Shown here one piece after another: positions 1-64,000 of a DNA stretch of 64,000 bases (the stretch's first letter is position 1; every line of letters starts with the position of its first letter). Both the position numbers and the translations under genes were made by a program. The notes beneath the pieces are model-generated. The model had not been told where the DNA came from and searched no databases. It saw only the letters and a list, made by a program, of their open reading frames with translations. This DNA is from Haloarcula halobia (lineage in GTDB: Archaea; Halobacteriota; Halobacteria; Halobacteriales; Haloarculaceae). Location: positions 434,001 through 498,000 of the forward strand of contig NZ_CP119787.1 of NCBI RefSeq assembly GCF_029338255.1. Reading direction: 5' to 3'.

Positions 1-628
1 TCCAGCGGAGGCGGATCTGGCCAAGCACCGGCACCCGCAGTTCCGCGGTGCCCACGACCCACTCGGGTTTCACCGGGGCGCTGATGACGGCCGACCCGAC
101 CTGGTCGTAGCGGGCGTTGTTGTCACCTTTCGTGATGAACCCGGCGTGGGGGGCCGGACAGTTCGATAGTTCCGCACAGCTCTTTGCGTCCCCGATGTCG
201 CTGGGGTCGGCGCGGTCGTACCAGTTCTCGCCCCGGTCGACCCACAGCATCGCGCGGTGGATGATGGGCGTCGCCCGCCGGTTCCCGTCGGGGGCGTAGA
301 CGATGACGTCGCCGGTCCCCTGGAACCGGACGTAGGTGCTGGTGTCGGCCGCCGTCGTCACGCCGTGGCGTGCGTCCGGCCCGGGGAAGCGCTCTTCGTC
401 CATGACGAACACCAGGTCGCCCGTGTCGATGTGGGGTTCCATGCTCGGGCTCTCGATGGCCACCAGCGGGGGCCAGACGCCGCTGACCGAGAACAGTAAC
501 AGCCCAACCAGGAGGACGGCGCTGGCGCTGCTGATGACGTCTGTCACGTACACCATCGCGCCGCGGCGGTCGGCCTCGTCCGTCGACGCCTCCTCACCGA
601 CGGCCGAGCGGCGCTCGTCCCCGGACAT
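1..628 (-). CDS. Signal peptidase I, S26B (Sec11-like), 3' end beyond window
   Basis: Membrane-bound serine protease that would remove signal peptides from exported proteins. The reading frame starts at an ATG at 628 and stays open to the window edge, so the C-terminus is missing. An N-terminal transmembrane segment (about residues 25-45) precedes the Ser-Met box (IESPSMEPHIDTGD), the archaeal His box (IIHRAM, where bacterial enzymes have Lys) and the Asp box (KGDNNARYD). The next gene upstream, on the same strand, is a close paralogue, so this is a tandem duplication. Family assignment is firm; the substrate range is unknown. Confidence 0.9.
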   Translation of the reverse strand, partial: MSGDERRSAVGEEASTDEADRRGAMVYVTDVISSASAVLLVGLLLFSVSGVWPPLVAIESPSMEPHIDTGDLVFVMDEERFPGPDARHGVTTAADTSTYVRFQGTGDVIVYAPDGNRRATPIIHRAMLWVDRGENWYDRADPSDIGDAKSCAELSNCPAPHAGFITKGDNNARYDQVGSAVISAPVKPEWVVGTAELRVPVLGQIRLRW

Positions 629-657
629 TCCTATCGCGGTTTGTCAGAGGCGCGGTA

Positions 658-1371
658 TCAACTTTCCGCTGTCCGGACCGCCGTTGTGCCGTTGGCGGGT
701 CTGATCGGCGTCGGTACGGTCTCGGGGTCGCTCGTTTGCGTCCCGGCCCCGGCCACTGCCTGCGAGCGCAGGCGGACCCAGCCCAGGTCGGGGAGGCGGA
801 CCTCGCCGGTCCCGATGACCCACGACGGGCGGACAACGGTGCTCGTGGTGCCGGCCTGATCGTACTCGGCGTTGAAGTCCCCCTTCGTGACGAACCCGGC
901 GTGGGGGGCCGGACAGTTCCGCAGCTCCGCGCAGTCGGTCGCCGTCCCGACGGCGTCGGGGTCGGCGCGGTCGTACCAGTTCTCGCCCCGGTCGACCCAC
1001 AGCATCGCACGGTGGATGATGGGCGTCGCCGACGCGTCGCCGTCGGGCATGAACACGATGACGTCGCCCGGGCGACCGAACGCGACGTACCCGTCCTGTT
1101 CGCCGGCCGCCGCCGTCACGACGCCGTGGCGTGCGTCCGGCCCGGGGAAGCGCTCCTCGTCCATGACGAACACCATGTCGCCCGTCTCGATGTTCGGGGT
1201 CATGCTGGCGCTCTCGATGGCCACCAGCGGGGGCCAGACGCCGCTGACCGCAAAGAGGAACAGGCCGACCAGGCAGACGGCGACGACGGCGCTCGCGAGC
1301 TCGGTGGCGAGGTGGCCGGCCGCTCCCCCCGACCGGTCGTCTCGCCCGGCAGGTCCGCCGTCGCCGTCCAT
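658..1371 (-). CDS. Signal peptidase I, S26B (Sec11-like), tandem paralogue
   Basis: A 237-residue membrane protease of the archaeal/eukaryotic Sec11 type. One transmembrane helix (about 25-46) leads into the nucleophile box IESASM (Ser56), then IIHRAM (His120) and KGDFNAEYD (Asp165). The start is the ATG at 1371; the frame remains open far upstream, but only as antisense of the PolD gene. It closely resembles the next gene, 29 bp away, yet the N- and C-terminal tails differ. The Asp box reads GDFN here and GDNN in the neighbour, so the copies may have diverged in substrate preference (inference). Confidence 0.92.
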   Translation of the reverse strand: MDGDGGPAGRDDRSGGAAGHLATELASAVVAVCLVGLFLFAVSGVWPPLVAIESASMTPNIETGDMVFVMDEERFPGPDARHGVVTAAAGEQDGYVAFGRPGDVIVFMPDGDASATPIIHRAMLWVDRGENWYDRADPDAVGTATDCAELRNCPAPHAGFVTKGDFNAEYDQAGTTSTVVRPSWVIGTGEVRLPDLGWVRLRSQAVAGAGTQTSDPETVPTPIRPANGTTAVRTAES

Positions 1372-1449
1372 CACTGGTCCGGATAGTCGGGAGCGGGCTA
1401 TCAATGTTGGGTCCGCTATCCTTTTGCCCGCCCACACTGAGTAGGGAGT

Positions 1450-3018
1450 GTGCCCCTGGAGACGCCGGCACGAATCGTCAGGGAACTCGCCAGCCGCGGC
1501 TACAACGCCGAGCGGGAAGCGGTGACGCGCCTCGCGGACGCGCCGGACCCCGCGGCCGCGCTCGACCGTGCACTGGAAACGATGCCCGCGGACGCGCTGA
1601 AACTGACGACCGATCACGTCGACGCCGTCCTCGAGAGCCACGCAGAACGCCGCGAATCCCACCGTGGCCAGTCGGAACCCGGCGGAACTGGGGCCGACTC
1701 CGAAACCGAACGATACCCCCCTGTTTCGACTGGAACGGCGGCGCCGAACCCGCCCGACGACGGTGGGGCCGTTCCACACGAAACAGGGGGGTCTCGGGAC
1801 GTCGACCTCTCGCTTCGTGCCGTCGAGGTCGCCAACGACATGACCGGCGACTCGACGGGGACCGGCGAGTACGCCGATTTCGTCGCCGTCTTCCGGGACC
1901 GCTACGAGAAGCTCGCGAGCAAGCTCCGCGGGCGGGTCAACCACCGGCCGACAGATGCCATCGAGGCGATGGGCGGGGGCAGCGAGGCGGCGCTTATCGG
2001 GATGGTCTCGGACATCCGCTCGACCGCCAGCGGTCACTGGCTGGTCGAACTCGAGGACACCACCGGGACCTTCCCCTGTCTCGTGATGAAAGACCGGCCC
2101 ATCGCCGACCTGGTCCAGCACCTGCTGTTCGACGAGGTCGTCGCCGTCGAGGGGACCTTGGCCGACGACGGCGGCATCCTCTTCGTCGACTCGCTGTACT
2201 TCCCCGACGTCCCCCGGACCCACAAACCGTCGACGGCCGACCGGCCGGTCCAGGCCGCGCTGATCTCGGACATCCACGTCGGCAGCCAGGAGTTCATGGC
2301 CGATGCCTGGCACCGTTTCACCGACTGGCTCCACACCCCCGAGGCCGAGCGCGTCGAGTACCTCCTCATCGCCGGCGACATGGTCGAGGGCGTCGGTATC
2401 TATCCCGACCAGGACGAGGAGCTGGACATCATCGACATCTACGAGCAGTACGAGCGGTTCTCGGAGTACCTCAAGGAGGTGCCCGGCGACATGGAGATCC
2501 GGATGATCCCGGGGAACCACGACGCCGTGCGCCTGGCCGAACCCCAGCCGGGCTTCGACGAGGAACTCCGGGACATCATGACCGCCCACGACGCGACGGT
2601 CCACTCGAACCCCTCCGTCGTCACCGTCGAGGGCGTCTCGGTGCTCATGTACCACGGCGTCTCACTCGACGAGGTCATCGCCGAACTCCCCGACGAGGAG
2701 GCCAGTTACGAGGAACCGTACAGGGCGATGTACCACCTCCTGAAGAAACGCCACGTCGCCCCGCAGTACGGCGGCCACACCCGCCTGGCCCCCGAGAAAC
2801 AGGACTATCTGGTCATCGAGGACGTCCCCGACGTCTTCCACACCGGCCACGTCCACAAACTGGGCTGGGGCGAGTACCACAACGTGCTCGCACTCAACTC
2901 GGGGTGTTGGCAGGCCCAGACCGACTTCCAGAAGTCCGTCAACATCGATCCCGACGCCGGATACGCCCCGATTCTGGATCTGGACACGCTGGATATGACG
3001 GTCCGGAAGTTCACGTAA
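1450..3018 (+). CDS. polD1: DNA polymerase D small subunit (DP1)
   Basis: Small subunit of the archaeal replicative polymerase PolD, 522 residues with a GTG start preceded by GTAGGGA. An N-terminal helical segment (1-70) and an acidic linker precede an OB-like region (about 165-265). A calcineurin-type phosphoesterase domain follows with DIHVGS, AGDMVEG, GNHD, YHG and TGHVHKLG, the metal ligands of the proofreading exonuclease site. The large subunit is not in the window. CCTTTTGC about 20 bp upstream is a plausible promoter element. The stop lies three bases before a dispersed intergenic repeat. Confidence 0.95.
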   Translation: MPLETPARIVRELASRGYNAEREAVTRLADAPDPAAALDRALETMPADALKLTTDHVDAVLESHAERRESHRGQSEPGGTGADSETERYPPVSTGTAAPNPPDDGGAVPHETGGSRDVDLSLRAVEVANDMTGDSTGTGEYADFVAVFRDRYEKLASKLRGRVNHRPTDAIEAMGGGSEAALIGMVSDIRSTASGHWLVELEDTTGTFPCLVMKDRPIADLVQHLLFDEVVAVEGTLADDGGILFVDSLYFPDVPRTHKPSTADRPVQAALISDIHVGSQEFMADAWHRFTDWLHTPEAERVEYLLIAGDMVEGVGIYPDQDEELDIIDIYEQYERFSEYLKEVPGDMEIRMIPGNHDAVRLAEPQPGFDEELRDIMTAHDATVHSNPSVVTVEGVSVLMYHGVSLDEVIAELPDEEASYEEPYRAMYHLLKKRHVAPQYGGHTRLAPEKQDYLVIEDVPDVFHTGHVHKLGWGEYHNVLALNSGCWQAQTDFQKSVNIDPDAGYAPILDLDTLDMTVRKFT

Positions 3019-3020
3019 CC

Positions 3021-3133
3021 CCACCTTTTTCGTCGTCGGGTCGGCGCAGGCGACCACTCCTCGAAAAACGTGGGCGAAAAAGGCCGTGACCCGCTTCGCT
3101 CGTCACGGTGAAACGACTCCCTCCGGTCGCGTA
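3021..3133 (+). repeat. Dispersed intergenic hairpin element, copy 1
   Basis: Begins CCACCTTTTTCG just after the PolD stop. Conserved blocks (CCACC-T5-C, CCACTCCTCGAAAAA, GCGAAAAAGG, GTGAAACG) separate three hairpins: GGTCG/CGACC (3039-3055), CCGTGAC/GTCACGG (3084-3108) and CGAC/GTCG (about 3114-3129). Two further copies lie at 16598 and 48678. The T-run directly after a coding region could also act as a transcription terminator. Confidence 0.8.
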
Positions 3134-3253
3134 TGCTCGACTTGTCCCGGGACCCAAACTACCGTCCGTATTTGCCGTTGTCTCGGGGCACTGGCGGGGT
3201 TCTCCGGTGTGGGGAATCTTTATTCTCCGGGAGGTGAAGATGCGTATCACATC

Positions 3254-4546
3254 ATGAGCGACGACCACGGATTCGAGACAGACGCGCTGCACGTCGGGCA
3301 GGAAGAGCCGGGCACCGACGCCCGCTCGCGGGCCCCGCCGATCCACCAGACCACCTCGTACGTCTTCGAGGACGCCGACGACGCCGCCGCACAGTTCGCC
3401 CTGGAGAAGCCGGGGCACATCTACTCGCGCCTGATGAATCCCACCGTCGCGATGCTGCAGGAACGGCTCGCTGCACTCGAAGGCGGGGTGGGGGCCGTCG
3501 CGACGGCGTCGGGGATGGCGTCGCTGAACCTCGCGACCTTCCTGCTTGCCGACGTCGGCGACAACGTCGTCACGGCCTCGTCGCTCTACGGCGGCACCTA
3601 CACCTACTACACCCACACCGCGCCGCGCAACGGCGTCGAGACCCGGTTCGTCGACACGCTGGACTACGAGGCCTACGAAGCGGCCATCGACGAAGACACG
3701 GCCTACGTCCACTGTGAGACCATCGGCAACCCGGCGCTGGTGACGCCGGACTTCGAGCGACTGGCAGCCATCGCCCACGACCACGGCGTCCCCTTCTTCG
3801 TCGACAACACCTTCGCGACGCCGTACCTGTGCAATCCCATCGAACACGGCGCGGACCTCGTCTGGAACTCCACGACCAAGTGGATCCACGGCCACGGCAC
3901 CACCGTCGGCGGCGTGCTGGTCGACGGCGGGTCGTTCCCCTGGGACGAGTACGCCGAGAAGTACCCCGAGATCGGCGGCGACAACCCGGCCTATCACGGC
4001 GTGAACTTCCAGGAACGGTTCGGCGACGCCGCGTTCACCTACGCCGCCATCGCCCGCGGCCTGCGCGACCTGGGCTGTCAGCAGTCGCCCTTCGACGCCT
4101 GGCAGACGATGCAGGGTCTGGAGACGCTGCCCTCGCGGATGGACCGCCACTGCGCGAACGCGATGGCCGTCGCTGAACACCTCCAGGACCACCCCGAGGT
4201 GTCGTGGGTCACCTACCCCGGCCTCGAGGACCACGAGACCCACGACGCGGCCTCGACGTACCTCGACGGCGGCTACGGCGGCATGATAACCTTCGGGCTC
4301 GAGGCGGGCTACGAGGCCGCCCGGACGACGGTCGAGTCGACCGAGATCGCCTCGCTGCTGGCGAACGTCGGCGACGCGAAGACGCTCATCATCCACCCGG
4401 CGTCGACGACCCACCAGCAGCTCACCGACGAGGAGAAGGCCGCTGCCGGCGTCACCGACGACCTGGTGCGCCTCTCGGTGGGGACCGAGGCCGTCGAGGA
4501 CATCAAGGCGGACCTCGATCAGGCCATCGACCAGGCGACGAACTGA
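3254..4546 (+). CDS. metY: O-acetylhomoserine sulfhydrylase / cystathionine-gamma-synthase family
   Basis: PLP enzyme of 430 residues in the Cys/Met metabolism family. It probably uses sulfide and O-acetylhomoserine to make homocysteine for methionine synthesis. The substrate loop RLMNPT, an aromatic-rich SSLYGGTYTYY stretch, the cofactor Asp in FVDNTFATPYL and the Schiff-base Lys in STTKWIHGHG (Lys209) are all visible. Length and the long C-terminal half (HPASTTHQQL) favour MetY over a MetB type. The ATG at 3254 follows a TTTATTC-like promoter. The usual partner metX is not adjacent. Confidence 0.92.
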   Translation: MSDDHGFETDALHVGQEEPGTDARSRAPPIHQTTSYVFEDADDAAAQFALEKPGHIYSRLMNPTVAMLQERLAALEGGVGAVATASGMASLNLATFLLADVGDNVVTASSLYGGTYTYYTHTAPRNGVETRFVDTLDYEAYEAAIDEDTAYVHCETIGNPALVTPDFERLAAIAHDHGVPFFVDNTFATPYLCNPIEHGADLVWNSTTKWIHGHGTTVGGVLVDGGSFPWDEYAEKYPEIGGDNPAYHGVNFQERFGDAAFTYAAIARGLRDLGCQQSPFDAWQTMQGLETLPSRMDRHCANAMAVAEHLQDHPEVSWVTYPGLEDHETHDAASTYLDGGYGGMITFGLEAGYEAARTTVESTEIASLLANVGDAKTLIIHPASTTHQQLTDEEKAAAGVTDDLVRLSVGTEAVEDIKADLDQAIDQATN

Positions 4547-4783
4547 CCCGACACGGCGTCTAACCCTCTCTCGCTGCCGATCGACTCTCTTTTCCCGACC
4601 CACCTCAGCACCCGCTGTCCGTCGCTCGACCCGACGTTCATCTAGCAGTATCGTCCACTACTGAGCGACATTTAACTAACTATGGTGTATTCGAACGGTA
4701 ATACTGAAACGAACAGAAGAAATAAGTGGATATAGTTGCTCATACTGGATGAACCGAGCCAAAAACACCGACATTCGAAACCC

Positions 4784-4915
4784 ATGCCCGTACTCAGTGC
4801 CCTCAAGACCGTCGTCGGCCACTCCCGGTCGACCTACGTCTGTCGGTTCTGTAACCATTCGTTCGAGCGCGAGCTCTCGAACTGTCCCGCGTGTGGCTGT
4901 GGCCACGTCGAGTAG
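4784..4915 (+). CDS. Small zinc-ribbon protein, 43 aa
   Basis: A 43-codon gene starting at ATG 4784 and ending in TAG. Two CxxC pairs (CRFC and CPAC, with a further Cys in GCGH) form a single zinc ribbon, a common fold among haloarchaeal microproteins. The N-terminus is basic (LKTVVGHSRS). It lies in an otherwise AT-rich gap after metY, whose bases 4547-4783 show no other gene. Function unknown; it could bind nucleic acid or a partner protein. Confidence 0.75.
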   Translation: MPVLSALKTVVGHSRSTYVCRFCNHSFERELSNCPACGCGHVE

Positions 4916-4953
4916 GTCCCGACGTCGAGAAGCAGTCTGCCGTCGTCGACCGG

Positions 4954-5586
4954 TTACAGGACCCCTTCGGCTTCCAGCAGGTCCAGCAGTTCCGCCATCG
5001 TCTCGACGGTTACGTCACAGGCCGGTTCGACGGCCGGTTTCGGGTCGAACCCGACGGCGAGGCCGGCGACCTCGAGCATCGGCAGGTCGTTCGCACCGTC
5101 ACCGACGGCGATCGTGTCCTCGCGGTCCTCGCCGACGACGGCCGTCGCGACCGCGAGCGCATCGTCTTTCGTCCCCTCGATGAGCGGCCCCTCGACCTCG
5201 CCCGTGAGCTTCCCGTCCGCGACGGCCAGGCGGTTGGCGACGATGGCGTCGACGTCGACGCCCTCCGCTGCGAGGGCCGCCTCGACGCCGCGCTCGAACC
5301 CGCCGGTGAGGATGGCGACGAAGACGCCCGCCTCGCGCAGCGCCCGGATGACGTCGGCCGCGCCGGGACGCAGTTCAACGGCGTCGAACGCCGCCTGTGC
5401 CTGCTCGTCGGGCAGATCGGAGAGCAGCGCACAGCGCTGGCGCAGGCTCTCCGCGTACTCGATCTCGTCGTTCATCGCCCGTTCGGTGATATCGGCCATG
5501 TCCTTGGCGGTGCCGTTTTGCTGGCCCAGCAGGACCGTCATCTCCGAGTCCGAGAGCGTCCCGTCGAAGTCGAACGCGACTAGCAT
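4954..5586 (-). CDS. serB: Phosphoserine phosphatase (HAD family)
   Basis: Last step of serine synthesis, hydrolysing phosphoserine. The 210-residue HAD-fold protein has motif I DFDGTLSDSE, motif II in ILTGG and motif III/IV in VGDGANDLPML, where the Asp residues bind Mg2+. Start chosen at ATG 5586, directly before the first beta strand (MLVAFDFDG); an upstream in-frame start would add ten residues not expected in the family. It is convergent with the zinc-ribbon gene. A related HAD phosphatase activity cannot be excluded. Confidence 0.9.
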   Translation of the reverse strand: MLVAFDFDGTLSDSEMTVLLGQQNGTAKDMADITERAMNDEIEYAESLRQRCALLSDLPDEQAQAAFDAVELRPGAADVIRALREAGVFVAILTGGFERGVEAALAAEGVDVDAIVANRLAVADGKLTGEVEGPLIEGTKDDALAVATAVVGEDREDTIAVGDGANDLPMLEVAGLAVGFDPKPAVEPACDVTVETMAELLDLLEAEGVL

Positions 5587-5680
5587 TACCGGATGGTACC
5601 GTGGCCGGGGTTTCAAAGTATCCGGTTTCGACCGGTGTCTCGGCGCGTTCGCTCCGTCCGCTCCGGCCTCAGTGGCCCAG

Positions 5681-7858
5681 CTACGGCTTCGGCGGTGCCC
5701 CGTCGTACGCGTCCACGTCCTGGTAGAAGTTCAGCATCGCGAACTTCAGTTTCTGGGGGTCGATGTCGACCATCTCACTGCGCTCTTCGGGCGGGAAGGC
5801 CCCCCGGACGGCGTAGTCGTGCATCTCCATCTCGGCGGCCTCGGTGTAGCGCTTGTCCAGCAGGATGCGGGCTCCGAAGTCCTCGGGCGAACGGACCACC
5901 CGTCCGAGCGCCTGACGGGTCTTCCGGACCGTGGGAATCTCGACGGCGTAGCGCCACCCAGCCTCGTCCTCGCCGTCGCCGAAGGCCGTCTCGTAGGCGT
6001 CCTGGACGGCGTCCATCCGGTCGTCGAGGTGCGGGTACGGGACGCCGACCACAACGACGGTCCGGGCGTCGTCGCCGTCGTAACTGACCCCCTCGGCCAG
6101 CGTCCCCCACAGCGAGGTAAAGAGGACGCCGCCGTCGTCGTCGACGAACGCCTCCCGGAGGTCGCGGGCCTGCTTCCCGGGTTCGTCCAGGTAGCGGGTC
6201 CCGCTGACGGCGACCATGTCATGATACCGCTCGGCCTCGCTGTAGGAGGGGAAGAAGGCGAGCGTGTTGCCCGGCGTGAAGCGGACGACGTCTTCGAGCG
6301 TGCGGGCGATGGTCCGCTGGGTCTCGGGGTCGTCGCGCTTGCTCGCGAACAGCGCTGGCCCGTCGACGGCGTAGGTCCGCCGGCGCTCCGCGGGGAACTG
6401 CGCGCCGTAGGCCATCGTCACCGGGTCCGAGAGGCCGACGACGTTCTCGGTGACCTCGAAGGGACGCAGGGTGGCGCTCATCAGGACCGCTGCGTGCAGG
6501 TCGTCGAACAGCGACCGGGTGACCTGCTCGGGGATGCACGTGTAGAGTTCCGCCCGGCCGTACACCTCGTCGGTCGACTCGTCGCGTCGGACGCTCACGA
6601 CGGGATACTGGCCCGCCTCGTCGGACTCGGCCAGCCAGTCGGCGAGGAACCCCGCCGCCTGCAGGGTCTGACACTCCTTGCGGGTGTCCAGTTCGCCGTC
6701 CTTGAACTGTTCGAGGTACCGTTCGTCGAGTTCGCGGCCCAGGTCGACGGCGTCGTCGAGCTCCGCGTGGAAGCCCGGGCCGGAGTACCCCTGGAGGAAG
6801 GAAAGCGTCAGGTCGTCCCTGCGGTCCGGGTTGGCGACGGTGACGTCCTCCCAGTGCTCCTCGACCGATTCCCTGTCGCCGAGCCCGAAACTGTCCTCGT
6901 AGGTCTCGACCAGCGCCTCCCGGAACGTCTCGATGACGTTCCGTGCCGCCTCGACGCGGGCGTCCTCGACCCCCTCGAGTTCGTCGAGCGCCTGGTCGAG
7001 CGTGGTCTCGGTCAGCGTGCGCCGGGCGTGGTCCCGCGCGGCGGACTCGACGTTGTGGGCCTCGTCGAAGACGGCGACCACGTCCTCGGGGTCGCGGCCG
7101 AGCCACCGGAAGAACTGCTCGCGGATGGTCGGGTCCAGCAGGTGGTGGTAGTTACAGACGACCAGATCGACGCCGTCCATCCCCTCTTTCAGCAACTCGT
7201 AGCCGCACAAGCCCTGGTCGTGGGCGTACCCGTAGACGTCGTCTGGCGTGCGCACGTCGTCGTAGAGCCAGGCGTAGAACGCCTCGGTGTCGACGGTGAG
7301 GTTCTGGTAGTAGTAATCACAGACGGAGCGCTCCTCGCGAATCTCGTCGCGCTCGTCCTGCAGGTTCCGAAGTTCGTCGACGACGGCGCTGCGGGCCTCC
7401 ATGGCCTGGGCGTTGCCCGACTGTCCCTCGTCTAAGAGTTCCCCCTCGCGCCGTTCGAGGTCGGCGATGTCCCCCTCGACGTCGACCAGGTCGCGGGTCG
7501 TGTCCCGCAGGGCCTGGCACTCCTGGTAGTCGACGTCGATGTGGCACATCGACCCCTTGCCGCGGAAGACCACCGCGCGCAGGCGCTCCTGGTCCGTGAT
7601 GGCGCGGGCGTCCGCGACGAACTGGCGCATCTGCTGGTGGACGTTGGTCGTGATGACGACGGTCTTGTCCGTCTCGCGGGCGTGTTCCAGCGCTGGAACC
7701 AGCGACGCCAGCGTCTTGCCGGTGCCACAGGCTCCCTCGAAGAGGACGTCCCGCCCGTCGCCCAGCGCCTCGTAGATGGTGCCCATCGCCTCGCGCTGGT
7801 GGTCGTAGGGCTCCTCGTACGGGAAAAACCGGAGGTAGCCGTCGTCCGTGGTCGCCAC
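5681..7858 (-). CDS. XPD/Rad3-like Fe-S DNA helicase
   Basis: ATP-dependent 5'-3' DNA helicase of the DEAD_2 superfamily-2 group, 725 residues. Walker A is GACGTGKT near the N-terminus; four cysteines follow (SMCH, QECQ, SVCDY, GLCGY), placed as in the 4Fe-4S domain of archaeal XPD. The Walker B box is VFDEAHNVES, and the C-terminal RecA domain ends with a QALGRVVR motif. Probable roles are repair or restart of damaged forks. The 94-bp gap to serB shows no other gene. Confidence 0.92.
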   Translation of the reverse strand: MATTDDGYLRFFPYEEPYDHQREAMGTIYEALGDGRDVLFEGACGTGKTLASLVPALEHARETDKTVVITTNVHQQMRQFVADARAITDQERLRAVVFRGKGSMCHIDVDYQECQALRDTTRDLVDVEGDIADLERREGELLDEGQSGNAQAMEARSAVVDELRNLQDERDEIREERSVCDYYYQNLTVDTEAFYAWLYDDVRTPDDVYGYAHDQGLCGYELLKEGMDGVDLVVCNYHHLLDPTIREQFFRWLGRDPEDVVAVFDEAHNVESAARDHARRTLTETTLDQALDELEGVEDARVEAARNVIETFREALVETYEDSFGLGDRESVEEHWEDVTVANPDRRDDLTLSFLQGYSGPGFHAELDDAVDLGRELDERYLEQFKDGELDTRKECQTLQAAGFLADWLAESDEAGQYPVVSVRRDESTDEVYGRAELYTCIPEQVTRSLFDDLHAAVLMSATLRPFEVTENVVGLSDPVTMAYGAQFPAERRRTYAVDGPALFASKRDDPETQRTIARTLEDVVRFTPGNTLAFFPSYSEAERYHDMVAVSGTRYLDEPGKQARDLREAFVDDDGGVLFTSLWGTLAEGVSYDGDDARTVVVVGVPYPHLDDRMDAVQDAYETAFGDGEDEAGWRYAVEIPTVRKTRQALGRVVRSPEDFGARILLDKRYTEAAEMEMHDYAVRGAFPPEERSEMVDIDPQKLKFAMLNFYQDVDAYDGAPPKP

Positions 7859-7917
7859 TGACTGCTAGTGGCTCCTCTCGAGATAAAAGGGTTCGCCGGG
7901 GAACGGAACTGGTCGCC

Positions 7918-9849
7918 CTACTCGTCGGGTGCCTCCACCTCGATGTCGTCGGTCGCTTCCTCGACGGTGTCGACGGCGTCGGGGTCCTCGATGGTCGAGA
8001 GGTCGCCCAGGTCCGCGTCGAGCATGATGTCCCGGATGGTCCGGCGCATGATCTTGCCCGAGCGGGTCTTCGGCAGCTGGTCGACGAACTTCAACTCGCC
8101 GACGACGGCGAACGCGCCGACCTGCTCGCGGACGTTCCCGACGAGTTCCTCGCGGAGGTCGTCGTCTGGCGCCACTGTCTCGCGGGTGACGACGAAGGCG
8201 GCCGCCACCTCGGTCTTCTCGGGGTCGGGCTTGCCGACGACGGCGGCCTCGACGACGGCGTCGTGGCTCACCAGGGCGTCCTCTAAGTCGGTCGGGCCGA
8301 CGCGGTGGCCGGCGATGGTGATGACCTCGTCGGCCCGGCCGCTGAACCAGAAGTAGCCGTCCGCGTCCATCGAGACGGCGTCCCCGACCCAGTACTTCCC
8401 GTCGATGGCCCGCCAGTACTCCTTGAGGTAGCGGTCGTGCCCTTCCCAGAGCGTCGGCGTGAGCCCGGGGAACGGCTGTTCGACGACCAGCGCCCCCTCG
8501 GTACCGGGGTCGACCGGGTCGCCGTCGAAGTCCGTCACCGACACCTGGATGCCGGGGAGCGCGACCCCCGCAGCGCCGGGCCGGATTGGCACGAGGTCGA
8601 TGCCGTAGGGGTTTCCGATGATCGGGCCCGCGGTCTCGGTCTGCCACATGTGGTCGATGACGGGCACCTCGTCGTCGAGGACCTCCTCCTGGAGCCACTC
8701 CCAGGCGGGCGGGTTGAGCGGTTCGCCCGCCGAGAAGACCGCCTCCAGCGAGGCGAGCTCGGCCCGCTCGTGGTACGCGTCGTCGAAGCCGGACAGCGCA
8801 CGGATGGCGGTCGGCGCGGTGAAGATCTCGGTGACGCCGTGGCGTTCGACGACGTCCCACCAGACGCCGGCGTCGGGGTACGTCGGGACCCCCTCGTAGA
8901 CGACGGTGGTACAGCCCACGAGCAGCGGCGCGTAGACGATGTAGGAGTGGCCGACGATCCAGCCGATGTCGGAGGTGGCGAACCACGTGTCCGGGGGATC
9001 GAGGTCGAACATCCACTGGGACATCGCGTAGACGTGGACCTGGTAGCCGCCGTGCTGGTGGACGGTCCCCTTGGGCTTGCCCGTCGTCCCCGAGGTCGGG
9101 AGGATGAAGGCGGGGTCGGTCGCCGCCGTCTCGACGTGGCTCGTGTCCTCGTCCTGTCCGCGCTCGACGGCCTCGCTCCAGGCAGTGTCGCGCTCGTGCA
9201 GCGCCGTGTCGTCGCCCCGCTGGAGGACCACCACGTCCTCGATGCGGTCGCCAGCGGCGTCGTACTCGTCGAGCGAGCGGTCGACGATGGCCTTCAGGTC
9301 GACCTCGTCGCCGTTCCGGTAGCCGACGTCCGCCGTCAGGAGCAGCGAGGCGTCGGCCAGTTCGATGCGGTCGGCCAGGGCCGCGGCCCCGAACCCGCCG
9401 AAGACCACCGAGTGGACGGCTCCGATGCGGGCACAGGCCAGCATGGCGAAGACGGCCTCCGGGCACATCGGCATGTAGACGGTCACGGTGTCGCCGTGCT
9501 CGACGCCGAACGAGCGCAACATGCCCGCCGTGCGCTCGACCTCGTGGAGCAGTTCGGTGTAGGTGTAGACCTCGTTGCCCTCGCGCTCGCCGGTCTCGAA
9601 GACCAGCGCCGCCCGGTTCCCGTCGCCGTTCTCGACGTGCCGGTCGACGGCGTTGTAACTCACGTTCGTCTTCCCGCCGGTGAACCACTCGAACTCACCG
9701 GGGCCGTCGGTCTCGAGGACGCTGTCCCACGGCTCGGACCAGTGGAGGTCCGACGCCACCTCGGCCCACAGGCCCGCCGGATCGTCCCGCCCTCGTCGCT
9801 GGAGGGCTCGCAGTTCTGGTGCGCGGATATCGTGGCTCTCCCCTGTCAT
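7918..9849 (-). CDS. acs: Acetyl-CoA synthetase (AMP-forming)
   Basis: Activates acetate (or propionate) to acyl-CoA through an acyl-adenylate. The 643-residue protein shows the P-loop TSGTTGKPKGT, the adenylate motif MWQTETAGPI, the hinge region SGRADEVI and the catalytic Lys motif KTRSGKIMRR near residue 600. The length is typical of acs, with an acidic C-terminal tail. It is divergent from the lipoprotein gene. Acetyl-CoA from this enzyme could feed the PHA pathway encoded at the right end of the window (inference). Confidence 0.93.
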   Translation of the reverse strand: MTGESHDIRAPELRALQRRGRDDPAGLWAEVASDLHWSEPWDSVLETDGPGEFEWFTGGKTNVSYNAVDRHVENGDGNRAALVFETGEREGNEVYTYTELLHEVERTAGMLRSFGVEHGDTVTVYMPMCPEAVFAMLACARIGAVHSVVFGGFGAAALADRIELADASLLLTADVGYRNGDEVDLKAIVDRSLDEYDAAGDRIEDVVVLQRGDDTALHERDTAWSEAVERGQDEDTSHVETAATDPAFILPTSGTTGKPKGTVHQHGGYQVHVYAMSQWMFDLDPPDTWFATSDIGWIVGHSYIVYAPLLVGCTTVVYEGVPTYPDAGVWWDVVERHGVTEIFTAPTAIRALSGFDDAYHERAELASLEAVFSAGEPLNPPAWEWLQEEVLDDEVPVIDHMWQTETAGPIIGNPYGIDLVPIRPGAAGVALPGIQVSVTDFDGDPVDPGTEGALVVEQPFPGLTPTLWEGHDRYLKEYWRAIDGKYWVGDAVSMDADGYFWFSGRADEVITIAGHRVGPTDLEDALVSHDAVVEAAVVGKPDPEKTEVAAAFVVTRETVAPDDDLREELVGNVREQVGAFAVVGELKFVDQLPKTRSGKIMRRTIRDIMLDADLGDLSTIEDPDAVDTVEEATDDIEVEAPDE

Positions 9850-9944
9850 GCACGGTGGTTCGACGTAATATCATAAATGATTGTGTGGGATACGTGGTAC
9901 CACACCCCGTCAGGTACTTGCCCGTCCCGACCGTCTCCGGGCCC
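9850..9944. promoter_or_regulatory. Divergent promoter region, acs / lipoprotein
   Basis: A 95-bp AT-richer gap between divergent starts. The minus strand carries a TTTATGATATT box suited to acs. The plus strand contains nested palindromes: GTGTGG-N11-CCACAC, with GTGGTACCAC at 9894-9903 inside it. These may be an operator for either gene. Confidence 0.45.
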
Positions 9945-10682
9945 ATGTGGCGGGCTCTCCCGGTCGTCGCGGCGGTGCTCCTCGCCGGCTGTTCCGGACT
10001 TGTCGTCGGGAGCGACGCCGCCACCGAGACGGTGACGCCGGCCCCGGCCCCGGGGGCCGACACGGAGGTCCCGGTCCCGGTGCAAAACGGGTCGGTCGAC
10101 CTCGACCGACTGCTCGCACGGCACGACGCCGCGCTCTCGGAGCGGAGTTACCACCGGAGCGTCGTCCTCCAGGGGCCACAGAACACTCGGGACGTGTGGG
10201 TCGACCGAGATGGGGGCGTGATCCGGGTCCGCCAGACGTTCGGGCCGCTGGTCGACGACGCCGTCCTCGTCGGGAACAGGGAGTACACCAACGTCCGAGA
10301 CGACCCGGAGACGGACTACGTGACCCGGCCCAGCGAGGGAAGTATTCCGTACGTCCGCACCCTCTCGGGCAGCGCCTTCCTCGGCCAGGTGCTGACCGGG
10401 GGAGAGTACCGACGCCTCGGCACGGTCCAGCGCGACGGGCGGACGCTCGCTGTCGTCGGGACCAACCGGTCGGCCGACGCGCTGTCGCCCTCGCGGAACG
10501 TGGTCCTCTCCTCGCGGATGTACGTCGACCGGGCCGGCGTCGTCCGCTACGTCGACCACCGGGCGCGCCGCCCCGACGGGAGTACTCTCACCGTCGAGAT
10601 GACGGTCACGACCGGGCTCGACCGGGTCCCGGTCCCGTGGTGGCTCGACGACGCCGACCCCTACACCTCAGGTTCGATGTAG
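9945..10682 (+). CDS. Haloarchaeal lipoprotein, unknown function
   Basis: A 245-residue exported lipoprotein. The N-terminus has a short hydrophobic signal ending in the lipobox LLAGCS, followed by a Thr/Pro/Ala-rich linker (about 25-50) typical of cell-surface proteins. The rest is a beta-rich domain with repeated VxVDRDG/YVDRAG elements, perhaps an LolA/LppX-like fold (inference). The start was set at ATG 9945 so that the signal peptide is N-terminal. The last 22 bases overlap the end of the convergent CDF transporter gene. Confidence 0.8.
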   Translation: MWRALPVVAAVLLAGCSGLVVGSDAATETVTPAPAPGADTEVPVPVQNGSVDLDRLLARHDAALSERSYHRSVVLQGPQNTRDVWVDRDGGVIRVRQTFGPLVDDAVLVGNREYTNVRDDPETDYVTRPSEGSIPYVRTLSGSAFLGQVLTGGEYRRLGTVQRDGRTLAVVGTNRSADALSPSRNVVLSSRMYVDRAGVVRYVDHRARRPDGSTLTVEMTVTTGLDRVPVPWWLDDADPYTSGSM

Positions 10683-11626
10683 ACTGTCCTGACGTCGCCG
10701 TTTCGCTCCTTCAACGCGGCTTCGATGGCCGTGATGTGGTCGTCCAGGTCCTCGGTATCGAGGTCCGGGTCGAAGGTGACGTCCGCCGAGACGACGACCC
10801 GGTTGGGGCCGAAGTACACCGTCCGGAAGTCGATTATCTCGACGACGCTCCCGTGGTCGAGGACGACCTCACGCAGGCGTCGCTCCTCGTCGGCCGGGAG
10901 ACTCTCGCCCAGCAGGAGGCGCTTGTTCTCCCATGCCAGCGCGAGCGCAAAGCCCATCAGCAGGATCCCGATGAGCAGGGCCGAGAGGTTGTCGAAGAAG
11001 GCCATCCCGGTCTGTTGCTCGAGGAAGAGGCCGACGAGTGCGATGGTGATGCCGGCCAGCGCGACGGTGTCCTCGGTCAGTGCCGTCAGCGTCGTCACGT
11101 CGCTGGTCTTGCGGAAGGCCTCGCGGTAGCCGCTCCAGTCGTTGCGCTTCATCTGGCGTTGCATCTCGGCGCGGGCCTTCACCAGGGCGTAGGTCTCGAA
11201 GGCGAAGGCGGCGACGAGCACGGAGTAGTTGACCCACAGCGGGTCGAGCCACGCGGGGGGCTGGTAACTGATGAAGAGGAACTCGATGCTCCCGGAGTGA
11301 CCGCCGCCGTGGCCAGCCGCTGTCAGCTGGGTCCAGCCGTGTTTCAGGCTCTCCCAGCCGGCGATGCCAAAGAGGAACACCGAGACCAGAAAGCTGTAGA
11401 AGAACTGTGCCTTCCCGTAGCCGAAGGGGTGTTGCCTGTCGCTCTCCCGGCCGCTGTACCGGATTCCGATGAGGAGGAACACCTGATTGCCGGTGTCGGA
11501 GATGCTGTGGTACGTCTCCGAGAGCATGGCGGCGCTCCCGGTCAGCAGGAACCCGGCGAACTTCAGGATCGCGATGGCCCCGTTGGCGAACAGCGCGGCG
11601 AGGACGACTGACTTACTGCCTGCCAT
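10661..11626 (-). CDS. Cation diffusion facilitator transporter
   Basis: Membrane antiporter that would export divalent metals such as Zn2+, 321 residues. Six hydrophobic segments are visible; TM2 holds the metal-site motif HSISD (SETYHSISDTGNQ) and a later helix has EDTVALAG. A loop rich in His/Gly (GHGGGHSG) resembles the metal-binding loops of the family. The C-terminal cytoplasmic domain (about 230-321) has the ferredoxin-like CDF regulatory fold. The layout recalls the ZnT9-like branch. ATG 11626 starts just before TM1. Confidence 0.9.
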   Translation of the reverse strand: MAGSKSVVLAALFANGAIAILKFAGFLLTGSAAMLSETYHSISDTGNQVFLLIGIRYSGRESDRQHPFGYGKAQFFYSFLVSVFLFGIAGWESLKHGWTQLTAAGHGGGHSGSIEFLFISYQPPAWLDPLWVNYSVLVAAFAFETYALVKARAEMQRQMKRNDWSGYREAFRKTSDVTTLTALTEDTVALAGITIALVGLFLEQQTGMAFFDNLSALLIGILLMGFALALAWENKRLLLGESLPADEERRLREVVLDHGSVVEIIDFRTVYFGPNRVVVSADVTFDPDLDTEDLDDHITAIEAALKERNGDVRTVYIEPEV

Positions 11627-11692
11627 TATCGTCGAGTCACGAGCAGGCCTGAAAGTGGTTCTGGATTTATATCTCCCGCCCGTAGCAGGGGT

Positions 11693-12202
11693 GTGCTCAC
11701 CGTCGTCTCCGACACCCACGGCACCGACAGCCACCGACTCGACGGCCGGACGCTCGCGGCCGTCCGGGCAGCCGACCACGTCGTCCACGCGGGCGATTTC
11801 ACGACCGAGACGGTCCTCGACGCCGTCGCGGCCGAAGCCGAGTCGCTGACCGCCGTCTACGGGAACAACGATGCGGCCGGGGTCCGCGCCCGCCTCGCCG
11901 ACGTCGCGACGTTCGCGTGGAGCGACCGCACCGTCGTGGTCGTCCACGGCCACGAACACACCGAGACGGCCCTGGGCCTGCTCGCCCGACAGGAGGACGC
12001 CGACGTCGTCGTCGTGGGCCACTCACACCGGCCGACGCTCTCCGACCTGGACGGTCGTCTGCTGGTCAATCCCGGGTCCTACGCCGACCCACGGCGCTAT
12101 CGCCCGGCCCACGCCGAACTCACCGTCGACGACGGACTACTCCGGGCGAAACTGCGTGGCCCCGACGGGACGACGCACTCGGAGGTCACGCGAACGGAGT
12201 GA
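11693..12202 (+). CDS. YfcE/MJ0936-type metallophosphoesterase
   Basis: A compact 169-residue phosphodiesterase. All motifs of the calcineurin fold are present: SDTHG, HAGDF, GNND (Asn-Asn-Asp in place of GNHD, as in this subfamily), VVHGHEH and VGHSHRP. Activity is usually seen on artificial or cyclic phosphodiesters; the natural substrate is unknown. It starts with GTG at 11693, a few bases downstream of the CDF promoter region, and is transcribed divergently from that gene. Confidence 0.88.
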   Translation: MLTVVSDTHGTDSHRLDGRTLAAVRAADHVVHAGDFTTETVLDAVAAEAESLTAVYGNNDAAGVRARLADVATFAWSDRTVVVVHGHEHTETALGLLARQEDADVVVVGHSHRPTLSDLDGRLLVNPGSYADPRRYRPAHAELTVDDGLLRAKLRGPDGTTHSEVTRTE

Positions 12203-12212
12203 AAAGCCGGCG

Positions 12213-12881
12213 TTACCGGACGTACCAGATGGCGACCAGCGCGACGAGGACGAACGCCCCGCCGGCGAAGAAGGCGAGCCCCGGTGAGAGCCCGCCCGCG
12301 ACCGCCGTACTGCCCTGTGTGGCGGCGTCGACCGCCCCGAGTGCGGTCTCGGTCCCACCGTCGGCGACGGTGCCGTTCTCGAGGTAGAAGCTCGGGTCCC
12401 GGCTCGCCGTGTCCGCGCTCCCGCTGCGGACCGTCGGCCCGGCGAAGAGGCCGGCCCCGAACACCTGCTGGACGAGCAGGCTCGCCAGGCCGACGATGGC
12501 GAGGCCACCCAGGAAGTTCGCCAGCGCCGCTCGCAACCCGGAGGTCTCTTGCTCGTCGCCGGCACAGATGACCAGGGGCTGGTTCGCCGGGGCGTAGACG
12601 TCCATCTCCCTGCCCTTCTCGGAGTAGGCCGTGTCGACGATCTCGACGGCGCCGGCCTTCTTGAGTTTCTTCAGGTGGTACTGGGCGTTCTGCAACGAGG
12701 TGTCGACGCGGTCGGCCAGCTCGCCCGGCGGTGAGGGTTCGCGGTTGAGTTCCGACAGCAGCTTCCGCGCAGTCTCTGCCGAGAGGGCCGACAACACGTC
12801 GTCAGCGTCTTCGCTGTCGACCCCGATGACCCGGGGTTCGGCGTCCGGTATCGCCGGATCCCGAGAGGGCAGTAACGACAT
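12213..12881 (-). CDS. Membrane-anchored winged-helix regulator
   Basis: A 222-residue predicted regulator. Residues 25-110 form an ArsR-like winged helix (LSALSAETARKLLSELN, then ELADRVDTSLQNAQYHLKKL as recognition region). Two hydrophobic segments (about 115-145 and 190-222) anchor the protein in the membrane, separated by a Ser/Thr/Gly-rich, probably outward-facing loop. This layout is common in haloarchaea for sensing envelope or salt stress; the signal is unknown. An inverted repeat just upstream of its start suggests autoregulation. Confidence 0.85.
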   Translation of the reverse strand: MSLLPSRDPAIPDAEPRVIGVDSEDADDVLSALSAETARKLLSELNREPSPPGELADRVDTSLQNAQYHLKKLKKAGAVEIVDTAYSEKGREMDVYAPANQPLVICAGDEQETSGLRAALANFLGGLAIVGLASLLVQQVFGAGLFAGPTVRSGSADTASRDPSFYLENGTVADGGTETALGAVDAATQGSTAVAGGLSPGLAFFAGGAFVLVALVAIWYVR

Positions 12882-12887
12882 GATTCT

Positions 12888-12910
12888 TCATATGTTCTAT
12901 GCCCATATGA
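12888..12910 (-). promoter_or_regulatory. TCATATG-N9-CATATGA inverted repeat upstream of HTH gene
   Basis: Perfect 7-bp arms at 12888-12894 and 12904-12910, separated by nine bases, six bases from the start codon of the winged-helix regulator. Because each arm contains the self-complementary CATATG, the site could bind a dimer. It overlaps or adjoins the transcription start, as expected for autorepression. Confidence 0.5.
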
Positions 12911-13041
12911 GTGTTATCCAAACTACGACGACTCTTACACATATCGCTCAAAGGTCGATTTTACCTTTCGATTCCGGGCGCTTCAGCCCGCCTCTCGGGA
13001 ACTGCCGAAACCCCTTTGCCCCGCCGTCGGTAATTGGGCGT

Positions 13042-13164
13042 ATGGCCGAACTGATAACCTACGCCATCCTCGCCGCCGTCCTGGGGTTCTTCTTCTTCAT
13101 GTACCTGATGCTCCGGCGCACGGTCACCGGGTTCAAAGAGGGTCTGGACGGCAGTAGAAAGTAG
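13042..13164 (+). CDS. Small single-span membrane protein, 40 aa
   Basis: A 40-residue protein with one hydrophobic helix (LITYAILAAVLGFFFFMYLM, residues 4-23) followed by a basic RRTVTGFKEG tail, so the C-terminus should face the cytoplasm. Start ATG 13042 is preceded by a GTAATTGGGCG leader. It sits directly upstream of the M29 aminopeptidase gene on the same strand. The length and strong TM segment argue for a real gene; function unknown. Confidence 0.7.
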   Translation: MAELITYAILAAVLGFFFFMYLMLRRTVTGFKEGLDGSRK

Positions 13165-13208
13165 CCGCGGACGAAAGGTGTTTGGGGCCGTCGGCGGTGT
13201 ATCTCCGT

Positions 13209-14288
13209 ATGGACCCGCGCATCCGTGAACACGCAGAAGTCGTCGTCGACCATTCGCTGGATCTGAGCGAGGGCGACGACCTGGTCATCGATGCCCACCC
13301 CGTCTCGGAGGACCTGGTCGTCGCACTGCACGAGCTCGCCGCCGACCGCGGCGTGAACCCCTTGGTCGTCCAGGATCGCCTTGGCGAACGCTACACTCGC
13401 GCGTACCTGCGCAACCGCGACGAGTTCGAGACGCCCGACCACGTGATGGCGCTCTACGAGGAGATGGACGCCTACATCGCCATCCGCGGGAGCGCCAACG
13501 TCACCGAGACCAGCGACGTCGACCCCGAGACCAACGCCGCCTACCAGCAGGCCCAGCGCCCCCTGCTGGACGAACGGCTCTCGAAGCCCTGGTGTCTCAC
13601 CCAGTACCCCGCGGCGGCCAACGCCCAGCTGGCCCAGATGTCCACCGAGGGTTACGAGAACTTCGTCTGGGACGCCGTCAACAAGGACTGGGACGCCGTC
13701 AGGGAACACCAGTCCCAGATGGTCGACATCCTCGACCCGGCCGACGAGGTCCACATCGTCTCCGGCGAGACCACCGATATCCGGATGTCCGTCGCCGGCA
13801 ACCCCACCCTGAACGACTACGGCGAGCGTAACCTCCCCGGCGGCGAGGTCTTTACTGCCCCCGTCACCGAGAGCGTCGAGGGCGAGGTCCTGTTCGACAA
13901 GCCGCTGTACCACCAGGGTCGCGAGATAACCGGGGTCTCGCTCCGGTTCGAGAACGGCGAAGTCGTCGCCCACAGCGCCGAGAAGAACGAGGACCTCCTG
14001 ACAGAGGTGCTGAACACCGACGAGGGCGCCCGTTACCTGGGCGAGCTCGGCATCGGGATGAACCGCAACATCGACCGGTTCACCTACAACATGCTGTTCG
14101 ACGAGAAGATGGGCGACACCGTCCACATGGCGGTCGGCCGGGCCTACGAAGACACCGTCGGCGAGGAGAACGAACAGAACGAGTCGGCCGTCCACGTCGA
14201 CATGATCGTCGACATGAGCGAGGATTCCTACATCGAGGTCGACGACGAACGCGTCCAGGAGGACGGGACGTTCGTGTTCGAGGAGTAG
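13209..14288 (+). CDS. Aminopeptidase, M29 (AmpS/thermophilic) family
   Basis: Cytosolic metallo-aminopeptidase of 359 residues that trims N-terminal residues from peptides. Family features include the N-terminal domain (DVDPETNAAYQQAQRPLL), the catalytic-region ERNLPGGEVFTAPVTESVEG with metal-binding Glu, the LGELGIGMN block with the next ligands, and FDEKMGDTVHMAVG near the end. Start ATG 13209 fits the family N-terminus (MDPRIREHAEVVV). A strong stem-loop follows the stop. Confidence 0.92.
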   Translation: MDPRIREHAEVVVDHSLDLSEGDDLVIDAHPVSEDLVVALHELAADRGVNPLVVQDRLGERYTRAYLRNRDEFETPDHVMALYEEMDAYIAIRGSANVTETSDVDPETNAAYQQAQRPLLDERLSKPWCLTQYPAAANAQLAQMSTEGYENFVWDAVNKDWDAVREHQSQMVDILDPADEVHIVSGETTDIRMSVAGNPTLNDYGERNLPGGEVFTAPVTESVEGEVLFDKPLYHQGREITGVSLRFENGEVVAHSAEKNEDLLTEVLNTDEGARYLGELGIGMNRNIDRFTYNMLFDEKMGDTVHMAVGRAYEDTVGEENEQNESAVHVDMIVDMSEDSYIEVDDERVQEDGTFVFEE

Positions 14289-14317
14289 CGAGGCTTCTCA
14301 CTCCGTTCGAAGCCTCG
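14289..14317 (+). terminator. Stem-loop after aminopeptidase gene
   Basis: Perfect 9-bp stem CGAGGCTTC/GAAGCCTCG with the 11-base loop TCACTCCGTTC, directly after the stop codon. The loop sequence is the same as in the first hairpin of the dispersed element at 16598. There is no T-run, so termination is uncertain; it may be an RNA-processing or recombination-derived hairpin. Confidence 0.5.
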
Positions 14318-14416
14318 TACGGAGCGGGGAGCGGTAGCGACCCGCGGAGGAGAGCGAAATTCTGACCTCATCCCACGGACAGAAGGCTCATGATGACCGA
14401 CGGAATAGTCCTCGAC

Positions 14417-14791
14417 ATGAGCGATCAACCCTCCCTCCTCGTCCGCGCGGTGTGGTTCGTCTTCGTCGGCTGGTGGGCGACCGGCCTCTGGCTGTCGGTC
14501 GCGTGGCTGTTGAACGTCACCATCGTCGGCATCCCGCTCGGTATCAAGATGATAAACCGGGTCCCGTTCGTGTTGACCCTGAAGCGTCGTGACCCGCTCG
14601 TCGTCAAGAGCGGCCGCGGAGCACAGCACTCACTCCCGGTCCGTGCGGTGTGGTTCCTGCTGGTTGGCTGGTGGGCCAGCGGCGTCTGGCTGGGCGTCGC
14701 GTACGGTCTCTCGCTGACCGTCGTGGGCCTCCCGCTGGCCATCTGGATGTACAACAAGCTGCCGTACATCGTTTCGCTCTACGCGTACTGA
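14417..14791 (+). CDS. YccF-domain inner-membrane protein
   Basis: A 124-residue membrane protein with two copies of the YccF-type repeat, RAVWFVFVGWWATGLWLSV and RAVWFLLVGWWASGVWLGV, each followed by a TIVGIPLGI / TVVGLPLAI segment. Each repeat makes a helical hairpin, about four membrane segments in all. Function of the family is unknown. The start was placed at ATG 14417 (MSDQPSLL); two in-frame ATGs at 14390/14393 would add nine residues. Confidence 0.82.
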   Translation: MSDQPSLLVRAVWFVFVGWWATGLWLSVAWLLNVTIVGIPLGIKMINRVPFVLTLKRRDPLVVKSGRGAQHSLPVRAVWFLLVGWWASGVWLGVAYGLSLTVVGLPLAIWMYNKLPYIVSLYAY

Positions 14792-14851
14792 CCGACAGGT
14801 GACGGGTGTACCGAGCGAAGGATACTCACGACTGGACCACCTTGGTACGGT

Positions 14852-15172
14852 ATGGCACTCGGGCAGGTGGAACTGGCACTCCGGGTCGCGGCCGGCGTCT
14901 TCGTCATCGTCACGCCGACGTTACTGTTTCTCGGCCTGTGGAACTGGCTCGAGTCGATTCGGGACGACGAACTCATCCAGCGGGCCCACAGACGGACGAA
15001 ACACAGAGAGCAGACCGAGTCGGGGTCCTGGCGGCTCGACGCCGCGGCGATGACGGCCGCGGCTACGGGCGACCGGATTCCCGACGGGATGACCTCGTGT
15101 GCGAGCTGTGGGGCGCACAACCGCACGGACATGACCTACTGTCAGGAGTGTCTGGGCAAGCTCTCGAGGTGA
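14852..15172 (+). CDS. Membrane protein with C-terminal zinc ribbon, 106 aa
   Basis: One N-terminal membrane helix (about 8-30, LRVAAGVFVIVTPTLLFLGL), a basic central stretch (QRAHRRTKHREQ) and a C-terminal zinc ribbon with CASC and CQEC pairs. Probably a membrane-tethered cytoplasmic zinc ribbon that recruits a partner. Its stop is two bases from the end of the convergent membrane-protein gene. No specific function recognised. Confidence 0.78.
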   Translation: MALGQVELALRVAAGVFVIVTPTLLFLGLWNWLESIRDDELIQRAHRRTKHREQTESGSWRLDAAAMTAAATGDRIPDGMTSCASCGAHNRTDMTYCQECLGKLSR

Positions 15173-15173
15173 G

Positions 15174-16010
15174 TCAGTCCCGACCGTCCTCGACCCAGAC
15201 CAGGAGCGTCGGCGACGTTCGCTCGCTCTCGCAGTCCTCGCCCCGTTCGACCGCGTAGCCCAGCGGCTCGGTCCGGTTGACGTCGACCAGCACGTCCGCC
15301 CGGACGTCGAACGTGAGCGTCGTCTGTCCGCGGATAGTGTTGCCCTGTTCGAAGGCGGTCGATTCGTAGCCGACCCAGAGCTCCCGGGTGGGCGGGTCGG
15401 GGACCCCGAGGAGACAGCCACGCAGGTCCGGACGGTCGAGGGCTCGCGTGAAGACGAACTCGTTGCTGGCGGTGACCGTCCCGATAGTGACCTCCACCGG
15501 CACGTACCCCCGGTCCGGGCTACGCGGCGGCGGGTCGACGGTGACCGACGACTCCGTCTCGAGGTCATAGGTCACCCCGCCGCCGACGGCGTCGACGCCG
15601 ATCAGGACCGTACTCAGGACCACGAGGGCGGCGACGACGGCGGTTGCAGTCCGGCGCGACACCGTCAGCTCGCGCACCCGGAGGCCGTACCCGAGCCCCA
15701 GGAAGACGGCTGCGGAGGCGGCGAGCAGGAGGAAGGTTCCGGTCTCGCCGGGGTCGTACCGGACGACGACGTAGCCGACGAAGACGACGTAGGCGATGCC
15801 CGACAGGGCGAACGCGACCACGTCCAGGACGTCGCGCTGGACCGCCACGCCGGTGACGAAGAAGACGACGAACGCGAGCAACAGCAGGGCGGCCTTCACC
15901 GTAATCGAGAGACCGAACACCACGTCGCGGACGAAGTACAGCAGCGCCGCGGCCGCAAAGAGCACGCCCAGCGCGTAGAGGAGTTTGCCGCTGTCGATGT
16001 CGAAGTTCAT
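15174..16010 (-). CDS. Haloarchaeal multi-span membrane protein, unknown
   Basis: A 278-residue protein with about six hydrophobic helices in the first 150 residues, then a soluble domain probably facing outward (about 155-278) with beta-strand pattern and three Cys. Start ATG 16010 chosen because it precedes the first helix by a short polar segment (MNFDIDSGKLLYALGV). No catalytic motif seen. Upstream sequence 16011-16115 has no other gene. Function not recognised. Confidence 0.7.
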   Translation of the reverse strand: MNFDIDSGKLLYALGVLFAAAALLYFVRDVVFGLSITVKAALLLLAFVVFFVTGVAVQRDVLDVVAFALSGIAYVVFVGYVVVRYDPGETGTFLLLAASAAVFLGLGYGLRVRELTVSRRTATAVVAALVVLSTVLIGVDAVGGGVTYDLETESSVTVDPPPRSPDRGYVPVEVTIGTVTASNEFVFTRALDRPDLRGCLLGVPDPPTRELWVGYESTAFEQGNTIRGQTTLTFDVRADVLVDVNRTEPLGYAVERGEDCESERTSPTLLVWVEDGRD

Positions 16011-16115
16011 GGGGACCAGCTGGACAGACTCCACACTGTACTATCAAATTGTCGACCAAACCGACTGGCTCCGGCTGTGACTGGCCCATCGACGTCCCAG
16101 TGCGCGGTCGCTCGA

Positions 16116-16409
16116 TCACACGGCGTCGTCAGGGTCGTGGCGGGTCCGCATCCGCTCGGCCTCCGTCGCGTAGCGCTCCTGGCGGGCGGCCGTCTCGACC
16201 GGTCGCAGTTCCTCGGGTGACGCCTCGATCGCGGCGGTGACCTCGGGCGCGTTGCCGCCAAAGCGGTTGAACGCGCGCTCTTTCTGGAGGTAGCGAGTCC
16301 CGTCGCGTGTCGCGTACACGATGACGAGGATGTGCGGGGAGTCCGCAGAGAAGGTCCGCTCGACCATCCATACCTGCTCGGTTTCGGCGGTCGTGTCTGC
16401 CTGGCGCAT
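16116..16409 (-). CDS. Small conserved-looking hypothetical protein, 97 aa
   Basis: A 97-residue protein beginning MRQADTTAETEQVWMVERTF, with an alpha/beta pattern (ILVIVYATRDGTRYLQKERAF) and a helical, charged C-terminus. No catalytic residues or known domain recognised. Codon composition fits its neighbours. It is flanked downstream by the membrane-protein gene on the same strand; upstream lies the gap holding the duplicated radical-SAM tail. Confidence 0.6.
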   Translation of the reverse strand: MRQADTTAETEQVWMVERTFSADSPHILVIVYATRDGTRYLQKERAFNRFGGNAPEVTAAIEASPEELRPVETAARQERYATEAERMRTRHDPDDAV

Positions 16410-16510
16410 ACGGACAGCTACGACGACGGCCGCGTTCAACAGCCGTGACTGTTCTCGCCCTGTGAGAACCGTGGCTCGGCCCCCTTTGTCCCCATCAACT
16501 CCGTCGTCGC
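16410..16510. other. Non-coding gap with short hairpin
   Basis: First part of a 314-bp gap between two minus-strand genes. It holds a GTTCTC/GAGAAC stem-loop (about 16451-16469), which could belong to the promoter of the gene at 16409. No coding frame is convincing. Confidence 0.4.
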
Positions 16511-16592
16511 CGGTCGCCGTCCCCTCAGTCGTCGGCCGTCGCGCGCGACCCGGCGCCTGGCCCGGACAGCGGCGTCCGCTCGACGACGGTCC
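16511..16592 (-). pseudogene. Duplicated 3' tail of the radical-SAM gene
   Basis: These 82 bases repeat 16710-16791 at an offset of 199 bp. Over the last 69 bases only three differences are visible. The real copy is the last 23 codons of the radical-SAM gene with its stop, so this is a tail fragment of that gene in the same orientation. It has no start or remaining domain and cannot be functional as protein. The dispersed repeat element lies between the two copies. Confidence 0.8.
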
Positions 16593-16597
16593 GCATC

Positions 16598-16720
16598 CCA
16601 CCTTTTTCTGCCTCGGGTGTGCTCACTCCGTTCGCACACCACTCGTCGAAAAATCTGGACCAAAAAGCCGACCGCTCGTTGCACTCGCGGTCGGTGAAAC
16701 GGCTCCCTGCGGTCGCCGTA
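16598..16720 (+). repeat. Dispersed intergenic hairpin element, copy 2
   Basis: Starts CCACCTTTTTCTG and keeps the blocks CCACTCGTCGAAAAA, TGGACCAAAAAG and GTGAAACG. Its hairpins are GGTGTGC/GCACACC, CCGACCGC/GCGGTCGG and CGGC/GCCG: different bases from the other copies but the same pairing. It sits between the duplicated radical-SAM tail and the gene itself, and its last hairpin merges with the direct repeat. Confidence 0.8.
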
Positions 16721-16723
16721 CGC

Positions 16724-17752
16724 TCAGTCGTCCGCCGTCGCTCGCGACCCAGCGCCTGGCCCGGACAGCGGCGTCCGCTCGACGACGGTCCCGTCGTAGG
16801 TCGGGTACTGCTCGACGATCTCCCCTTTCGGCACGTCGCCCTCCTCGACCATCTCCTCTAAGAGCCACCAGGCCAGTTCGACGTGGTCGGACTTGACGGC
16901 GTAGAACTCCTCGGGGACGCCGAGTTCTTCGAGTCGGGCCTCGCCAATCCAGGCTTTTCCGTAGACGAGCGTGCCGTCCTCGGTCACGTCGTCGAACTCC
17001 CGGCGGATGTTGCGGGCCATCCGCTTGAGCCGCGAGCGGTGCTGGGCGGCGTCCTTGAAGACGCTCGTACAGAAGTAGACCTTCTCGTGGTCGCCCATCG
17101 TCTCTAAGATGTCGTGGCTCCCCTCGACGGCGCTCATGTGGTCCTCCTTGAGTTCGAAGCCCGCCTCCTGCATCCGGCGGTAGTTCCCGTCGGACATCTC
17201 GAACTCGTTGATGTTACAGAAGTCCGCCGCGCCCTCGTCTAGGAACTCCAGGAACTCCGCCTCGGCGCGGATGCCGGGGATCTCGAAGGCCGGGGTCAGG
17301 CCCTCCTCGCGAGCGATGTAGAGGATGTCTTCCCACTCGGTGCCGTGGAGGTCGCCCCACAACTCGAGTGGTGGGTGGAAGCGAATCTCGTCGAGGCCCG
17401 CCTCCGAGAGGCGGCGCATGTTCTCCCGGCCGCCGGTGATGCCCGTATAGAGGTGCGTGTGGTGGTCCTCGCCGAATTCGTCTTTCAGGAGTTCCAGGTA
17501 GCGACAGGTCCGGTCGAGGGCCTCCTGCGGTTCGCCACCCGTGATCGAGGTGCCCAGCGCGCTCATGCGCTTGGCCTCCTCGATGACGTCCGAATCGGCC
17601 TCGACGGGCCGCTCGTTGGCGTACACCTGGGTGACGTTCTTGCGGTTCTCCCCGAGGGGACAGTAGAAGCAGTCCCGCTGGTCACAGTAGCCGTAGACGA
17701 ACAGCACCATCTTGCCGCCCTTGGCGCACTGTTCGCAGCCCTCGGAGATCAT
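16724..17752 (-). CDS. Radical-SAM protein, PFL-activase-related (COG2108-like)
   Basis: A 342-residue iron-sulfur enzyme expected to generate a 5'-deoxyadenosyl radical. The cluster site reads YGYCDQRDCFYCPLG, a Cx4Cx2C spacing rather than the usual Cx3Cx2C; an additional CEQC pair precedes it. SITGGEP is the SAM-binding GGE motif and a TIM-barrel pattern follows (RFHPPLELWG, AFEIPGIRAE). The substrate is unknown. ATG 17752 gives MISEGCEQC. The last 23 codons are duplicated just downstream. Confidence 0.88.
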   Translation of the reverse strand: MISEGCEQCAKGGKMVLFVYGYCDQRDCFYCPLGENRKNVTQVYANERPVEADSDVIEEAKRMSALGTSITGGEPQEALDRTCRYLELLKDEFGEDHHTHLYTGITGGRENMRRLSEAGLDEIRFHPPLELWGDLHGTEWEDILYIAREEGLTPAFEIPGIRAEAEFLEFLDEGAADFCNINEFEMSDGNYRRMQEAGFELKEDHMSAVEGSHDILETMGDHEKVYFCTSVFKDAAQHRSRLKRMARNIRREFDDVTEDGTLVYGKAWIGEARLEELGVPEEFYAVKSDHVELAWWLLEEMVEEGDVPKGEIVEQYPTYDGTVVERTPLSGPGAGSRATADD

Positions 17753-17870
17753 CGTGTACACCGTACCAGTTCCCCGAGTGGCAAAAAGCGTGCGCATCAC
17801 GCTCGGTGTGGTGTGGGTCGACGTGGGTCGGTCCGCGGGCCTTATCCCGCGTCCGGCCGGACCTCGGGTA

Positions 17871-19217
17871 ATGGCCGATGCCGCGAGGACGCTCCCCGAC
17901 GCCGCCCGCCGTCGTGGCCTCGCTATCGTGCTGGCCGTCGTCTTCCTCGATCTGCTCGGGTTCGGTATCATCATCCCGATCCTTCCCTTCTACACCCGGT
18001 CGTTTCCGGGCGGCACCGAGTTCGTCATCGGCCTGCTCGCGGCGTCGTACTCGGCGATGCAGTTCGCGTTCGCTCCCCTGCTGGGCTCGCTCTCCGACCG
18101 GGTCGGCCGTCGCCCAATCCTCGTCCTCTCGCTCGTCGGGTCGGTGCTGGCCTGGACCATCTTCGGCCTGGCCGACGCCCTGTGGTTGCTCTTTGCCTCG
18201 CGGATGCTCGCCGGCGCGATGGGCGGGAACCTCTCGACGGCCCAGGCGTACGTCGCCGACGTGACGCCGCCCGAACGCCGCGCGGCCGCCTTGGGCTACA
18301 TCGGCGCGGCCTTCGGCGTGGGCTTCATCTTCGGGCCGGGTATCGGCGCGGTCCTCTCCTTCGACGCCACCGTCGCGACCGTCGACGCGGCGCTCCCCGC
18401 CGTCGTCCCCATCACGAAGTTCTCCCTGCCGAGTTTCGCCGCGGCGTTCGCGAGTCTCTGTGGCGTGGTCGTCGCCCTGCTCTTTCTCCCGGAGTCACGG
18501 ACGCCCGCGGCAGCGGACGACGAGCGGGCCGCCCGGCCCTCGGCCGTCGCGCAACTCCGGGCCGCCGTCGCCGCGCCGGGCCTGCGCGAGTTGCTCGTCG
18601 CCTTCTTCCTCGTCTCCTTTGCCTTCTCGGGCGTCCAGGTCATGTTCATCCCCTACGTCGCCGACGTCTACGGCTACACTGCGGCACAGAGTGCCCTCCT
18701 GTTGACCTACATCGGTTTGCTTGCGGTCCTCACGCAGGGCATTCTCATCGGCCGACTGACCGCCCGCTACGGTCCGGTCCCCCTCTCGCTGGCCGGCACG
18801 GCGATACTGGTCGGCAGCGTCGGCTCCCTCCCGTTCTCGAAGGGGCTCGGGCGCGTCCTCCCGGACCTCACCGGCCTGTTGCCGTTCCTCGGCGCCGACC
18901 TGCTCGGCCTGCTGGTGATCCTGACGTTCCTCCCGGTCGGCAACGGCATCCTGTCGGTGACGCTGACGGCGCTGGTCTCCCAGCGCGCCGGCGCGGACGT
19001 CCAGGGCAGCGCCTTCGGCATCACGCAGGGTGCCGGCAGCCTCGCGCGGACCGTCGGCCCGCCGGTGATGGGGGGCCTGTACTTCGCCATCGGCTTCTGG
19101 TCGCCGTTCGTCGTCGGCAGTCTCCTGTTGCTCCCCGTCGGCGTTCTCGTGCTCCGCATCGGTCGGACGGACGACCCCCCCGACCACCGAGCGGCGGATC
19201 CTGGCCACATCAGGTAG
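17871..19217 (+). CDS. MFS transporter, drug/proton antiporter type
   Basis: A 448-residue transporter with twelve predicted helices. The loop 2-3 signature GSLSDRVGRRPIL is intact, and GRLTARYGPVPLS is the matching half-repeat. The N-terminus FLDLLGFGIIIPILPFY is characteristic of the TetA-like DHA1 group, so efflux of a drug or metabolite is likely. ATG 17871 was chosen just ahead of the first helix; a GCCTTATCCC box about 25-30 bp upstream is a plausible promoter. Substrate unknown. Confidence 0.9.
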   Translation: MADAARTLPDAARRRGLAIVLAVVFLDLLGFGIIIPILPFYTRSFPGGTEFVIGLLAASYSAMQFAFAPLLGSLSDRVGRRPILVLSLVGSVLAWTIFGLADALWLLFASRMLAGAMGGNLSTAQAYVADVTPPERRAAALGYIGAAFGVGFIFGPGIGAVLSFDATVATVDAALPAVVPITKFSLPSFAAAFASLCGVVVALLFLPESRTPAAADDERAARPSAVAQLRAAVAAPGLRELLVAFFLVSFAFSGVQVMFIPYVADVYGYTAAQSALLLTYIGLLAVLTQGILIGRLTARYGPVPLSLAGTAILVGSVGSLPFSKGLGRVLPDLTGLLPFLGADLLGLLVILTFLPVGNGILSVTLTALVSQRAGADVQGSAFGITQGAGSLARTVGPPVMGGLYFAIGFWSPFVVGSLLLLPVGVLVLRIGRTDDPPDHRAADPGHIR

Positions 19218-19254
19218 GTACTGCCTTGATGTGTGCTGAGAGATACGATACGGT

Positions 19255-19755
19255 ATGGCAGACGACGAGTCGGAACCGGTCGGCGGCTCGATCTCGTCCG
19301 GCGAGCGCCTCGACGAACGGATCCTCGCCCGGAGCGAGGACTTCATGCGCTACGTCGAAGTCGTCGCCGCGGTGGTGCTGGTCATCCTCTTTGCGATCGG
19401 CGTCTTCGACCTGGGGCTCCAGATCTTCCGGACCGCGCTCGGCGGGAGCATCACCGACCCGCTGGTCGTCGTCGGGTTCATCGACACCGCTCTGCTCCTC
19501 TTTATCATCGTCGAGGTGTACCAGACCGTGGTCGCCTACACGCAGGAGAGCCAGACCAGACGCATCGTCCGACTGGTCATCTACACCGGCGTCATCGCCA
19601 TGGTCCGGAAGGCCATCATCTTCCGGACCGGCGAGTACGCGAACGAAGAAGCCGCCCTGCTCGCGGCCGCGTCGTACACGCTCATCATCATCGGGCTGGC
19701 GGCCCTGCTCGTCGTCGAACGCCAGACCCGCGAGACGTCCGGTACGTCGATCTGA
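19255..19755 (+). CDS. PsiE-like phosphate-starvation membrane protein
   Basis: A 166-residue membrane protein with four helices (about 32-55, 68-90, 100-120, 135-158). The charged pattern YTQESQTRRIVRLVIYTG and FRTGEY match the PsiE family, induced by phosphate starvation in bacteria; the biochemical role is not known. The start ATG 19255 is followed by an acidic N-terminal tail. It lies between the MFS gene and the DUF373 gene on the same strand. Confidence 0.75.
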   Translation: MADDESEPVGGSISSGERLDERILARSEDFMRYVEVVAAVVLVILFAIGVFDLGLQIFRTALGGSITDPLVVVGFIDTALLLFIIVEVYQTVVAYTQESQTRRIVRLVIYTGVIAMVRKAIIFRTGEYANEEAALLAAASYTLIIIGLAALLVVERQTRETSGTSI

Positions 19756-19813
19756 GCGCTAGGCGACCCCACCGCCCGAAGACAGTTAAACGCGCGTGGC
19801 CTACTCGGCGACA

Positions 19814-20914
19814 ATGCTGCTGGTGCTGTGTGTCGACCTCGACGACGACCTCGGCCGGAAGACCGGCATCGACACGCCGGTCATCGGGCGCGACGCTGTA
19901 GAGGACGCCGCCGTCGCCCTCGCCGAGGCCGACCCCGAGGACTCGGACGTCAACGTCCTCTTTGCGGGTATCCACATCTACGACGACGTCGAGGAGGAGG
20001 AAGTCGAGGTTGCCGCAGTCACCGGCGTCGACGGGAGCGACGTGGCGGCCAACCGCGCCGTCGGCGAGGAGGTCGATACGGTGCTGGCGTCCCTGGTCAC
20101 CAGCGAGGACGTCAGGGTGCTGGTCGTCACCGACGGCGCGCAGGACGAATCGGTGGTGCCGGTCATCCGCTCGCGGGTCCCCATCGACGGGGTCCGCCGG
20201 GTCGTCGTCCGCCAGGCCCAGAACCTGGAGTCGATGTACTACACCATCAAGCAGGTCCTCGACGACCCGGAGACCCGCGGGACCATCCTGGTGCCGCTGG
20301 GCATCCTCCTGCTCATCTACCCGCTGACCATCGCCGTCGAGTCGCTGGGCCTGCCGGGGTCGGCGCTCGGTATCATCTCCGGCCTGCTCGGCCTGTACGT
20401 CCTGGCCCGTGGGCTGGGCGCGGAGGAGCTGGTCGACCGGACCGCAGAGCGCATCACCTCCGGGGTCTACGCCGGGCGCATCACCATCATCACCTACGTC
20501 GTCGCCGCGGCGCTTTTGATCATCGGCGGGGTCAGCGGCGTCCAGACGCTCGAATCCCAGCCCGAACCCCGATCGGCCGTCGAGGTGGTCGCCGCGCTCG
20601 TCTTCGGGTCGATCCAGTGGTTCGCCGCCGCCGGCGTCACCTCCAGCCTGGGCCGGGTCACCGACGAGTACCTCCACGACACGTTCCGGTTCCGGTACCT
20701 CAACGCGCCCTTCTACGTGCTCGCCATCGCCGCCGTCCTCCACGGGGTCAGCGGCTTCTTCCTCGGCCTGCAGGACCTCCAGTACCTCGCCGTCGTCCTC
20801 ACCGGCGGGACGCTGCTGGGCCTGGCGAGCACCCTCGCCTTCGCCGTCGCCGAGACGCGATTCGAGGCGCCCGACCAGCGCAATCAAGGGCCCGGCGGCC
20901 ACTCCTCGGAGTGA
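19814..20914 (+). CDS. DUF373 family membrane protein
   Basis: A 366-residue archaeal protein. The N-terminal half is a cytoplasmic alpha/beta domain (LVLCVDLDDDLGRKTG at the start, later VVTDGAQDESVVPVI) and the C-terminal half has about six membrane helices. The Asp-rich N-terminus may bind a metal or nucleotide, but no activity is known. Start ATG 19814. The stop overlaps the start of the next gene (TGATG), so the two are translationally coupled. Confidence 0.87.
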   Translation: MLLVLCVDLDDDLGRKTGIDTPVIGRDAVEDAAVALAEADPEDSDVNVLFAGIHIYDDVEEEEVEVAAVTGVDGSDVAANRAVGEEVDTVLASLVTSEDVRVLVVTDGAQDESVVPVIRSRVPIDGVRRVVVRQAQNLESMYYTIKQVLDDPETRGTILVPLGILLLIYPLTIAVESLGLPGSALGIISGLLGLYVLARGLGAEELVDRTAERITSGVYAGRITIITYVVAAALLIIGGVSGVQTLESQPEPRSAVEVVAALVFGSIQWFAAAGVTSSLGRVTDEYLHDTFRFRYLNAPFYVLAIAAVLHGVSGFFLGLQDLQYLAVVLTGGTLLGLASTLAFAVAETRFEAPDQRNQGPGGHSSE

Positions 20915-21210
20915 TGTACGTCTCCCGCGCCGTCGAGAGCATCCGTGCCGATCCGATTCCGGGCGAGTCCGTCGCGCTGGCGCTGACGACCGCCGACGAC
21001 GCCGACCCCGAGACCGTCGCCCGGGCAGTCAGGGCCTGTGACGCCACCGTCGACCGCCACCTCCAGTTCGACGACCTGGCGGTGTCGGTCCCCCACGAGC
21101 GCGTCGACGACGTCTGTGCCCTCGACGGACTGAGCGCCGTCGAGACGACCGACGCCATCGCCATCACCACCGCCGAGGCCACCGACGAGGACGTCGAGTT
21201 CGAGGGCTGA
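20914..21210 (+). CDS. Small protein coupled to DUF373, 98 aa
   Basis: A 98-residue acidic protein starting within the stop of the DUF373 gene. It has a beta-alpha-beta pattern (ESVALALTTADDADPETVARAV ... LAVSVPHERVDDV). The motif order suggests a small ferredoxin-like or ACT-like fold, but this is inference. Coupling to DUF373 suggests a shared task. No family recognised. Confidence 0.7.
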   Translation: MYVSRAVESIRADPIPGESVALALTTADDADPETVARAVRACDATVDRHLQFDDLAVSVPHERVDDVCALDGLSAVETTDAIAITTAEATDEDVEFEG

Positions 21211-21252
21211 TTTCGCACCCCTTTTGTCACAGCCCTCGTTACGAACTGGTGA

Positions 21253-21327
21253 GGGCACGTAGCTCAGTCCGGATAGAGCGTCGGACTTCTAATCCGACGG
21301 TCGTGGGTTCGAATCCCATCGTGCCCG
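21253..21327 (+). tRNA. tRNA-Arg (anticodon TCT)
   Basis: Acceptor arms GGGCACG/CGTGCCC pair fully; the D-arm GCTCAG...GAGC, the anticodon stem TCGGA/TCCGA with loop CTTCTAA (anticodon TCT at loop positions 3-5) and the T-arm GTGGG-TTCGAAT-CCCAT are all present. Discriminator base G at 21327. No intron; CCA is not encoded. Confidence 0.95.
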
Positions 21328-21395
21328 TCTAACTTTCACTTCGTCGGGGTCGCGTCCCTCCGCACCCGTCCGCGGTTCAGTCGCGGAGCGTGCAC

Positions 21396-23042
21396 TCACC
21401 GTCCGTCCCGCCGTCGCCACCAAAGCGCGACCGTCAGCGCGACCACGCTCGCGGTCATCCAGAGCACCGCTGGCGGCGCCTGGTCGCCGGGCCGGCCGTC
21501 CGCGTCGATGTCTGTCACGGCCACAGGCCTGTTCACGGCGAAGTCACGCGACTGTTCGGTGTCGGCGGCGACCCCGCGTCGAACAGTGTCAGCCTCGTAC
21601 CGTGCTGGCGTCCGGCGCGGGCCCAACAGGGTCGTACTCGGTTCGCGCGCCTCGGGCCACGGTTCGTCGACCAGCGGGTCGGAGCCGGCCTTCACCTCGA
21701 CGCCGTCGTCCAGGCCGTCTCCGTCGGAGTCGGCCCGGAACGGGTGACTCCCGTAGCGCCACTCGGCGGCGTTGTCGAGGCCGTCGCGGTCCGGGTCGTT
21801 GCGCCCCTCACGGGTGACGGCGTGGGGTTCGTCGGGCACCAGCGGTGCGGGGCCGGTGACGGCCTGGCGGGCGAAGGCGGCCGTCTCTCTGTCGGCGACC
21901 GTCGCGACGGCGTCGACGAACGATTCGAGTGTGACCGGGTCCTCCTGGACGGTAAGCAGTGCGAGCACGTCTTCGAACGAGTGCTCCCATCCGGTCCGGC
22001 GCTGGATGCGGACGTCGAGGGCGGCGACGACCCGGCCGCCCTTGTGGTACGGGGCGGTCCGTGCGTCCCACGTCTCGGGGCGCGAGAGGTCGGCCCGTTC
22101 CGAGCGCTCGGTCGTGATTCGCGTCCGGAACCGGTCGTAGCCGACGTGGCCCTGCCGTAGCGTGATGGTCGCGGCGTAGTAGTCGGCGCTCCCCTCGGCG
22201 AGCCAGCGCATCTCCTCGGTCGTCCGGTAGTGCTGGCGGGTGTGGCGGTACTCGTGGACCCAGACGTTCGCCGGGACGCTGACCGGTTCCCGGGCGTTGA
22301 CGATGGCCGCCGGTTCGCCGTTGGCGGGCGTGTAGCCGCCGGGGCCGAGCCAGTCCGGGGCGGCGACGACGGTCACCACGCCCTGGGTCGGGCCGATGCG
22401 GGTCTCGCGCTGTGCACCCGCGATGGACCCGAGGATGGTCGCCGGCGGCGCCCGCAGTTCCGTCGTCTCGGGGACGACGAGCCGTATCGTCCCGTCGGCC
22501 GTCTCCCGGGTCACCATCTCGTAGGCGCCGAGGTAGGCGACGGAGGGGCTCCCCACGCCGGGGCCGTCGACGGTCAGGCGCTCGTCCCACTCGGGTTCGC
22601 GCTCGCCTCGCCACTGCCAGCGCGCGCTCAGGGTGACCTCCGTTCGACTGACGAGCGTCCACTCCCGCGTGTCGGCCGTCCGCTGTCCGAACGGGGTCGA
22701 GAGGCCGACTGGGACCGTATACGAGAGCCTGGGCCGTTCGGCGTCGCCGTCCCACTGCAGGCCCCTGTCCGTTCGCTCGAACCCATCTCGGGATACTTGC
22801 GTCGCGTTCGCGGGCGGTCGGACAGAGAGACTGGCGACGGGGTCGGGGACGGTGACGACGGCCGTCACGCGGACGAGGCCAGGCCGCGCGGGCAGACGCT
22901 GGATCTCGTAGCGGACGTCGATAGACGGGGCCGACGCGGCCGGTTCCGACGCGACGGTGGCGGCGACGGCCGGACCGGTCGCGCCGCTACAGAGGGTGAG
23001 TGCGAGCCCCAGTGCCACGATAGTCGAACGTATCGTCGTCAT
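21396..23042 (-). CDS. Exported gluzincin-like metalloprotease with calcium repeats
   Basis: A 548-residue secreted protein. An N-terminal signal peptide (residues 1-30, ending around AVAA) precedes a beta-rich domain (about 40-190). The catalytic motif is HEYRH, then WLAEGSADYYA with the third zinc ligand Glu, as in gluzincin peptidases. Thrombospondin-type-3-like calcium repeats (DPDRDGLDNAAEWRYG, DSDGDGLDDGVEV) follow, with a C-terminal helix and RRRDGR anchor. It is probably surface-attached. ATG 23042 was chosen for the signal peptide. Confidence 0.85.
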   Translation of the reverse strand: MTTIRSTIVALGLALTLCSGATGPAVAATVASEPAASAPSIDVRYEIQRLPARPGLVRVTAVVTVPDPVASLSVRPPANATQVSRDGFERTDRGLQWDGDAERPRLSYTVPVGLSTPFGQRTADTREWTLVSRTEVTLSARWQWRGEREPEWDERLTVDGPGVGSPSVAYLGAYEMVTRETADGTIRLVVPETTELRAPPATILGSIAGAQRETRIGPTQGVVTVVAAPDWLGPGGYTPANGEPAAIVNAREPVSVPANVWVHEYRHTRQHYRTTEEMRWLAEGSADYYAATITLRQGHVGYDRFRTRITTERSERADLSRPETWDARTAPYHKGGRVVAALDVRIQRRTGWEHSFEDVLALLTVQEDPVTLESFVDAVATVADRETAAFARQAVTGPAPLVPDEPHAVTREGRNDPDRDGLDNAAEWRYGSHPFRADSDGDGLDDGVEVKAGSDPLVDEPWPEAREPSTTLLGPRRTPARYEADTVRRGVAADTEQSRDFAVNRPVAVTDIDADGRPGDQAPPAVLWMTASVVALTVALWWRRRDGR

Positions 23043-23178
23043 CACCCGACTCCGGTACGCAGGGGTTGTGGCCCACCCGGCAAAAGCGTTCGTCGGCCCG
23101 GCAGTCGTGCGATACTGGCACCGGCCCGGGGCCCGACAGGTCGCAAGCGTTTTGCCGTCCGCCAATCTACGCTGGGCT

Positions 23179-23631
23179 ATGCCCGACTGTCCGCTCGCAG
23201 ACGAATGCCCCAGCTTCACCGAACGAATCGAGGGGATGGGCTGTACGCACTACGGCGACCGGGGTGGTGCGGAGTGGTGTAACCACTACAGCCAGCCCAT
23301 CTCGGAACTCAAGAGTCAACCGGTGAAAATCGGCGAGGAGGTCGTCGTGACCGTCGAGGACATCCACGAGAGCGGTGCCGGCGTCGGCCGCACGGACGAC
23401 GGGTTCATCATCATGGTCGACGGCGTCCTGCCGCCGGCCAAATCGAAGGTGAAGGTGACGAAGGTGCGGTCGAACCACGCGCGAGCGGACGAGATCGAGC
23501 GGCTCGAACTCGACGAGGAGGACGTGGACGACGACGACGCCGACCGGACGGCGGCCGACGAGGACGGTGCGGACGGCGAGGACGACGACCGCCGACGGCT
23601 CGGCAGCCGGGACAACTTCTGGGGCAGCTAG
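23179..23631 (+). CDS. TRAM-domain protein with Cys-rich N-terminus
   Basis: A 150-residue protein. Residues 1-45 are Cys-rich (CPLADECPSF, GMGCTHYG, EWCNHY) and may bind zinc; residues 50-105 form a TRAM RNA-binding barrel (VTVEDIHESGAGVGRTDDGF, VLPPAKSKVKVTKV). The rest is an acidic tail. Free-standing archaeal TRAM proteins act as RNA chaperones. Promoter upstream of ATG 23179: CAAGCGTTTTGCC. Confidence 0.88.
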   Translation: MPDCPLADECPSFTERIEGMGCTHYGDRGGAEWCNHYSQPISELKSQPVKIGEEVVVTVEDIHESGAGVGRTDDGFIIMVDGVLPPAKSKVKVTKVRSNHARADEIERLELDEEDVDDDDADRTAADEDGADGEDDDRRRLGSRDNFWGS

Positions 23632-23773
23632 GCCGGGCAGTGTTTCGCCGAGCGCCGACAGCCTCAAACAGCCAGCCGGGGCTTTCCGGCTCTGGGAAGC
23701 AAGCACTGTAACGTAAATACGACCGCTAGACCGGCACCGGAACTTTTTGACCCCGAGTGCCGTGGCGACTGGT

Positions 23774-24556
23774 ATGGACCTCGAACTCGAGGGGAACGTA
23801 GCACTGTGTACCGCCGCGACGAGTGGCCTCGGCCTCGCGAGCGCCGAATCCTTCGCCCGCGAGGGCGCACACGTCGCCGTCTGTGGGACCACGCCCGAGC
23901 ACGTCGAGGCGGCGCGCGAGCGACTCGCGGAGACGGGCACCGGCGACGTCCTGGCCGTCGAGGCCGACATCACCGACCGCGACGAAGTCGAGGCGTTCGT
24001 CGAGGAGACCGTCGAGACGCTGGGCGGTCTCGACCACGTCGTCACGAGCGCCGGGGGCCCCGGCCCCGGCCCCTTCCTCGAGACGACAGAACGCGAGTGG
24101 TACACGGCCTTCGACCTGCTGGTGATGAGCGTCGTCTGGACCACCCGCTTTGCCTACCCGTACCTCCGGGACTCCGAGGCGGGGACCGTCGTCAACATCA
24201 CCTCCCGGTCGGTCGCGGAGGTCATCGACGACCTGGTCCTCTCGAACGCGGTGCGTCGGGCGGTCATCGGCCTGATGAAGACCCAGTCCCGCGAGTGGGG
24301 GCCGGCGGTCCGTGTCAACGCCGTCCTCCCGGGGTCTCACGAGACGCCACGCATCGAGGAACTCGTCGAGGCGGCCGTCGAGCGCGGCGAGTACGACTCC
24401 TACGAGGCGGGCATCGCCGCGTGGTCCGACGCACCGCTGGGGCGGGTCGGCCAGCCCGAAGAACTCGGCGACGTCGTCGCCTTCCTCTCGTCGGCCCGCG
24501 CGTCCTACGTCACCGGTACCGCCCTCCCCGTCGACGGCGGCTCGATGCGAAGCTAA
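23774..24556 (+). CDS. SDR oxidoreductase with atypical active site
   Basis: A 260-residue Rossmann protein of the short-chain dehydrogenase family. The cofactor loop is TAATSGLGLASA, followed by NITS and the C-terminal SYVTGTALPVDGG. The usual YxxxK pair is absent: the stretch reads LVLSNAVRRAVIGLMK, Ser for Tyr and Arg for Lys. This resembles the beta-ketoacyl-reductase-like SDR branch in which the catalytic pair is changed. Whether it is a reductase is therefore uncertain. Its final codons overlap the convergent small gene by four bases. Confidence 0.87.
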   Translation: MDLELEGNVALCTAATSGLGLASAESFAREGAHVAVCGTTPEHVEAARERLAETGTGDVLAVEADITDRDEVEAFVEETVETLGGLDHVVTSAGGPGPGPFLETTEREWYTAFDLLVMSVVWTTRFAYPYLRDSEAGTVVNITSRSVAEVIDDLVLSNAVRRAVIGLMKTQSREWGPAVRVNAVLPGSHETPRIEELVEAAVERGEYDSYEAGIAAWSDAPLGRVGQPEELGDVVAFLSSARASYVTGTALPVDGGSMRS

Positions 24557-24786
24557 CGGCCCGGGCGGTCCAGCGACTGGCCGGCGTTCCCGCTGGAGGT
24601 CGCCAGTTGCCAGACGAGTACCCCGAGCGAGACCAGCGCGACAGCCGCCGTCGCGACGTAGGCCTCGCTCTCGACCGGGAACAGCTGGTCCGGAAAGAGG
24701 GCCGCGACCACGAGCAGTCCGCCTGCGGAGAACCCGACGAGCAGCGGGACGACGGTCAGCCAGAACCGGCGAGCAGCCCCTTCCAT
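24553..24786 (-). CDS. Small two-helix membrane protein, 77 aa
   Basis: A 77-residue protein with two hydrophobic segments (about 8-30, FWLTVVPLLVGFSAGGLLVV; about 43-62, YVATAAVALVSLGVLVW) separated by an outward loop with FPDQLFPVES. It starts at ATG 24786. Stop codons of this gene and the SDR overlap by four bases tail to tail. Function unknown. Confidence 0.65.
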   Translation of the reverse strand: MEGAARRFWLTVVPLLVGFSAGGLLVVAALFPDQLFPVESEAYVATAAVALVSLGVLVWQLATSSGNAGQSLDRPGR

Positions 24787-24826
24787 ACCCGTGCCACTCG
24801 CTCTGGCCTACTGTGTGTTTCGCTAG

Positions 24827-25819
24827 CTAGAACTTTCCACTCGCTCGCAGCTCGGCGACGACTTCGCGGACGCGCTGGGCCTGGGCCTTCGGGACGACGA
24901 GCGTCCGGTCGTCGAACGACGCCACGACGAGGTCCGAGACGCCGACGACGCTCACGTGGCCGTCCGAGGCCAGCACGTTCCCCTCGCTGTCGATGCTCAC
25001 GTGGTCGCCGAGGACGGCGTTCCCGTCCACGTCGTCGAGGACGCGCTCCAGCGCGTCCCACGACCCCAGGTCGTCCCACTCGACGTCGGCGGGGACGATG
25101 TAGACGTTCTCGGCCCGTTCGAGGACGGCGTAGTCGACGCTGACCGGGTCGGCCGCGTCGAACGCGTCGGCGGGACGCGCCTCGAAGCGCTCGACCAGTG
25201 GCTCGAGGGGGGTCCCCTCGGTGGCCGAGAGGAAGGCCGTCGGCGTCCACGCGAACATCCCGGCGTTCCAGTAGAAGCCCGCATCGACATACTCGGCCGC
25301 CGTCTCGCGGTCGGGTTTCTCGTGGAACGCGTCGACGTGCTGGTAGCCGTCTGCGGCCCGCCCGGGCTTGATGTAGCCGTAGCCGGTCGCCGGTCTGTCC
25401 GGTTCGATGCCGAGTGTCACGAGCCCCCCCGTTTCCAGTGCAACGCCGGTTGCCCGCCGGGCGATGGTCTCGAAGTCGCCCTCGATTCGGTGGTCGCTGG
25501 GCAAGACGAGCAACACGCACTCGCCGAGCTGTTCGCGGATCGTGTGTGCGGCGTAGGCCAGCGCCGGGCCGGTGTCTTTCGGTTCGGGTTCGGTCAGCAC
25601 CGCAGCGCCGGGGGCGCGGTCGCGCACGCCGTCGACGTAGTCCTCGCGGGTGAGCACGTACGTCTCGTCGGCGAACCCGGCACGGTCGACCGTCTCGGCC
25701 AGCAGCGACCGCTCGCGGCCGAACGACTGGAACTGCTTGGGGCGGTCCGACCGGCTCGCGGGGTAGAGTCGCGTCCCCGTGCCGCCGGCCAGAATCAGCG
25801 CGACGAGTGGGCTGTCCAT
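24827..25819 (-). CDS. Mannose-1-phosphate guanylyltransferase-type enzyme
   Basis: A 330-residue nucleotidyltransferase that would form a GDP- or other NDP-sugar for glycosylation. The start LAGGTGTRLYPASRSDRPKQ is the signature of the GMP family. EPEPKDTGPALAYAA, PSDHRIEG and FHEKPDRETAAEY (with catalytic Lys) are all seen, and WDDLGSWDAL matches the substrate loop. ATG 25819 preferred; an upstream GTG adds two residues. The type of sugar is uncertain. Confidence 0.9.
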   Translation of the reverse strand: MDSPLVALILAGGTGTRLYPASRSDRPKQFQSFGRERSLLAETVDRAGFADETYVLTREDYVDGVRDRAPGAAVLTEPEPKDTGPALAYAAHTIREQLGECVLLVLPSDHRIEGDFETIARRATGVALETGGLVTLGIEPDRPATGYGYIKPGRAADGYQHVDAFHEKPDRETAAEYVDAGFYWNAGMFAWTPTAFLSATEGTPLEPLVERFEARPADAFDAADPVSVDYAVLERAENVYIVPADVEWDDLGSWDALERVLDDVDGNAVLGDHVSIDSEGNVLASDGHVSVVGVSDLVVASFDDRTLVVPKAQAQRVREVVAELRASGKF

Positions 25820-25861
25820 GGCCACCTCTTGCCCGCCGGACGGTTCAAAGGTATGGGTCGG

Positions 25862-26146
25862 TCAGAAGGTCTCGACACTGCCGGCCCGGATGTCCTCCAG
25901 GCAGCCCTGACAGTCGGGGTGGTCGGCGTCATAACAGACCGGGCGCAGCTGCTCGTCGAGCGCCGCGGCGCGCCGTTCGGCGTAGCGCCGGCAGACGATG
26001 CGCGCTCGCCCCTCGTCGTCGGAGGGCAACCCCGCCAGTGCCGCCCGCTTGCCGTTGCTGTAGGCGCGTTTGGCGTCGGAGAGCTGCCGGCCGGCGGACC
26101 GGAGCCCGTCCCGGATGAACCGCCCGAGCCGGTCGTCGTCGCCCAT
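25862..26146 (-). CDS. Small haloarchaeal hypothetical protein, 94 aa
   Basis: Starts MGDDDRLGRFIRDGL at ATG 26146. A basic, Arg/Ala-rich helical body is followed by a cysteine cluster (IVCRRYAER, VCYDADHPDCQGC). The four Cys could hold zinc. Same strand as the nucleotidyltransferase, 42 bp upstream of it. The region between this gene and RPA holds the RPA promoter. No function recognised. Confidence 0.65.
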   Translation of the reverse strand: MGDDDRLGRFIRDGLRSAGRQLSDAKRAYSNGKRAALAGLPSDDEGRARIVCRRYAERRAAALDEQLRPVCYDADHPDCQGCLEDIRAGSVETF

Positions 26147-26255
26147 GCCACGACGTAGCGGGCGACGGCAAATCAATCTTCTCGCGCGGCTGGGTCGCCA
26201 TGGGGCCCGAATCCTCACGGCAGTCCGCGGTCCGGGTACTTCACTTTCGCCGTGC

Positions 26256-26324
26256 TAAACGAGCGTTTATGGGGGAAGCCGACCAACGGGCTAGTGTCTC
26301 CCGACGAAAACCAAGGTGGAGACA
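26256..26324 (+). promoter_or_regulatory. RPA operon promoter palindrome and leader hairpin
   Basis: TAAACGAGCGTTTA (26256-26269) is a perfect palindrome overlapping the likely TATA element. Further on, TGTCTCC (26295-26301) can pair with GGAGACA (26318-26324) in the transcript leader, placing the purine-rich AAGGTGGAG in or next to the stem. Both could regulate RPA supply. Predicted only from symmetry. Confidence 0.5.
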
Positions 26325-26334
26325 GTGAACGCCA

Positions 26335-27273
26335 ATGACAGAGTCAGATTTACGTACCAACGCAGTAGAGATACACGAGCAGTTTTCCGACCAGCTGGAC
26401 ATCGAGGTGGAGGACGTCGTTTCGCGCCTCGAGACGCTGGTCGACGACTACCAGGTCCCGCTGACTGAGGCCCGCCGGAGCGTCGTCAACACGTACTTAG
26501 ACGAGGCCGGCATGGACCGCGAGCAGCTGGGCGGTGGCGGCGGCAACGACCAGGTCACGGTTTCGGACGTCGACGCCCCCGAGGAGTGGGTCGACATGCG
26601 CGTCACTGTCGTCGAGCTGTGGGAACCGCGCGCCGACGCCGTCGCCCAGGTCGGCCTGCTCGGCGACGAGACGGGCACCATCAAGTTCACCAAGTGGTCC
26701 AAATCCGACCTCCCGGAACTCGAGGAGGGCACGTCCTACGCCCTGCGCAACGTCGTCACCGACGAGTACCAGGGCCAGTTCTCGGTGAAGCTCAACCGGA
26801 CGACGGTCATCGAGGAGCTCGACGAGGAGATCGAGGTCGGCGACGACAGCGTCGAGGTCGAGGGCGCGCTGGTGGACATCCAGTCGGGTTCGGGCCTCAT
26901 CAAGCGCTGTCCCGAGGACGACTGTACGCGCGTCCTCCAGAACGGGCGCTGTAGCGAACACGGTGAGGTCGAAGGCGAGTTCGACCTCCGCATCAAGGGC
27001 GTCTTGGACGACGGCGAGGAGGTCACCGAGGTCATCTTCGACGAGGACGCCACGATGGAGCTCACCGGCATCACCCTCGCGGAGGCAAAGGAGATGGCGA
27101 TGGACGCGCTCGACACCACCGTCGTCGCCGACGAGATGCGCGAGAAGATTCTGGGGCGCTACTACAGGGTTACCGGCCCCACCTTCCGCCGCTACGTGCT
27201 GGCGGACGAACAGGAGCGGCTGACCGGGCCAGTGGACGCCGAGCGAGCGCTCATCGAAGCGAGGTCGATCTAA
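26335..27273 (+). CDS. rpa3: Replication protein A, single-OB + zinc-finger type (RPA3-like)
   Basis: Single-stranded DNA-binding protein of 312 residues. An N-terminal helical region (1-65) precedes an OB fold (about 70-165, with VTVVELWEPRADAVAQVGLL and TIKFTKWSKS) and a zinc finger (CPEDDCTRVLQNGRCSEHG). The size and the single OB fold match haloarchaeal RPA3 rather than the three-OB RPA1. The next gene, one base downstream, is its partner protein, the usual haloarchaeal arrangement. Confidence 0.92.
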   Translation: MTESDLRTNAVEIHEQFSDQLDIEVEDVVSRLETLVDDYQVPLTEARRSVVNTYLDEAGMDREQLGGGGGNDQVTVSDVDAPEEWVDMRVTVVELWEPRADAVAQVGLLGDETGTIKFTKWSKSDLPELEEGTSYALRNVVTDEYQGQFSVKLNRTTVIEELDEEIEVGDDSVEVEGALVDIQSGSGLIKRCPEDDCTRVLQNGRCSEHGEVEGEFDLRIKGVLDDGEEVTEVIFDEDATMELTGITLAEAKEMAMDALDTTVVADEMREKILGRYYRVTGPTFRRYVLADEQERLTGPVDAERALIEARSI

Positions 27274-27274
27274 G

Positions 27275-27880
27275 ATGTCGAGTACCCCCACCCGCGAAGT
27301 CGCCCGCCGCGTCTTCGCACGCGAGTTCAACGACGCGAGTTACACGTTCAAGGAATCCGAGGACGACCGGGCGCCAGTGTACGTCCTGCTCCCGACCGGG
27401 CAGCGGGCCAACCGCGTGTTCGTCGTCGGCACGCTCACCGAGACCGAGGACGTCGGCGAGGACAGCGAGTACTGGCAGGGCCGCGTGGTCGACCCCAACG
27501 GCGACACGTTCTTCATGTACGCCGGGCAGTACCAGCCAGACGCCGCGTCGATGCTGCGGGACCTCGAACCGCCCGCGTACGTCGCGGTCGTCGGAAAACC
27601 CCGGACCTACGAGACCGACGAGGGCGAGGTGAACGTCTCCATCCGGCCCGAGTCCATCTCGCAGGTCGACGAGGCGACCCGCGACCGCTGGGTCGTCGAG
27701 ACGGCCGAACGGACCCTCGAGCGCGTCCAGCGGTTCACCGAGGCCGACGAGACCACGGCCGACGAGTACGTCTCGATGGCCAGAGAGCAGTACGGCGACG
27801 ACGTCGATGCGTACCGGCGCGCCGCGATCGGCGCCTTAGAGAGCCTGCAGGACGAGCAGGCCGAGGCCAGCGCGGACTAG
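27275..27880 (+). CDS. rpap3: RPA-associated protein
   Basis: A 201-residue OB-fold protein that co-occurs with RPA3 in haloarchaea and acts with it in ssDNA binding. The start ATG 27275 follows the rpa3 stop by one base. A conserved N-terminus (REVARRVFAREFNDASYTF) leads to an OB-like core (RVFVVGTLTETEDVG, VVDPNGDTFFMYAGQYQP) and an acidic C-terminus. Overlaps the convergent VOC gene by four bases. Confidence 0.9.
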   Translation: MSSTPTREVARRVFAREFNDASYTFKESEDDRAPVYVLLPTGQRANRVFVVGTLTETEDVGEDSEYWQGRVVDPNGDTFFMYAGQYQPDAASMLRDLEPPAYVAVVGKPRTYETDEGEVNVSIRPESISQVDEATRDRWVVETAERTLERVQRFTEADETTADEYVSMAREQYGDDVDAYRRAAIGALESLQDEQAEASAD

Positions 27881-28293
27881 GTCTCGAGGAGTTCGACGAG
27901 GTTCCCCTCGGGGTCGCGGACGAACACGATCGTCGTCCCGCTCTCGGTGGTCTGGGGCTCGCTGACCGTCTCGACGTCGTCGGGGAGTGCCTCGAAGACG
28001 GCGTCGAGGTCATCGACCGACAGCCCCGGGTGCGTCGCCCCGGGCCGGTTGAGTTCGGGCCGCTCGTGGGCGTCGCCCTCGGGTTCGTACTCGACGAGTT
28101 CGAGTCGCGCACCGCCGGCGTCGAGATGCGCGAAGTCGGCGCTCGCGCCGTCGATACCCACGCCGGTGGCGAAGGCCTCGCCGCCGACGGTAAAGCGCGT
28201 CAGTACCTCGAGGCCCAGCACGTCGCGGTAGAACTCGACGGCGCGGTCGAGGTCCGAGACGGTCAGGCCGAAGTGGTGTGCGGTCGCGTCCAT
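27877..28293 (-). CDS. VOC (glyoxalase-like) superfamily protein
   Basis: A 138-residue protein made of two beta-alpha-beta-beta-beta repeats. Metal-site residues of the fold are visible: His near the start (AHHFGLTVSDLDRAVEFY), Glu in LELVEYEP, His in THPGLSVDDLDA and Glu in PEGNLVELLE. It resembles lactoylglutathione lyase-type or methylmalonyl-CoA epimerase-type members, so the reaction is not fixed. Start ATG 28293. Confidence 0.88.
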   Translation of the reverse strand: MDATAHHFGLTVSDLDRAVEFYRDVLGLEVLTRFTVGGEAFATGVGIDGASADFAHLDAGGARLELVEYEPEGDAHERPELNRPGATHPGLSVDDLDAVFEALPDDVETVSEPQTTESGTTIVFVRDPEGNLVELLET

Positions 28294-28418
28294 ACCCGGT
28301 CGACGGGCCCCGCCGGGTTAAACGACTTCGCTCCCGTCTGGTTTCTTTCACCGCCGCGATGTACGTGTCATCGTCTGACAAACGATTAAATACGAAGAGC
28401 GACGAATGGGAGCTATCC

Positions 28419-28850
28419 ATGGGCAACAAAAACAAGACGATCTCCTTTCGCGTCAGCGAGGACAAGTTCGAGACGCTCCGCGAGATCGCCGAGGAGCGCG
28501 ACATCTCGCTGTCGGCGGTGTTTCGCGACTACGTCGACACGCTCGTGGCCCACGACGGCCAGGTGAAAGTCGCCCCGGAACACGAACTCGAGGACGCCGC
28601 TCAGGAGTCCGGCACGGAGAGCTTCCCGCCGAAAGTCGAGGTCCCGAAGAGCTTCATCCGGGAACACGAGCGCCTCGAACTCGAGGCCGAACACCTCCGG
28701 GAACAGCTCGAAGAGCACAAGCGCTACGTGACGAAACTCCGCCAGCAGCTCGACGAGATGGACCAGGACGAGGTCATCCACCTCGAGGACCTAGACGAGA
28801 GCGAGGAGGAGGACGCCTCCTACCGCATCGGCAGTTTCGACGACCTCTGA
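28419..28850 (+). CDS. Ribbon-helix-helix protein with coiled coil
   Basis: A 143-residue predicted DNA-binding protein. Residues 5-48 match a CopG-like ribbon-helix-helix (KTISFRVSEDKFETLREIAE, then AVFRDYVDTL). Residues 85-125 form a long coiled coil (ERLELEAEHLREQLEEHKRY) and the tail is very acidic. Leader GATTAAATACG is the likely TATA box. No toxin partner is adjacent, so this is probably a stand-alone regulator. Confidence 0.85.
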   Translation: MGNKNKTISFRVSEDKFETLREIAEERDISLSAVFRDYVDTLVAHDGQVKVAPEHELEDAAQESGTESFPPKVEVPKSFIREHERLELEAEHLREQLEEHKRYVTKLRQQLDEMDQDEVIHLEDLDESEEEDASYRIGSFDDL

Positions 28851-28941
28851 GCACGCTCGCACTGCTCCGGGACCGCTCACGCCCGGTTCTCTCTCCCGTC
28901 GGCTCGAAGGCTTATCCCGCTCCGTGAAGTAGTCTCTGGCC

Positions 28942-29118
28942 ATGAGTCTGTTCAACCGGCTCGGCAAGAAGGTCGAGGAGTTCAAACAGGAGGCCGAGTC
29001 CGCCTCGCGTGAGGAAGCGACACACCGGTGTCCGGCCTGTGAGTCGCGCTTCTACACCGCCCACGACGAGTGTCCCGAGTGTGGCCACGAGACCGTCGAG
29101 CGACTCGACGAGGAGTGA
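28942..29118 (+). CDS. Small zinc-ribbon protein, 58 aa
   Basis: Starts MSLFNRLGKKVEEFKQEAES at ATG 28942: an amphipathic helix, then one zinc ribbon with CPAC and CPEC pairs and an acidic tail. Another single-ribbon microprotein (4784) is found in the window. The helix may bind a partner or membrane surface. Function unknown. Confidence 0.78.
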   Translation: MSLFNRLGKKVEEFKQEAESASREEATHRCPACESRFYTAHDECPECGHETVERLDEE

Positions 29119-29160
29119 GTCGATTCGGGCCGCTCGACGCGACGGTGGCTGTCGCCCCCG

Positions 29161-29661
29161 TCACACCAGCCGGTTTCGCCGTTCCTGGACGGTCTCTGCG
29201 ACCTCGTGGCGCCCGTCGACGTCCGCCAGCGTCTCGATCGCCTCGAGCGTCCGGACCGAGTCGTCCAGGAAAGAGAGGACGTCGCCCGGATACGCGTACA
29301 CCATGTAGTCGTCGCTCATCACGTCGACGATGGCGTCCGGCCCCAGTCCCTGCTCGCGCAGCTCCAGCAGGTAGGTGACGAACTTCCGCTCGGGACAGCC
29401 ACAGTGGGGACTGGCCGCACAGTCACAGTCTAAGAAGTCCTCGGCGAAGTCCAGCACCCGCTCGCGGGAGGCTTCGTCGAGCTTCGCCAGACCCTCGCCC
29501 TGGAAGAGGACGTCCAGCGTCGCCCCCTTGAACGCTCCCTTCGGGAAGTTCGTCTCCAGCTGCGAGCGGAGCTGCTGGTGGTTCTTGACGTATATCTTGT
29601 CCGTGATGGCCACGCGTGACAGGTCGTAGTCCCCGACCGTGTAAAAGCGTCTCGAAGCCAC
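29161..29661 (-). CDS. Cys-rich protein resembling the C-terminal module of COG1202 helicases
   Basis: A 166-residue protein with a cysteine cluster (DCDCAASPHCGCPERK) and the signature VYAYPGDVLSFLDDSVRTLE. In several methanogens a similar Cys-rich/YPGD module forms the C-terminus of COG1202 helicases (from memory of the family). In this window the COG1202-like helicase (43149) ends without it, so the two may be a split enzyme. This is inference; function otherwise unknown. Start ATG 29661. Confidence 0.75.
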   Translation of the reverse strand: MASRRFYTVGDYDLSRVAITDKIYVKNHQQLRSQLETNFPKGAFKGATLDVLFQGEGLAKLDEASRERVLDFAEDFLDCDCAASPHCGCPERKFVTYLLELREQGLGPDAIVDVMSDDYMVYAYPGDVLSFLDDSVRTLEAIETLADVDGRHEVAETVQERRNRLV

Positions 29662-29720
29662 CCCGGAGTCGTAACGTATTTCTGTGGCAGCGAGGTATCT
29701 AAGACTGCCTCAGCAGGCGT

Positions 29721-29792
29721 GTCCGGGTTGGGGTAGTGGTATCCTTCAGCCTTGTGGTGGCTGAGACGTGGGTTCAATTCCCGCACCCGGAC
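29721..29792 (+). tRNA. tRNA-His (anticodon GTG)
   Basis: The G-1 base typical of tRNA-His is genome-encoded (29721), then TCCGGGT/ACCCGGA acceptor pairing and C73 at 29792. Anticodon stem CAGCC/GGCTG with loop TTGTGGT gives GTG. T-arm GTGGG-TTCAATT-CCCGC. The downstream sequence is AT-rich and leads to an HNH endonuclease gene. Confidence 0.95.
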
Positions 29793-29898
29793 TATATAAA
29801 TTTTCTAACAATTCTTGGCCCGCTTCAGGCTTCGATTTCAGTTCCACTTTCACTCCGGATGGAACGGATTTAATTTCCTCCTGGAATGATTTGATTGT

Positions 29899-30741
29899 AT
29901 GTCGGACCACGAATGTCCGACCTGCGGGGCAACGTTCGATTCCCGGCGAGGGCTCGGAGTCCACCACAGCAAAGCGCACGGCGAGCGCCTTCCGAACCGA
30001 ACGTGCGACGAATGTGGTACGGCCTTCTATTGTGAGTATTCAAAGCGCTACTGTTCGGATGACTGCCGTGAGGTGGGCGTCTCTCAGACTGGTTCGGACA
30101 ACCCGAACTTCCGTGGCGGAAAGCAAGAGACCGACTGCGACATCTGTGGCGCGTCGTTCGACTACTACCCCTCGGAGAAGGAGGGACTGTACTGTCCGGA
30201 GTGCGTCGAGACCGCGGCATGGCGTGACCAACCCGAACAGTCGGGGTCGGACCATCACTCGTGGCAGGGCGGCACGCTGACACTCTCGTGTGATGTCTGT
30301 GACGCTCGAGTCGAGCGATATCCGAGTCAGGTGACGGGCGAAGTCACCCTCTGTAGCCGCGAGTGCCACGCCGAGTGGCTCTCGGACGCGTTCACGGGCG
30401 ACGGCCATCCCAACTGGCGCGGCGGGGACGTCGGCGACTACGGGCCGGGTTGGCGCGAGGTCAGAGCGCGTGCGCTCGAACGGGACGACCACGCGTGTGT
30501 CCTCTGTGGGGCCGACGCCGACGACCTGGGCCGGAACCCCGACGTCCACCACGTCGTCCCCGTCAGACTCTTCGCCGAACTGCCGGTCCTTATGGTCCGG
30601 GACGCACACGCGCTCGAGAACGTCGTCACGCTGTGTCCGGGCTGTCACCGCCGGGCGGAGTTCGGCCACGTCTCGCGGGCCGAGCTGTGCTGGCGGGCTG
30701 GCATCGACGGCGGTCCGGCCGCCCGGGCCCGTGTTGGCTAG
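29899..30741 (+). CDS. HNH endonuclease with multiple zinc fingers
   Basis: A 280-residue protein: C2H2 finger (CPTCGATFDSRRGLGVHHSK, residues 6-25), then three Cys-knuckle units (CDEC, CDIC, CDVC), each ending in a short repeat NPNFRGG, HHSWQGG or HPNWRGG that resembles DNA-binding NUMOD-type elements. The HNH nuclease (about 200-265) has CVLCGA, DVHHVVPVRLF and TLCPGCHRR. It is promoted from GGATTTAATTTCC. Homing-type or mobile-element nuclease is likely; the natural target is unknown. Confidence 0.85.
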   Translation: MSDHECPTCGATFDSRRGLGVHHSKAHGERLPNRTCDECGTAFYCEYSKRYCSDDCREVGVSQTGSDNPNFRGGKQETDCDICGASFDYYPSEKEGLYCPECVETAAWRDQPEQSGSDHHSWQGGTLTLSCDVCDARVERYPSQVTGEVTLCSRECHAEWLSDAFTGDGHPNWRGGDVGDYGPGWREVRARALERDDHACVLCGADADDLGRNPDVHHVVPVRLFAELPVLMVRDAHALENVVTLCPGCHRRAEFGHVSRAELCWRAGIDGGPAARARVG

Positions 30742-30745
30742 ACGG

Positions 30746-31030
30746 TCAGGGTTCGGGGCGCATCGTCTGTGACTCGGACCCGCTCAGCGCGCCGTACTCG
30801 TTGCTGGATTTGATGATCGAGAGCGCGGTCATGATGTCCGAGCGGGTCAGCAGGCCCAGGAACTCGCCGTCCTCGTCGGTGACCAGCAGGCGGCCAACAG
30901 TGAGGATCTCGGTGGTCATGACGTCGCTGACGGTGTGAACGTCCCGCTCGACCCTCCGGACGGCGCGGACGTCCTGGAGCGCGACCTGGGCCACGATGTC
31001 GATGCCTCGTTCGACGGGATGGTCGGTGTT
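30746..31030 (-). pseudogene. Degraded duplicate of the M50 protease 3' end (CBS part)
   Basis: An 82-codon open frame (30746-30994) almost identical at its C-terminus to the CBS tail of the protease gene at 41867 (both end ...GALxGSESQTMRPEP). An in-frame 54-bp piece, flanked in the intact gene by CGACGG repeats (42016 and 42070), is missing and removes 18 residues. Similarity falls off toward 31030. It has only a stump of one CBS domain, so it is best read as a remnant. Confidence 0.87.
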
Positions 31031-31259
31031 ACACTCTTGTCGCTTCTATAGTGCTATTCGATAGTGTATAACGAATATACGACGTTCAAAATCTAAAAAC
31101 AATTCTATATATCCGAAAAGTTTGCCTACATCTTATTATATGAGTGTGAAAACGAACTATTGCCCTCCTTTTCGAATATTTCGGACCCGTATCTGCTATC
31201 TTGACACTCGATACTGCCGGTTTATCGACTTTCAGCGGAGGGCGTCTGGACCAGCCGGG
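31031..31259. other. AT-rich left boundary of the putative island
   Basis: About 230 bp of markedly AT-rich sequence with no convincing gene between the M50 remnant and the first island gene. It contains TATAGTGCTATTCGATAGTGTATAACG, which has internal dyad-like repeats. The composition contrasts with the GC-rich neighbours, suggesting foreign or decayed DNA. Confidence 0.5.
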
Positions 31260-32009
31260 TTACGCGCCACCGACCCACTCGACCAGTCTCGTCCAGAACG
31301 GTTGGTAGTGGTCCCACTCGAGGAACGCGGGCGACCCCCAGTGGGGCGCGCAGTCGGTGGTGAACGCCGCAGAGCGCCCGTCGCCGTGCTCGCCGACGAC
31401 CAGCAGCGGGTCGTCCTCGAAGGAGACGATCTCCGTCGCGTCGTCGTCTGCCGTGACCCGGTTGTACCCGAGCATAGCCGGCCACTCCTCGGGCGTTCCA
31501 TCGACAATGGGGTGGTCCTCGGTGCGAGTCGGCACGGCCCCGTCCGACCGCTCGACGCGGTCGTCGCACGGTTCCAGCGACACCGGGAGCGCCCGTTCGA
31601 CCGGTGAACCGCGGTATCCGGCCTTGCCGTTGAACCCCTGAAACGAGAGGTACCCCCCGATCATCAGGAGGCCACCGCCGGCCGTCACGTAGTCGTCTAA
31701 CAGCTGCAGACGGTTCGGTTGCTGTTCGTACTCCGTGAAAGTCGACGGCGGTATCGCGAGCGTGTTGTAGCCGATGTCGCTCAGCACGACGACGTCGTAC
31801 TCGGTCATCTCCGCGGCGGTGGACGGGAACTCCGTCGCCGCGACGTGACATGGCTGATAGGTCGTGTCGACGCCGCCGTCTTCGAGTGCCTCCTCCAGTG
31901 GGTCGACGGCCTCGTGATACGACGACCGGGAGTAGAAATCGAACCCTTTCATATCGAAGCTAATCGACTGCCAGGACTCTCCGACCAGTAGTGCGCTAGT
32001 CTGACTCAC
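31260..32009 (-). CDS. Glutamine amidotransferase-like (DUF1355-type) protein
   Basis: A 249-residue alpha/beta protein of the class I GATase/ThuA-like fold. MSQTSALLVGESWQ is followed by a Rossmann-like core, YDVVVLSDIGYNTL, GGGLLMIGGYLSFQGFNG and FTTDCAPHWG. The last may be an active-site loop with Cys and His. Catalysis is unproven. It is the leftmost island gene, on the same strand as the OFA transporter. ATG 32009 is preceded by an AT-rich box. Confidence 0.78.
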   Translation of the reverse strand: MSQTSALLVGESWQSISFDMKGFDFYSRSSYHEAVDPLEEALEDGGVDTTYQPCHVAATEFPSTAAEMTEYDVVVLSDIGYNTLAIPPSTFTEYEQQPNRLQLLDDYVTAGGGLLMIGGYLSFQGFNGKAGYRGSPVERALPVSLEPCDDRVERSDGAVPTRTEDHPIVDGTPEEWPAMLGYNRVTADDDATEIVSFEDDPLLVVGEHGDGRSAAFTTDCAPHWGSPAFLEWDHYQPFWTRLVEWVGGA

Positions 32010-32110
32010 GGTACTACCTCCATCACGTACCAGTATTATACTTTCGGCGGTTCAGCGACGTCCGCGTGGCCCGGTTCGCGTCGCCCCGAGGGCGACCGGG
32101 GGTCGGCGAA

Positions 32111-33376
32111 CTAGTTCGTCTCGGCTTCGTCGGCCAGTGACGGAGGACGGAGCACCAGTGACCCCAGCCCGCCACCGATGGCGAGGAGGCCGCCGACGGC
32201 GAACGCGAACTGCCAGCCCGTCACGGAGACGAGCCAGCCGACGGCCGCACCGCCGAACAGTCCGCCCCACACCTTCCCCGAGTAGACGAGCGCGTAGTTG
32301 CCCGACGAGTGGACCTCGCCGTAGTAATCGCCCACCAGACTCGGAAAAAGCGTGTACTGCGGGCTCCAGAAGAACGTTGCTACCACGACGGCCGCGACGA
32401 ACCCGACACCGTTGCCGGTCCGGGCGAACCAGACGACGGCGAGCAGTCCGAGTCCACAGCACAGGAACGAGGCAAACATCGCACGCTCGCGATGCACCCG
32501 ATCGGAGAGGTCGCCGAGCGTGAGCCGTCCAACGCCGCCGGCGAGGGGCAGCAGTGTCGCCGACAGCGTCGCCGTCGTCGCTGGCAGGTCGAGCGACTCG
32601 GCGAAGGCGATGACCTGTGCCGTCAACATCAGCCCCGCGCCGCTGACTGCCACGAAGATGACGTACATGAGCCAGAACTGCCAGGTCCTGACCATCGCGC
32701 GCCAGTCGACTCCACCGCTCACGCTCCGGGACGTCCCGCCGTCCGTCTGCATCCCGTCGCCGGAGTCTGACGCGGACATCGACGGATCCCGCAGGACGAA
32801 CGCGGCGACGAGGATGACGACGCCGATGAGAACGCCCATGTTCCGGAGTGTCGATGGAACCGCCGTCAGGGACGCGTTCGCTCTGACGTACGGGACGAAC
32901 ATGACGCTCCCGCCGGCGAAGGCCATCGTGCCTGCGCCGGTCGTCAGTCCCCGCCTGTCCGGGAACCACTTGACTGCGGTGTTGACCGCGACCGTGTAGA
33001 CGATACCGACGCCGATCGCGCCGGTGAAGTAGAGGACGTAGACGTGCCACGCGGCGCTGGCATACGAGAGACCGACGTACGACCCGCCGGCCAGGACCGC
33101 CGCTATCGCTGTCAGTCCACGGGGCCCGTGTCTGTCGCGCCACAGGCCCACCGGGAACTGGGTCCCCGCCTGCCCGAGCACGAACAGGGAGAAGGCGAGC
33201 CCCAGCGCCTGCTCCCGGACGCCGATATGTGCAGCGAGTGGGCCCTGTAGCGACGACCAGACGTACTGGTACGGACTGACGACGGCCATCGTGAGGACGG
33301 CGGCGACGAGGAGCCACCAGCGGGAGAAGGTCAGCTGCTCCCTCAGTTGCTGGACGCTCTCGCGTTGCTCTCCCAT
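32111..33376 (-). CDS. MFS transporter, oxalate/formate antiporter (OFA) family
   Basis: A 421-residue carrier with twelve helices. The YQYVWSSLQGPLA region in TM1-2, the loop GLWRDRHGPRGL and the conserved KWFPDRRGLTTGAGTMAFAG block are typical of OFA carriers of small carboxylates. A central cytoplasmic loop is rich in Asp/Ser. The substrate probably belongs to the island's pathway, as import of a carboxylate or export of a product (inference). Confidence 0.88.
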   Translation of the reverse strand: MGEQRESVQQLREQLTFSRWWLLVAAVLTMAVVSPYQYVWSSLQGPLAAHIGVREQALGLAFSLFVLGQAGTQFPVGLWRDRHGPRGLTAIAAVLAGGSYVGLSYASAAWHVYVLYFTGAIGVGIVYTVAVNTAVKWFPDRRGLTTGAGTMAFAGGSVMFVPYVRANASLTAVPSTLRNMGVLIGVVILVAAFVLRDPSMSASDSGDGMQTDGGTSRSVSGGVDWRAMVRTWQFWLMYVIFVAVSGAGLMLTAQVIAFAESLDLPATTATLSATLLPLAGGVGRLTLGDLSDRVHRERAMFASFLCCGLGLLAVVWFARTGNGVGFVAAVVVATFFWSPQYTLFPSLVGDYYGEVHSSGNYALVYSGKVWGGLFGGAAVGWLVSVTGWQFAFAVGGLLAIGGGLGSLVLRPPSLADEAETN

Positions 33377-33378
33377 GG

Positions 33379-33633
33379 TCAGTCGTCGCCCCTCTCGTGA
33401 ACGCTGCCGGTCCCTGCGGCACCGGGAGGCCGCCGGTGGGGCCTCGGTCCCAGGCGATGCCGTCTCACCCTCCCACCACGACGGGGACAGCGGGGCGACG
33501 TGTCGAATGGCGCGGGCCGCTTCCGGTTCGTCGTCTGTCGCGTCCCGTCGGTTCGAGGGCGGTCGCCTGTCGGGGCCAGCGGGCTGTCAGTCTGTCCGGT
33601 CGGTTCCTGTGAGGCGTTGGCAGTGTCGTTCAT
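33379..33633 (-). CDS. Possible small protein between ECF ATPase and OFA gene
   Basis: An 84-codon frame whose ATG overlaps the ABC gene's stop (TGATG), as if translationally coupled, and which ends two bases before the OFA start. The sequence is low in hydrophobic residues and rich in Arg/Pro/Thr, with no recognised domain. It may be only a by-product of open frames in GC-rich DNA, so the call is tentative. Confidence 0.3.
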   Translation of the reverse strand: MNDTANASQEPTGQTDSPLAPTGDRPRTDGTRQTTNRKRPAPFDTSPRCPRRGGRVRRHRLGPRPHRRPPGAAGTGSVHERGDD

Positions 33634-35345
33634 CACTTGACGTACTCGAACAGTTCGTCCACGGTGAGCACTGTCTCGGAGAGGCCGAGCTCCGACGCCA
33701 GGCGCGTGACGAAGGGTACTTTCACGTCTGTCCGTGCGAGCTGTTCCTCCTGACCGAAGACCGTTCGGACCGGCCCATCGAGCAGCAGGTCTCCCTGATT
33801 CAGGGCGAGAATCCGGTCGCCGTGGTCCCGGGCGAACTCGACGTCGTGGGTGATGACGACGACGAGCTTCCCCTCGTCGACCAGCATCTCGACCACGTCT
33901 CCGAGGAGGTCGATGCCGAGCACGTCCTGACTCCCGGTCGGTTCGTCGAGGGCGACGATTGGCGTGTCCATCGCGAGGACGGACGCGACGGCGATGTGCT
34001 TGCGCCGTGCGAGCCCGACGTCGTAGGGGTTCTTCTTCCGGATGTCGGTCAGGTCCATCTTCTGGATCGCGTCGTCGACCAGTTCGTCGATCCGGTCGCT
34101 GTCGTAGCCGAGGTTCTTCGGCCCGTATCTGACCTCCGCCTCGATGGAGTTGTGAAACAGCTGGTTGTTCGGGTTCTGGAAGGCGAGGGCCACCTCGCCG
34201 GCGAGTTCAGAGATGTTGTGGTCGGCAGTGTCCAACCCGTTGACCGTCGTCTTCCCCTCGCTCGGTTCGAGGAGCCCGTTGAGATGCTTCAGGAACGTCG
34301 ACTTCCCGGCGCCGTTCTGCCCGATGACGCAGACACACCCCGCGTCGAGGTCCAGGTCTATGCCACGAAGCGCGTGCACCTCCTCGTCGTAGTAGAAGTG
34401 CACGTCGTCGAACTGGATTCCTGCAGACCCCATATCGACGCTCGTCCCGGCGCCATCGGATTGCAGGTCGGGCGCCAGAGGCGGCTGTCCGTCGTCGATG
34501 TGGGGCGACAGCTCGGCGACGACTTCTTCGAGCGTCAGGGGCAGCGGCTCGTCGTTCGGAACCTTCCCGAGTTCCCGGAGTCGTTCCCCGATAACCGCGG
34601 TCGCCGGCACCTCGAATCCCCACTCGCTCTCGGCGTTCCGGAACACGGTGCGTGGCTCGTCGTTCTCGGCGATCTGTCCCTCCTCGACCACGAGGAGGCG
34701 GTCGAGGTGGGGCGCGAGGTGTGCCAGGTCGTGGCTGATCGTGACGACTGTGTACCCCTCTGCAGCGAGGTCCGCGATCACCTGCATCACCTCTTCGGTC
34801 CCGTGGGGGTCGAGCTGGGATGTCGGTTCGTCAAGCACCAGCACGTCCGGTTCCATGGCGAGCATCGACGCGAGCGCGAGGCGCTGTGACTGCCCTCCGG
34901 ACAGCTGCTGGGGGTTCCGGTCGTAGAGATGGGAGATTCCAGTGAGCTCGAGTTTCTCCTTCGAGATTTCGATGAGCTCCTCCCGGGGAACGCCCATGTT
35001 CTCCAGTCCGAACGCGACCTCTTCGAAGACGGTCGTGCTCGCACCGGTAAGCTGGTCGAACGGGTTCTCGAACAGGAGCCCGACGGTGTCGGACATGTCC
35101 GCGATACTGGTCTCGGTCACGTCCTGGTCACCGACGACGGCGCTCCCCTCCAGCGTCCCCTCGAAGTAGTTCGGGATGTAGCTGGCCAACAGGCGACCCA
35201 GTGTCGACTTGCCGGCGTCACTCGGCCCGGTGACGCCGACGAACGCTCCTTCCTCGATGGACAGCGAGACGCCGTCCAGCGCGAACTCGTCGTCCGGCTG
35301 CACACGGTAGTTGAACCGGACGTCGGAGAGTTCGATCAGAGCCAT
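33633..35345 (-). CDS. ECF transporter ATPase, fused A-A' (CbiO-like)
   Basis: Energy-coupling ATPase of 570 residues, two ABC domains in one chain. The first has Walker A GPSDAGKST (Asp instead of the usual Gly), signature LSGGQSQR and Walker B VLVLDEPTSQLDP. The second has GQNGAGKST and VALDEPTGSQD; its signature is degenerate (DVGLARRKH), as is common in the second half of such fusions. It overlaps the next gene, the T component, by ten bases, so the two are one operon. Confidence 0.92.
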   Translation of the reverse strand: MALIELSDVRFNYRVQPDDEFALDGVSLSIEEGAFVGVTGPSDAGKSTLGRLLASYIPNYFEGTLEGSAVVGDQDVTETSIADMSDTVGLLFENPFDQLTGASTTVFEEVAFGLENMGVPREELIEISKEKLELTGISHLYDRNPQQLSGGQSQRLALASMLAMEPDVLVLDEPTSQLDPHGTEEVMQVIADLAAEGYTVVTISHDLAHLAPHLDRLLVVEEGQIAENDEPRTVFRNAESEWGFEVPATAVIGERLRELGKVPNDEPLPLTLEEVVAELSPHIDDGQPPLAPDLQSDGAGTSVDMGSAGIQFDDVHFYYDEEVHALRGIDLDLDAGCVCVIGQNGAGKSTFLKHLNGLLEPSEGKTTVNGLDTADHNISELAGEVALAFQNPNNQLFHNSIEAEVRYGPKNLGYDSDRIDELVDDAIQKMDLTDIRKKNPYDVGLARRKHIAVASVLAMDTPIVALDEPTGSQDVLGIDLLGDVVEMLVDEGKLVVVITHDVEFARDHGDRILALNQGDLLLDGPVRTVFGQEEQLARTDVKVPFVTRLASELGLSETVLTVDELFEYVK

Positions 35346-36184
35346 TGGACCACCCACCAGCCGACGGCAGCGACGACGGCGCCGCCACCGAGCCACCGGA
35401 GTACTCTGTCGACGGGCCTGTCGGGCACCTCGAAGAGATACGTTCGCGCGTTCGTCCGGGTGAACCCGCGTGAGTCGAGCGCGAGCGAACGCGTCTCGGT
35501 CGTTATCAGCATCCCGATGAGCAGCGGCGTCAGCAGATCGACGAACGCCCGGATACGTCGTCTGAAGCTGCCTTTCACGTTCAGTCCCCGCGCTTGCTGG
35601 GCGTCGATGATGTCGTACGCCTGCTCTCGCATGTCCGGGATGAACTGCAGGGCGGCCATGAACACGTAGGCGAGCTTGGGCGACAGTCCCTTCTGGATCA
35701 TCGCAATCGCGAGTTTCTTCGGGTGGGTCGTCATCACGGTGGCCAGCACACAGACCATCAGTACCAACAGGGGCGTAAGGATGGTGAGCGCGAACCTGAT
35801 CCCCTCTTCCCAGACGATTATGGTCTCGACGACGGGGAGGTTCTCGAACACCCACAACCGGGTCTCGTTGGCCGGATTGAACAGTCCGTGGAAGAACAGC
35901 AGCGAGAACGCGAGCGGTAGCGCGAGTCCACCGAGGATGCGCGCGACTCGACCGAAGATTCCGGCGAGGACCGTCGCCACGATGGCGCCGACGAAGAATA
36001 TCGACGGCACTCTGAACGAGGGCGCGAGCAGGGCGACCGTCACCATGCTGGCCGTTACTACTAGTTTCGTCACCGGATTCATACGGTGCAGGAAGCTGTT
36101 TCCCGGCTGGAAGTCGAAGAGCCCGCTGGTTCCAGGGGTCGCGTCCGCGAGGGCGTCGATGTCCATTTCAACGTCTGAAGTCAT
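35336..36184 (-). CDS. ECF transporter transmembrane component T (CbiQ-like)
   Basis: A 282-residue integral membrane protein of the EcfT family. An N-terminal FQPGNSFLHRMNPVTKL segment is followed by five or so helices and the coupling-helix motifs QQARGLNVKGS and LDSRGFTRTNAR that contact the two ATPase domains. It would join the A-A' ATPase and the S component. ATG 36184. Substrate is set by the S subunit, not by this gene. Confidence 0.92.
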   Translation of the reverse strand: MTSDVEMDIDALADATPGTSGLFDFQPGNSFLHRMNPVTKLVVTASMVTVALLAPSFRVPSIFFVGAIVATVLAGIFGRVARILGGLALPLAFSLLFFHGLFNPANETRLWVFENLPVVETIIVWEEGIRFALTILTPLLVLMVCVLATVMTTHPKKLAIAMIQKGLSPKLAYVFMAALQFIPDMREQAYDIIDAQQARGLNVKGSFRRRIRAFVDLLTPLLIGMLITTETRSLALDSRGFTRTNARTYLFEVPDRPVDRVLRWLGGGAVVAAVGWWVVQWL

Positions 36185-36272
36185 TCTCTCTTGTTCTCAA
36201 TAAGCGCCGATGGGACGGCAGATAATGATTGTTGGGGGAAGTGACAGCCGGTTGTCTAACCCGACTTCGTGA

Positions 36273-36899
36273 CTACTCGTTCAGCACTTGTTGCCCGAAA
36301 GACGGGAGGTAGCGTTCGGGGATCTGCCGCGCGACCCCGTACGCCACGCCCAGACTGATCAACTTGTCCGTGATGTCGATGGTGAACTGGGTTGCGAACA
36401 CCGCTTCGACGATGCTCGACCCGGTGGCCATCAGCGCCCCGACGGCGGCGTCTTGCCCGGCACCACTGAACCCACCGAGGACGATGACCTGGATCGGCGT
36501 CGCGGTCAGCGTGGACACGATAGCGAGGATCACGCCCGCCAGGAACAGGCGCGCGTAGTCTCTCGTGTCAGAGACGTCCATGAACCAGCCACTCGTCGCC
36601 ATCCATCCAGCGACCAGTGCGATTGCTATCTGGACGACCGCGAAGAACGCCGTGCTCGGCGACGTCGTGACACCCAGTATGAGGTTCGTCGAAGCGCCGG
36701 CGACGACCGCCACCCACGGCCCGGCGATGATCGCCAGGAGGATCGTCCCGATGACGTCGAGGAACAGCGGGAGACGCAGTACGCGGGTGAACGTCCCACC
36801 GATGACGTTGAGCCCGATCGCGACCGGAATCAGCACGAACGCCCGGGTCGAGAAGTCGAGCGCGACGCCGCGCCAGAACGAGACACCGGTCTCTGCCAT
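36273..36899 (-). CDS. ECF transporter substrate-binding component S
   Basis: A 208-residue protein with about six membrane helices. The first helices carry NVIGGTFTRVLRLPLFLDVIG, then GPWVAVVAGASTNLILG, typical of ECF S components. A small substrate would be bound directly in the membrane. The substrate cannot be read off the sequence; the neighbouring catabolic genes suggest a small organic compound rather than a vitamin (inference). The 88-bp gap to the T gene is AT-rich. Confidence 0.82.
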   Translation of the reverse strand: MAETGVSFWRGVALDFSTRAFVLIPVAIGLNVIGGTFTRVLRLPLFLDVIGTILLAIIAGPWVAVVAGASTNLILGVTTSPSTAFFAVVQIAIALVAGWMATSGWFMDVSDTRDYARLFLAGVILAIVSTLTATPIQVIVLGGFSGAGQDAAVGALMATGSSIVEAVFATQFTIDITDKLISLGVAYGVARQIPERYLPSFGQQVLNE

Positions 36900-37172
36900 T
36901 ATTCGTCTCCTCCTGTTCGGACTGAACTGTTCGCCTGCTGCTCTCTTTGTGCTAGACTGTCGTGTGTCATCTTACCACAAACGTGGCCACAGAGACAACT
37001 ATATTAAATCTGTCGGAAGAATACTCATTTAACCATCATTTCTCCCGGTGAATTATACCCTTCTTGTCGTGAGTCCCCGGGGAATCAGTCGACGTCTTCC
37101 GGAGTGTTCGACGGTAGCCCCGTCGTCCGGTGCCGATAGACTAAAGACGGTGCTGTGAGACGTCCACGACGA
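36900..37172. promoter_or_regulatory. Divergent promoter region, ECF S gene / GGT gene
   Basis: A 273-bp AT-rich gap between the minus-strand transporter operon and the plus-strand GGT gene. It has TATATTAAATC near 37000 and GAATTATACCC near 37050, which fit TATA boxes on either strand. The short palindrome CCCCGGGG occurs near 37080. No copy of the GTTCTA-N5-TAGAAC element was found. Confidence 0.45.
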
Positions 37173-38795
37173 ATGACTGGGACAGGAGATATCGACATCT
37201 ACGGCTCGCGCCGCTCGACGGTGTACGCACGCGAGGGAGTCGTCGCGACGAGCCAACCGCTCGCTGCGGAGGCGGGCGTGCAGGCACTCCGCGACGGGGG
37301 CAACGCCTTCGACGCCGCCGTCACCACCGCGGCGGTGTTGAACGTCGTCGAACCCTTCAGCACGGGCATCGGCGGTGATGTGTTCGCGCTCTACCGGACC
37401 GCCGACGACGAGGTCGGGGCGCTCCGGGCCATCGGCGGGGGTCCAACAGACGCCTCCCTCGACGCGCTCCGCGAGGCCGTCGAGGCCGACGACACGGAAG
37501 GTACACCGGAACTACCGGAGCGCGGACCCCTCACTGTCACGCCGCCGGGCGCGGCGCGTGGCTGGGAGCGGACTGTCGAAGACCTGGGGGTGCGGAGTTT
37601 CGCAACCGCGCTCGAACCAGCCATCCGATACGCCCGAGAGGGGTTCCCAGTCACGGAGGTCATCGCGAACCAGTGGGCCGACTGGAGTGATGCGCTCCGG
37701 AACGACCACGCGACGGAGACGTTCCTGCCGGGCGGCGAGGCCCCCGACCCCGGCGATGTGGTCCGGTTCCCGGCACTGGCCGACACGTTCGAACAGGTCG
37801 TGGACGGCGGTGCAGACGCCCTCTACGAGGGCCCCATCGGCGAGCGAATCGTCGAGACAGTCCGCTCCCGCGGCGGGTTCCTCTCGACCGACGACCTCGC
37901 GGCCGTCGAGGCCGAGTACGTCGACCCAGTTTCGACGACGTACGGGGACGCCGAGGTATACGAGCTTCCGGCACCGAACCAGGGCCCAATCGCTCTGGAG
38001 GCGCTGAACGTCGCGAACGAGGTCGATGCGGGGTCCTTCCCGGACGGGTCCGTCGAGGGCACGCACCGCTACGTCGAGGCGTTCAAGCGCGCGTTCCACG
38101 ACGGCCATCAGTACGTCACGGACCCGCGTTACGAGTCGCTCCCACCGCTGACCCAGAGAGAGTGGGCGGCCGAACGCGCCGCGACTATCACGGACGTGGC
38201 GTCGGACGACGTGTCCCCGCGAGTGCCCGGTAACGACCGCGCCGAGGACGCCGACACGGTCTTGCTCACCGTCGCCGACGACGAGGGCAACGTCGTCTCG
38301 TTCATCAACTCTATCTTCACCGCCTTCGGCAGCGGCCTCGCCGCGGCGGGGACGGGCGTCGTCCTGCAGAGCAGGGGGGCGTCGTTCTCTCTCGACCCGG
38401 ACCATCCCAACCAGTTCGAACCGGGGAAACTGCCGTTCCACACGCTCGTCCCGGCCGTGGCAAAGTTCGGCCCCGACGACTGGGCCGCCTTCGGTGTCAT
38501 GGGTGGTTACATGCAGCCACAGGGCCATCTGCAGGTGCTCGCAGCGCTCCTCGACCACGACGCGTCGTTACAGGATGCGCTCGACCGCCCGCGGTGGCGG
38601 TATCGGTCTGACGGCCGCCTCGCTGTCGAGGCCCGCCTCGACGACCGCCTGACGACCAAACTCGCTCGCCGGGGCCACGAACTCGCTGTCGAACCGCCGG
38701 ACGAGTTCGGCGGCGGCCAGATCGTTCGCAATCACAACGGCGTGCTCTCCGGCGCGACGGACCCCCGGAAAGACGGTACCGTCGCCGGATTCTGA
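37173..38795 (+). CDS. Gamma-glutamyltransferase-like Ntn hydrolase
   Basis: A 540-residue protein of the GGT/cephalosporin-acylase family, made as a precursor that cleaves itself. The new N-terminal nucleophile is Thr362 in DADTVLLTVADDEGN. Upstream are DGGNAFDAAVTTAAVLNVVEP and GIGGDVFALY; downstream FGSGLAAAGTG and GGYMQPQGH, the latter typical of a non-classical branch. No signal peptide is visible, so the enzyme is probably intracellular. It may cleave gamma-glutamyl or other amide bonds of an imported compound. Confidence 0.87.
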   Translation: MTGTGDIDIYGSRRSTVYAREGVVATSQPLAAEAGVQALRDGGNAFDAAVTTAAVLNVVEPFSTGIGGDVFALYRTADDEVGALRAIGGGPTDASLDALREAVEADDTEGTPELPERGPLTVTPPGAARGWERTVEDLGVRSFATALEPAIRYAREGFPVTEVIANQWADWSDALRNDHATETFLPGGEAPDPGDVVRFPALADTFEQVVDGGADALYEGPIGERIVETVRSRGGFLSTDDLAAVEAEYVDPVSTTYGDAEVYELPAPNQGPIALEALNVANEVDAGSFPDGSVEGTHRYVEAFKRAFHDGHQYVTDPRYESLPPLTQREWAAERAATITDVASDDVSPRVPGNDRAEDADTVLLTVADDEGNVVSFINSIFTAFGSGLAAAGTGVVLQSRGASFSLDPDHPNQFEPGKLPFHTLVPAVAKFGPDDWAAFGVMGGYMQPQGHLQVLAALLDHDASLQDALDRPRWRYRSDGRLAVEARLDDRLTTKLARRGHELAVEPPDEFGGGQIVRNHNGVLSGATDPRKDGTVAGF

Positions 38796-38823
38796 CCGGG
38801 ACGACGGCCAGTCGACTCCTGTG

Positions 38824-39585
38824 TCAGCCGACCCACGTGTGCTTCTCTGTCGTGAACGACCGCTCCCCGGTCCACCCGGAGTCGAACCGGCTCTCGATCC
38901 GATTGCGGAGTGACACCACTCCCTCCGCGACCCGCTGTTTCCGTTCTGCTTCCCGGTCGTCCGGGAGCAACACGCCGACGCTCCCGTAACACACGCCGTC
39001 CTCGGTGACGATCGGGACGGCCACACTCTCGGTGAGGTTCTCTCCAGCGAGCGGTCCGACGGTGTACCCGTCTGCGTCGAGATCCGTCTTGATCTGGTCG
39101 ACGTCGTACGTGCTCGGTTCACCGTCCTCGTCTCGCTCCGCGCCATCTACGGCGTGAATTACGAGACCGACGAGCGAATCGTAGAACGGGAGGCTACTCC
39201 CTACCTCCACCGCAACCTGTTCCGGAACGCGATGGGCCTCTACGATCGTACAGCTTCTGTTCGCCTGCTCGAAGAGTGCGATGCCGACGTCCAGATGTCC
39301 CGCGAACTCTCTGCAGACCTCGGTTGCATACCGGTAGAGCGGCGAGTTCGAACGCGCCTCGAACCCGACGTCCAACAGTTTCGGGCTGAGCTGGTATCGA
39401 CCGTCGATCTTTCGGACGTATCCCTCCTCTCGGAGGGTACTCAGATGGTTGTGGACGATGCCTTTGCTCATCTCCAGTTCGGACGCGAGTTCGGAAACCC
39501 CGGCCTGTCCCACGCCGCTCAGGTGTTCTACTAACGCAAACGTTCGGGCGCTCGTTTCCACCCGGCGATTCGCTTCGTAGTCCAT
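38824..39585 (-). CDS. IclR-family transcriptional regulator
   Basis: A 253-residue regulator. Residues 8-65 are the N-terminal winged helix (RTFALVEHLS, GVSELASELEMSKGIVHNHL); about 80-240 form the ligand-binding GAF-like IclR domain (VGSSLPFYDSLVG, ESVAVPIVTEDGVCYGSVGV). Ligands of such regulators are often small carboxylates. It is convergent with the GGT gene; a palindrome GTTCTACAGAATAGAAC lies upstream of its start. Likely local controller of the island. Confidence 0.9.
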   Translation of the reverse strand: MDYEANRRVETSARTFALVEHLSGVGQAGVSELASELEMSKGIVHNHLSTLREEGYVRKIDGRYQLSPKLLDVGFEARSNSPLYRYATEVCREFAGHLDVGIALFEQANRSCTIVEAHRVPEQVAVEVGSSLPFYDSLVGLVIHAVDGAERDEDGEPSTYDVDQIKTDLDADGYTVGPLAGENLTESVAVPIVTEDGVCYGSVGVLLPDDREAERKQRVAEGVVSLRNRIESRFDSGWTGERSFTTEKHTWVG

Positions 39586-39608
39586 ACCGCCACATCACTA
39601 TCCGCAGG

Positions 39609-39657
39609 TATAAATACTGGCCGTCGACTCGACCGAAAGCGTTCTACAGAATAGAAC
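39609..39657 (-). promoter_or_regulatory. IclR promoter with candidate operator palindrome
   Basis: TATA-like GTATAAATACT (about 39608-39618) lies near 30 bp upstream of the regulator. The perfect palindrome GTTCTA-N5-TAGAAC occupies 39641-39657. A related half-symmetric GTTTGC-N5-TAGAAC occurs at 39784-39800, sharing AGAATAGAAC. Together they look like autoregulatory sites for the IclR protein. Confidence 0.55.
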
Positions 39658-39815
39658 TTCGACCCGTGTCCGAACTCACAGCGACCGAGTCACTCGGATT
39701 TTGGCGATTTTTTATTATTGTTGATGATTGAAAAAACTGGAACTCTCTACGCAAGGTGTGTGAAGTTGTGACAAGGGCCGGACGTTTGCAAGAATAGAAC
39801 GACGACCGTCCTCCC

Positions 39816-40712
39816 TCAGATGAGGCCGGCTTCCTCGGATTTCGCGAGAATCTGTTTAGCGATGTGGTACATCTCGCGGTCGATGACGTTCCCGTCGATC
39901 GCAGCGAGCGTGTTCGACCCCGTCTGTTCGTATTCCCGGACGATTCGCTGTGCGCGCCGGGCCTTCTCGACGTCCGGCGTGAACACGTCGTTTGCCGTCT
40001 CGACCTGTTCGGGATTGATGACGACTTTGCCGTCGTACCCGAGCGCGCACTCGAACTGACACGTCTGAGAGAACTCCTCTGTGCTGTCCGGGTCCGTGTA
40101 CGGCCCACCGATGGCAATCAGTCCCGCACTCGCGGCGGCGTGTGAAATCTTCGACAGCGGGTAGTGCCAATAGTGGCCCGGATAGTTCTTCGATCCGTGT
40201 GTCGCGCCGATCGAAGCCGAGTAGTCCGCCGGGCCGAATACGAGTGCAGTGAGACGGTCGCTCGCGTGGGCGATGTCCGTCACGGCGTTCATCCCGTCTG
40301 CCGTCTCGATCTGTGCGTTGAGCCCTATCGACCCGATGTCGAGACCCGCCTTGGTCTCGACGCTCGTCAGGAGCGTCTCGACCGTCTGCACGTCGGCGAC
40401 GGTTCGGACTTTCGGAACGACGAGCGTGTCGATTTTCTCCCCGACGGCGGTCACGACGTCGATGACGTCGTCGTACCACCACCGTGTGTCTGTCCCGTTG
40501 ATTCTGTAACTGAGGACCAGGTCCTCCCAGTCCCGTTCTTGAACGGTCTTGATGAGTTCCCCACGGGCCGGTTCTTTCTCTCCGGGGGCGAGCGAATCTT
40601 CGAGATCGAGCACGATCTCGTCGGTATCGCTGCTCATCGCCTCGACGACGAGCTGTCGTTCGTTCCCGGGAATCCCCAGCTGTGAACGGCGCAGCGTCGT
40701 GTTAGTTAACAT
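39816..40712 (-). CDS. CitE-like / HpcH-HpaI family aldolase-lyase
   Basis: A 298-residue TIM-barrel protein of the citrate lyase beta / malyl-CoA lyase family. Metal- and CoA-binding residues appear in VLDLEDSLAPGEK, VPKVRTVADV, IETADGMNAV and GPADYSASIG. Haloarchaea also use such enzymes in acetate assimilation; here the island context suggests a catabolic lyase that splits a hydroxyacyl-CoA. It contains LTNTTLRRSQLGIPGNE at the N-terminus. ATG 40712 follows the TATA box ATTTATACG. Confidence 0.87.
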   Translation of the reverse strand: MLTNTTLRRSQLGIPGNERQLVVEAMSSDTDEIVLDLEDSLAPGEKEPARGELIKTVQERDWEDLVLSYRINGTDTRWWYDDVIDVVTAVGEKIDTLVVPKVRTVADVQTVETLLTSVETKAGLDIGSIGLNAQIETADGMNAVTDIAHASDRLTALVFGPADYSASIGATHGSKNYPGHYWHYPLSKISHAAASAGLIAIGGPYTDPDSTEEFSQTCQFECALGYDGKVVINPEQVETANDVFTPDVEKARRAQRIVREYEQTGSNTLAAIDGNVIDREMYHIAKQILAKSEEAGLI

Positions 40713-41866
40713 AGTCCAACAACACCTGCGGGTCGTATAAATATGGCGGCAAACGCCTCCGACCGGGGAACGTCTCGATGGGTAGACAGGTTCCGGCAGG
40801 CACGCGACTGTTCGAACGCGGCTGACCCGACGAGTCGCCCCGTAGACCGCCGTGTTTCACCATCCCTGGACGCGAGGAATAGACCATCCCGCGACGGACG
40901 ACTCGCCGGCCGCGTGGATCCTCGTACCGACGGACGGCCGACGCTGTCCCAGCAGGACCGGCGGACTGGTACAGGGAGCGCCCCGGTGTAACGAATGTAC
41001 GCACGTTATGGGATGGTTCTGATACCGGGAGCGGCATCTCCGGTACACTGCCGTGAGTCTCGCTGTCGTGTTCTCTGCGTCGTGTGGAGCGACACCGGTC
41101 TTGGGCCGCTCAGATTCCATCGGTGATATTCCTCATCCGACAGACAATTCGATAGGAGCTATCTGCGAGTTAATCCACCGGATGGATACCGAAAATCGAA
41201 TTCTGATTTTCAATATCTTCAAAAAGGCTCGAAATTCTCCTCTCTCATCTATAAAAATCATGGATTAACTATACCTTGCAATATTTAGATTTCGAAACAG
41301 ACTTACCATATCTGTATGGGTGAAATACCTTCGAATATGGTGGCGAACACCACACGCTTCCCCGACCGCCGGTCGATCCTCACTGCCGACCCGACCTCTC
41401 GTCTCCCACTCTGAGGGGGGCCGTGTCTGCTTCGAACGACGTACCAGCCCGGTTTTCCCGCCCTTCCGGGTCCCCAGTTTGGCGGCCGGTTCGGTCCGGT
41501 GTTTCGACGAGCGCGGTGTCGTCCGCGCTACCCGCCTGGACCACGGCGACGACCATCCTGTCCGTGGTCCGGGCTTCCAACCCGACGGCCGTGTCAGTCG
41601 CGCATCCTGGCTTGACGACGTCGGCGACCTCGTCGAGTCTGTCGTCGACCCCGAGCGAGACCGCGCACGTCGAACACTCCGGGTCGTCGAAGTGCCAGTC
41701 GGTTATCGTACCACTGTGTGGTTCGCCGTCACGGTAGTGTCCGCTGATGGGTCACGGTAGTGTCCGCCGATGGAGGAGACCCACGCACATGCTCGCGCGG
41801 AACGACAGAAAATGTGCCGCGACGTATCGAGGCGACGGTACTTGCAGGAGCCATTCCTCTGCAGGT
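40713..41866. other. Large gap with no clear gene, right margin of island
   Basis: About 1150 bp between the CitE gene and the M50 protease. 40740-41100 is GC-rich with no convincing frame. 41120-41340 is distinctly AT-rich. 41380-41773 holds a possible decayed minus-strand frame and a 23-bp tandem repeat (described separately). The M50 stop is at 41867. Confidence 0.5.
41380..41773 (-). pseudogene. Possible decayed minus-strand gene and 23-bp tandem repeat
   Basis: A minus-strand frame open from 41751 to a stop at 41380 has a plausible Cys-containing segment (DWHFDDPECSTCAVSLG) but no suitable start. Just upstream lie two copies of a 23-bp unit, GTCACGGTAGTGTCCGCYGATGG (41728-41750 and 41751-41773), whose length would shift the frame. 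One reading is that the duplication inactivated a small gene; the other is that this is only an open frame by chance. Confidence 0.35.
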
Positions 41867-43060
41867 TTAGGGCTCGGGGCGCATCGTCTGTGACTCGGAC
41901 CCGCCCAGCGCGCCGTACTCGTTGCTGGATTTGATGATCGAGAGCGCGGTCATGATGTCCGAGCGGGTCAGCAGACCCAGGAACTCGCCGTCCTCGTCGG
42001 TGACCAGCAGGCGGCCGACGGAGTTCGACTGGAGTTCGGTCAGCGCGTCCATCACGGGGAGGTCGGGCGCGACGGTGAGTATCTCGGTGGTCATCACGTC
42101 GCCGACGGTGTAGGCGTCCCGTTCGACCTCGCGGACGGCGCGGGCGTCTTCAAGCGCGACCAGTCCGACGACCTCGCCGTTTTTCTCGACGGGGTAGCCG
42201 GTGTGGCGCTCCTCGAACATCGTCCGGATGAGCTCGTGGATGGACATCCCGGGACTGACCGAGGTGACGTGGTCGGCGGGAGTCATCACGTCCTGGACGG
42301 TGACCCCCTCGAAGGCCGCGCGCATCGAGGTCTGTCGGGCCTCGCCGGCCGCCCCGATGTAGATGAAAAAGGCCAGGCCGGCCAGGAAGATGTTCCCGGC
42401 GACGAACAGGCCAAAGAGGCCCAGGAAGATGGCGAAGATCTTCCCGACTTCGGCGGCGATCTTCGTCGCCTGGGCGTAGGGGCGCCGACGGGCCAGCAGG
42501 GCCCGGAGGACGCGCCCGCCGTCCATCGGGAAGCCCGGGAGCATGTTGAACGCGGCCAGCGCGACGTTCATCAGCGCGAGGTACGCGAGGACGAAGCGCA
42601 ACGCCTCGAGGACGACCGACTGGGTCCCGGGGATGACGACGAACGCCACGTACGACAGGGCCCCCAGCACGACGCTGACGATGGGCCCCGCGATGGCGAT
42701 GGCCAGCTCCTGTTTCCAGTCCTCGGGCATCTCGGTGAGCTGGGCGATGCCGCCAAAGAGCCAGAGCGTGATGGAGTCGATCGGGTAGCCGAATCGAATC
42801 GCGACCAGCGAGTGGCCCAGCTCGTGGAGGACGACGCCGGCGAACAGGCCGACGGCGGCGGTGATGCCGAGCACCCACACGAGGTTACCACTCGCCAGCA
42901 TCGCCGGGTCGAGCCCGGCCGCGAGCATCTCGTTCAGGAACCCGGTCGTCTGCTCGACTTGCGTCCCGATGATCCAGGCGAACAGGGGCAACACCAGCAG
43001 GAAGGTGAGGTCGAGCTGGATGGGTATCCCGAACGCGCTCCCGATGCGGAACCGGCGCAT
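41867..43060 (-). CDS. Site-2 protease (M50) with two CBS domains
   Basis: Intramembrane zinc protease of 397 residues. HELGH at residues 79-83 and the second zinc motif NMLPGFPMDGGR (172-183) are intact, within six or so helices. Two C-terminal CBS domains (about 255-310 and 320-380) probably bind an adenosyl ligand and set activity. Such enzymes release membrane-bound regulators. Its 3' end is the parent of the remnant at 30746. ATG 43060. Confidence 0.93.
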   Translation of the reverse strand: MRRFRIGSAFGIPIQLDLTFLLVLPLFAWIIGTQVEQTTGFLNEMLAAGLDPAMLASGNLVWVLGITAAVGLFAGVVLHELGHSLVAIRFGYPIDSITLWLFGGIAQLTEMPEDWKQELAIAIAGPIVSVVLGALSYVAFVVIPGTQSVVLEALRFVLAYLALMNVALAAFNMLPGFPMDGGRVLRALLARRRPYAQATKIAAEVGKIFAIFLGLFGLFVAGNIFLAGLAFFIYIGAAGEARQTSMRAAFEGVTVQDVMTPADHVTSVSPGMSIHELIRTMFEERHTGYPVEKNGEVVGLVALEDARAVREVERDAYTVGDVMTTEILTVAPDLPVMDALTELQSNSVGRLLVTDEDGEFLGLLTRSDIMTALSIIKSSNEYGALGGSESQTMRPEP

Positions 43061-43148
43061 ACCGGATGTTGTCGGCCAGGCGACTTAAACGCGCTGTGGC
43101 TGTGGCGTGTCGAGTGACTGAAGTAGGTCGCCGGTCCTACCTTGGGGC

Positions 43149-45194
43149 GTGTCCCAGCAGGCTGCACAGGTCGATACCCTCTTTCTCCACGAGCGCGGCG
43201 AGGAGTTCCGGGTCGTCGGCCAGCGCGACGGGGAGCGACTGTTCCACGGGGTCTTAGAGCTCAAAGAGACCGGTGCAGGCCCCCGTCCGCGCCGGCTCCG
43301 CATCAGGGACGGTGCGGGCGAGGACCTCCGGTCGCCGGACCAGTTCGTCGACATCGCGCGCCGTGCAGCCCGCATCCGCATCTCCGAACAGACCTCCCGG
43401 CGGGCGCGAGAGCGCGCCCGGGAGATGCTCGACGCCTACCAGCTCGACGCGAAGGTGGTCCGGACCTGCCGGTTCTGTGCCGACGCCGGCCGGTACGCCC
43501 CGATAACGAGCGAGACGGCCATCACGGCCGACGACGAGACCATCTGTCCCGACTGCGCGAAGGAGGAACTCGACCGGGAACTGGCGTTCAACGGCGCGAT
43601 AACCAGCGACGCCAGGGACCGGCTCGAGGACCTCCTGCTGGAGGTCCAGGACCTGGAGCGAATCACGAACCTGCTCTCGGGCGACCTGGACCCGGACCTG
43701 ACGAAGTTCGACGAGATATCGGCGACGGTCGACGACGTCGACCTCGTGCCGACCGACTCGCTCTCCTTGCATCCCGGCATCCAGCAGCATCTGGAGTCGC
43801 GCTTCGACACGCTGTTGCCGGTCCAGAGCCTCGCGGTCGAACACGGCGCGACCGACGGCGAGGACCAGCTCATCGTCTCGGCGACGGCGACGGGCAAGAC
43901 GCTCGTCGGCGAGATGGCCGGCCTCGACCGCGTGCTCAACAACAAGGGCAAGATGCTGTTTCTCGTCCCCCTCGTCGCGCTGGCCAACCAGAAGTACGAG
44001 TCCTTTCGCGACCGCTACGGCGACATGGTCGACGTCTCCCTGCGCGTGGGCGCCAGTCGCATCTCCGACGAGGGTGGCCGCTTCGACCCGGAGGCGGACG
44101 TCATCGTCGGCACCTACGAGGGCATCGACCACGCGCTCCGGACCGGAAAGGACCTCGGCACCGTCGGCACCGTCGTCATCGACGAGGTCCACACGCTCGG
44201 CGAGGACGAGCGCGGTCACCGCCTCGATGGCCTCATCTCCCGGCTGAAACACTACTGCGAGACCGGCGGCGCTCCGGCCAGCGACGACACGCAGTGGATC
44301 TACCTCTCGGCGACGGTCGGCAACCCCGGCCAGCTCGCCCGGAAACTGCGTGCGAACCTCGTGGAGTTCGAGGAACGACCCATCCCCATCGAGCGCCACG
44401 TCACGTTCGCGGACGGGCGTGAGAAGATAGATACCGAGAACAAGCTCGTCAAGCGGGCCTTCGACACGAAATCGAGCAAGGGGTACCGCGGCCAGACCAT
44501 CATCTTCACGAACTCCCGGCGGCGCTGTCACCAGATCTCCCGGAAACTGGAGTACAGCTCGGCACCGTACCACGCCGGCCTCGACAACCGCAAGCGCCAG
44601 CAGGTCGAGCGCCGGTTCGCCGATCAGGACATCGCTGCGGTGGTGACGACGGCCGCACTGGCCGCCGGGGTCGACTTTCCGGCCTCGCAGGTCGTCTTCG
44701 ACTCGCTGGCGATGGGTATCGAGTGGCTCACCGTCCAGGAGTTCGAGCAGATGCTCGGCCGCGCCGGCCGCCCGGACTACCACGACAAGGGAACCGTCTA
44801 CCTGCTGGTCGAACCCGACTGTTCGTACCACAACAGCATGGAGATGACCGAGGACGAGGTGGCGTTCAAGCTCCTGAAAGGCGAGATGGAGCCGGTGGTC
44901 ACCCGCTACGACGAGAGCGCGGCCGTCGAGGAGACGCTGGCGAACGTCACCGTCGCCGGCAATCGGGCGAAGGCGCTCAACGACCGGATGGTCGGCGAGG
45001 TGCCGACGAAACACGCACTGGGCAAGCTACTGGAGTACGAGTTCATCGACGGCCTCGAACCGACGCCGCTGGGCCGCGCAGTCACCCGCCACTTCCTCGC
45101 GCCCGACGAGGCGTTCCAGCTGCTCGATGGCATCCGCAAGGGGCTGGACCCCTACGACATCGTCGCCGGGATGGAGCTGCGCGACGAGCACTGA
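43149..45194 (+). CDS. COG1202-like superfamily-2 helicase
   Basis: A 681-residue archaeal helicase. The N-terminal domain holds a zinc finger (CRFCADAGRYAPIT, then CPDCAKEEL). Helicase motifs: SATATGKTLVGEM (I), VIDEVHTLGEDERGH (II, DEVH), YLSATVGN (III), TNSRRRCHQI (IV), AAGVDFPASQVVF (V), QMLGRAGRPDY (VI). It ends at MELRDEH, where some family members continue with a Cys-rich/YPGD module found here at 29161. GTG start 43149. Substrate unknown; a role in RNA or DNA remodelling is likely. Confidence 0.88.
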   Translation: MSQQAAQVDTLFLHERGEEFRVVGQRDGERLFHGVLELKETGAGPRPRRLRIRDGAGEDLRSPDQFVDIARRAARIRISEQTSRRARERAREMLDAYQLDAKVVRTCRFCADAGRYAPITSETAITADDETICPDCAKEELDRELAFNGAITSDARDRLEDLLLEVQDLERITNLLSGDLDPDLTKFDEISATVDDVDLVPTDSLSLHPGIQQHLESRFDTLLPVQSLAVEHGATDGEDQLIVSATATGKTLVGEMAGLDRVLNNKGKMLFLVPLVALANQKYESFRDRYGDMVDVSLRVGASRISDEGGRFDPEADVIVGTYEGIDHALRTGKDLGTVGTVVIDEVHTLGEDERGHRLDGLISRLKHYCETGGAPASDDTQWIYLSATVGNPGQLARKLRANLVEFEERPIPIERHVTFADGREKIDTENKLVKRAFDTKSSKGYRGQTIIFTNSRRRCHQISRKLEYSSAPYHAGLDNRKRQQVERRFADQDIAAVVTTAALAAGVDFPASQVVFDSLAMGIEWLTVQEFEQMLGRAGRPDYHDKGTVYLLVEPDCSYHNSMEMTEDEVAFKLLKGEMEPVVTRYDESAAVEETLANVTVAGNRAKALNDRMVGEVPTKHALGKLLEYEFIDGLEPTPLGRAVTRHFLAPDEAFQLLDGIRKGLDPYDIVAGMELRDEH

Positions 45195-45256
45195 ACCTGC
45201 CGCCGGGCTGACGGGACGGCCGTACCTTCTTGTAGGGCCGTCTCCTTCCGGGTTCC

Positions 45257-46606
45257 ATGGGGCTGTTCGACAGTATCAGGAACGCCGTCGGCGGGTCGGC
45301 CGACGACGACGGCGACGACGCGTCGTCGCTGCTAGACAGCACCACGCTCGACCCGACGGACTTCCGCACGCGGGCCGAGTCGGTCGCCGAGGCCGACGGT
45401 CTCGACTTCTCGCGTGGATCGCTCGCCCACCTCGAGACTCACGTGGCGTCGCTGTCCGACCCCGAGACGGCCGACGACGTGGCTGCTGCGACGACGTACG
45501 CGGATCCGGCCCTCCGGTACGGGAGCTACTTCGGCGAGGTGCTCGTTCGCGCGTACGACGGCGCCTGGACGCGCGACGAGGGCTGGGGGGTCACCGTCGC
45601 CGGCCCCGACGACGAGGTGACCGTCGCCGTCTTCGACGTCGCCGCCCGCTCGCTCGACGGTGACCCGGTGTTCGCGGCCATCGTCGAGCGTCTCGAGGCG
45701 GAGCTCGCGCTGGGGGCCGACGCGAACGCAGACGGCCCGTCCACGGCACCCGAACCCGAGGCGAGTGCCGACGAGGGGGCGAGCGATCCGGCGGCTGTCC
45801 CGGAAGCGGACACCGAGGACGCCGCGGCCGCTGGTGACGACGCGTCCTCGGGACACCCCTCCGGGGAACCGGAACCCGACACGGGGACCGACGTTTCGGA
45901 CCCGGAGGACGGTCCTCCGGGCGAGGCTGACACACAAGCGAATGCCGCCGACCCGGAACCGGACCGGGACGCCGACGAATCGGCTGCCGCCTTCATCGCC
46001 GAGGCCGAGTCCGACGCCGCCGAGGCAGGCGACGACGAGGCCGTCGAGACGGCCGGCGCTTCGGCCCCCTCCGCCTCCGAGGGGGCTTCGGGTGGCGGCA
46101 TCGACCTCGGGAACGACGCCCCGGCCGCGGAGCCGTCAGGGCCCGCGGACGCACCGGACGCCGAGGACCCTGACCCGGCCGCGGGCGACGGCCTGCGGGC
46201 CGAGTACGCCGAGACGGCCCAGGAGTTCGCCGCGTTCTGGAGCGAACGCGACCTGGACTTCGAGCCCGACTCGCTGTCCCGACTCGACACGCTCGTCGAC
46301 GGCGAGTGGGACGCCGGGCGGTTCCGGGACGCCACGTTCGGCGCCGACGACGACTTCGACGACCGGGCCTTCACGAGTCTCGTCACCGAGCTCGGGAGTT
46401 ACTTCGGCGAGGTGCTGGTGCGCACGGTCGACGGCGAGTGGACCGAGGCGACCGACCACAGGGCGGCCGTCGTCGTCGCCACCGACACCGGGGCGCTCGC
46501 GGTCCCCGTGTTCCAGGTCGCCGAGAACTCGCTCCGACAGACCGCTGTCTTCGAGCGGAGCTACGAGGCGCTGCTCGAGGACATCGGCCGGGACGACGTC
46601 GCGTAG
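45257..46606 (+). CDS. Two-repeat acidic protein, unknown function
   Basis: A 449-residue protein with two copies of a compact domain (about 30-160 and 315-445), each containing GSYFGEVLVR followed by W and a beta-rich tail, separated by about 150 residues of Asp/Glu/Ala/Ser-rich low-complexity linker. The repeats suggest duplication of one ancestral gene. The Trp/Phe core resembles the DUF3806-like 'GxYxGE' fold (weak inference). The linker is likely disordered; it needs care in gene calling because other frames also stay open. Confidence 0.78.
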   Translation: MGLFDSIRNAVGGSADDDGDDASSLLDSTTLDPTDFRTRAESVAEADGLDFSRGSLAHLETHVASLSDPETADDVAAATTYADPALRYGSYFGEVLVRAYDGAWTRDEGWGVTVAGPDDEVTVAVFDVAARSLDGDPVFAAIVERLEAELALGADANADGPSTAPEPEASADEGASDPAAVPEADTEDAAAAGDDASSGHPSGEPEPDTGTDVSDPEDGPPGEADTQANAADPEPDRDADESAAAFIAEAESDAAEAGDDEAVETAGASAPSASEGASGGGIDLGNDAPAAEPSGPADAPDAEDPDPAAGDGLRAEYAETAQEFAAFWSERDLDFEPDSLSRLDTLVDGEWDAGRFRDATFGADDDFDDRAFTSLVTELGSYFGEVLVRTVDGEWTEATDHRAAVVVATDTGALAVPVFQVAENSLRQTAVFERSYEALLEDIGRDDVA

Positions 46607-46661
46607 GCCGCCGCCACCCCGTACCCGTATCCTTTTGCTACTGGCATCGCTCGTACCCGAC

Positions 46662-48548
46662 GTGGTACTTGGACCCGTCACACCGGGCATGGCGTTCGTG
46701 TTCGTCGTCATTCTGGCCGCGCTGGTGCTGTTCGCGACGGAGGCGCTGCCGGTCGACGTGACCGCTATCGCCGTCATGGTCACGCTGATGCTGGTCGAAC
46801 CGGTGACCGCGGTCGCCGCCGACGCCGGCCTGCTGGCCGGTCCGATATACGTCCTTCACCAGCCCGGTGACGGCGTCTCGCCGCTCGCACGCGGCCTCTC
46901 CGGGTTCGCGTCGACGGCCACGATAACCGTCCTCGCGATGTTCATCCTCTCTGACGGCGTCCAGCGGACCGGCATCGTCCAGATGCTCGGGCACCGCCTG
47001 GCGACCCTGACCGGCGAGGACGAGTCCCGGCAGCTGGGCGCGACCGTCGGCCTCGTCGCGCCCATCTCCGGGTTCATCAACAACACCGCGGCCGTCGCCA
47101 TCCTGCTGCCGATGGTGACCGACATCGCCCACAGCGGCAAGGTGTCGCCGTCGAAACTGCTCCTCCCGCTCTCGTATGCCTCGATGTTCGGCGGCATGTT
47201 GACCCTCATCGGGACCTCGACGAACATCCTCGCCTCCCAGATCTCGGCGGAGCTGCTCGATCACCCCTTCGGGATGTTCGAGTTCACGCAGCTGGGCGCC
47301 GTCGTCACCGTCGTCGGCGTCGTCTACCTGCTGACCGTCGGGCGCTACCTGGTGCCCGGCCGAATCGACGTCAAGGACAACCTCACCGCCGAGTTCGAGA
47401 TGGGCGAGTACCTCACCGAGGTGGTCGTCCGCGAGGACTCCCCGCTCGTCGGCGAGACGGTCCAGGAGGCGCTGGCCGAGACGGAGTTCGACGTCGACGT
47501 CGTCCAGCTGGTCCGTGGCGGGCGGACGTTCCTCGAACCGCTCGGCCCCAAGGGAATCCAGGCCGGCGACGTCTTCGCGGTCCGGACCGACCGGGACACC
47601 CTGGTCGAACTGCTCGACGCCGAGGGGCTGGACCTCATCCCCGAGGTGCAGGTCGACGACGAGGAATTAGAGAGCGCGAGCGAGCGCCAGAACCTCGTCG
47701 AGGTGGTCGTCGCACCCGGGTCCTCGCTCATCGGGCAGACGCTCGCCACGTCGAACTTCCGCCAGCGCTACGACGCGACGGTGCTGGCTCTGCGCCACGG
47801 CGAGGAACTGTACCGCCGCCGGATGGACCGGGTCCGCCTGCGCATCGGCGACACGCTGCTTGTCCAGGCGACCCCCGAGAGCATCGACCGCCTCAACGTC
47901 AACCGCGACTTCATCGTCGCCCAGGAGGTCGAACGCCCCGACTTCCGGCGCGAGAAGATCCCCGTCGCCGTCGGCATCGTCGCCGCCGTCGTCGCCGTCG
48001 CCGCGCTCACGCCGATCCACATCGTCGTCGCCGCGCTCGCTGGCGCCGTGGCGATGGTCGTCACGCGCTGTCTCGAACCCCAGGAACTGTACGACGCCGT
48101 CCAGTGGGACGTCATCTTCCTGCTCGCGGGCGTCATCCCGCTTGGCGTCGCTCTCCAGGAGACCGGCGGGGCGGACCTGCTCGCGGACCTCTTTGTCCTC
48201 GCGGCCCCCGGCCTCCCGGCCATCGTGGCGCTCGGCCTGATGTACGTCGTCACCGCGCTGCTGACGAACGTCATCTCGAACAACGCTTCCGTCGTGTTGA
48301 TGATCCCCGTCGCCGTCGAGGCCGCCCAGCAACTCGGCGCCAACCCCTTCGCGTTCGTCCTCGCCGTGACCTTCGCCGCCTCGACGGCGTTCATGACCCC
48401 CGTGGGCTACCAGACGAACCTGCTGGTCTACGGGCCCGGCGGCTACCGCTTCACCGACTACCTGCGGGTCGGTGCCCCCCTCCAGGCTATCTTCGCCGTC
48501 GTCACGACGCTCGGTATCGCCTTCTTCTGGGGCCTCGCTCCCGCGTGA
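46662..48548 (+). CDS. SLC13-type anion permease with two TrkA-C domains
   Basis: A 628-residue transporter of the DASS family (divalent anion:Na+ symporter). Helices flank FINNTAAVAILLPMV and TLIGTSTNILAS in the first half, and TNVISNNASVVLMIP and AFMTPVGYQTN in the second; these are the paired substrate-site hairpins. Two RCK/TrkA-C domains (about 235-300 and 320-410) lie in the central loop. GTG 46662 was chosen: it sits about 30 bp after CCTTTTGCTAC, so the transcript is probably leaderless. ATG 46689 is the alternative. Confidence 0.92.
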   Translation: MVLGPVTPGMAFVFVVILAALVLFATEALPVDVTAIAVMVTLMLVEPVTAVAADAGLLAGPIYVLHQPGDGVSPLARGLSGFASTATITVLAMFILSDGVQRTGIVQMLGHRLATLTGEDESRQLGATVGLVAPISGFINNTAAVAILLPMVTDIAHSGKVSPSKLLLPLSYASMFGGMLTLIGTSTNILASQISAELLDHPFGMFEFTQLGAVVTVVGVVYLLTVGRYLVPGRIDVKDNLTAEFEMGEYLTEVVVREDSPLVGETVQEALAETEFDVDVVQLVRGGRTFLEPLGPKGIQAGDVFAVRTDRDTLVELLDAEGLDLIPEVQVDDEELESASERQNLVEVVVAPGSSLIGQTLATSNFRQRYDATVLALRHGEELYRRRMDRVRLRIGDTLLVQATPESIDRLNVNRDFIVAQEVERPDFRREKIPVAVGIVAAVVAVAALTPIHIVVAALAGAVAMVVTRCLEPQELYDAVQWDVIFLLAGVIPLGVALQETGGADLLADLFVLAAPGLPAIVALGLMYVVTALLTNVISNNASVVLMIPVAVEAAQQLGANPFAFVLAVTFAASTAFMTPVGYQTNLLVYGPGGYRFTDYLRVGAPLQAIFAVVTTLGIAFFWGLAPA

Positions 48549-48604
48549 CACAGGCGGCCCGGCAACGAAACCCTTTACTCCGTGACCGCGGGATACTCAG
48601 ACGC

Positions 48605-48675
48605 GGGACCGTGGGTTAGTGGTATACTCCGGGCCTTGGGTGCCCGTGACCCCGGTTCGAATCCGGGCGGTCCCA
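48605..48675 (+). tRNA. tRNA-Pro (anticodon TGG)
   Basis: Acceptor GGGACCG/CGGTCCC, anticodon stem CGGGC/GCCCG with loop CTTGGGT (anticodon TGG), T-arm CCCGG-TTCGAAT-CCGGG, discriminator A at 48675. No intron or encoded CCA. The dispersed repeat element begins two bases after it. Confidence 0.95.
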
Positions 48676-48677
48676 CT

Positions 48678-48797
48678 CCACCTTTTTCTGCGTCGGGTTC
48701 GCGCTTCGCGCGAACCACTCCTTGAAAAATCTGGACCAAAAAGGCGGAATCGTCGCAAAGCGGCGATTCCGTGAAACCGCTCGCTTCGCTCGCGGTA
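48678..48797 (+). repeat. Dispersed intergenic hairpin element, copy 3
   Basis: CCACCTTTTTCTGCGTCGGG directly follows tRNA-Pro. Hairpins: GGTTCGCGC/GCGCGAACC (48696-48716), CGGAATCG/CGATTCCG with extra pairs and an A-rich loop, and CCGC/GCGG near 48777. The blocks CCACTCCTTGAAAAA, TGGACCAAAAAGG and GTGAAACC are retained. The T5 tract could terminate the tRNA transcript. Confidence 0.82.
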
Positions 48798-49042
48798 CAG
48801 CTTCTCGGTTGGGTGTCGGTCAGAAGCGTCTGTCATATCTATGGGCCGAATCTCTAGGCTACCACACGGCAATTCCACTGTGGCTGTCCTCACTTCCGGA
48901 ATTGATCAGTACAGACGGTATGCTACTGAGTTGAAACAAGCGCCCACGTGTTGAACTGAACCTCCCATCTGAGCGCTCCATCCCACCCCACGTAACGCTG
49001 ATTATCATCGACAGATTGAATAGGAAATAAAATAGTTCTGCT
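48798..49042. other. AT-rich gap before pilin-like gene
   Basis: About 245 bp without a convincing gene. The end (AGGAAATAAAATAG near 49022-49036) is a TATA-rich promoter for the pilin-like gene. Composition is lower in GC than neighbours, consistent with accessory DNA next to a tRNA. Confidence 0.5.
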
Positions 49043-50044
49043 GTGTACGTGACGGTGGATAATATACTGGGGGCCGACGATGCCGTCTCGTCGGTTATCT
49101 CTGTCGTCCTCATGGTGGGTATCGTGGTGATACTGGGGGCCGTCGTCTCGGTGTTCGCGCTGGGGATCGGAGAGAGCGTCGATAGCACCGCTCCAAGTGC
49201 GTCCTTCGAGTTCAAGATCCTGGACAACGGTGACATGCAGGTCACCCACGCGAGCGGTGACACGCTCGACGGGGGCCAGTTGCGGTTCGCGGGTGCCGCA
49301 CTCGAAAAAACCTCGTTCGGTGGCATCAGCGAGTGGAGTGGGAAGGTTAAAGCGGGTGACTCGGCGACGGTCAACGTCAAAGCCGAAGAGACGCTGAGAC
49401 TCATCTGGCGGTCGTCAGCAGGCGACGAGACCGCCACGGTTGCGGAGTACGAGGTTCCGGACGACGCAGGTCCCTCCGGGGCAGTCAGTATCGGCACCGT
49501 ACAGTCCGTCACCGACGAGGTTTCTGTGTCGGTCGGCACACTGAGTAGAATAAGTGGAAACGCAAACCTCGTGGTCGAAACAGCCGGTGGCGCTAAGACA
49601 TCACAATCGGTCAGTTCGGGGGCAACGCCGACCGTGTCGCTCTCGGTTGACGAGACTGAAACCGTGACGGCGACGCTGTACGAGAGTGGTGAGACCGGCG
49701 AGATTGCATCTGCTTCGGACTCGCCGACAAAACAGGCGTCAATTGGCAGTGTTGACGCAACGGGTGCCGCCGCTAGTAACGGTGACGTTGCTGTTAACAA
49801 CATACAGTTCAACGGGGTGCAAAATGACAAAGTCTACGTCGTCATTGACGATGACCCGACGCAAGGAAACGGTGACGGTGACGCGCAACCAGTAGAATTT
49901 TGGGTTTCGACTTACGGTGGTTCTGTGACGAAGTCCGTTCAGGATTACTTCATCGCTGATGGTGAGACAATCACGGTGACGGTGTACGAAACCGATAGCA
50001 AATCGACCAAACTGAAAACCGCCACGGCAACGGCGACGGACTAA
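49043..50044 (+). CDS. Archaeal type-IV-pilin-like surface protein
   Basis: A 333-residue protein. The N-terminus DDAVSSVISVVLMVGIVVILG is a class III signal/hydrophobic helix (residues 13-35) as in haloarchaeal pilins; it would be processed by a prepilin peptidase and assembled through this helix. The remainder is Ser/Thr/Asp-rich and beta-structured, with repeated VSVGT/VSLSVDET segments. Start is ambiguous among in-frame GTGs at 49043, 49049 and 49055. No pilus-assembly genes are nearby. Confidence 0.82.
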   Translation: MYVTVDNILGADDAVSSVISVVLMVGIVVILGAVVSVFALGIGESVDSTAPSASFEFKILDNGDMQVTHASGDTLDGGQLRFAGAALEKTSFGGISEWSGKVKAGDSATVNVKAEETLRLIWRSSAGDETATVAEYEVPDDAGPSGAVSIGTVQSVTDEVSVSVGTLSRISGNANLVVETAGGAKTSQSVSSGATPTVSLSVDETETVTATLYESGETGEIASASDSPTKQASIGSVDATGAAASNGDVAVNNIQFNGVQNDKVYVVIDDDPTQGNGDGDAQPVEFWVSTYGGSVTKSVQDYFIADGETITVTVYETDSKSTKLKTATATATD

Positions 50045-50478
50045 CTGAGGGAGAGTCTCGTAGTCGTTCATAGACGCGCTCTTGGGAGTATCGAACATCT
50101 TAAACGGTCGGACGGCTTGTTCGTTCCGACTGGCTAGGATGAATCTTGATCAATTTTTGTGACTGTGTAACAGCATCTTGAAGCCCAGTCTCGTTATGTG
50201 ACTTGAGTCTTGAGACCCAGGGCTAGGATTCGTTCAGCTTGCCGATAAACTGACCAATTAATTTGGTTCAGACTATCTGCAACCGATTCCCTACGTGGCG
50301 TGTCTATGCCAGCACCTCTTTACTTGGATTGAACGACTGAACACTGCTACGAGCGACCCCACCCCATCGTTTCACGGCCGAACCGTTCGCAGTCCCCGAC
50401 TTCGACTGGAGCGAAATCCACTTTCGCCCCGGCTTGCGAACCTTCTTAGGTCATCGGGCACAACCACTGTCCACTCAG
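50045..50478. other. Gap upstream of mcm, no gene seen
   Basis: 434 bp. AT-richer in the first part (ATTTTTGTGACTGTG, TTGATCAATTTTT), with several short dyads but no convincing coding frame. The last 60 bp contain CCTTCTTAGG (about 50441), suitable as the mcm promoter about 30 bp before ATG 50479, so mcm may be leaderless. Confidence 0.5.
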
Positions 50479-53400
50479 ATGGCGACCGCCGAGAACACCG
50501 AGCTCATCGACCGCTTCGAGGAGTTCTACCGCGACTACTACCGCAACGAGATCGGTGAGCTCGCACAGAAGTACCCCAACGACCAGAAGTCACTCTACAT
50601 CGACTGGCAGGACCTCTACCGGTTCGACCCGGACCTGGCCGACGACTACCGCACCAAACCCCAGCAGCTCCAGGAGTACGCCGAGGAGGCGCTGCGCCTG
50701 TACGACCTCCCGGTCGACGTCTCGCTCGGACAGGCCCACGTCCGCGTCCGCAACCTCCCCGAGTCCGAGGACATCCGCGAGATCCGCCACCAGCACCACG
50801 GCAACCTCATCAGCGTCCAGGGCATCGTCCGCAAGGCGACCGACGTGCGGCCGAAGGTGCTCACCGCCGCCTTCGAGTGCCAGCGCTGTGGCACCCTCAC
50901 CCGCATCCCCCAGGCCGCCGGCGACTTCCAGGAACCCCACGAGTGCCAGGGCTGTGAGCGCCAGGGCCCCTTCAGACTCAACACCGACCAGTCGGAGTTC
51001 ATCGACGCCCAGAAGATCCGCGTCCAGGAGTCCCCCGAGGGCTTGCGTGGCGGCGAGACCCCCCAGGCCATCGACGTCAACATCGAGGACGACATCACCG
51101 GCAACGTGACCGCCGGCGACCACGTCCGCGTGACCGGCGTCCTCAAGTTAGACCAGCAGGGCAACGACCGCGAGAAGTCCCCGATGTTCGACATCTACAT
51201 GGAGGGCGTCAGCGTCGAGATCGAGGACGAGCAGTTCGAGGAGATGGAGATCACCGAGGAGGACAAGAAGGAGATCGTCGAGCTCTCGAACGAACCCGAC
51301 CTCTACGAGAAGATGGTCGGGGCCATCGCGCCCTCGATCTACGGCTACGAGAAAGAGAAGCTCGCGATGATGATCCAGCTGTTCTCGGGGGTCACCAAGA
51401 GCCTCCCCGACGGGTCGCGCATTCGTGGCGACCTGCACATGCTGCTTATCGGTGATCCGGGTACAGGGAAGTGCGTCAACGGCGATACTCGCGTCACGCT
51501 GGCCGACGGACGTCGGGTGCCGATTCGAGACCTCGTCGAATCAAACCTACAGGACCCGAAACCGGTCGACGACGGCGTGTGGGACGACGTCGACTTCGAG
51601 GTCCCCTCGCTGCAGCCCGACGGAACTATCGCGAGCCAGCGGGCGACGAAAGTCTGGAAACGCGAAGCGCCGGAGTACCTGTATCGGATCCGGACCGCGA
51701 CGGGGCGCGAAATCGAGGTAACGCCGTCTCATCCGCTGTTCGTCCGGTCGGACGCTTCTTTCGAGGCGAGGACGGCAGAGGACCTCACGGAGGGTACCTT
51801 CGTTGCAGTCCCACGCAATGTCCCGACCGACGGCACTGACCAACTGTCCGTCGAGCACCGGACGTCGAAGTCTCACAACCGAATCGACCTTGACGTACCG
51901 GATACGTGGACGCCCGGACTCGCACGTCTCGTCGGGTACATCGTCGCCGAGGGCTACGTCGAACAGCGCGCCGACAACACTGGCTTCGTTTCGATCACCA
52001 ACAACGACCGCGAGGTCATCGACGACGCGACCGCCATTCTGGAGACGCTGAATCTCAACGTTACCGAGCGACACCCACACGAAGGTAAGGACGCGACCGA
52101 ACTGATGTGTTCGGCCGGCGAGCTGGTGAGTTTCCTCGCGTCGCTGGACGAGTCACTCCTGTCGCCGTCGACCGACCGCCGTGTCCCACCGGCGGTGATG
52201 GGGACGAGCGACCGGATTACGGCAGCGTTCCTGCAAGCCTACATCGAGGGTGAGGGACACGTGTCTGGGTCCCAGCGGGAGATTACGGTCGCGTCGACGA
52301 GCGAGGAACTCCTCGAAGACGCCCGCTCGATGCTCCTGTCGCTGGGCATCGGCTCGCAGTTACAATCTCGCGCCAACGGGAGCTATCGCCTGCGAATCTC
52401 TGGGGAGTCCTTCGCCCGATATGTCGAGCGTATCGGATTCATCACGGAGCGCAAGGCAGATGTGGCCGGGAAGTTCGACCATACGTCGGGCAACACGAAT
52501 CTCGACGTCGTCCCGAACGTCGGTCCGGGACTGCGACGTATCCGCGAAACCCTGGGGCTCCCGCAGGCAGAGTGTGGGCTTCCACGCTCCACGTACCAGC
52601 ATTACGAGCGCAGTCGTCGAAACCCCGGGCGTGAGAGCCTTCAGTCCGTCGTCGAGGCGTTCGAAGGACGACTGAACGCGCTCGAATCGACAGGTGTCGA
52701 CGACGACGGCGCGATTGCAGACGGTGGTAGTCTCGATGCAGTCCGACAGGACGTCAGTGCGCTTCGTTCGCTCGTTGAGGGCGACGTCGCCTGGGACCGG
52801 ATAGTGTCGATCGAGGCATTTGAACCCGACGAGGAGTGGGTCTACGACCTCGAGGTCGAGGGAACGCACAGCTATCTCTCGAACGGCGTCGTGTCCCACA
52901 ACTCGCAAATGCTGTCGTACATCCGACAGATAGCCCCACGCTCCGTCTACACTTCTGGGAAAGGGTCCAGCTCGGCCGGCCTCACGGCGGCCGCTGTTCG
53001 CGACGACTTCGGCGACGGCCAGCAGTGGACCCTCGAAGCGGGGGCGCTCGTGCTGGCCGACCAGGGCATCGCCGCTGTCGACGAACTGGATAAGATGAGC
53101 CCGGAAGATCGTTCGGCGATGCACCAGGCGCTCGAACAGCAGGAGATCAGCATCTCGAAGGCGGGTATCAACGCCACGCTCAAGAGCCGGTGCTCGCTGC
53201 TGGGCGCGGCCAACCCCAAGTACGGTCGGTTCGACCAGTACGAACCCATCGGCGAGCAGATCGACCTCGAACCCGCGCTCATCTCCCGGTTCGACCTCAT
53301 CTTCACGGTCACCGACCAGCCCGACGAGGAGGCCGACCGGAACCTCGCGTCCCACATCATCCAGACGAACTACGCGGGCGAACTCCACACCCACCGGACC

Positions 53401-54006
53401 GAGAACGCCACCTCGAACTTCACCGAGGAGGAGGTCGAGACGGTCACCGAGGAGGTCGCGCCGACGATAGAGCCGGATCTCCTTCGCAAGTACATCGCCT
53501 ACGCGAAGCGCAACTGCTTCCCGACGATGACCGAGGAGGCAAAGGAGCGCATCGAGGACTTCTACGTCGACCTCCGCCTGAAAGGGCAAGACGAAGACGC
53601 GCCCGTCCCGGTGACCGCGAGGAAGCTCGAGGCGCTGGTCAGGTTGGCCGAGGCCTCGGCCCGGATTCGACTCTCCGACACCGTCGAGGAAGACGACGCC
53701 GAGCGGGCGGTCGACATCGCGCTGTACTGCATGAAACAGATCGGCATCGACCCCGAGACCGGCGAGTTCGACGCCGACGTCGTCGAGACGGGCACCTCCA
53801 AGACCCAGCGCGACCGCATCCAGAACCTCAAGGGCATCATCGCCGACATCGAAGACGAGTACGACGAGGGCGCGCCCATCGACATCGTCGTCGAGCGCGC
53901 CGAGGAGGTCGGCATCGAGGAATCGAAGGCCGAACACGAGATCGAGAAGCTCAAGCAGAAAGGCGAGGTCTACGAGCCTCGGACCGACCACCTCCGGACG
54001 ACATAA
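50479..54006 (+). CDS. mcm: MCM replicative helicase with intein
   Basis: The 1175-codon precursor yields a 698-residue MCM after splicing out a 477-residue intein. N-terminal domain with zinc finger (CQRCGTLTR, CQGCER) and beta hairpin, then the AAA+ core. Walker A (GDPGTGKS) is interrupted between Lys and Ser by the intein; after splicing it reads GDPGTGKSQMLSYI. Walker B AAVDELDKMS, sensor AANPKYG, arginine finger ISRFDL, and a C-terminal winged helix (IDIVVERAEEVGIEESKAEH). The next gene overlaps its stop. Confidence 0.97.
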   Translation: MATAENTELIDRFEEFYRDYYRNEIGELAQKYPNDQKSLYIDWQDLYRFDPDLADDYRTKPQQLQEYAEEALRLYDLPVDVSLGQAHVRVRNLPESEDIREIRHQHHGNLISVQGIVRKATDVRPKVLTAAFECQRCGTLTRIPQAAGDFQEPHECQGCERQGPFRLNTDQSEFIDAQKIRVQESPEGLRGGETPQAIDVNIEDDITGNVTAGDHVRVTGVLKLDQQGNDREKSPMFDIYMEGVSVEIEDEQFEEMEITEEDKKEIVELSNEPDLYEKMVGAIAPSIYGYEKEKLAMMIQLFSGVTKSLPDGSRIRGDLHMLLIGDPGTGKCVNGDTRVTLADGRRVPIRDLVESNLQDPKPVDDGVWDDVDFEVPSLQPDGTIASQRATKVWKREAPEYLYRIRTATGREIEVTPSHPLFVRSDASFEARTAEDLTEGTFVAVPRNVPTDGTDQLSVEHRTSKSHNRIDLDVPDTWTPGLARLVGYIVAEGYVEQRADNTGFVSITNNDREVIDDATAILETLNLNVTERHPHEGKDATELMCSAGELVSFLASLDESLLSPSTDRRVPPAVMGTSDRITAAFLQAYIEGEGHVSGSQREITVASTSEELLEDARSMLLSLGIGSQLQSRANGSYRLRISGESFARYVERIGFITERKADVAGKFDHTSGNTNLDVVPNVGPGLRRIRETLGLPQAECGLPRSTYQHYERSRRNPGRESLQSVVEAFEGRLNALESTGVDDDGAIADGGSLDAVRQDVSALRSLVEGDVAWDRIVSIEAFEPDEEWVYDLEVEGTHSYLSNGVVSHNSQMLSYIRQIAPRSVYTSGKGSSSAGLTAAAVRDDFGDGQQWTLEAGALVLADQGIAAVDELDKMSPEDRSAMHQALEQQEISISKAGINATLKSRCSLLGAANPKYGRFDQYEPIGEQIDLEPALISRFDLIFTVTDQPDEEADRNLASHIIQTNYAGELHTHRTENATSNFTEEEVETVTEEVAPTIEPDLLRKYIAYAKRNCFPTMTEEAKERIEDFYVDLRLKGQDEDAPVPVTARKLEALVRLAEASARIRLSDTVEEDDAERAVDIALYCMKQIGIDPETGEFDADVVETGTSKTQRDRIQNLKGIIADIEDEYDEGAPIDIVVERAEEVGIEESKAEHEIEKLKQKGEVYEPRTDHLRTT
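51472..52902 (+). other. Intein in MCM, DOD-type homing endonuclease
   Basis: The intein begins at Cys332 (CVNGDTRVTLADGRRV) and ends VVSHN before Ser809, the first C-extein residue. Splicing blocks A (CVNGDTRV), B (TPSHPLFV), F/G (YDLEVEGTHSYLSNGVVSHN) are present. The endonuclease core has the two DOD motifs LVGYIVAEGYV and FLQAYIEGEGH. A helix-turn-helix-like stretch (IRETLGLPQAE) follows. The insertion point in the P-loop is a known MCM intein site; GC is lower than in the exteins. Confidence 0.95.
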
Positions 54007-54278
54007 TGGACCGCATCTCCGCCCTGCGGAACGTCGAGGAGGCGCTCGCGACCTTCGAGGACGGCGAGTGCTCGCTGTCCGACCTCGAACGCGACGTCCG
54101 GGGCATCCTCCGCACCTACGCCACCGACTTCGAGGGCGACCTCGGGGCCTACCGGGCGTCCGGCACCGGCGCGGCCGACGGGCTGGTCGTCATGGCGCCC
54201 TCCGAATCGGCCGCCCGCGAGCGGGTCCGGGCCCTCGTCGACGACCCCGGGGAGTTCTCGGTCAGCCAGGTCCGGTGA
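54006..54278 (+). CDS. Small acidic protein overlapping mcm, 90 aa
   Basis: Starts at ATG 54006, one base inside the mcm stop (TAATG), so it is translationally coupled to the helicase. 90 residues, helical and acidic (ALRNVEEALATFEDGECSLSDLE), with a second half GLVVMAPSESAARERVRALVDD that looks like a small alpha/beta domain. Conserved-looking but no family recognised. The adjacent block of unknown proteins begins 80 bp downstream. Confidence 0.75.
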   Translation: MDRISALRNVEEALATFEDGECSLSDLERDVRGILRTYATDFEGDLGAYRASGTGAADGLVVMAPSESAARERVRALVDDPGEFSVSQVR

Positions 54279-54358
54279 GCCGCCGGGCGGGCACTCACCC
54301 GATATTATTCGGAGGAAGATAGCATAATTTTAGTTCTAGCAATGGCTGCAACCGACCG

Positions 54359-54694
54359 ATGCTGCTGGTCGTCACGTACTCGCGGGCCGCCCGCCGGGAC
54401 CTGCGAAACGTCTGTCGGCGACACGAATCGTGTGTGGCCCAGCAACTCGGGCGGGCGGCGCTGTTCGAGGGGACCGAGTTCGGTGCGTTCCAGGCGCTGC
54501 GCCTCCGGGAGAAACACGATCTGGCGGTCAGGGTCGAGCGGCTCGAGCCGTTCGGGCCCGAGGACGTCCCGGCGCATGTGGCCGAGGCCGCACGCGCGTA
54601 CGAGCAGCGCACGGAACCGGCGACGCCGTACGAGCGGTTCGCGGCCGGGCGTGACCTGCCCGCGCCGGCGTCGATGCGGGAGGAACCGCTGTGA
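54359..54694 (+). CDS. Unknown protein of the MinD-like block, 111 aa
   Basis: Starts MLLVVTYSRAARRDLRNVCR at ATG 54359; TATA-like CATAATTTTA lies about 35 bp upstream, suggesting its own promoter. 111 residues with a short conserved Cys/His stretch (VCRRHESCVAQQLG). The stop overlaps the GTG start of the next gene by four bases (GTGA). No domain recognised. Probable first gene of a two-gene unit. Confidence 0.72.
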   Translation: MLLVVTYSRAARRDLRNVCRRHESCVAQQLGRAALFEGTEFGAFQALRLREKHDLAVRVERLEPFGPEDVPAHVAEAARAYEQRTEPATPYERFAAGRDLPAPASMREEPL

Positions 54695-55503
54695 GGCTCC
54701 GGGTCGACGGGGCCTGTTACGAGGGCTGTGTCGTCGACCTCCGGGCGAGTGACGTCGAGGGCGCCGCCGTCGCGCGTGCGGTGCGCGGGGAGGCCCTGAC
54801 GCCGTCGGTTTCCCCGACCGCTACGGCGGCAGTCTATCGCTACGCGGGCCACGTCCGGCCGGGGATGGGCCTGCGGACCAGGACGGCACTGGCGGCGGCG
54901 GCCCGGTCCCGCGGCGTGACGGCGCCCCAGGACGACGCGATTGCAGACCTGCGGGCACGGCTCGCCGACCTCGACGCCGACCGACCCGACCTCCCGGCCT
55001 GCACCGACCCGGTCCCCGAGGGGGCCCTCAGGGAGCTCGAGGAGGCCGTCGCGACACACCGAGGACGCATCCGGGCCCACGAGCGACTCCCTGGAGGGGA
55101 CGCAAGCGAGCCACGCGAGGACCTCCGGGCGGCCGCGCGGCGCCTCTCCGAACGCGAGACCGAACGGACCGCTGCCCGGCAGGCCCGCGAGCGACGGCGC
55201 GATGCTGCCCGCGGGTACCGCCAGCAGCTGGAGCGGCGCCGGCGCCTGGCAGACGAGCTGGCGAACCGCCAGCGCGAGGCCCGTGCGCACCTGGTAGAGT
55301 CACTCGAGGGCAGGTTTCGCGCGTCGCTCGCGACACTCCCCGGCCCCACCCCCGAGGACCCCTTCGACGCCCCGCCGGTCGACGCGGCGCTCGCGGTACT
55401 TCGGGTCGCCCGGACCGAGGCACCGGTCGTCCTCGAGGTCGACCGGTTCGCCACTCCGGTGGCCGCCGCGCGGCAGCTCTCGGCGCCCGTGATCCGGTGC
55501 TGA
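54691..55503 (+). CDS. Coiled-coil protein of the MinD-like block, 270 aa
   Basis: GTG start overlaps the preceding stop. A globular N-terminus (about 1-60), then a long Arg/Glu coiled coil (about 95-225, RLSERETERTAARQARERRR, QQLERRRRLADELANRQREA) and a small C-terminal domain ending ARQLSAPVIRC. It has the look of a structural or scaffold partner. Function unknown; position implies a link with the ATPase gene downstream. Confidence 0.75.
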   Translation: MRLRVDGACYEGCVVDLRASDVEGAAVARAVRGEALTPSVSPTATAAVYRYAGHVRPGMGLRTRTALAAAARSRGVTAPQDDAIADLRARLADLDADRPDLPACTDPVPEGALRELEEAVATHRGRIRAHERLPGGDASEPREDLRAAARRLSERETERTAARQARERRRDAARGYRQQLERRRRLADELANRQREARAHLVESLEGRFRASLATLPGPTPEDPFDAPPVDAALAVLRVARTEAPVVLEVDRFATPVAAARQLSAPVIRC

Positions 55504-55505
55504 GG

Positions 55506-55512
55506 TTTAAAT
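55506..55512 (+). promoter_or_regulatory. TATA box TTTAAAT
   Basis: Directly after the stop of the preceding gene and 24-30 bp before ATG 55536, giving a nearly leaderless internal promoter. Shows that the block has at least two transcription units. Confidence 0.55.
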
Positions 55513-55535
55513 CCGAACGGGCGACCACCCGGCGT

Positions 55536-56225
55536 ATGGTCACGTTCGCAAGCGAGTGTACGACTCGGGAGGGCGTCACGCTGGTCACCGCGGCGCTGAC
55601 GGATGTCGCTGTCCCGACCAGGGTCACCCTCGCGAACCGACTGGACGGGCCGGTCTGGCCGCCACGTCGGGAGGGTCTCCCGGCGTGTGGCTGGACCGAC
55701 ACCGGGTTCGAGGCCGTCGTCGGCCCGGGCCGGCACGCCTTCGGCTACGCGTCGCCAGCGCCCCCGGCGGACCCGGCGGTCGAGCTGGTCGAAGCCAGAC
55801 CAGCGCCCGACGCCGAACCGACCCGTGACGTGGCACAGACGCCCGAGGCTGTCTGCCGGGACCTCGGCGACCCGTCGCCGCCCGCCGACGCGCTCCCGGC
55901 CGTGGCTCTCGCCGGCGACGAGACGAGTCGCGAGGCCGCGGACGCCGGCGATGCGGCCCACGATCTCCCGGCCCCTGTCGCCGGATTCTTCGAGGCGGCC
56001 GAACGGCGGGTCCACAGCGCCGAGGCGCTGGCGGAGGCCGAGACGCTTGCGGCGGCGACCGACGCCGTCCGCGACGCGGGCGGGCTGGACGACGTGTACC
56101 GCCTCGACGACCGCCAAGGAGTGGACGTCCGGACGCTCCGGGCTATCGCCCGGCGCGCCGAGGCCCTCGCAGAGCGACGGGCGGCGGCGACGGTCCCGAC
56201 CGACTCCCTCGAAGGGCTCGCATGA
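55536..56225 (+). CDS. Unknown protein of the MinD-like block, 229 aa
   Basis: A 229-residue protein from ATG 55536. The N-terminal half (1-85) is beta-rich (VTFASECTTREGVTLVTAAL, PTRVTLANRLDGPVW), resembling an immunoglobulin-like or C2-like domain. The C-terminal half is Ala/Asp-rich and helical. No catalytic motif. Its stop overlaps the start of the MinD-like ATPase by four bases, so the two are coupled. Confidence 0.73.
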   Translation: MVTFASECTTREGVTLVTAALTDVAVPTRVTLANRLDGPVWPPRREGLPACGWTDTGFEAVVGPGRHAFGYASPAPPADPAVELVEARPAPDAEPTRDVAQTPEAVCRDLGDPSPPADALPAVALAGDETSREAADAGDAAHDLPAPVAGFFEAAERRVHSAEALAEAETLAAATDAVRDAGGLDDVYRLDDRQGVDVRTLRAIARRAEALAERRAAATVPTDSLEGLA

Positions 56226-56887
56226 TTCTGACCGTTACCGGCGGCAAGGGCGGGGTCGGGAAGTCGACGGTCGCCTACAACCTCGCGGCGACACTCGACG
56301 GTGTCGTCGTCGACGGCGACCTCGCGATGGCCGACCTCCCGGCCGGTCGCGGTCCGAACCTCCACGACGTGCTCGCCGGCCGGGCGGCGCCGCTCGAGGC
56401 CGTCTCGGAAACGGGCCCGGTCGCGGTGGTCCCGTGTGGCCGGTCCCTCGCCGGGGCGCGGGCGGCCGACGTGACTGCACTCGGCGACGTGCTGGCGACC
56501 CTCGAGCGGACGGCTCGCTGGGTCGTCGTCGACTCGCCGGCCGGCCTGCAGGCCGACGTCGGCGTCCCGCTCTCGGTCGCCGACGCCGCAGTCCTCGTGA
56601 CGGCGCCGGACGCCGCGGCGCTGGCAGACGCCCTGCGTGTCCGCGCACTCGCCCGCGAGCTCGACACCGGGCTCTGCCGGGTGGTGCTCAACCGCGCCGG
56701 CCCGGACCCGAACACGACGGCCGTTGCCGACCGCTTTGGCGCACCCGTCGTCACCGTGCCCGAGAGCGACGCTGTCGAAAGCGCCCAGCGGGCCGGCCAG
56801 CCGGTCTGTCACACGGCGCCCGATTCCTCAGCGGCCGACGGCTTCCGGGCGCTGGCGGCCGCCGTTCAGTCCTGCAGGTCGGTGTAG
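56222..56887 (+). CDS. MinD/ParA-like ATPase
   Basis: A 221-residue P-loop ATPase with the deviant Walker A motif KGGVGKST (residues 8-15), VVVDGDLAMADLP as Walker A' region and WVVVDSPAGLQADV as Walker B. Such proteins dimerise on a membrane or DNA to position structures. A C-terminal amphipathic membrane helix as in MinD is not obvious. It belongs to the block of unknown genes 54359-56887. Its end overlaps the end of the convergent TFB gene by 22 bases. Confidence 0.85.
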   Translation: MILTVTGGKGGVGKSTVAYNLAATLDGVVVDGDLAMADLPAGRGPNLHDVLAGRAAPLEAVSETGPVAVVPCGRSLAGARAADVTALGDVLATLERTARWVVVDSPAGLQADVGVPLSVADAAVLVTAPDAAALADALRVRALARELDTGLCRVVLNRAGPDPNTTAVADRFGAPVVTVPESDAVESAQRAGQPVCHTAPDSSAADGFRALAAAVQSCRSV

Positions 56888-57726
56888 GTCCCCCGCAGGG
56901 TCACCGGCGTCACGTCGGCCACGTCGGCCGCCTCGGCCTGGGTCAGATCGACGTCGCGCTCGCCGGCCGCAGTGTAGAGACACGCCGCCGCCACCCCGGC
57001 GGGGTTCCGTCCGCCGACGAGCCCGCGGTCGCGCGCCTCGTCGACCAGTTCCTCCGCCCGTTTTCTGACCGTCGTGGGTAATTCGAGTTCGGTCGCGAAC
57101 CGCGGGACGTACTCGCGGGGGTCTATCGGCCCCGTCGGGAGACCCAGCTCCCGGTTGAGCGCGTCGTAGGCCGCCCGGAGTTCCGCATCGTCCGCGCGGG
57201 CGACCGCACAGAGCTCCTCGACGGTCCGTGCGAGGCCTTCGGTCCGGCAGGTGGCGTAGACGGCGGCTGCAGCGAACCCCTCGAGGGAGCGCCCTCGCAG
57301 CAGGTCTGCCTCCTGGGCCGACTCGAAGAGGACGCAGGCCCGGTCCCGAACGGCGTCCGAGAGGTCGAGCGACCCGACGATACGCCGTATCTCGGTGAAG
57401 GCGTACACCTGGTTGCGCTCGCGCTTGGATCGGACCTGTGCGCGATTGTGCTCGCGGCGGAGTCGCGCCAGCTGCCGGCGCTTGCGGCCCTTGACCCTGG
57501 TCGATCGGCCGATCTCGGTCGAGAGCCCCCGGTCGTGGCGCGACCGGGTCAGGGGCGCCCCCGTCCGGGCCCGTTCGGTGTCGTCGTCTTCGAATGACCG
57601 CCACTCCGGCCCGCGGTCGATGGGATCCTCGCCGACGACGAGGCCACACTCGGCACAGACCGCCTCGTGACCGTCCTGCTCGACTGCACACTCACACTCC
57701 GGGCAACGTCGCGTCGTTGCGCTCAT
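56866..57726 (-). CDS. tfb: Transcription initiation factor IIB (TFB)
   Basis: A 286-residue general transcription factor. N-terminal zinc ribbon (CPECECAVEQDGHEAVCAEC), the B-reader/linker stretch with PEWRSFEDDD, and two cyclin-fold repeats (about 105-190 and 205-285), with helix-turn-helix TVEELCAVARADDAELRAAY and AAACLYTAAGERDVDLTQAE. One of several TFB paralogues usual for haloarchaea. The promoter GGTTTTTAACC lies about 30 bp upstream of ATG 57726. Its divergence in the reader region suggests a special promoter set. Confidence 0.93.
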   Translation of the reverse strand: MSATTRRCPECECAVEQDGHEAVCAECGLVVGEDPIDRGPEWRSFEDDDTERARTGAPLTRSRHDRGLSTEIGRSTRVKGRKRRQLARLRREHNRAQVRSKRERNQVYAFTEIRRIVGSLDLSDAVRDRACVLFESAQEADLLRGRSLEGFAAAAVYATCRTEGLARTVEELCAVARADDAELRAAYDALNRELGLPTGPIDPREYVPRFATELELPTTVRKRAEELVDEARDRGLVGGRNPAGVAAACLYTAAGERDVDLTQAEAADVADVTPVTLRGTYTDLQD

Positions 57727-57863
57727 CGTATCTCGACCTACGGCCGGAGGAGTGGTTAAAAACCCGATGGAGATCCGGGTCTCGGGCCGGATTCGGCCGA
57801 TACTACCGACCGGTTACCGGTCGGTTCCTGGCCGGGCCAGCGCCGTCGGCCGCGCTCGCAGCA

Positions 57864-57886
57864 CCACGCTTAAATTCCAGGCGTGG
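57864..57886 (+). promoter_or_regulatory. TATA box enclosed by CCACGC/GCGTGG inverted repeat
   Basis: CCACGC (57864-57869) and GCGTGG (57881-57886) enclose CTTAAATT (57869-57876), about 28 bp before ATG 57900. The symmetric arms around the TATA box suit a repressor that blocks TBP; the downstream gene may itself be DNA-binding. Confidence 0.5.
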
Positions 57887-57899
57887 CGAGGTGAGTACA

Positions 57900-58397
57900 A
57901 TGGGGCTTGCCGACATCGCAGCGGGGCTCGAGGTGACCGAGTCACAGCGCGAGACCGGCGTCGCCGCCGTCGACGAGACGGACGCGTCGCTCGCCGGCCG
58001 ACTCGACCCGGTGGCCGACAGTCTGCCGTGTTCGCCGGCCGCAGCAGCCACCGTCGTCGAGGCCTACGCCGCCGGCAAGAGCGTCGGGGAGAGCGGCCAC
58101 GCAGCCGGCGTCCCACCAGTCACCGCCGCGAAGACGCTCCACCTGCTCGGCGAACAGGTCACGCCGCTGGGCCCGCGCGGGCGCGATATCGTGGCCGACT
58201 GGCTGGTCGGCGACCTCTCCCGGAGCGAGGCCCTGACGCTCTCGGGGGCGACCGACGCGGAGTTCTCGCTTGCGGTCTACGTCCAGACCCACGACCCGCT
58301 GCCCGAGGCCCGCGACGCCGTCGAGGGGGCGCTGGCGACGGCCCGCGACCGGGACCCGCTCGCGGACACGATGAGCGACGTCGGCGAGTTGCTGTGA
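57900..58397 (+). CDS. Small HTH-like protein, 165 aa
   Basis: Starts at ATG 57900, probably leaderless. 165 residues; two short helix-turn-helix-like regions (VEAYAAGKSVGESGHAAGVP, and RSEALTLSGATDAEFSLA) in an otherwise Ala/Asp-rich chain. Similar features occur in haloarchaeal single-domain regulators, but no family is recognised. An inverted repeat surrounds its promoter. Confidence 0.68.
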   Translation: MGLADIAAGLEVTESQRETGVAAVDETDASLAGRLDPVADSLPCSPAAAATVVEAYAAGKSVGESGHAAGVPPVTAAKTLHLLGEQVTPLGPRGRDIVADWLVGDLSRSEALTLSGATDAEFSLAVYVQTHDPLPEARDAVEGALATARDRDPLADTMSDVGELL

Positions 58398-58463
58398 GCG
58401 GTCCCGCGCAGGACGGCAGCGGGCCGGCGCGGCGGTCAGAGGGCCTGTCACCGCTGGACCACG

Positions 58464-58470
58464 TTTAAAT
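58464..58470 (+). promoter_or_regulatory. TATA box TTTAAAT
   Basis: 24-30 bp before ATG 58494, giving a leaderless transcript for the GCS2-family gene. Same sequence as the box at 55506. Confidence 0.55.
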
Positions 58471-58493
58471 CCCCTGCCCGCAAACCGACGGCT

Positions 58494-60014
58494 ATGTCGG
58501 CCTCGGAACTGGCGGCGGACGTCGCGAAAGCGCTGGACGTGAGCAGGGACGAGTTCCGCGACCGGGCCCGGGCGGAAGCCGAGGACCTCGTGTCCGAGGT
58601 CCGGTCGGGCACCTTCGACAACTCGGAGGCCATCGTGGGACTCGAACTCGAGCTGTACGCCGTCGACGACCAGACCAACGCGCTGCGGCGGGTCCCCCGC
58701 CAGCTGCTGGAGCTCATCGGCTTCGAGAAGGAACTGGGCTTGCACAACGCCGAGATGCAGACCAGTCCCCAACCGCTGAACTCCCACGGGCTGGTCGCCC
58801 AGGAGAACGAGCTGAAGGCGTCGCTGAAACCGGCCCAACGCCGCCTCCAGCGCGACGGCATCCGGATGGTCGCCGACGGACTGTGGACGGTCCCGCCCCA
58901 GGGCGAGACGGCGCGGGACTACCTCTGTGACTGCGTCGAGAAGGACGGCGTCTGCATCGGGACGAACATGTCCGACTCCGTGCGCTACCACACGATGGCC
59001 AACGCGGGCTACCCGTCGGCGTTCGAACTCGAGGCACCCCACGTCTCCCTGGAGGCCGAGACGGTGATGCCCGAGTCGCTCATCACCTCCATGCAGCCCC
59101 ACTACCAGATTCCCCACGCGCCGGACCTCCCGGAGTATTTCAGTTACGCCCTCCGGGTGGCCGCGCCGCTGCTGGCGATGGCGGTCAACGCCCCCTTCTT
59201 CCCGCCGGATCTCTACGACGACGCGCCCGACGCCGACATCGTCGCCGACGCGTACATGGAACACCGCATCGGCGTCTTCGAGTCGGTGTTGAACCCCCGG
59301 TCGGACGCGCCCGCACAGCCCAAGGTCTGTTTCCCGCCGGACTTCGAGACGGTCGAGGACGCTATCGCCGACATCGTCGAGGACGACACCATCGTCCCCC
59401 GGGCGCTGCAGGCCGGCACCCGCTTCGACGACGACTTCGTCCACTTCCGGCACAAGCACGGCTCGTACTGGCGGTGGGTCCGGCCCGTCTTCGAGGGGGC
59501 GACCCGGTCGGCCGCCAACGCCCGCATCGAGTTCCGCCCGCTGCCGGCCCAGCCGACCGTCGACGACGCCGTCGGCTGTATGGCCGTCTTCGCCGGCCTG
59601 ATGGAGAGTCTCCCCCGGCTGGAACACCCCATCCAGTCCCTGGACTGGGAGACGGCGAAGGAGAACTTCTACGCGGCCGCCCGCGACGGCCTGCGGGCCG
59701 ACATGGAGTGGATCACCGCCGACGGCGCGACGACGACTGCCACCGACGAGCTGTACGGCGAACTCTTCGCCCACGCCCGCGACGGCCTCGAACAGCGCGG
59801 CCTCTCGACGGAGGAGGCCCACGGCTACATCGCGCCGCTGCGCGAGCGAGTCGACAGGCGGCTCACGCCCGCCCGCTGGAAACACGACTTCGTGCGCCGC
59901 CAGGTCGAGGAGAACGTGCCGCTGGCGGAGGCCATCTGGGGGATGCAGGCGGCCTACATCAGCCGCCAGCGCGAGACGCTGCTCGAGGGCAGTTTCGTCG
60001 ACTGGTTCGAGTAG
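58494..60014 (+). CDS. Glutamate-cysteine ligase (GCS2)-like carboxylate-amine ligase
   Basis: A 506-residue ATP-grasp-related ligase. The motif VGLELELYAVD (catalytic Glu pair) near residue 48, AEMQTSPQPLN and NARIEFRPLPAQPTVDDAV (metal- and substrate-binding) support the GCS2 family. It is longer than the 360-residue gamma-glutamylcysteine synthetase known in haloarchaea, so the amine substrate may differ. Stop and the end of the convergent LOG gene touch. Leaderless from TTTAAAT at 58464. Confidence 0.85.
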   Translation: MSASELAADVAKALDVSRDEFRDRARAEAEDLVSEVRSGTFDNSEAIVGLELELYAVDDQTNALRRVPRQLLELIGFEKELGLHNAEMQTSPQPLNSHGLVAQENELKASLKPAQRRLQRDGIRMVADGLWTVPPQGETARDYLCDCVEKDGVCIGTNMSDSVRYHTMANAGYPSAFELEAPHVSLEAETVMPESLITSMQPHYQIPHAPDLPEYFSYALRVAAPLLAMAVNAPFFPPDLYDDAPDADIVADAYMEHRIGVFESVLNPRSDAPAQPKVCFPPDFETVEDAIADIVEDDTIVPRALQAGTRFDDDFVHFRHKHGSYWRWVRPVFEGATRSAANARIEFRPLPAQPTVDDAVGCMAVFAGLMESLPRLEHPIQSLDWETAKENFYAAARDGLRADMEWITADGATTTATDELYGELFAHARDGLEQRGLSTEEAHGYIAPLRERVDRRLTPARWKHDFVRRQVEENVPLAEAIWGMQAAYISRQRETLLEGSFVDWFE

Positions 60015-60464
60015 TCAGGCGACCGACTCGACGTAGTCGACGGCCGCTTCGGGCGTCTCGACGTGTTCGATGCCGGTCAGACCCTCGACGTGGTGGGTGC
60101 CGAGGCCGGCGACCGGGCGGCCGTAGTCCAGGGCGTGACCCAGTTCCGAGAGCGTGCCGCTCTTGCCGTCGACGGCGATGACGGCGTCGCCGTTCAACAC
60201 CACGAGGACGTTCCGGGCGTTGCCCATCCCCGTGGCGACGCTGGTCTCGACGAACTCGTTTGCCCCGTGGCGGTCGTCGCCGGGGAGGATGCCGATGGTG
60301 TGGCCGCCGGCCTCGCTGGCACCGTCACAGACGGCCTCCATGACGCCCGAGAGGCCGCCACAGACCACCTCGTGGCCGCGCTCGCCGAGGAGCGTGCCGA
60401 CCCGGCGTGCCTGCTGGTACTGTGCCGCGGTGACGACGGACCCGCCGATGACAGAGACGCGCAT
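60015..60464 (-). CDS. LOG/SLOG-family Rossmann protein (TIGR00725-like)
   Basis: A 149-residue nucleotide-binding protein. VSVIGGSVVTAAQYQQARRVG and CGGLSGVMEAVCDGASEAGG match the LOG family; the usual PGGxGTxxE box appears as VDGKSGTLSELGHAL, so phosphoribohydrolase activity is doubtful. Alternative: a ligand-binding SLOG protein. Convergent with the GCS2-like gene. ATG 60464. Confidence 0.87.
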   Translation of the reverse strand: MRVSVIGGSVVTAAQYQQARRVGTLLGERGHEVVCGGLSGVMEAVCDGASEAGGHTIGILPGDDRHGANEFVETSVATGMGNARNVLVVLNGDAVIAVDGKSGTLSELGHALDYGRPVAGLGTHHVEGLTGIEHVETPEAAVDYVESVA

Positions 60465-60507
60465 GGGCGGTCTTCGACGGGGAGCGAGAAAAGAATGGAG
60501 GCCGCGA

Positions 60508-61908
60508 TCAGACCTGCTCGAGCCACTCCTCGGCCCGTGCGGGCGAGGCGTTCGTGATCTCGCCCAGCGCGGCGGCGTCGTGCTCGGCGAGGTCCGCGAC
60601 GGTCTCGATGCCGGCGTCGCGGAGCCGGTCGGCGTAGGTCGGGCCGATGCCGTCGATGGTCTGGACGTCCCGGACCGACGGGTCGGTGTCCGCGTCGTCG
60701 CTCTCGTCGTCCGCGACGTCGTCCGCGACCTCTTCGACGGCTTCCGCGGCCGCCTCGCTCGGGGATTCGACTTCGATGTCGACCCCGTCGCCGTCGTTGC
60801 GGTCCTTGTACCACTGGGCGACCTCCGGCCAGAGGTCGGCGTGGGTCGAGGAGGACACCGACAGCCCGATGTGGCCCGTCGAGAACTCGATGGTGGTCGT
60901 GTCCTCGCTCGGGATGGCGTCGGTGAAGGGCTTCGAGGACTCCGGCGGGATGAGGTGGTCGTACTCGCCCATCAGCTGGAGGACGGGCATCGTGAGGTTC
61001 TCCAGGTCGACGTGCTTGCCGTCCAGTTCCAGCTCGTTCTTGTAGAGCTTGTTGTCCTGGTAGATGTCCTCCAGGAACTGGACGTAGGTGTCGCCGGCGA
61101 CGTCGATGCCGTCGCCGAGCCACTTCTCCATCCGGCCGAAGTTCTCGACGAAGTCCTCGTTCTCCAGGTTCTCGGCCAGGCGGATGTACTTCGAGACGTA
61201 GTTGTCGACGGGGTCCATCAGCGCGAAGCCGATGTCGAGCATCTCCGCCGGGACGTTGCCGAAGGTGTCGGTGACGTCGCTCGGGGAGTAGTACTCCTCG
61301 GAGCCCCACTCCTCCAGGACGCCGCCGGTCTGGTCGAAACAGAGGCCGGCGGCCATCAGGCCCAGCGCGTTGACCTTCTCGGCGTGGAGCGCAGTGTACA
61401 TCACCGACATGGTGCCGCCCATGCAGTAGCCAAGGATGTTGATGGCGTCCTGGCCCGAGCGCTCGCGGACCTCGTCGACGCAGTTGTCCATGTAGCGGTT
61501 GACGTAGTCGTCCAGCGTCAGGTGCTGGTCGAGCCGGGAGGGCTCGTTCCAGTCGATGAGGTAGACGTCGTGGCCCGCCTCGAGCAGGCGCCGCACCACC
61601 GACCGTTCCTCCTGTAAGTCGAGGATGTACGGTCGGTTGATGAGCGCGTAGACGATGAGGATGGGCACGTCCTGTTTGTCTTCCTCGGCGACGTCGATGC
61701 CGGCGGCCTCGGCGTCGTAGTGGAGGAGTTCGAGCTTGTTCTCCTCGTAGACGACGTCGCTCGGCGTCTGGCCGACCTCGACGGACTCCATCAGCTCGAG
61801 GCGCTCGTCGGCGACCTCGCTGGTCTCGACGGCCTCGCGCATCGCGTCCAGGGACTTGGACTGCCAGTCCAGCGCGGCCGCGAACGGGTTGGATGGGTCA
61901 CTCGACAT
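60508..61908 (-). CDS. phaC: Poly(3-hydroxyalkanoate) synthase PhaC with C-terminal HhH domain
   Basis: Class III PHA synthase of 466 residues. The lipase-like box ILGYCMGG gives nucleophile Cys162, with Asp317 (GEYDHLIPP) and His346 (STGHIGLSV) completing the triad; the spacing agrees with haloarchaeal PhaC. After an acidic linker (about 380-410) a helix-hairpin-helix domain follows ([19 protein letters not shown] ... [10 protein letters not shown]), an addition not found in most bacterial PhaC. Works with PhaE, four bases upstream. ATG 61908. Confidence 0.96.
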
Positions 61909-61911
61909 GGT

Positions 61912-62457
61912 CTAGTCCTCGAGGTGCTCGAGGATGCGGTCGAGCTTCTGTTCGACGGCGTGTTGGCGCCGTTCCAGCTCGACGAGGCGCTCGGCAACCT
62001 CGTCGACGTCGTCGCGGGTCGGGAAGCCAAGCTGGGCGATGGTGTCCTGGCTCATCTCGTCGGCCTGCTGTTGCATCTCCATCATGGACTCGACCAGCTG
62101 GCCGTTGGCCGCGGCGAACGCGGACGTGCTCATCACGTGCTTGAACGCCTCGTTGGCCGACTGGAGCCAGATGTCCCGGAACTCCGCGGGGTCGACGTCC
62201 TGGCCCTGGGCCGCGTCGGCCGAGCGCTCGACCATCCGGTCGGCGGCGTCGAGCCACTCCTCGTAGGCCCGGTTGTAGCCCTGCAGCCCCTCGCTCAGCT
62301 CGTCCTGCTGGGGCATGCTGTCCTCGACGGCGTCGGCCCAGGATTCGACGAACGCGGCCTGTGCCTTCATGTTCTGTTCCATCGAGTCGACGACCGCGTC
62401 GTTCATCTCCTCGACCATCTCGGTCCACTCGTCCTGCATCTGGTTTGTATCACTCAT
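61912..62457 (-). CDS. phaE: PHA synthase subunit PhaE
   Basis: A 181-residue helical protein that forms the active synthase with PhaC. Long amphipathic helices (DEWTEMVEEMNDAVVDSMEQ, later MQQQADEMSQDTIAQLGFPT) end in LERRQHAVEQKLDRILEHLE, matching the short archaeal PhaE. Its stop precedes phaC by three bases. Between phaE and phaP lies a 46-bp gap with a T6 tract, which may terminate or start transcripts within the operon. Confidence 0.93.
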   Translation of the reverse strand: MSDTNQMQDEWTEMVEEMNDAVVDSMEQNMKAQAAFVESWADAVEDSMPQQDELSEGLQGYNRAYEEWLDAADRMVERSADAAQGQDVDPAEFRDIWLQSANEAFKHVMSTSAFAAANGQLVESMMEMQQQADEMSQDTIAQLGFPTRDDVDEVAERLVELERRQHAVEQKLDRILEHLED

Positions 62458-62503
62458 TTGTTGTAATTGGCGGGTACGCGCACAAAAAACGGCTGGTTCG
62501 TTG

Positions 62504-63067
62504 TTACGCCTCGACGTCGACGTCGACGGCGTCGGCGGCCTGGGCCTGGACTTCTTCGACCTGGGCCTGGATCTCCTCGACCTGCTCCTGGACCTCTTCG
62601 AGCTGGTCGCCGAACTGCTCGGCGGCCTCGACGGACTGGGCCTCCAGTTCCTCGTGGGCGTCGACGAGCATCTCGACCTGCTCGCTGACGGCGTCCAGGT
62701 ACTCCTGGGTCATCTCGTCGTAGGCGTCGACGCCCTCGACCATCTCGCTTTCGACGTTGTCGAAGAGCTCGGCGTGGTTCTCGAGCAGGAAGTCGTACTG
62801 CTCGTCGACGGCGCTGCGCATCTCCTTGACGGTACCGGCGACGCCGGGGACGGTCGACTCGATGGCGTCGAGGTAGCTGTGGAAGGCGGTCTTCGAGAGC
62901 TCGACGCCGCGGCGCTGGGCCGACTCCTGGGTGTCGAGGCTGTCGATGAGCGCCTCGTTGACGTTCTGCTGGAACGCGACGCTCTGCTCGAGGGCCTTCT
63001 GGCTCTGGGTGATCGTCGCACGCTGCATCTCGAACGCTGTCGTGACGGGGGTGGTGTAGTCTACCAT
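62504..63067 (-). CDS. phaP: PHA granule phasin PhaP
   Basis: A 187-residue, helix-rich phasin coating PHA granules in haloarchaea. The N-terminus VDYTTPVTTAFEMQRATITQ and a long coiled coil (EQVEEIQAQVEEVQAQAADA) are typical. Start ATG 63067, seven bases after the phaR stop, so phaR and phaP form an operon. It sets granule number and size (established for haloarchaeal PhaP). Confidence 0.93.
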   Translation of the reverse strand: MVDYTTPVTTAFEMQRATITQSQKALEQSVAFQQNVNEALIDSLDTQESAQRRGVELSKTAFHSYLDAIESTVPGVAGTVKEMRSAVDEQYDFLLENHAELFDNVESEMVEGVDAYDEMTQEYLDAVSEQVEMLVDAHEELEAQSVEAAEQFGDQLEEVQEQVEEIQAQVEEVQAQAADAVDVDVEA

Positions 63068-63074
63068 TGGTGTA

Positions 63075-63374
63075 TTACTCCTGTGAGGTTCGCTTGACCG
63101 GAAGGACGACTGCTTGGACGATGTCCCCTTCTTCGATGTCGAGCGCCTCGCGCTCGGCGTCGGGGATGCTGATGCGACCGCCGCTCTGCACGCGGGTCTT
63201 GAAGGTCGCCATCTGACTCATCGCGCCGAGCTGGTTCATATCCATGCTCGGCATCCCACCGCCAGCGAACAACTGCTTCATCATCTCCTGCTGTTGTTCC
63301 AACGCTTGTTCGCTGGCCTGCTGCATCCCCCGGAACATCGGGGGCCACATCAGACTGTCGTCCTCGTCGGCCAT
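63075..63374 (-). CDS. phaR: AbrB-type PHA regulator PhaR
   Basis: A 99-residue protein with a C-terminal swapped-hairpin AbrB domain (KTRVQSGGRISIPDAEREAL, then IVQAVVLPVKR). The N-terminal region is Met/Gln-rich (QQASEQALEQQQEMMKQLF), which may bind granules. The haloarchaeal homologue represses its own phaRP operon. Start ATG 63374; the promoter includes AGTTTTAAG on the minus strand near 63402-63410. Confidence 0.9.
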   Translation of the reverse strand: MADEDDSLMWPPMFRGMQQASEQALEQQQEMMKQLFAGGGMPSMDMNQLGAMSQMATFKTRVQSGGRISIPDAEREALDIEEGDIVQAVVLPVKRTSQE

Positions 63375-63401
63375 CGTGATACCACCTACACCCTTCAACG
63401 A

Positions 63402-63445
63402 CTTAAAACTTCCGCTGAATACCATCTGATACCATTCGTTACCAT
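63402..63445 (-). promoter_or_regulatory. phaR promoter and three phased TACCAT repeats
   Basis: TACCAT occurs at 63420-63425, 63430-63435 and 63440-63445, exactly 10 bp apart, just upstream of the minus-strand TATA element (63402-63410). Read on the minus strand it is ATGGTA three times. One helical turn between repeats suits cooperative binding by an AbrB-type protein, so this is the best candidate for the PhaR site. Confidence 0.6.
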
Positions 63446-63619
63446 CAGTTGGTTTGAGATAGGATACTCCTGATTTCCACCGCTCGGCCGGGTGAACACC
63501 GATTTCTGTCAATCCGGGACAGAGTAAACCGGCGTTTCTGCAGGGTAGACGGCTTCTATCAGTCGAGAACGATGAACCATCACCAAGGTTTAATAGGCCG
63601 ACCGCTAACGTACGGGGCA

Positions 63620-64000
63620 ATGAGTTCTGAATCTCATCGGAACCCGCTGTTGGACACCTGGACGGAGACGTCTTCACACATGTTCAACAGCGTCGTGGCT
63701 GCAAACCGGGCGGCCTTCGCCGCGTTCGGTGTCCAGCACGATGGGGAGGACGTAGCGCCCGCCGACCGAATCGAACCGGACGAGGACCTCCCGGAGTGGC
63801 ACGTCTCGCTGTCGGCGGACCACCCGGACCACCTCGGCGTGGGCGACCGCGCGGAGTTCACGAAGACCATCTCTGAGAACGACATCCAGCAGTTCGCCGC
63901 CGCGAGCGGGGACACGAACCCGCTGCACCTAGACGAGGAGTTCGCCGCGGAGACCCGCTTCCGCGGGCGCATCGCCCACGGGACGCTGGTCGGCAGCCTC
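63620..64000 (+). CDS. phaJ: MaoC-like (R)-specific enoyl-CoA hydratase PhaJ, 3' end beyond window
   Basis: The first 127 codons of a MaoC-type hydratase that supplies (R)-3-hydroxyacyl-CoA for PHA synthesis. ATG 63620; a TATA box TTTAATAGG lies about 30 bp upstream. The hot-dog-fold core is visible: DRAEFTKTISENDIQQFAAA, GDTNPLHLDEEFA and RFRGRIAHGTLV, with the catalytic Asp and His. It is divergent from phaR. The frame stays open to the window end. Confidence 0.92.
   Translation, partial: MSSESHRNPLLDTWTETSSHMFNSVVAANRAAFAAFGVQHDGEDVAPADRIEPDEDLPEWHVSLSADHPDHLGVGDRAEFTKTISENDIQQFAAASGDTNPLHLDEEFAAETRFRGRIAHGTLVGSL

Follow-up and report, generated by a model that had tools for sequence, protein, structure and literature searches.

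A putative free-standing HNH homing endonuclease tied to tRNA-His genes in haloarchaea

Most of the known free-standing homing endonucleases come from phages. The nearest working model for the gene analysed here is SegB of phages T4 and T6, the likeness being that of an intron-less homing endonuclease located beside tRNA genes. PMC13096335 describes SegB homologs as widely associated with tRNAs, with cut peaks within tRNA genes, and PMC2988022 describes inheritance of SegB at high frequency among T4 x T2 progeny and tabulates its target as tRNA intergenic. SegB, however, is a GIY-YIG enzyme of phages with multi-tRNA arrays, whereas the type of protein described here, represented by P0001, combines an HNH domain with zinc fingers and resides in archaeal chromosomes, at one cellular tRNA per clade. 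The other pertinent precedent is provided by SegF and MobE, where the endonuclease gene adjoins the targeted gene, as proposed for P0001. In systems of the SegF/MobE type, the allele of the neighbouring gene is co-inherited and resistance comes about through allele differences. The neighbour of P0001, by contrast, is a tRNA gene, and the hosts are DNA-exchanging cells rather than co-infecting phages. For phage endonucleases of this type, the cleavage and insertion sites are reported to lie apart (PMC2988022).

Among haloarchaea, inteins with homing endonucleases (in polB and MCM) are presented as a case of homing-driven gene flow. Inteins reside inside protein genes and splice, whereas the P0001 cassette has no splicing element. 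PMC6471742 catalogues HNH families of Halobacteria, transfers included, and considers that uncharacterised families likely include homing endonucleases; the word tRNA is absent from its text. In the titles and the beginnings of abstracts of the open-licence PMC literature searched, no description of an archaeal tRNA-bound free-standing HNH endonuclease was found. phrog_1271 and other viral HNH endonucleases resemble P0001 in the HNH core and in some of the Cys-rich repeats but differ in that they are not generally bound to tRNAs: in a control set, a tRNA was found within 400 bp of 3 of 80 viral HNH genes. A single-sequence search yielded no close viral relatives of P0001, and an alignment-based search retrieved distant viral relatives from IMG/VR, the longer matches being mostly near 25-35% identity.

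The predicted endonuclease and its gene

The window, that is, the whole stretch of 64,000 nucleotides analysed here (Haloarcula halobia, NZ_CP119787.1, positions 434,001 to 498,000), contains a tRNA-His(GTG) gene at 29721-29793 of the forward strand (called by ARAGORN, 53.2 bits with Rfam), which belongs to allele A in our allele table for the genus and is the proposed target and co-transferred allele. It is separated by an AT-rich leader (29794-29898, +) from an HNH endonuclease ORF of 280 amino acids (P0001; 29899-30741, +), which starts 105 bp downstream of the tRNA in the window sequence. From the sequence and from comparisons of occupied with empty sites, the cassette appears to begin at about the tRNA 3' end. 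The leader harbors a TATA-like TTTAAT element (29869-29874, +), 24 bases before the ATG, and a TTTA-containing element about 25-35 bp before the start codon (elements read by eye, start codons chosen by script) is found in all 16 same-strand copies of the genus, which suggests that the gene has its own promoter and a leaderless message. The ORF thus has its own start codon and TATA-like element, the preceding tRNA is uninterrupted, and the location is neither that of an intron nor that of an intein.

The protein, delineated by the ORF call, family searches and conservation, begins with a C2H2 finger (residues 6-27; 29914-29979, +; C6-C9-H22-H27), identified from sequence and conservation and also by weak zf-C2H2 matches below the Pfam cut-off. 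The finger is followed by three units, delimited by the same two kinds of evidence, each of which consists of a Cys4 knuckle closed by a GxxxPNxRGG-like stretch: unit 1 (residues 34-74; 29998-30120, +) with C36xxC39, C52xxxC56 and GSDNPNFRGG, unit 2 (residues 78-125; 30130-30273, +) with C80xxC83, C99xxC102 and the degenerate GSDHHSWQGG, and unit 3 (residues 130-176; 30286-30426, +) with C131xxC134, C152xxxC156 and GDGHPNWRGG. The C-terminal HNH catalytic core (residues 183-256; 30445-30666, +), recognized through phrog_1271, Pfam and conservation, contains C200xxC203, H217H218, N241 and C246xxC249H250. The cysteines and histidines of the finger, the Cys4 units and the HNH core, along with N241, are invariant in all 15 aligned sequences, that of the window included. 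The best-matching family is the phrog_1271 HNH endonuclease (E=1.2e-35, residues 72-260); the Pfam HNH score of P0001, 20.9 bits, falls 0.5 bit short of the cut-off of 21.4, and the same model scores above the cut-off in 6 of 6 scanned relatives. By these features, P0001 is a member of the HNH endonuclease superfamily with an intact predicted catalytic core. The domain layout and the position just downstream of tRNA-His that a sequence-only reading of this DNA had proposed are confirmed from the 280-aa ORF; its description of the units as NUMOD-like amounts to no more than a resemblance, and none of the NUMOD models in Pfam matches P0001 up to E=1.

The closest named relative, from Halomicroarcula sp. 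SYNS111, shows 94% protein identity, and in 19 pairs of copies dN/dS amounts to 0.03-0.25, which indicates that the copies stay functional while present. An AlphaFold model of P0001 had a mean pLDDT of 58.8, below usable quality, and a Foldseek search with this low-confidence model gave McrA, Cap5 and IscB (best E 8.8e-3), nothing firm.

Distribution, related clades and the cassette

Matches to P0001 at E<=1e-20 are present in 74 of the 146 genomes of the family. A His-type copy or relic lies at tRNA-His in 66 of these (66 of the 146); only relatives of other types were found in the remaining eight (G034, G035, G047, G092, G096, G103, G116 and G143). All 66 are on the 3' side of tRNA-His, 65 of them within 0.6 kb and one, a fragment in G126, 1.5 kb off; 58 are on the same strand and 8 are inverted, and complete same-strand copies are mostly separated from the tRNA by some 60-170 bp. 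Class-wide, at least 162 of 391 genomes yielded matches at E<=1e-30. Outside the family, we examined 20 of the 28 high-scoring (>290 bits) loci among the matches listed, together with 20 lower-scoring loci. Each of the 20 high-scoring loci, all from other families of the order, lies 3' of tRNA-His, 14 in the same orientation and 6 inverted, so that, with 66 of 146 genomes within the family and 20 of 20 sampled loci in other families, the neighbourhood to which the sequence-only reading had drawn attention is indeed meaningful. Of the 20 lower-scoring extra-family loci among the matches listed, 18 are upstream of tRNA-Gln, three of these placements resting on the re-reading of misparsed introns; another is at tRNA-Glu(CTC), and the last, L226, has no tRNA beside it. 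In a phylum-wide sample, a match at E<=1e-25 was found in 43 of 392 genomes, every one in the order of the window or nearer. At one locus (L149, in G091), a single tRNA-His is accompanied by two His-type HNH copies or pieces in tandem, both inverted (G091:C1:2482853 and 2483885).

A protein tree of 110 rows was built, leaving out identical proteins and eight loci with ORFs shorter than 180 aa (L007, L022, L023, L136, L142, L145, L150 and L151). The His-type proteins form one group (60 rows, SH-aLRT 90; 49 same-strand, 11 inverted) and the Gln-type proteins a second one (32 rows, SH-aLRT 94), which in this tree is the sister of the His-type clade. All 32 Gln-clade rows are 5' of tRNA-Gln(UUG), with a gap of 23-176 bp. 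A third group (SH-aLRT 96) comprises two copies at tRNA-Glu(CTC) and L226; the latter, sister of one of these copies (L225), has no tRNA nearby. Besides, three HNH proteins with an HTH and an above-cut-off NUMOD3, a motif of homing endonucleases, are encoded upstream of tRNA-Glu(TTC) (L135, L138 and L139). A further locus, L137, with weak placement in the tree next to the Gln/Glu group, has a tRNA array at a distance of 521 bp. Taken together, address, side and orientation change 13 times on the tree, compared with 54.8 times in shuffles. The variation of orientation on the tree implies either at least two insertions at one place or inversion in place. As a control, the surroundings of the 11 other HNH genes in these genomes were inspected, and none of the 11 has a tRNA closer than 700 bp (for one of them, L140, just 194 bp of DNA was available on one side). 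Copies beside other tRNAs, which the earlier reading had proposed to look for, thus were found at tRNA-Gln and tRNA-Glu.

The tRNA-Gln(TTG) gene contains an intron at all examined Gln-type loci except L026, L136 and L224, the HNH gene of L136 being broken; according to PMC7714728, tRNA-Gln(TTG) of Haloferax volcanii has a 31-nt intron. The ARAGORN calls 'tRNA-Stop', 'tRNA-Glu i' and 'tRNA-Lys i' at L124, L126, L210, L213 and L221 were re-read by eye as misparsed intron-bearing tRNA-Gln. A 'Stop' call at L135 was similarly re-read as tRNA-Glu(TTC) with an intron: this gene (1900-2009, +) has an anticodon-loop intron of about 35 nt and stands beside the NUMOD3-HNH gene. In its relatives L138 and L139, tRNA-Glu is intronless.

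Among the 30 genomes of the genus with a match for the tRNA-His site, 16 have same-strand copies, 3 inverted relatives, 2 relics (G007 and G027, both in place at tRNA-His) and 9 an empty site; the same-strand copy in G019 is broken by an in-frame TGA. Where occupied and empty sites are comparable, they differ by a single cassette of about 0.9 kb that consists of the leader and the gene, as comparison with relatives lacking the gene, already suggested by the sequence-only reading, made apparent. In four of the nine empty sites (G015, G018, G020 and G029), homology to an occupied relative continues as far as roughly the 3' end of the tRNA, or a little past it, and resumes at about the HNH stop; for example, positions 72 and then 122 of G029 align with 72 and then 981 of G013, about 40 bp before the stop of the G013 gene. 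The other five give no clean comparison: about 1.1 kb of other DNA is present in G012, the best match of G009 is an inverted-type genome, and little DNA is shared downstream in G008, G022 and G025. A second genus, g15, shows the same insert of about 0.9 kb when G132 is compared with G120 and G123. In G116, which lacks the HNH gene, the cassette of G117 and G131 is replaced by about 2.9 kb of other DNA (reverse strand of L421, about 70-2960 past tRNA-His), in which a gene pair resembling, by eye, cytochrome bd oxidase genes was noticed.

Another 40 loci that lack a full copy were inspected, and in four of them (G059, G071, G088 and G119) a fragment of the HNH gene lies at tRNA-His; the one in G059 retains both gene ends, with about 0.66 kb of the inside missing compared with its near relative G058. 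On an rpoB'-region tree of the genus (4.1 kb, 30 genomes, with the allele known for 29; the genome of the window itself was left out and G000 is absent), presence shows 7 changes of state, and in g15 the respective tree gives 6 changes compared with 6.0 in shuffles over 17 genomes, and 4 over the 14 genomes with known tRNA. The comparison of genomes shows, then, a patchy cassette of about 0.9 kb behind one tRNA, with related predicted HNH endonucleases at other specific tRNA genes, and it also shows that the cassette, as judged from these relics and empty sites, decays and disappears in place. The condition that the sequence-only reading named for its own refutation, a fixed location with presence in all relatives, holds for the location but not for the presence.

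These observations bear on two readings other than homing. The gene could encode an ordinary accessory or defence nuclease that resides at a tRNA integration hot spot and is brought there by integrative elements; integration commonly takes place at tRNA 3' ends, the presence is patchy, and there are weak matches to restriction and defence HNH proteins, including ZorE, DpdF and McrA. However, each clade is found at one tRNA isotype and on one side of it, and the tRNA-Gln clade is on the 5' side, which is unusual for tRNA integrases. Moreover, the last 23 bases of tRNA-His occur once in the window even with up to 3 mismatches allowed, in agreement with the earlier failure to find an att-like repeat of the tRNA end, and the comparable inserts of about 0.9 kb comprise the leader and the HNH gene, leaving no space for an integrase. 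The PADLOC scores of P0001 are marginal, the best (E=5.3e-4, DpdF) covering the HNH stretch only, with no strong match to a defence protein. We regard this reading as improbable. Three short pairs of direct repeats around the HNH gene (17, 12 and 12 nt) look like chance occurrences.

The other reading is that of a host-domesticated gene that would encode, for instance, a regulatory protein or a repair factor co-expressed with tRNA-His and be inherited vertically and occasionally lost. The fixed place, the strong purifying selection and the distance of mostly about 60-170 bp between the tRNA and full same-strand copies would fit such a role, but the occurrence of both orientations at one site, the scattered presence with its 7 changes on the rpoB' tree of the genus, the decaying copies, the parallel clades at other tRNAs and the exchange of alleles against the tree described below all speak against it, so that domestication seems very improbable.

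On the 3' side of the cassette, the 'M50 remnant' noted in the sequence-only reading is an 82-aa CBS end at 30746-30994 (-), which by Pfam and repeat comparison is the duplicated 3' end of an M50-like gene and belongs to the flank, outside the cassette. An M50-like 3' end thus does adjoin the HNH gene, but it is a duplicate: 30748-30898 repeats 41869-42019 (151 bp, 97% identity), the 3' end of a complete M50-like ORF of 397 aa at 41867-43060, about 11 kb from the HNH gene (the M50 call was made by eye from the HELGH motif and the earlier reading). G017, with a 94%-identical enzyme, has a 397-aa M50-like ORF directly behind it, and the island of about 11 kb seen in the window is absent from the aligned stretch. 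With the M50-like ORF at full length in G017 and, beyond the island, in the window, disruption of this gene by the enzyme was rejected, and the idea that the enzyme had opened the locus to insertion likewise found no support. The island itself (30748-42019) separates the HNH gene from the complete M50-like ORF and has the direct repeat of 151 bp and 97% identity at its borders; the aligned stretches of G017, G010, G013 and G018 lack it. By eye, its genes include MFS and ABC/ECF-like transporters and gamma-glutamyltranspeptidase-like, IclR-like and HpcH-like proteins, and Pfam identifies a GATase1-like one; no integrase was recognized among its larger high-GC3 ORFs. A cut by the enzyme may have helped the island to enter.

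Linkage of tRNA-His alleles and endonuclease types

Two main alleles of tRNA-His, which differ at 7 of 73 positions, are found in the genus, with a further type in G012, and on the rpoB' tree the alleles change 10 times compared with 10.5 in shuffles. In Haloarcula, allele A (6 genomes) goes with A-type HNH and allele B (5 genomes) with B-type HNH, with no exception; the types are clades of the protein tree for 5 and 5 genomes, and the broken copy of G019 was assigned by DNA. The A and B groups show 57 fixed differences, all located between base 8 of the tRNA and HNH codon 146, within unit 3; the tRNA accounts for seven of them (bases 8 to 65), the leader and the coding sequence for the others. 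The stretch compared extends from 1 kb upstream to 1.9 kb downstream of the tRNA start, and within it the flanks and the HNH part are free of fixed differences. Among the 462 possible 6/5 splits of the 11 genomes, every other split gives at most 7 fixed differences. For the A-B pair L008/L018, dS is 2.2 in codons 1-155 and 0.30 in the remaining codons.

A comparable picture emerges in g15, where endonuclease-bearing and endonuclease-free genomes are interleaved on the rpoB' tree. One tRNA-His type is present in the six endonuclease-free genomes (G115, G116, G121, G129, G132 and G134, with one changed stem pair in G129) and in none of the 10 endonuclease-bearing ones; this count leaves out G128, G130 and G133, which have no tRNA-His match, and G119, which has a relic and a tRNA type of its own. 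Between G116 (without the endonuclease) and G117 or G131 (with it), the upstream DNA is 90-100% identical up to position -50, and the identity is 0.69 and 0.71 over the last 50 bp and 0.88 in the tRNA; the corresponding values for G117 versus G131 are 0.96 and 1.00. A similar drop to 0.58-0.60 in the last 50 bp before tRNA-His was observed between G059 and G058 or G061, which have identical tRNAs and flanks that otherwise are mostly 92-100% identical. Local replacement or a fast-changing promoter is suggested in that case, and it follows that the upstream 50 bp can change without a swap of the tRNA.

In two genera, therefore, comparison shows that the tRNA-His allele and the type or presence of the predicted endonuclease change together against the rpoB' tree, and co-transfer of the allele with the endonuclease is well supported by these alignments. 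The phylogenetically independent pairs agree in 4 of 4 cases in Haloarcula and 3 of 3 in g15, too few for p<0.05 in either genus alone. For occupancy versus allele across the whole genus, there are only 7 pairs, of which 3.2 go the same way, 0.2 the other way and 3.6 show no difference. The tRNA allele is, however, no simple mark of immunity, given that the inverted sisters L020 and L021 adjoin alleles B and A, respectively, and that the tRNA type of the endonuclease-free g15 genomes is that of the endonuclease-bearing G058 and G061 in g7.

Whether the allele takes part in recognition is less clear-cut. Homing could be real and the linkage of the tRNA mere hitch-hiking, with the target in the 3' flank and no role of the tRNA allele in recognition or protection; this is a variant of homing rather than an exclusive alternative to it. 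Adjacent divergent DNA stays linked without selection, so that physical linkage alone can join the tRNA and the N-terminal part, and with a divergence of 0.32-0.57 per base between the haplotypes in the leader and the N-terminus, recombination within the block is unlikely and linkage is to be expected. The inverted copies beside both alleles point the same way, as does a mixed outcome of partial Mantel comparisons, from which near-identical rows, ORFs shorter than 225 aa and L157 were left out. Over 58 rows, the catalytic domain itself tracks tRNA-His (0.21; 0.21-0.35 beside other parts), the whole N-terminal part versus the tRNA beyond the catalytic domain gives r 0.01, and unit 3 is the one N-terminal part that follows tRNA-His more closely than the catalytic domain accounts for (0.27, p about 0.005). 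For the 34 same-strand rows of the family, the values are 0.54 for unit 3 and 0.43 for the whole N-terminus; with all 47 same-strand rows included, the value for the whole N-terminus is 0.19, or 0.10 (p about 0.15) when the Haloarcula rows are removed. On the other side, the fixed differences start inside the 73-bp tRNA, with seven sites there, and the tRNA type of the endonuclease-free g15 genomes (6 of 6) is absent from the 10 endonuclease-bearing ones. On balance, we would give hitch-hiking slightly short of even odds.

The notion that tRNA-His is unusually variable was dropped because strong variation is also seen in other tRNAs of the genus, and a tRNA-Asn control taken from L137 was useless, being part of a tRNA array and matched in only 7 of 146 genomes. 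Elsewhere in the window, tRNA-Arg(TCT) (21253-21327) and tRNA-Pro(TGG) (48605-48676) have matches at E<=1e-15 in only 14 and 7, respectively, of the 32 genomes of the genus, the window's own included; in the rest of the genus, these two tRNA genes are thus either missing or strongly diverged.

Homing at tRNA-His and its implications

The features by which a homing endonuclease is recognized from sequence are present here, namely, an ORF of its own, occupied and empty alleles, spread that departs from the host tree, and decay in place. We therefore favour, with a probability of roughly three in four, the interpretation of this gene as that of a free-standing, intron-less HNH homing endonuclease that spreads by gene conversion at tRNA-His and carries its own tRNA-His allele, cleavage and target being predicted. 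Under this scheme, the array of the zinc finger and Cys4 units would bind the tRNA-His gene, or the junction of the tRNA and its flank, in a cassette-free cell, the HNH core would cut at the bound gene or junction, and repair of the break from the occupied chromosome would copy in the cassette along with the linked tRNA-His allele. The interrupted junction between tRNA and flank, and possibly also the differing tRNA allele, would protect the cassette from its own product. Since the tRNA-His gene is conserved and essential, such a target could not be deleted by any host. Mating, polyploidy and gene conversion in haloarchaea make homing feasible. Gene conversion in Haloferax is described in PMC11276520.

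Conceivably, homing at tRNA-His goes further and amounts to a 'home-and-rescue' gene drive, in which competing tRNA-His alleles are cut by the enzyme and the cassette supplies a functional, resistant allele that replaces that of the host, so that the tRNA allele and the DNA-reading domain would constitute a self/non-self haplotype swapped among species, with related drives on tRNA-Gln and tRNA-Glu. We consider this extension tentative and rather doubtful. If it is true, such drives could help to shape the tRNA sequences of haloarchaea and, possibly, anticodon-loop introns, as protection.

What distinguishes the present case is an order-wide set of such predicted enzymes in cellular archaeal chromosomes, with every main clade linked to a single tRNA isotype, and an allelic haplotype that unites the host tRNA gene with the presumed DNA-reading part of the enzyme. 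The tRNA-His gene tree of these archaea, accordingly, need not follow the host tree. The family offers a system for asking how a selfish endonuclease picks an undeletable target and protects itself, and whether selfish drive replaces essential tRNA genes between species.
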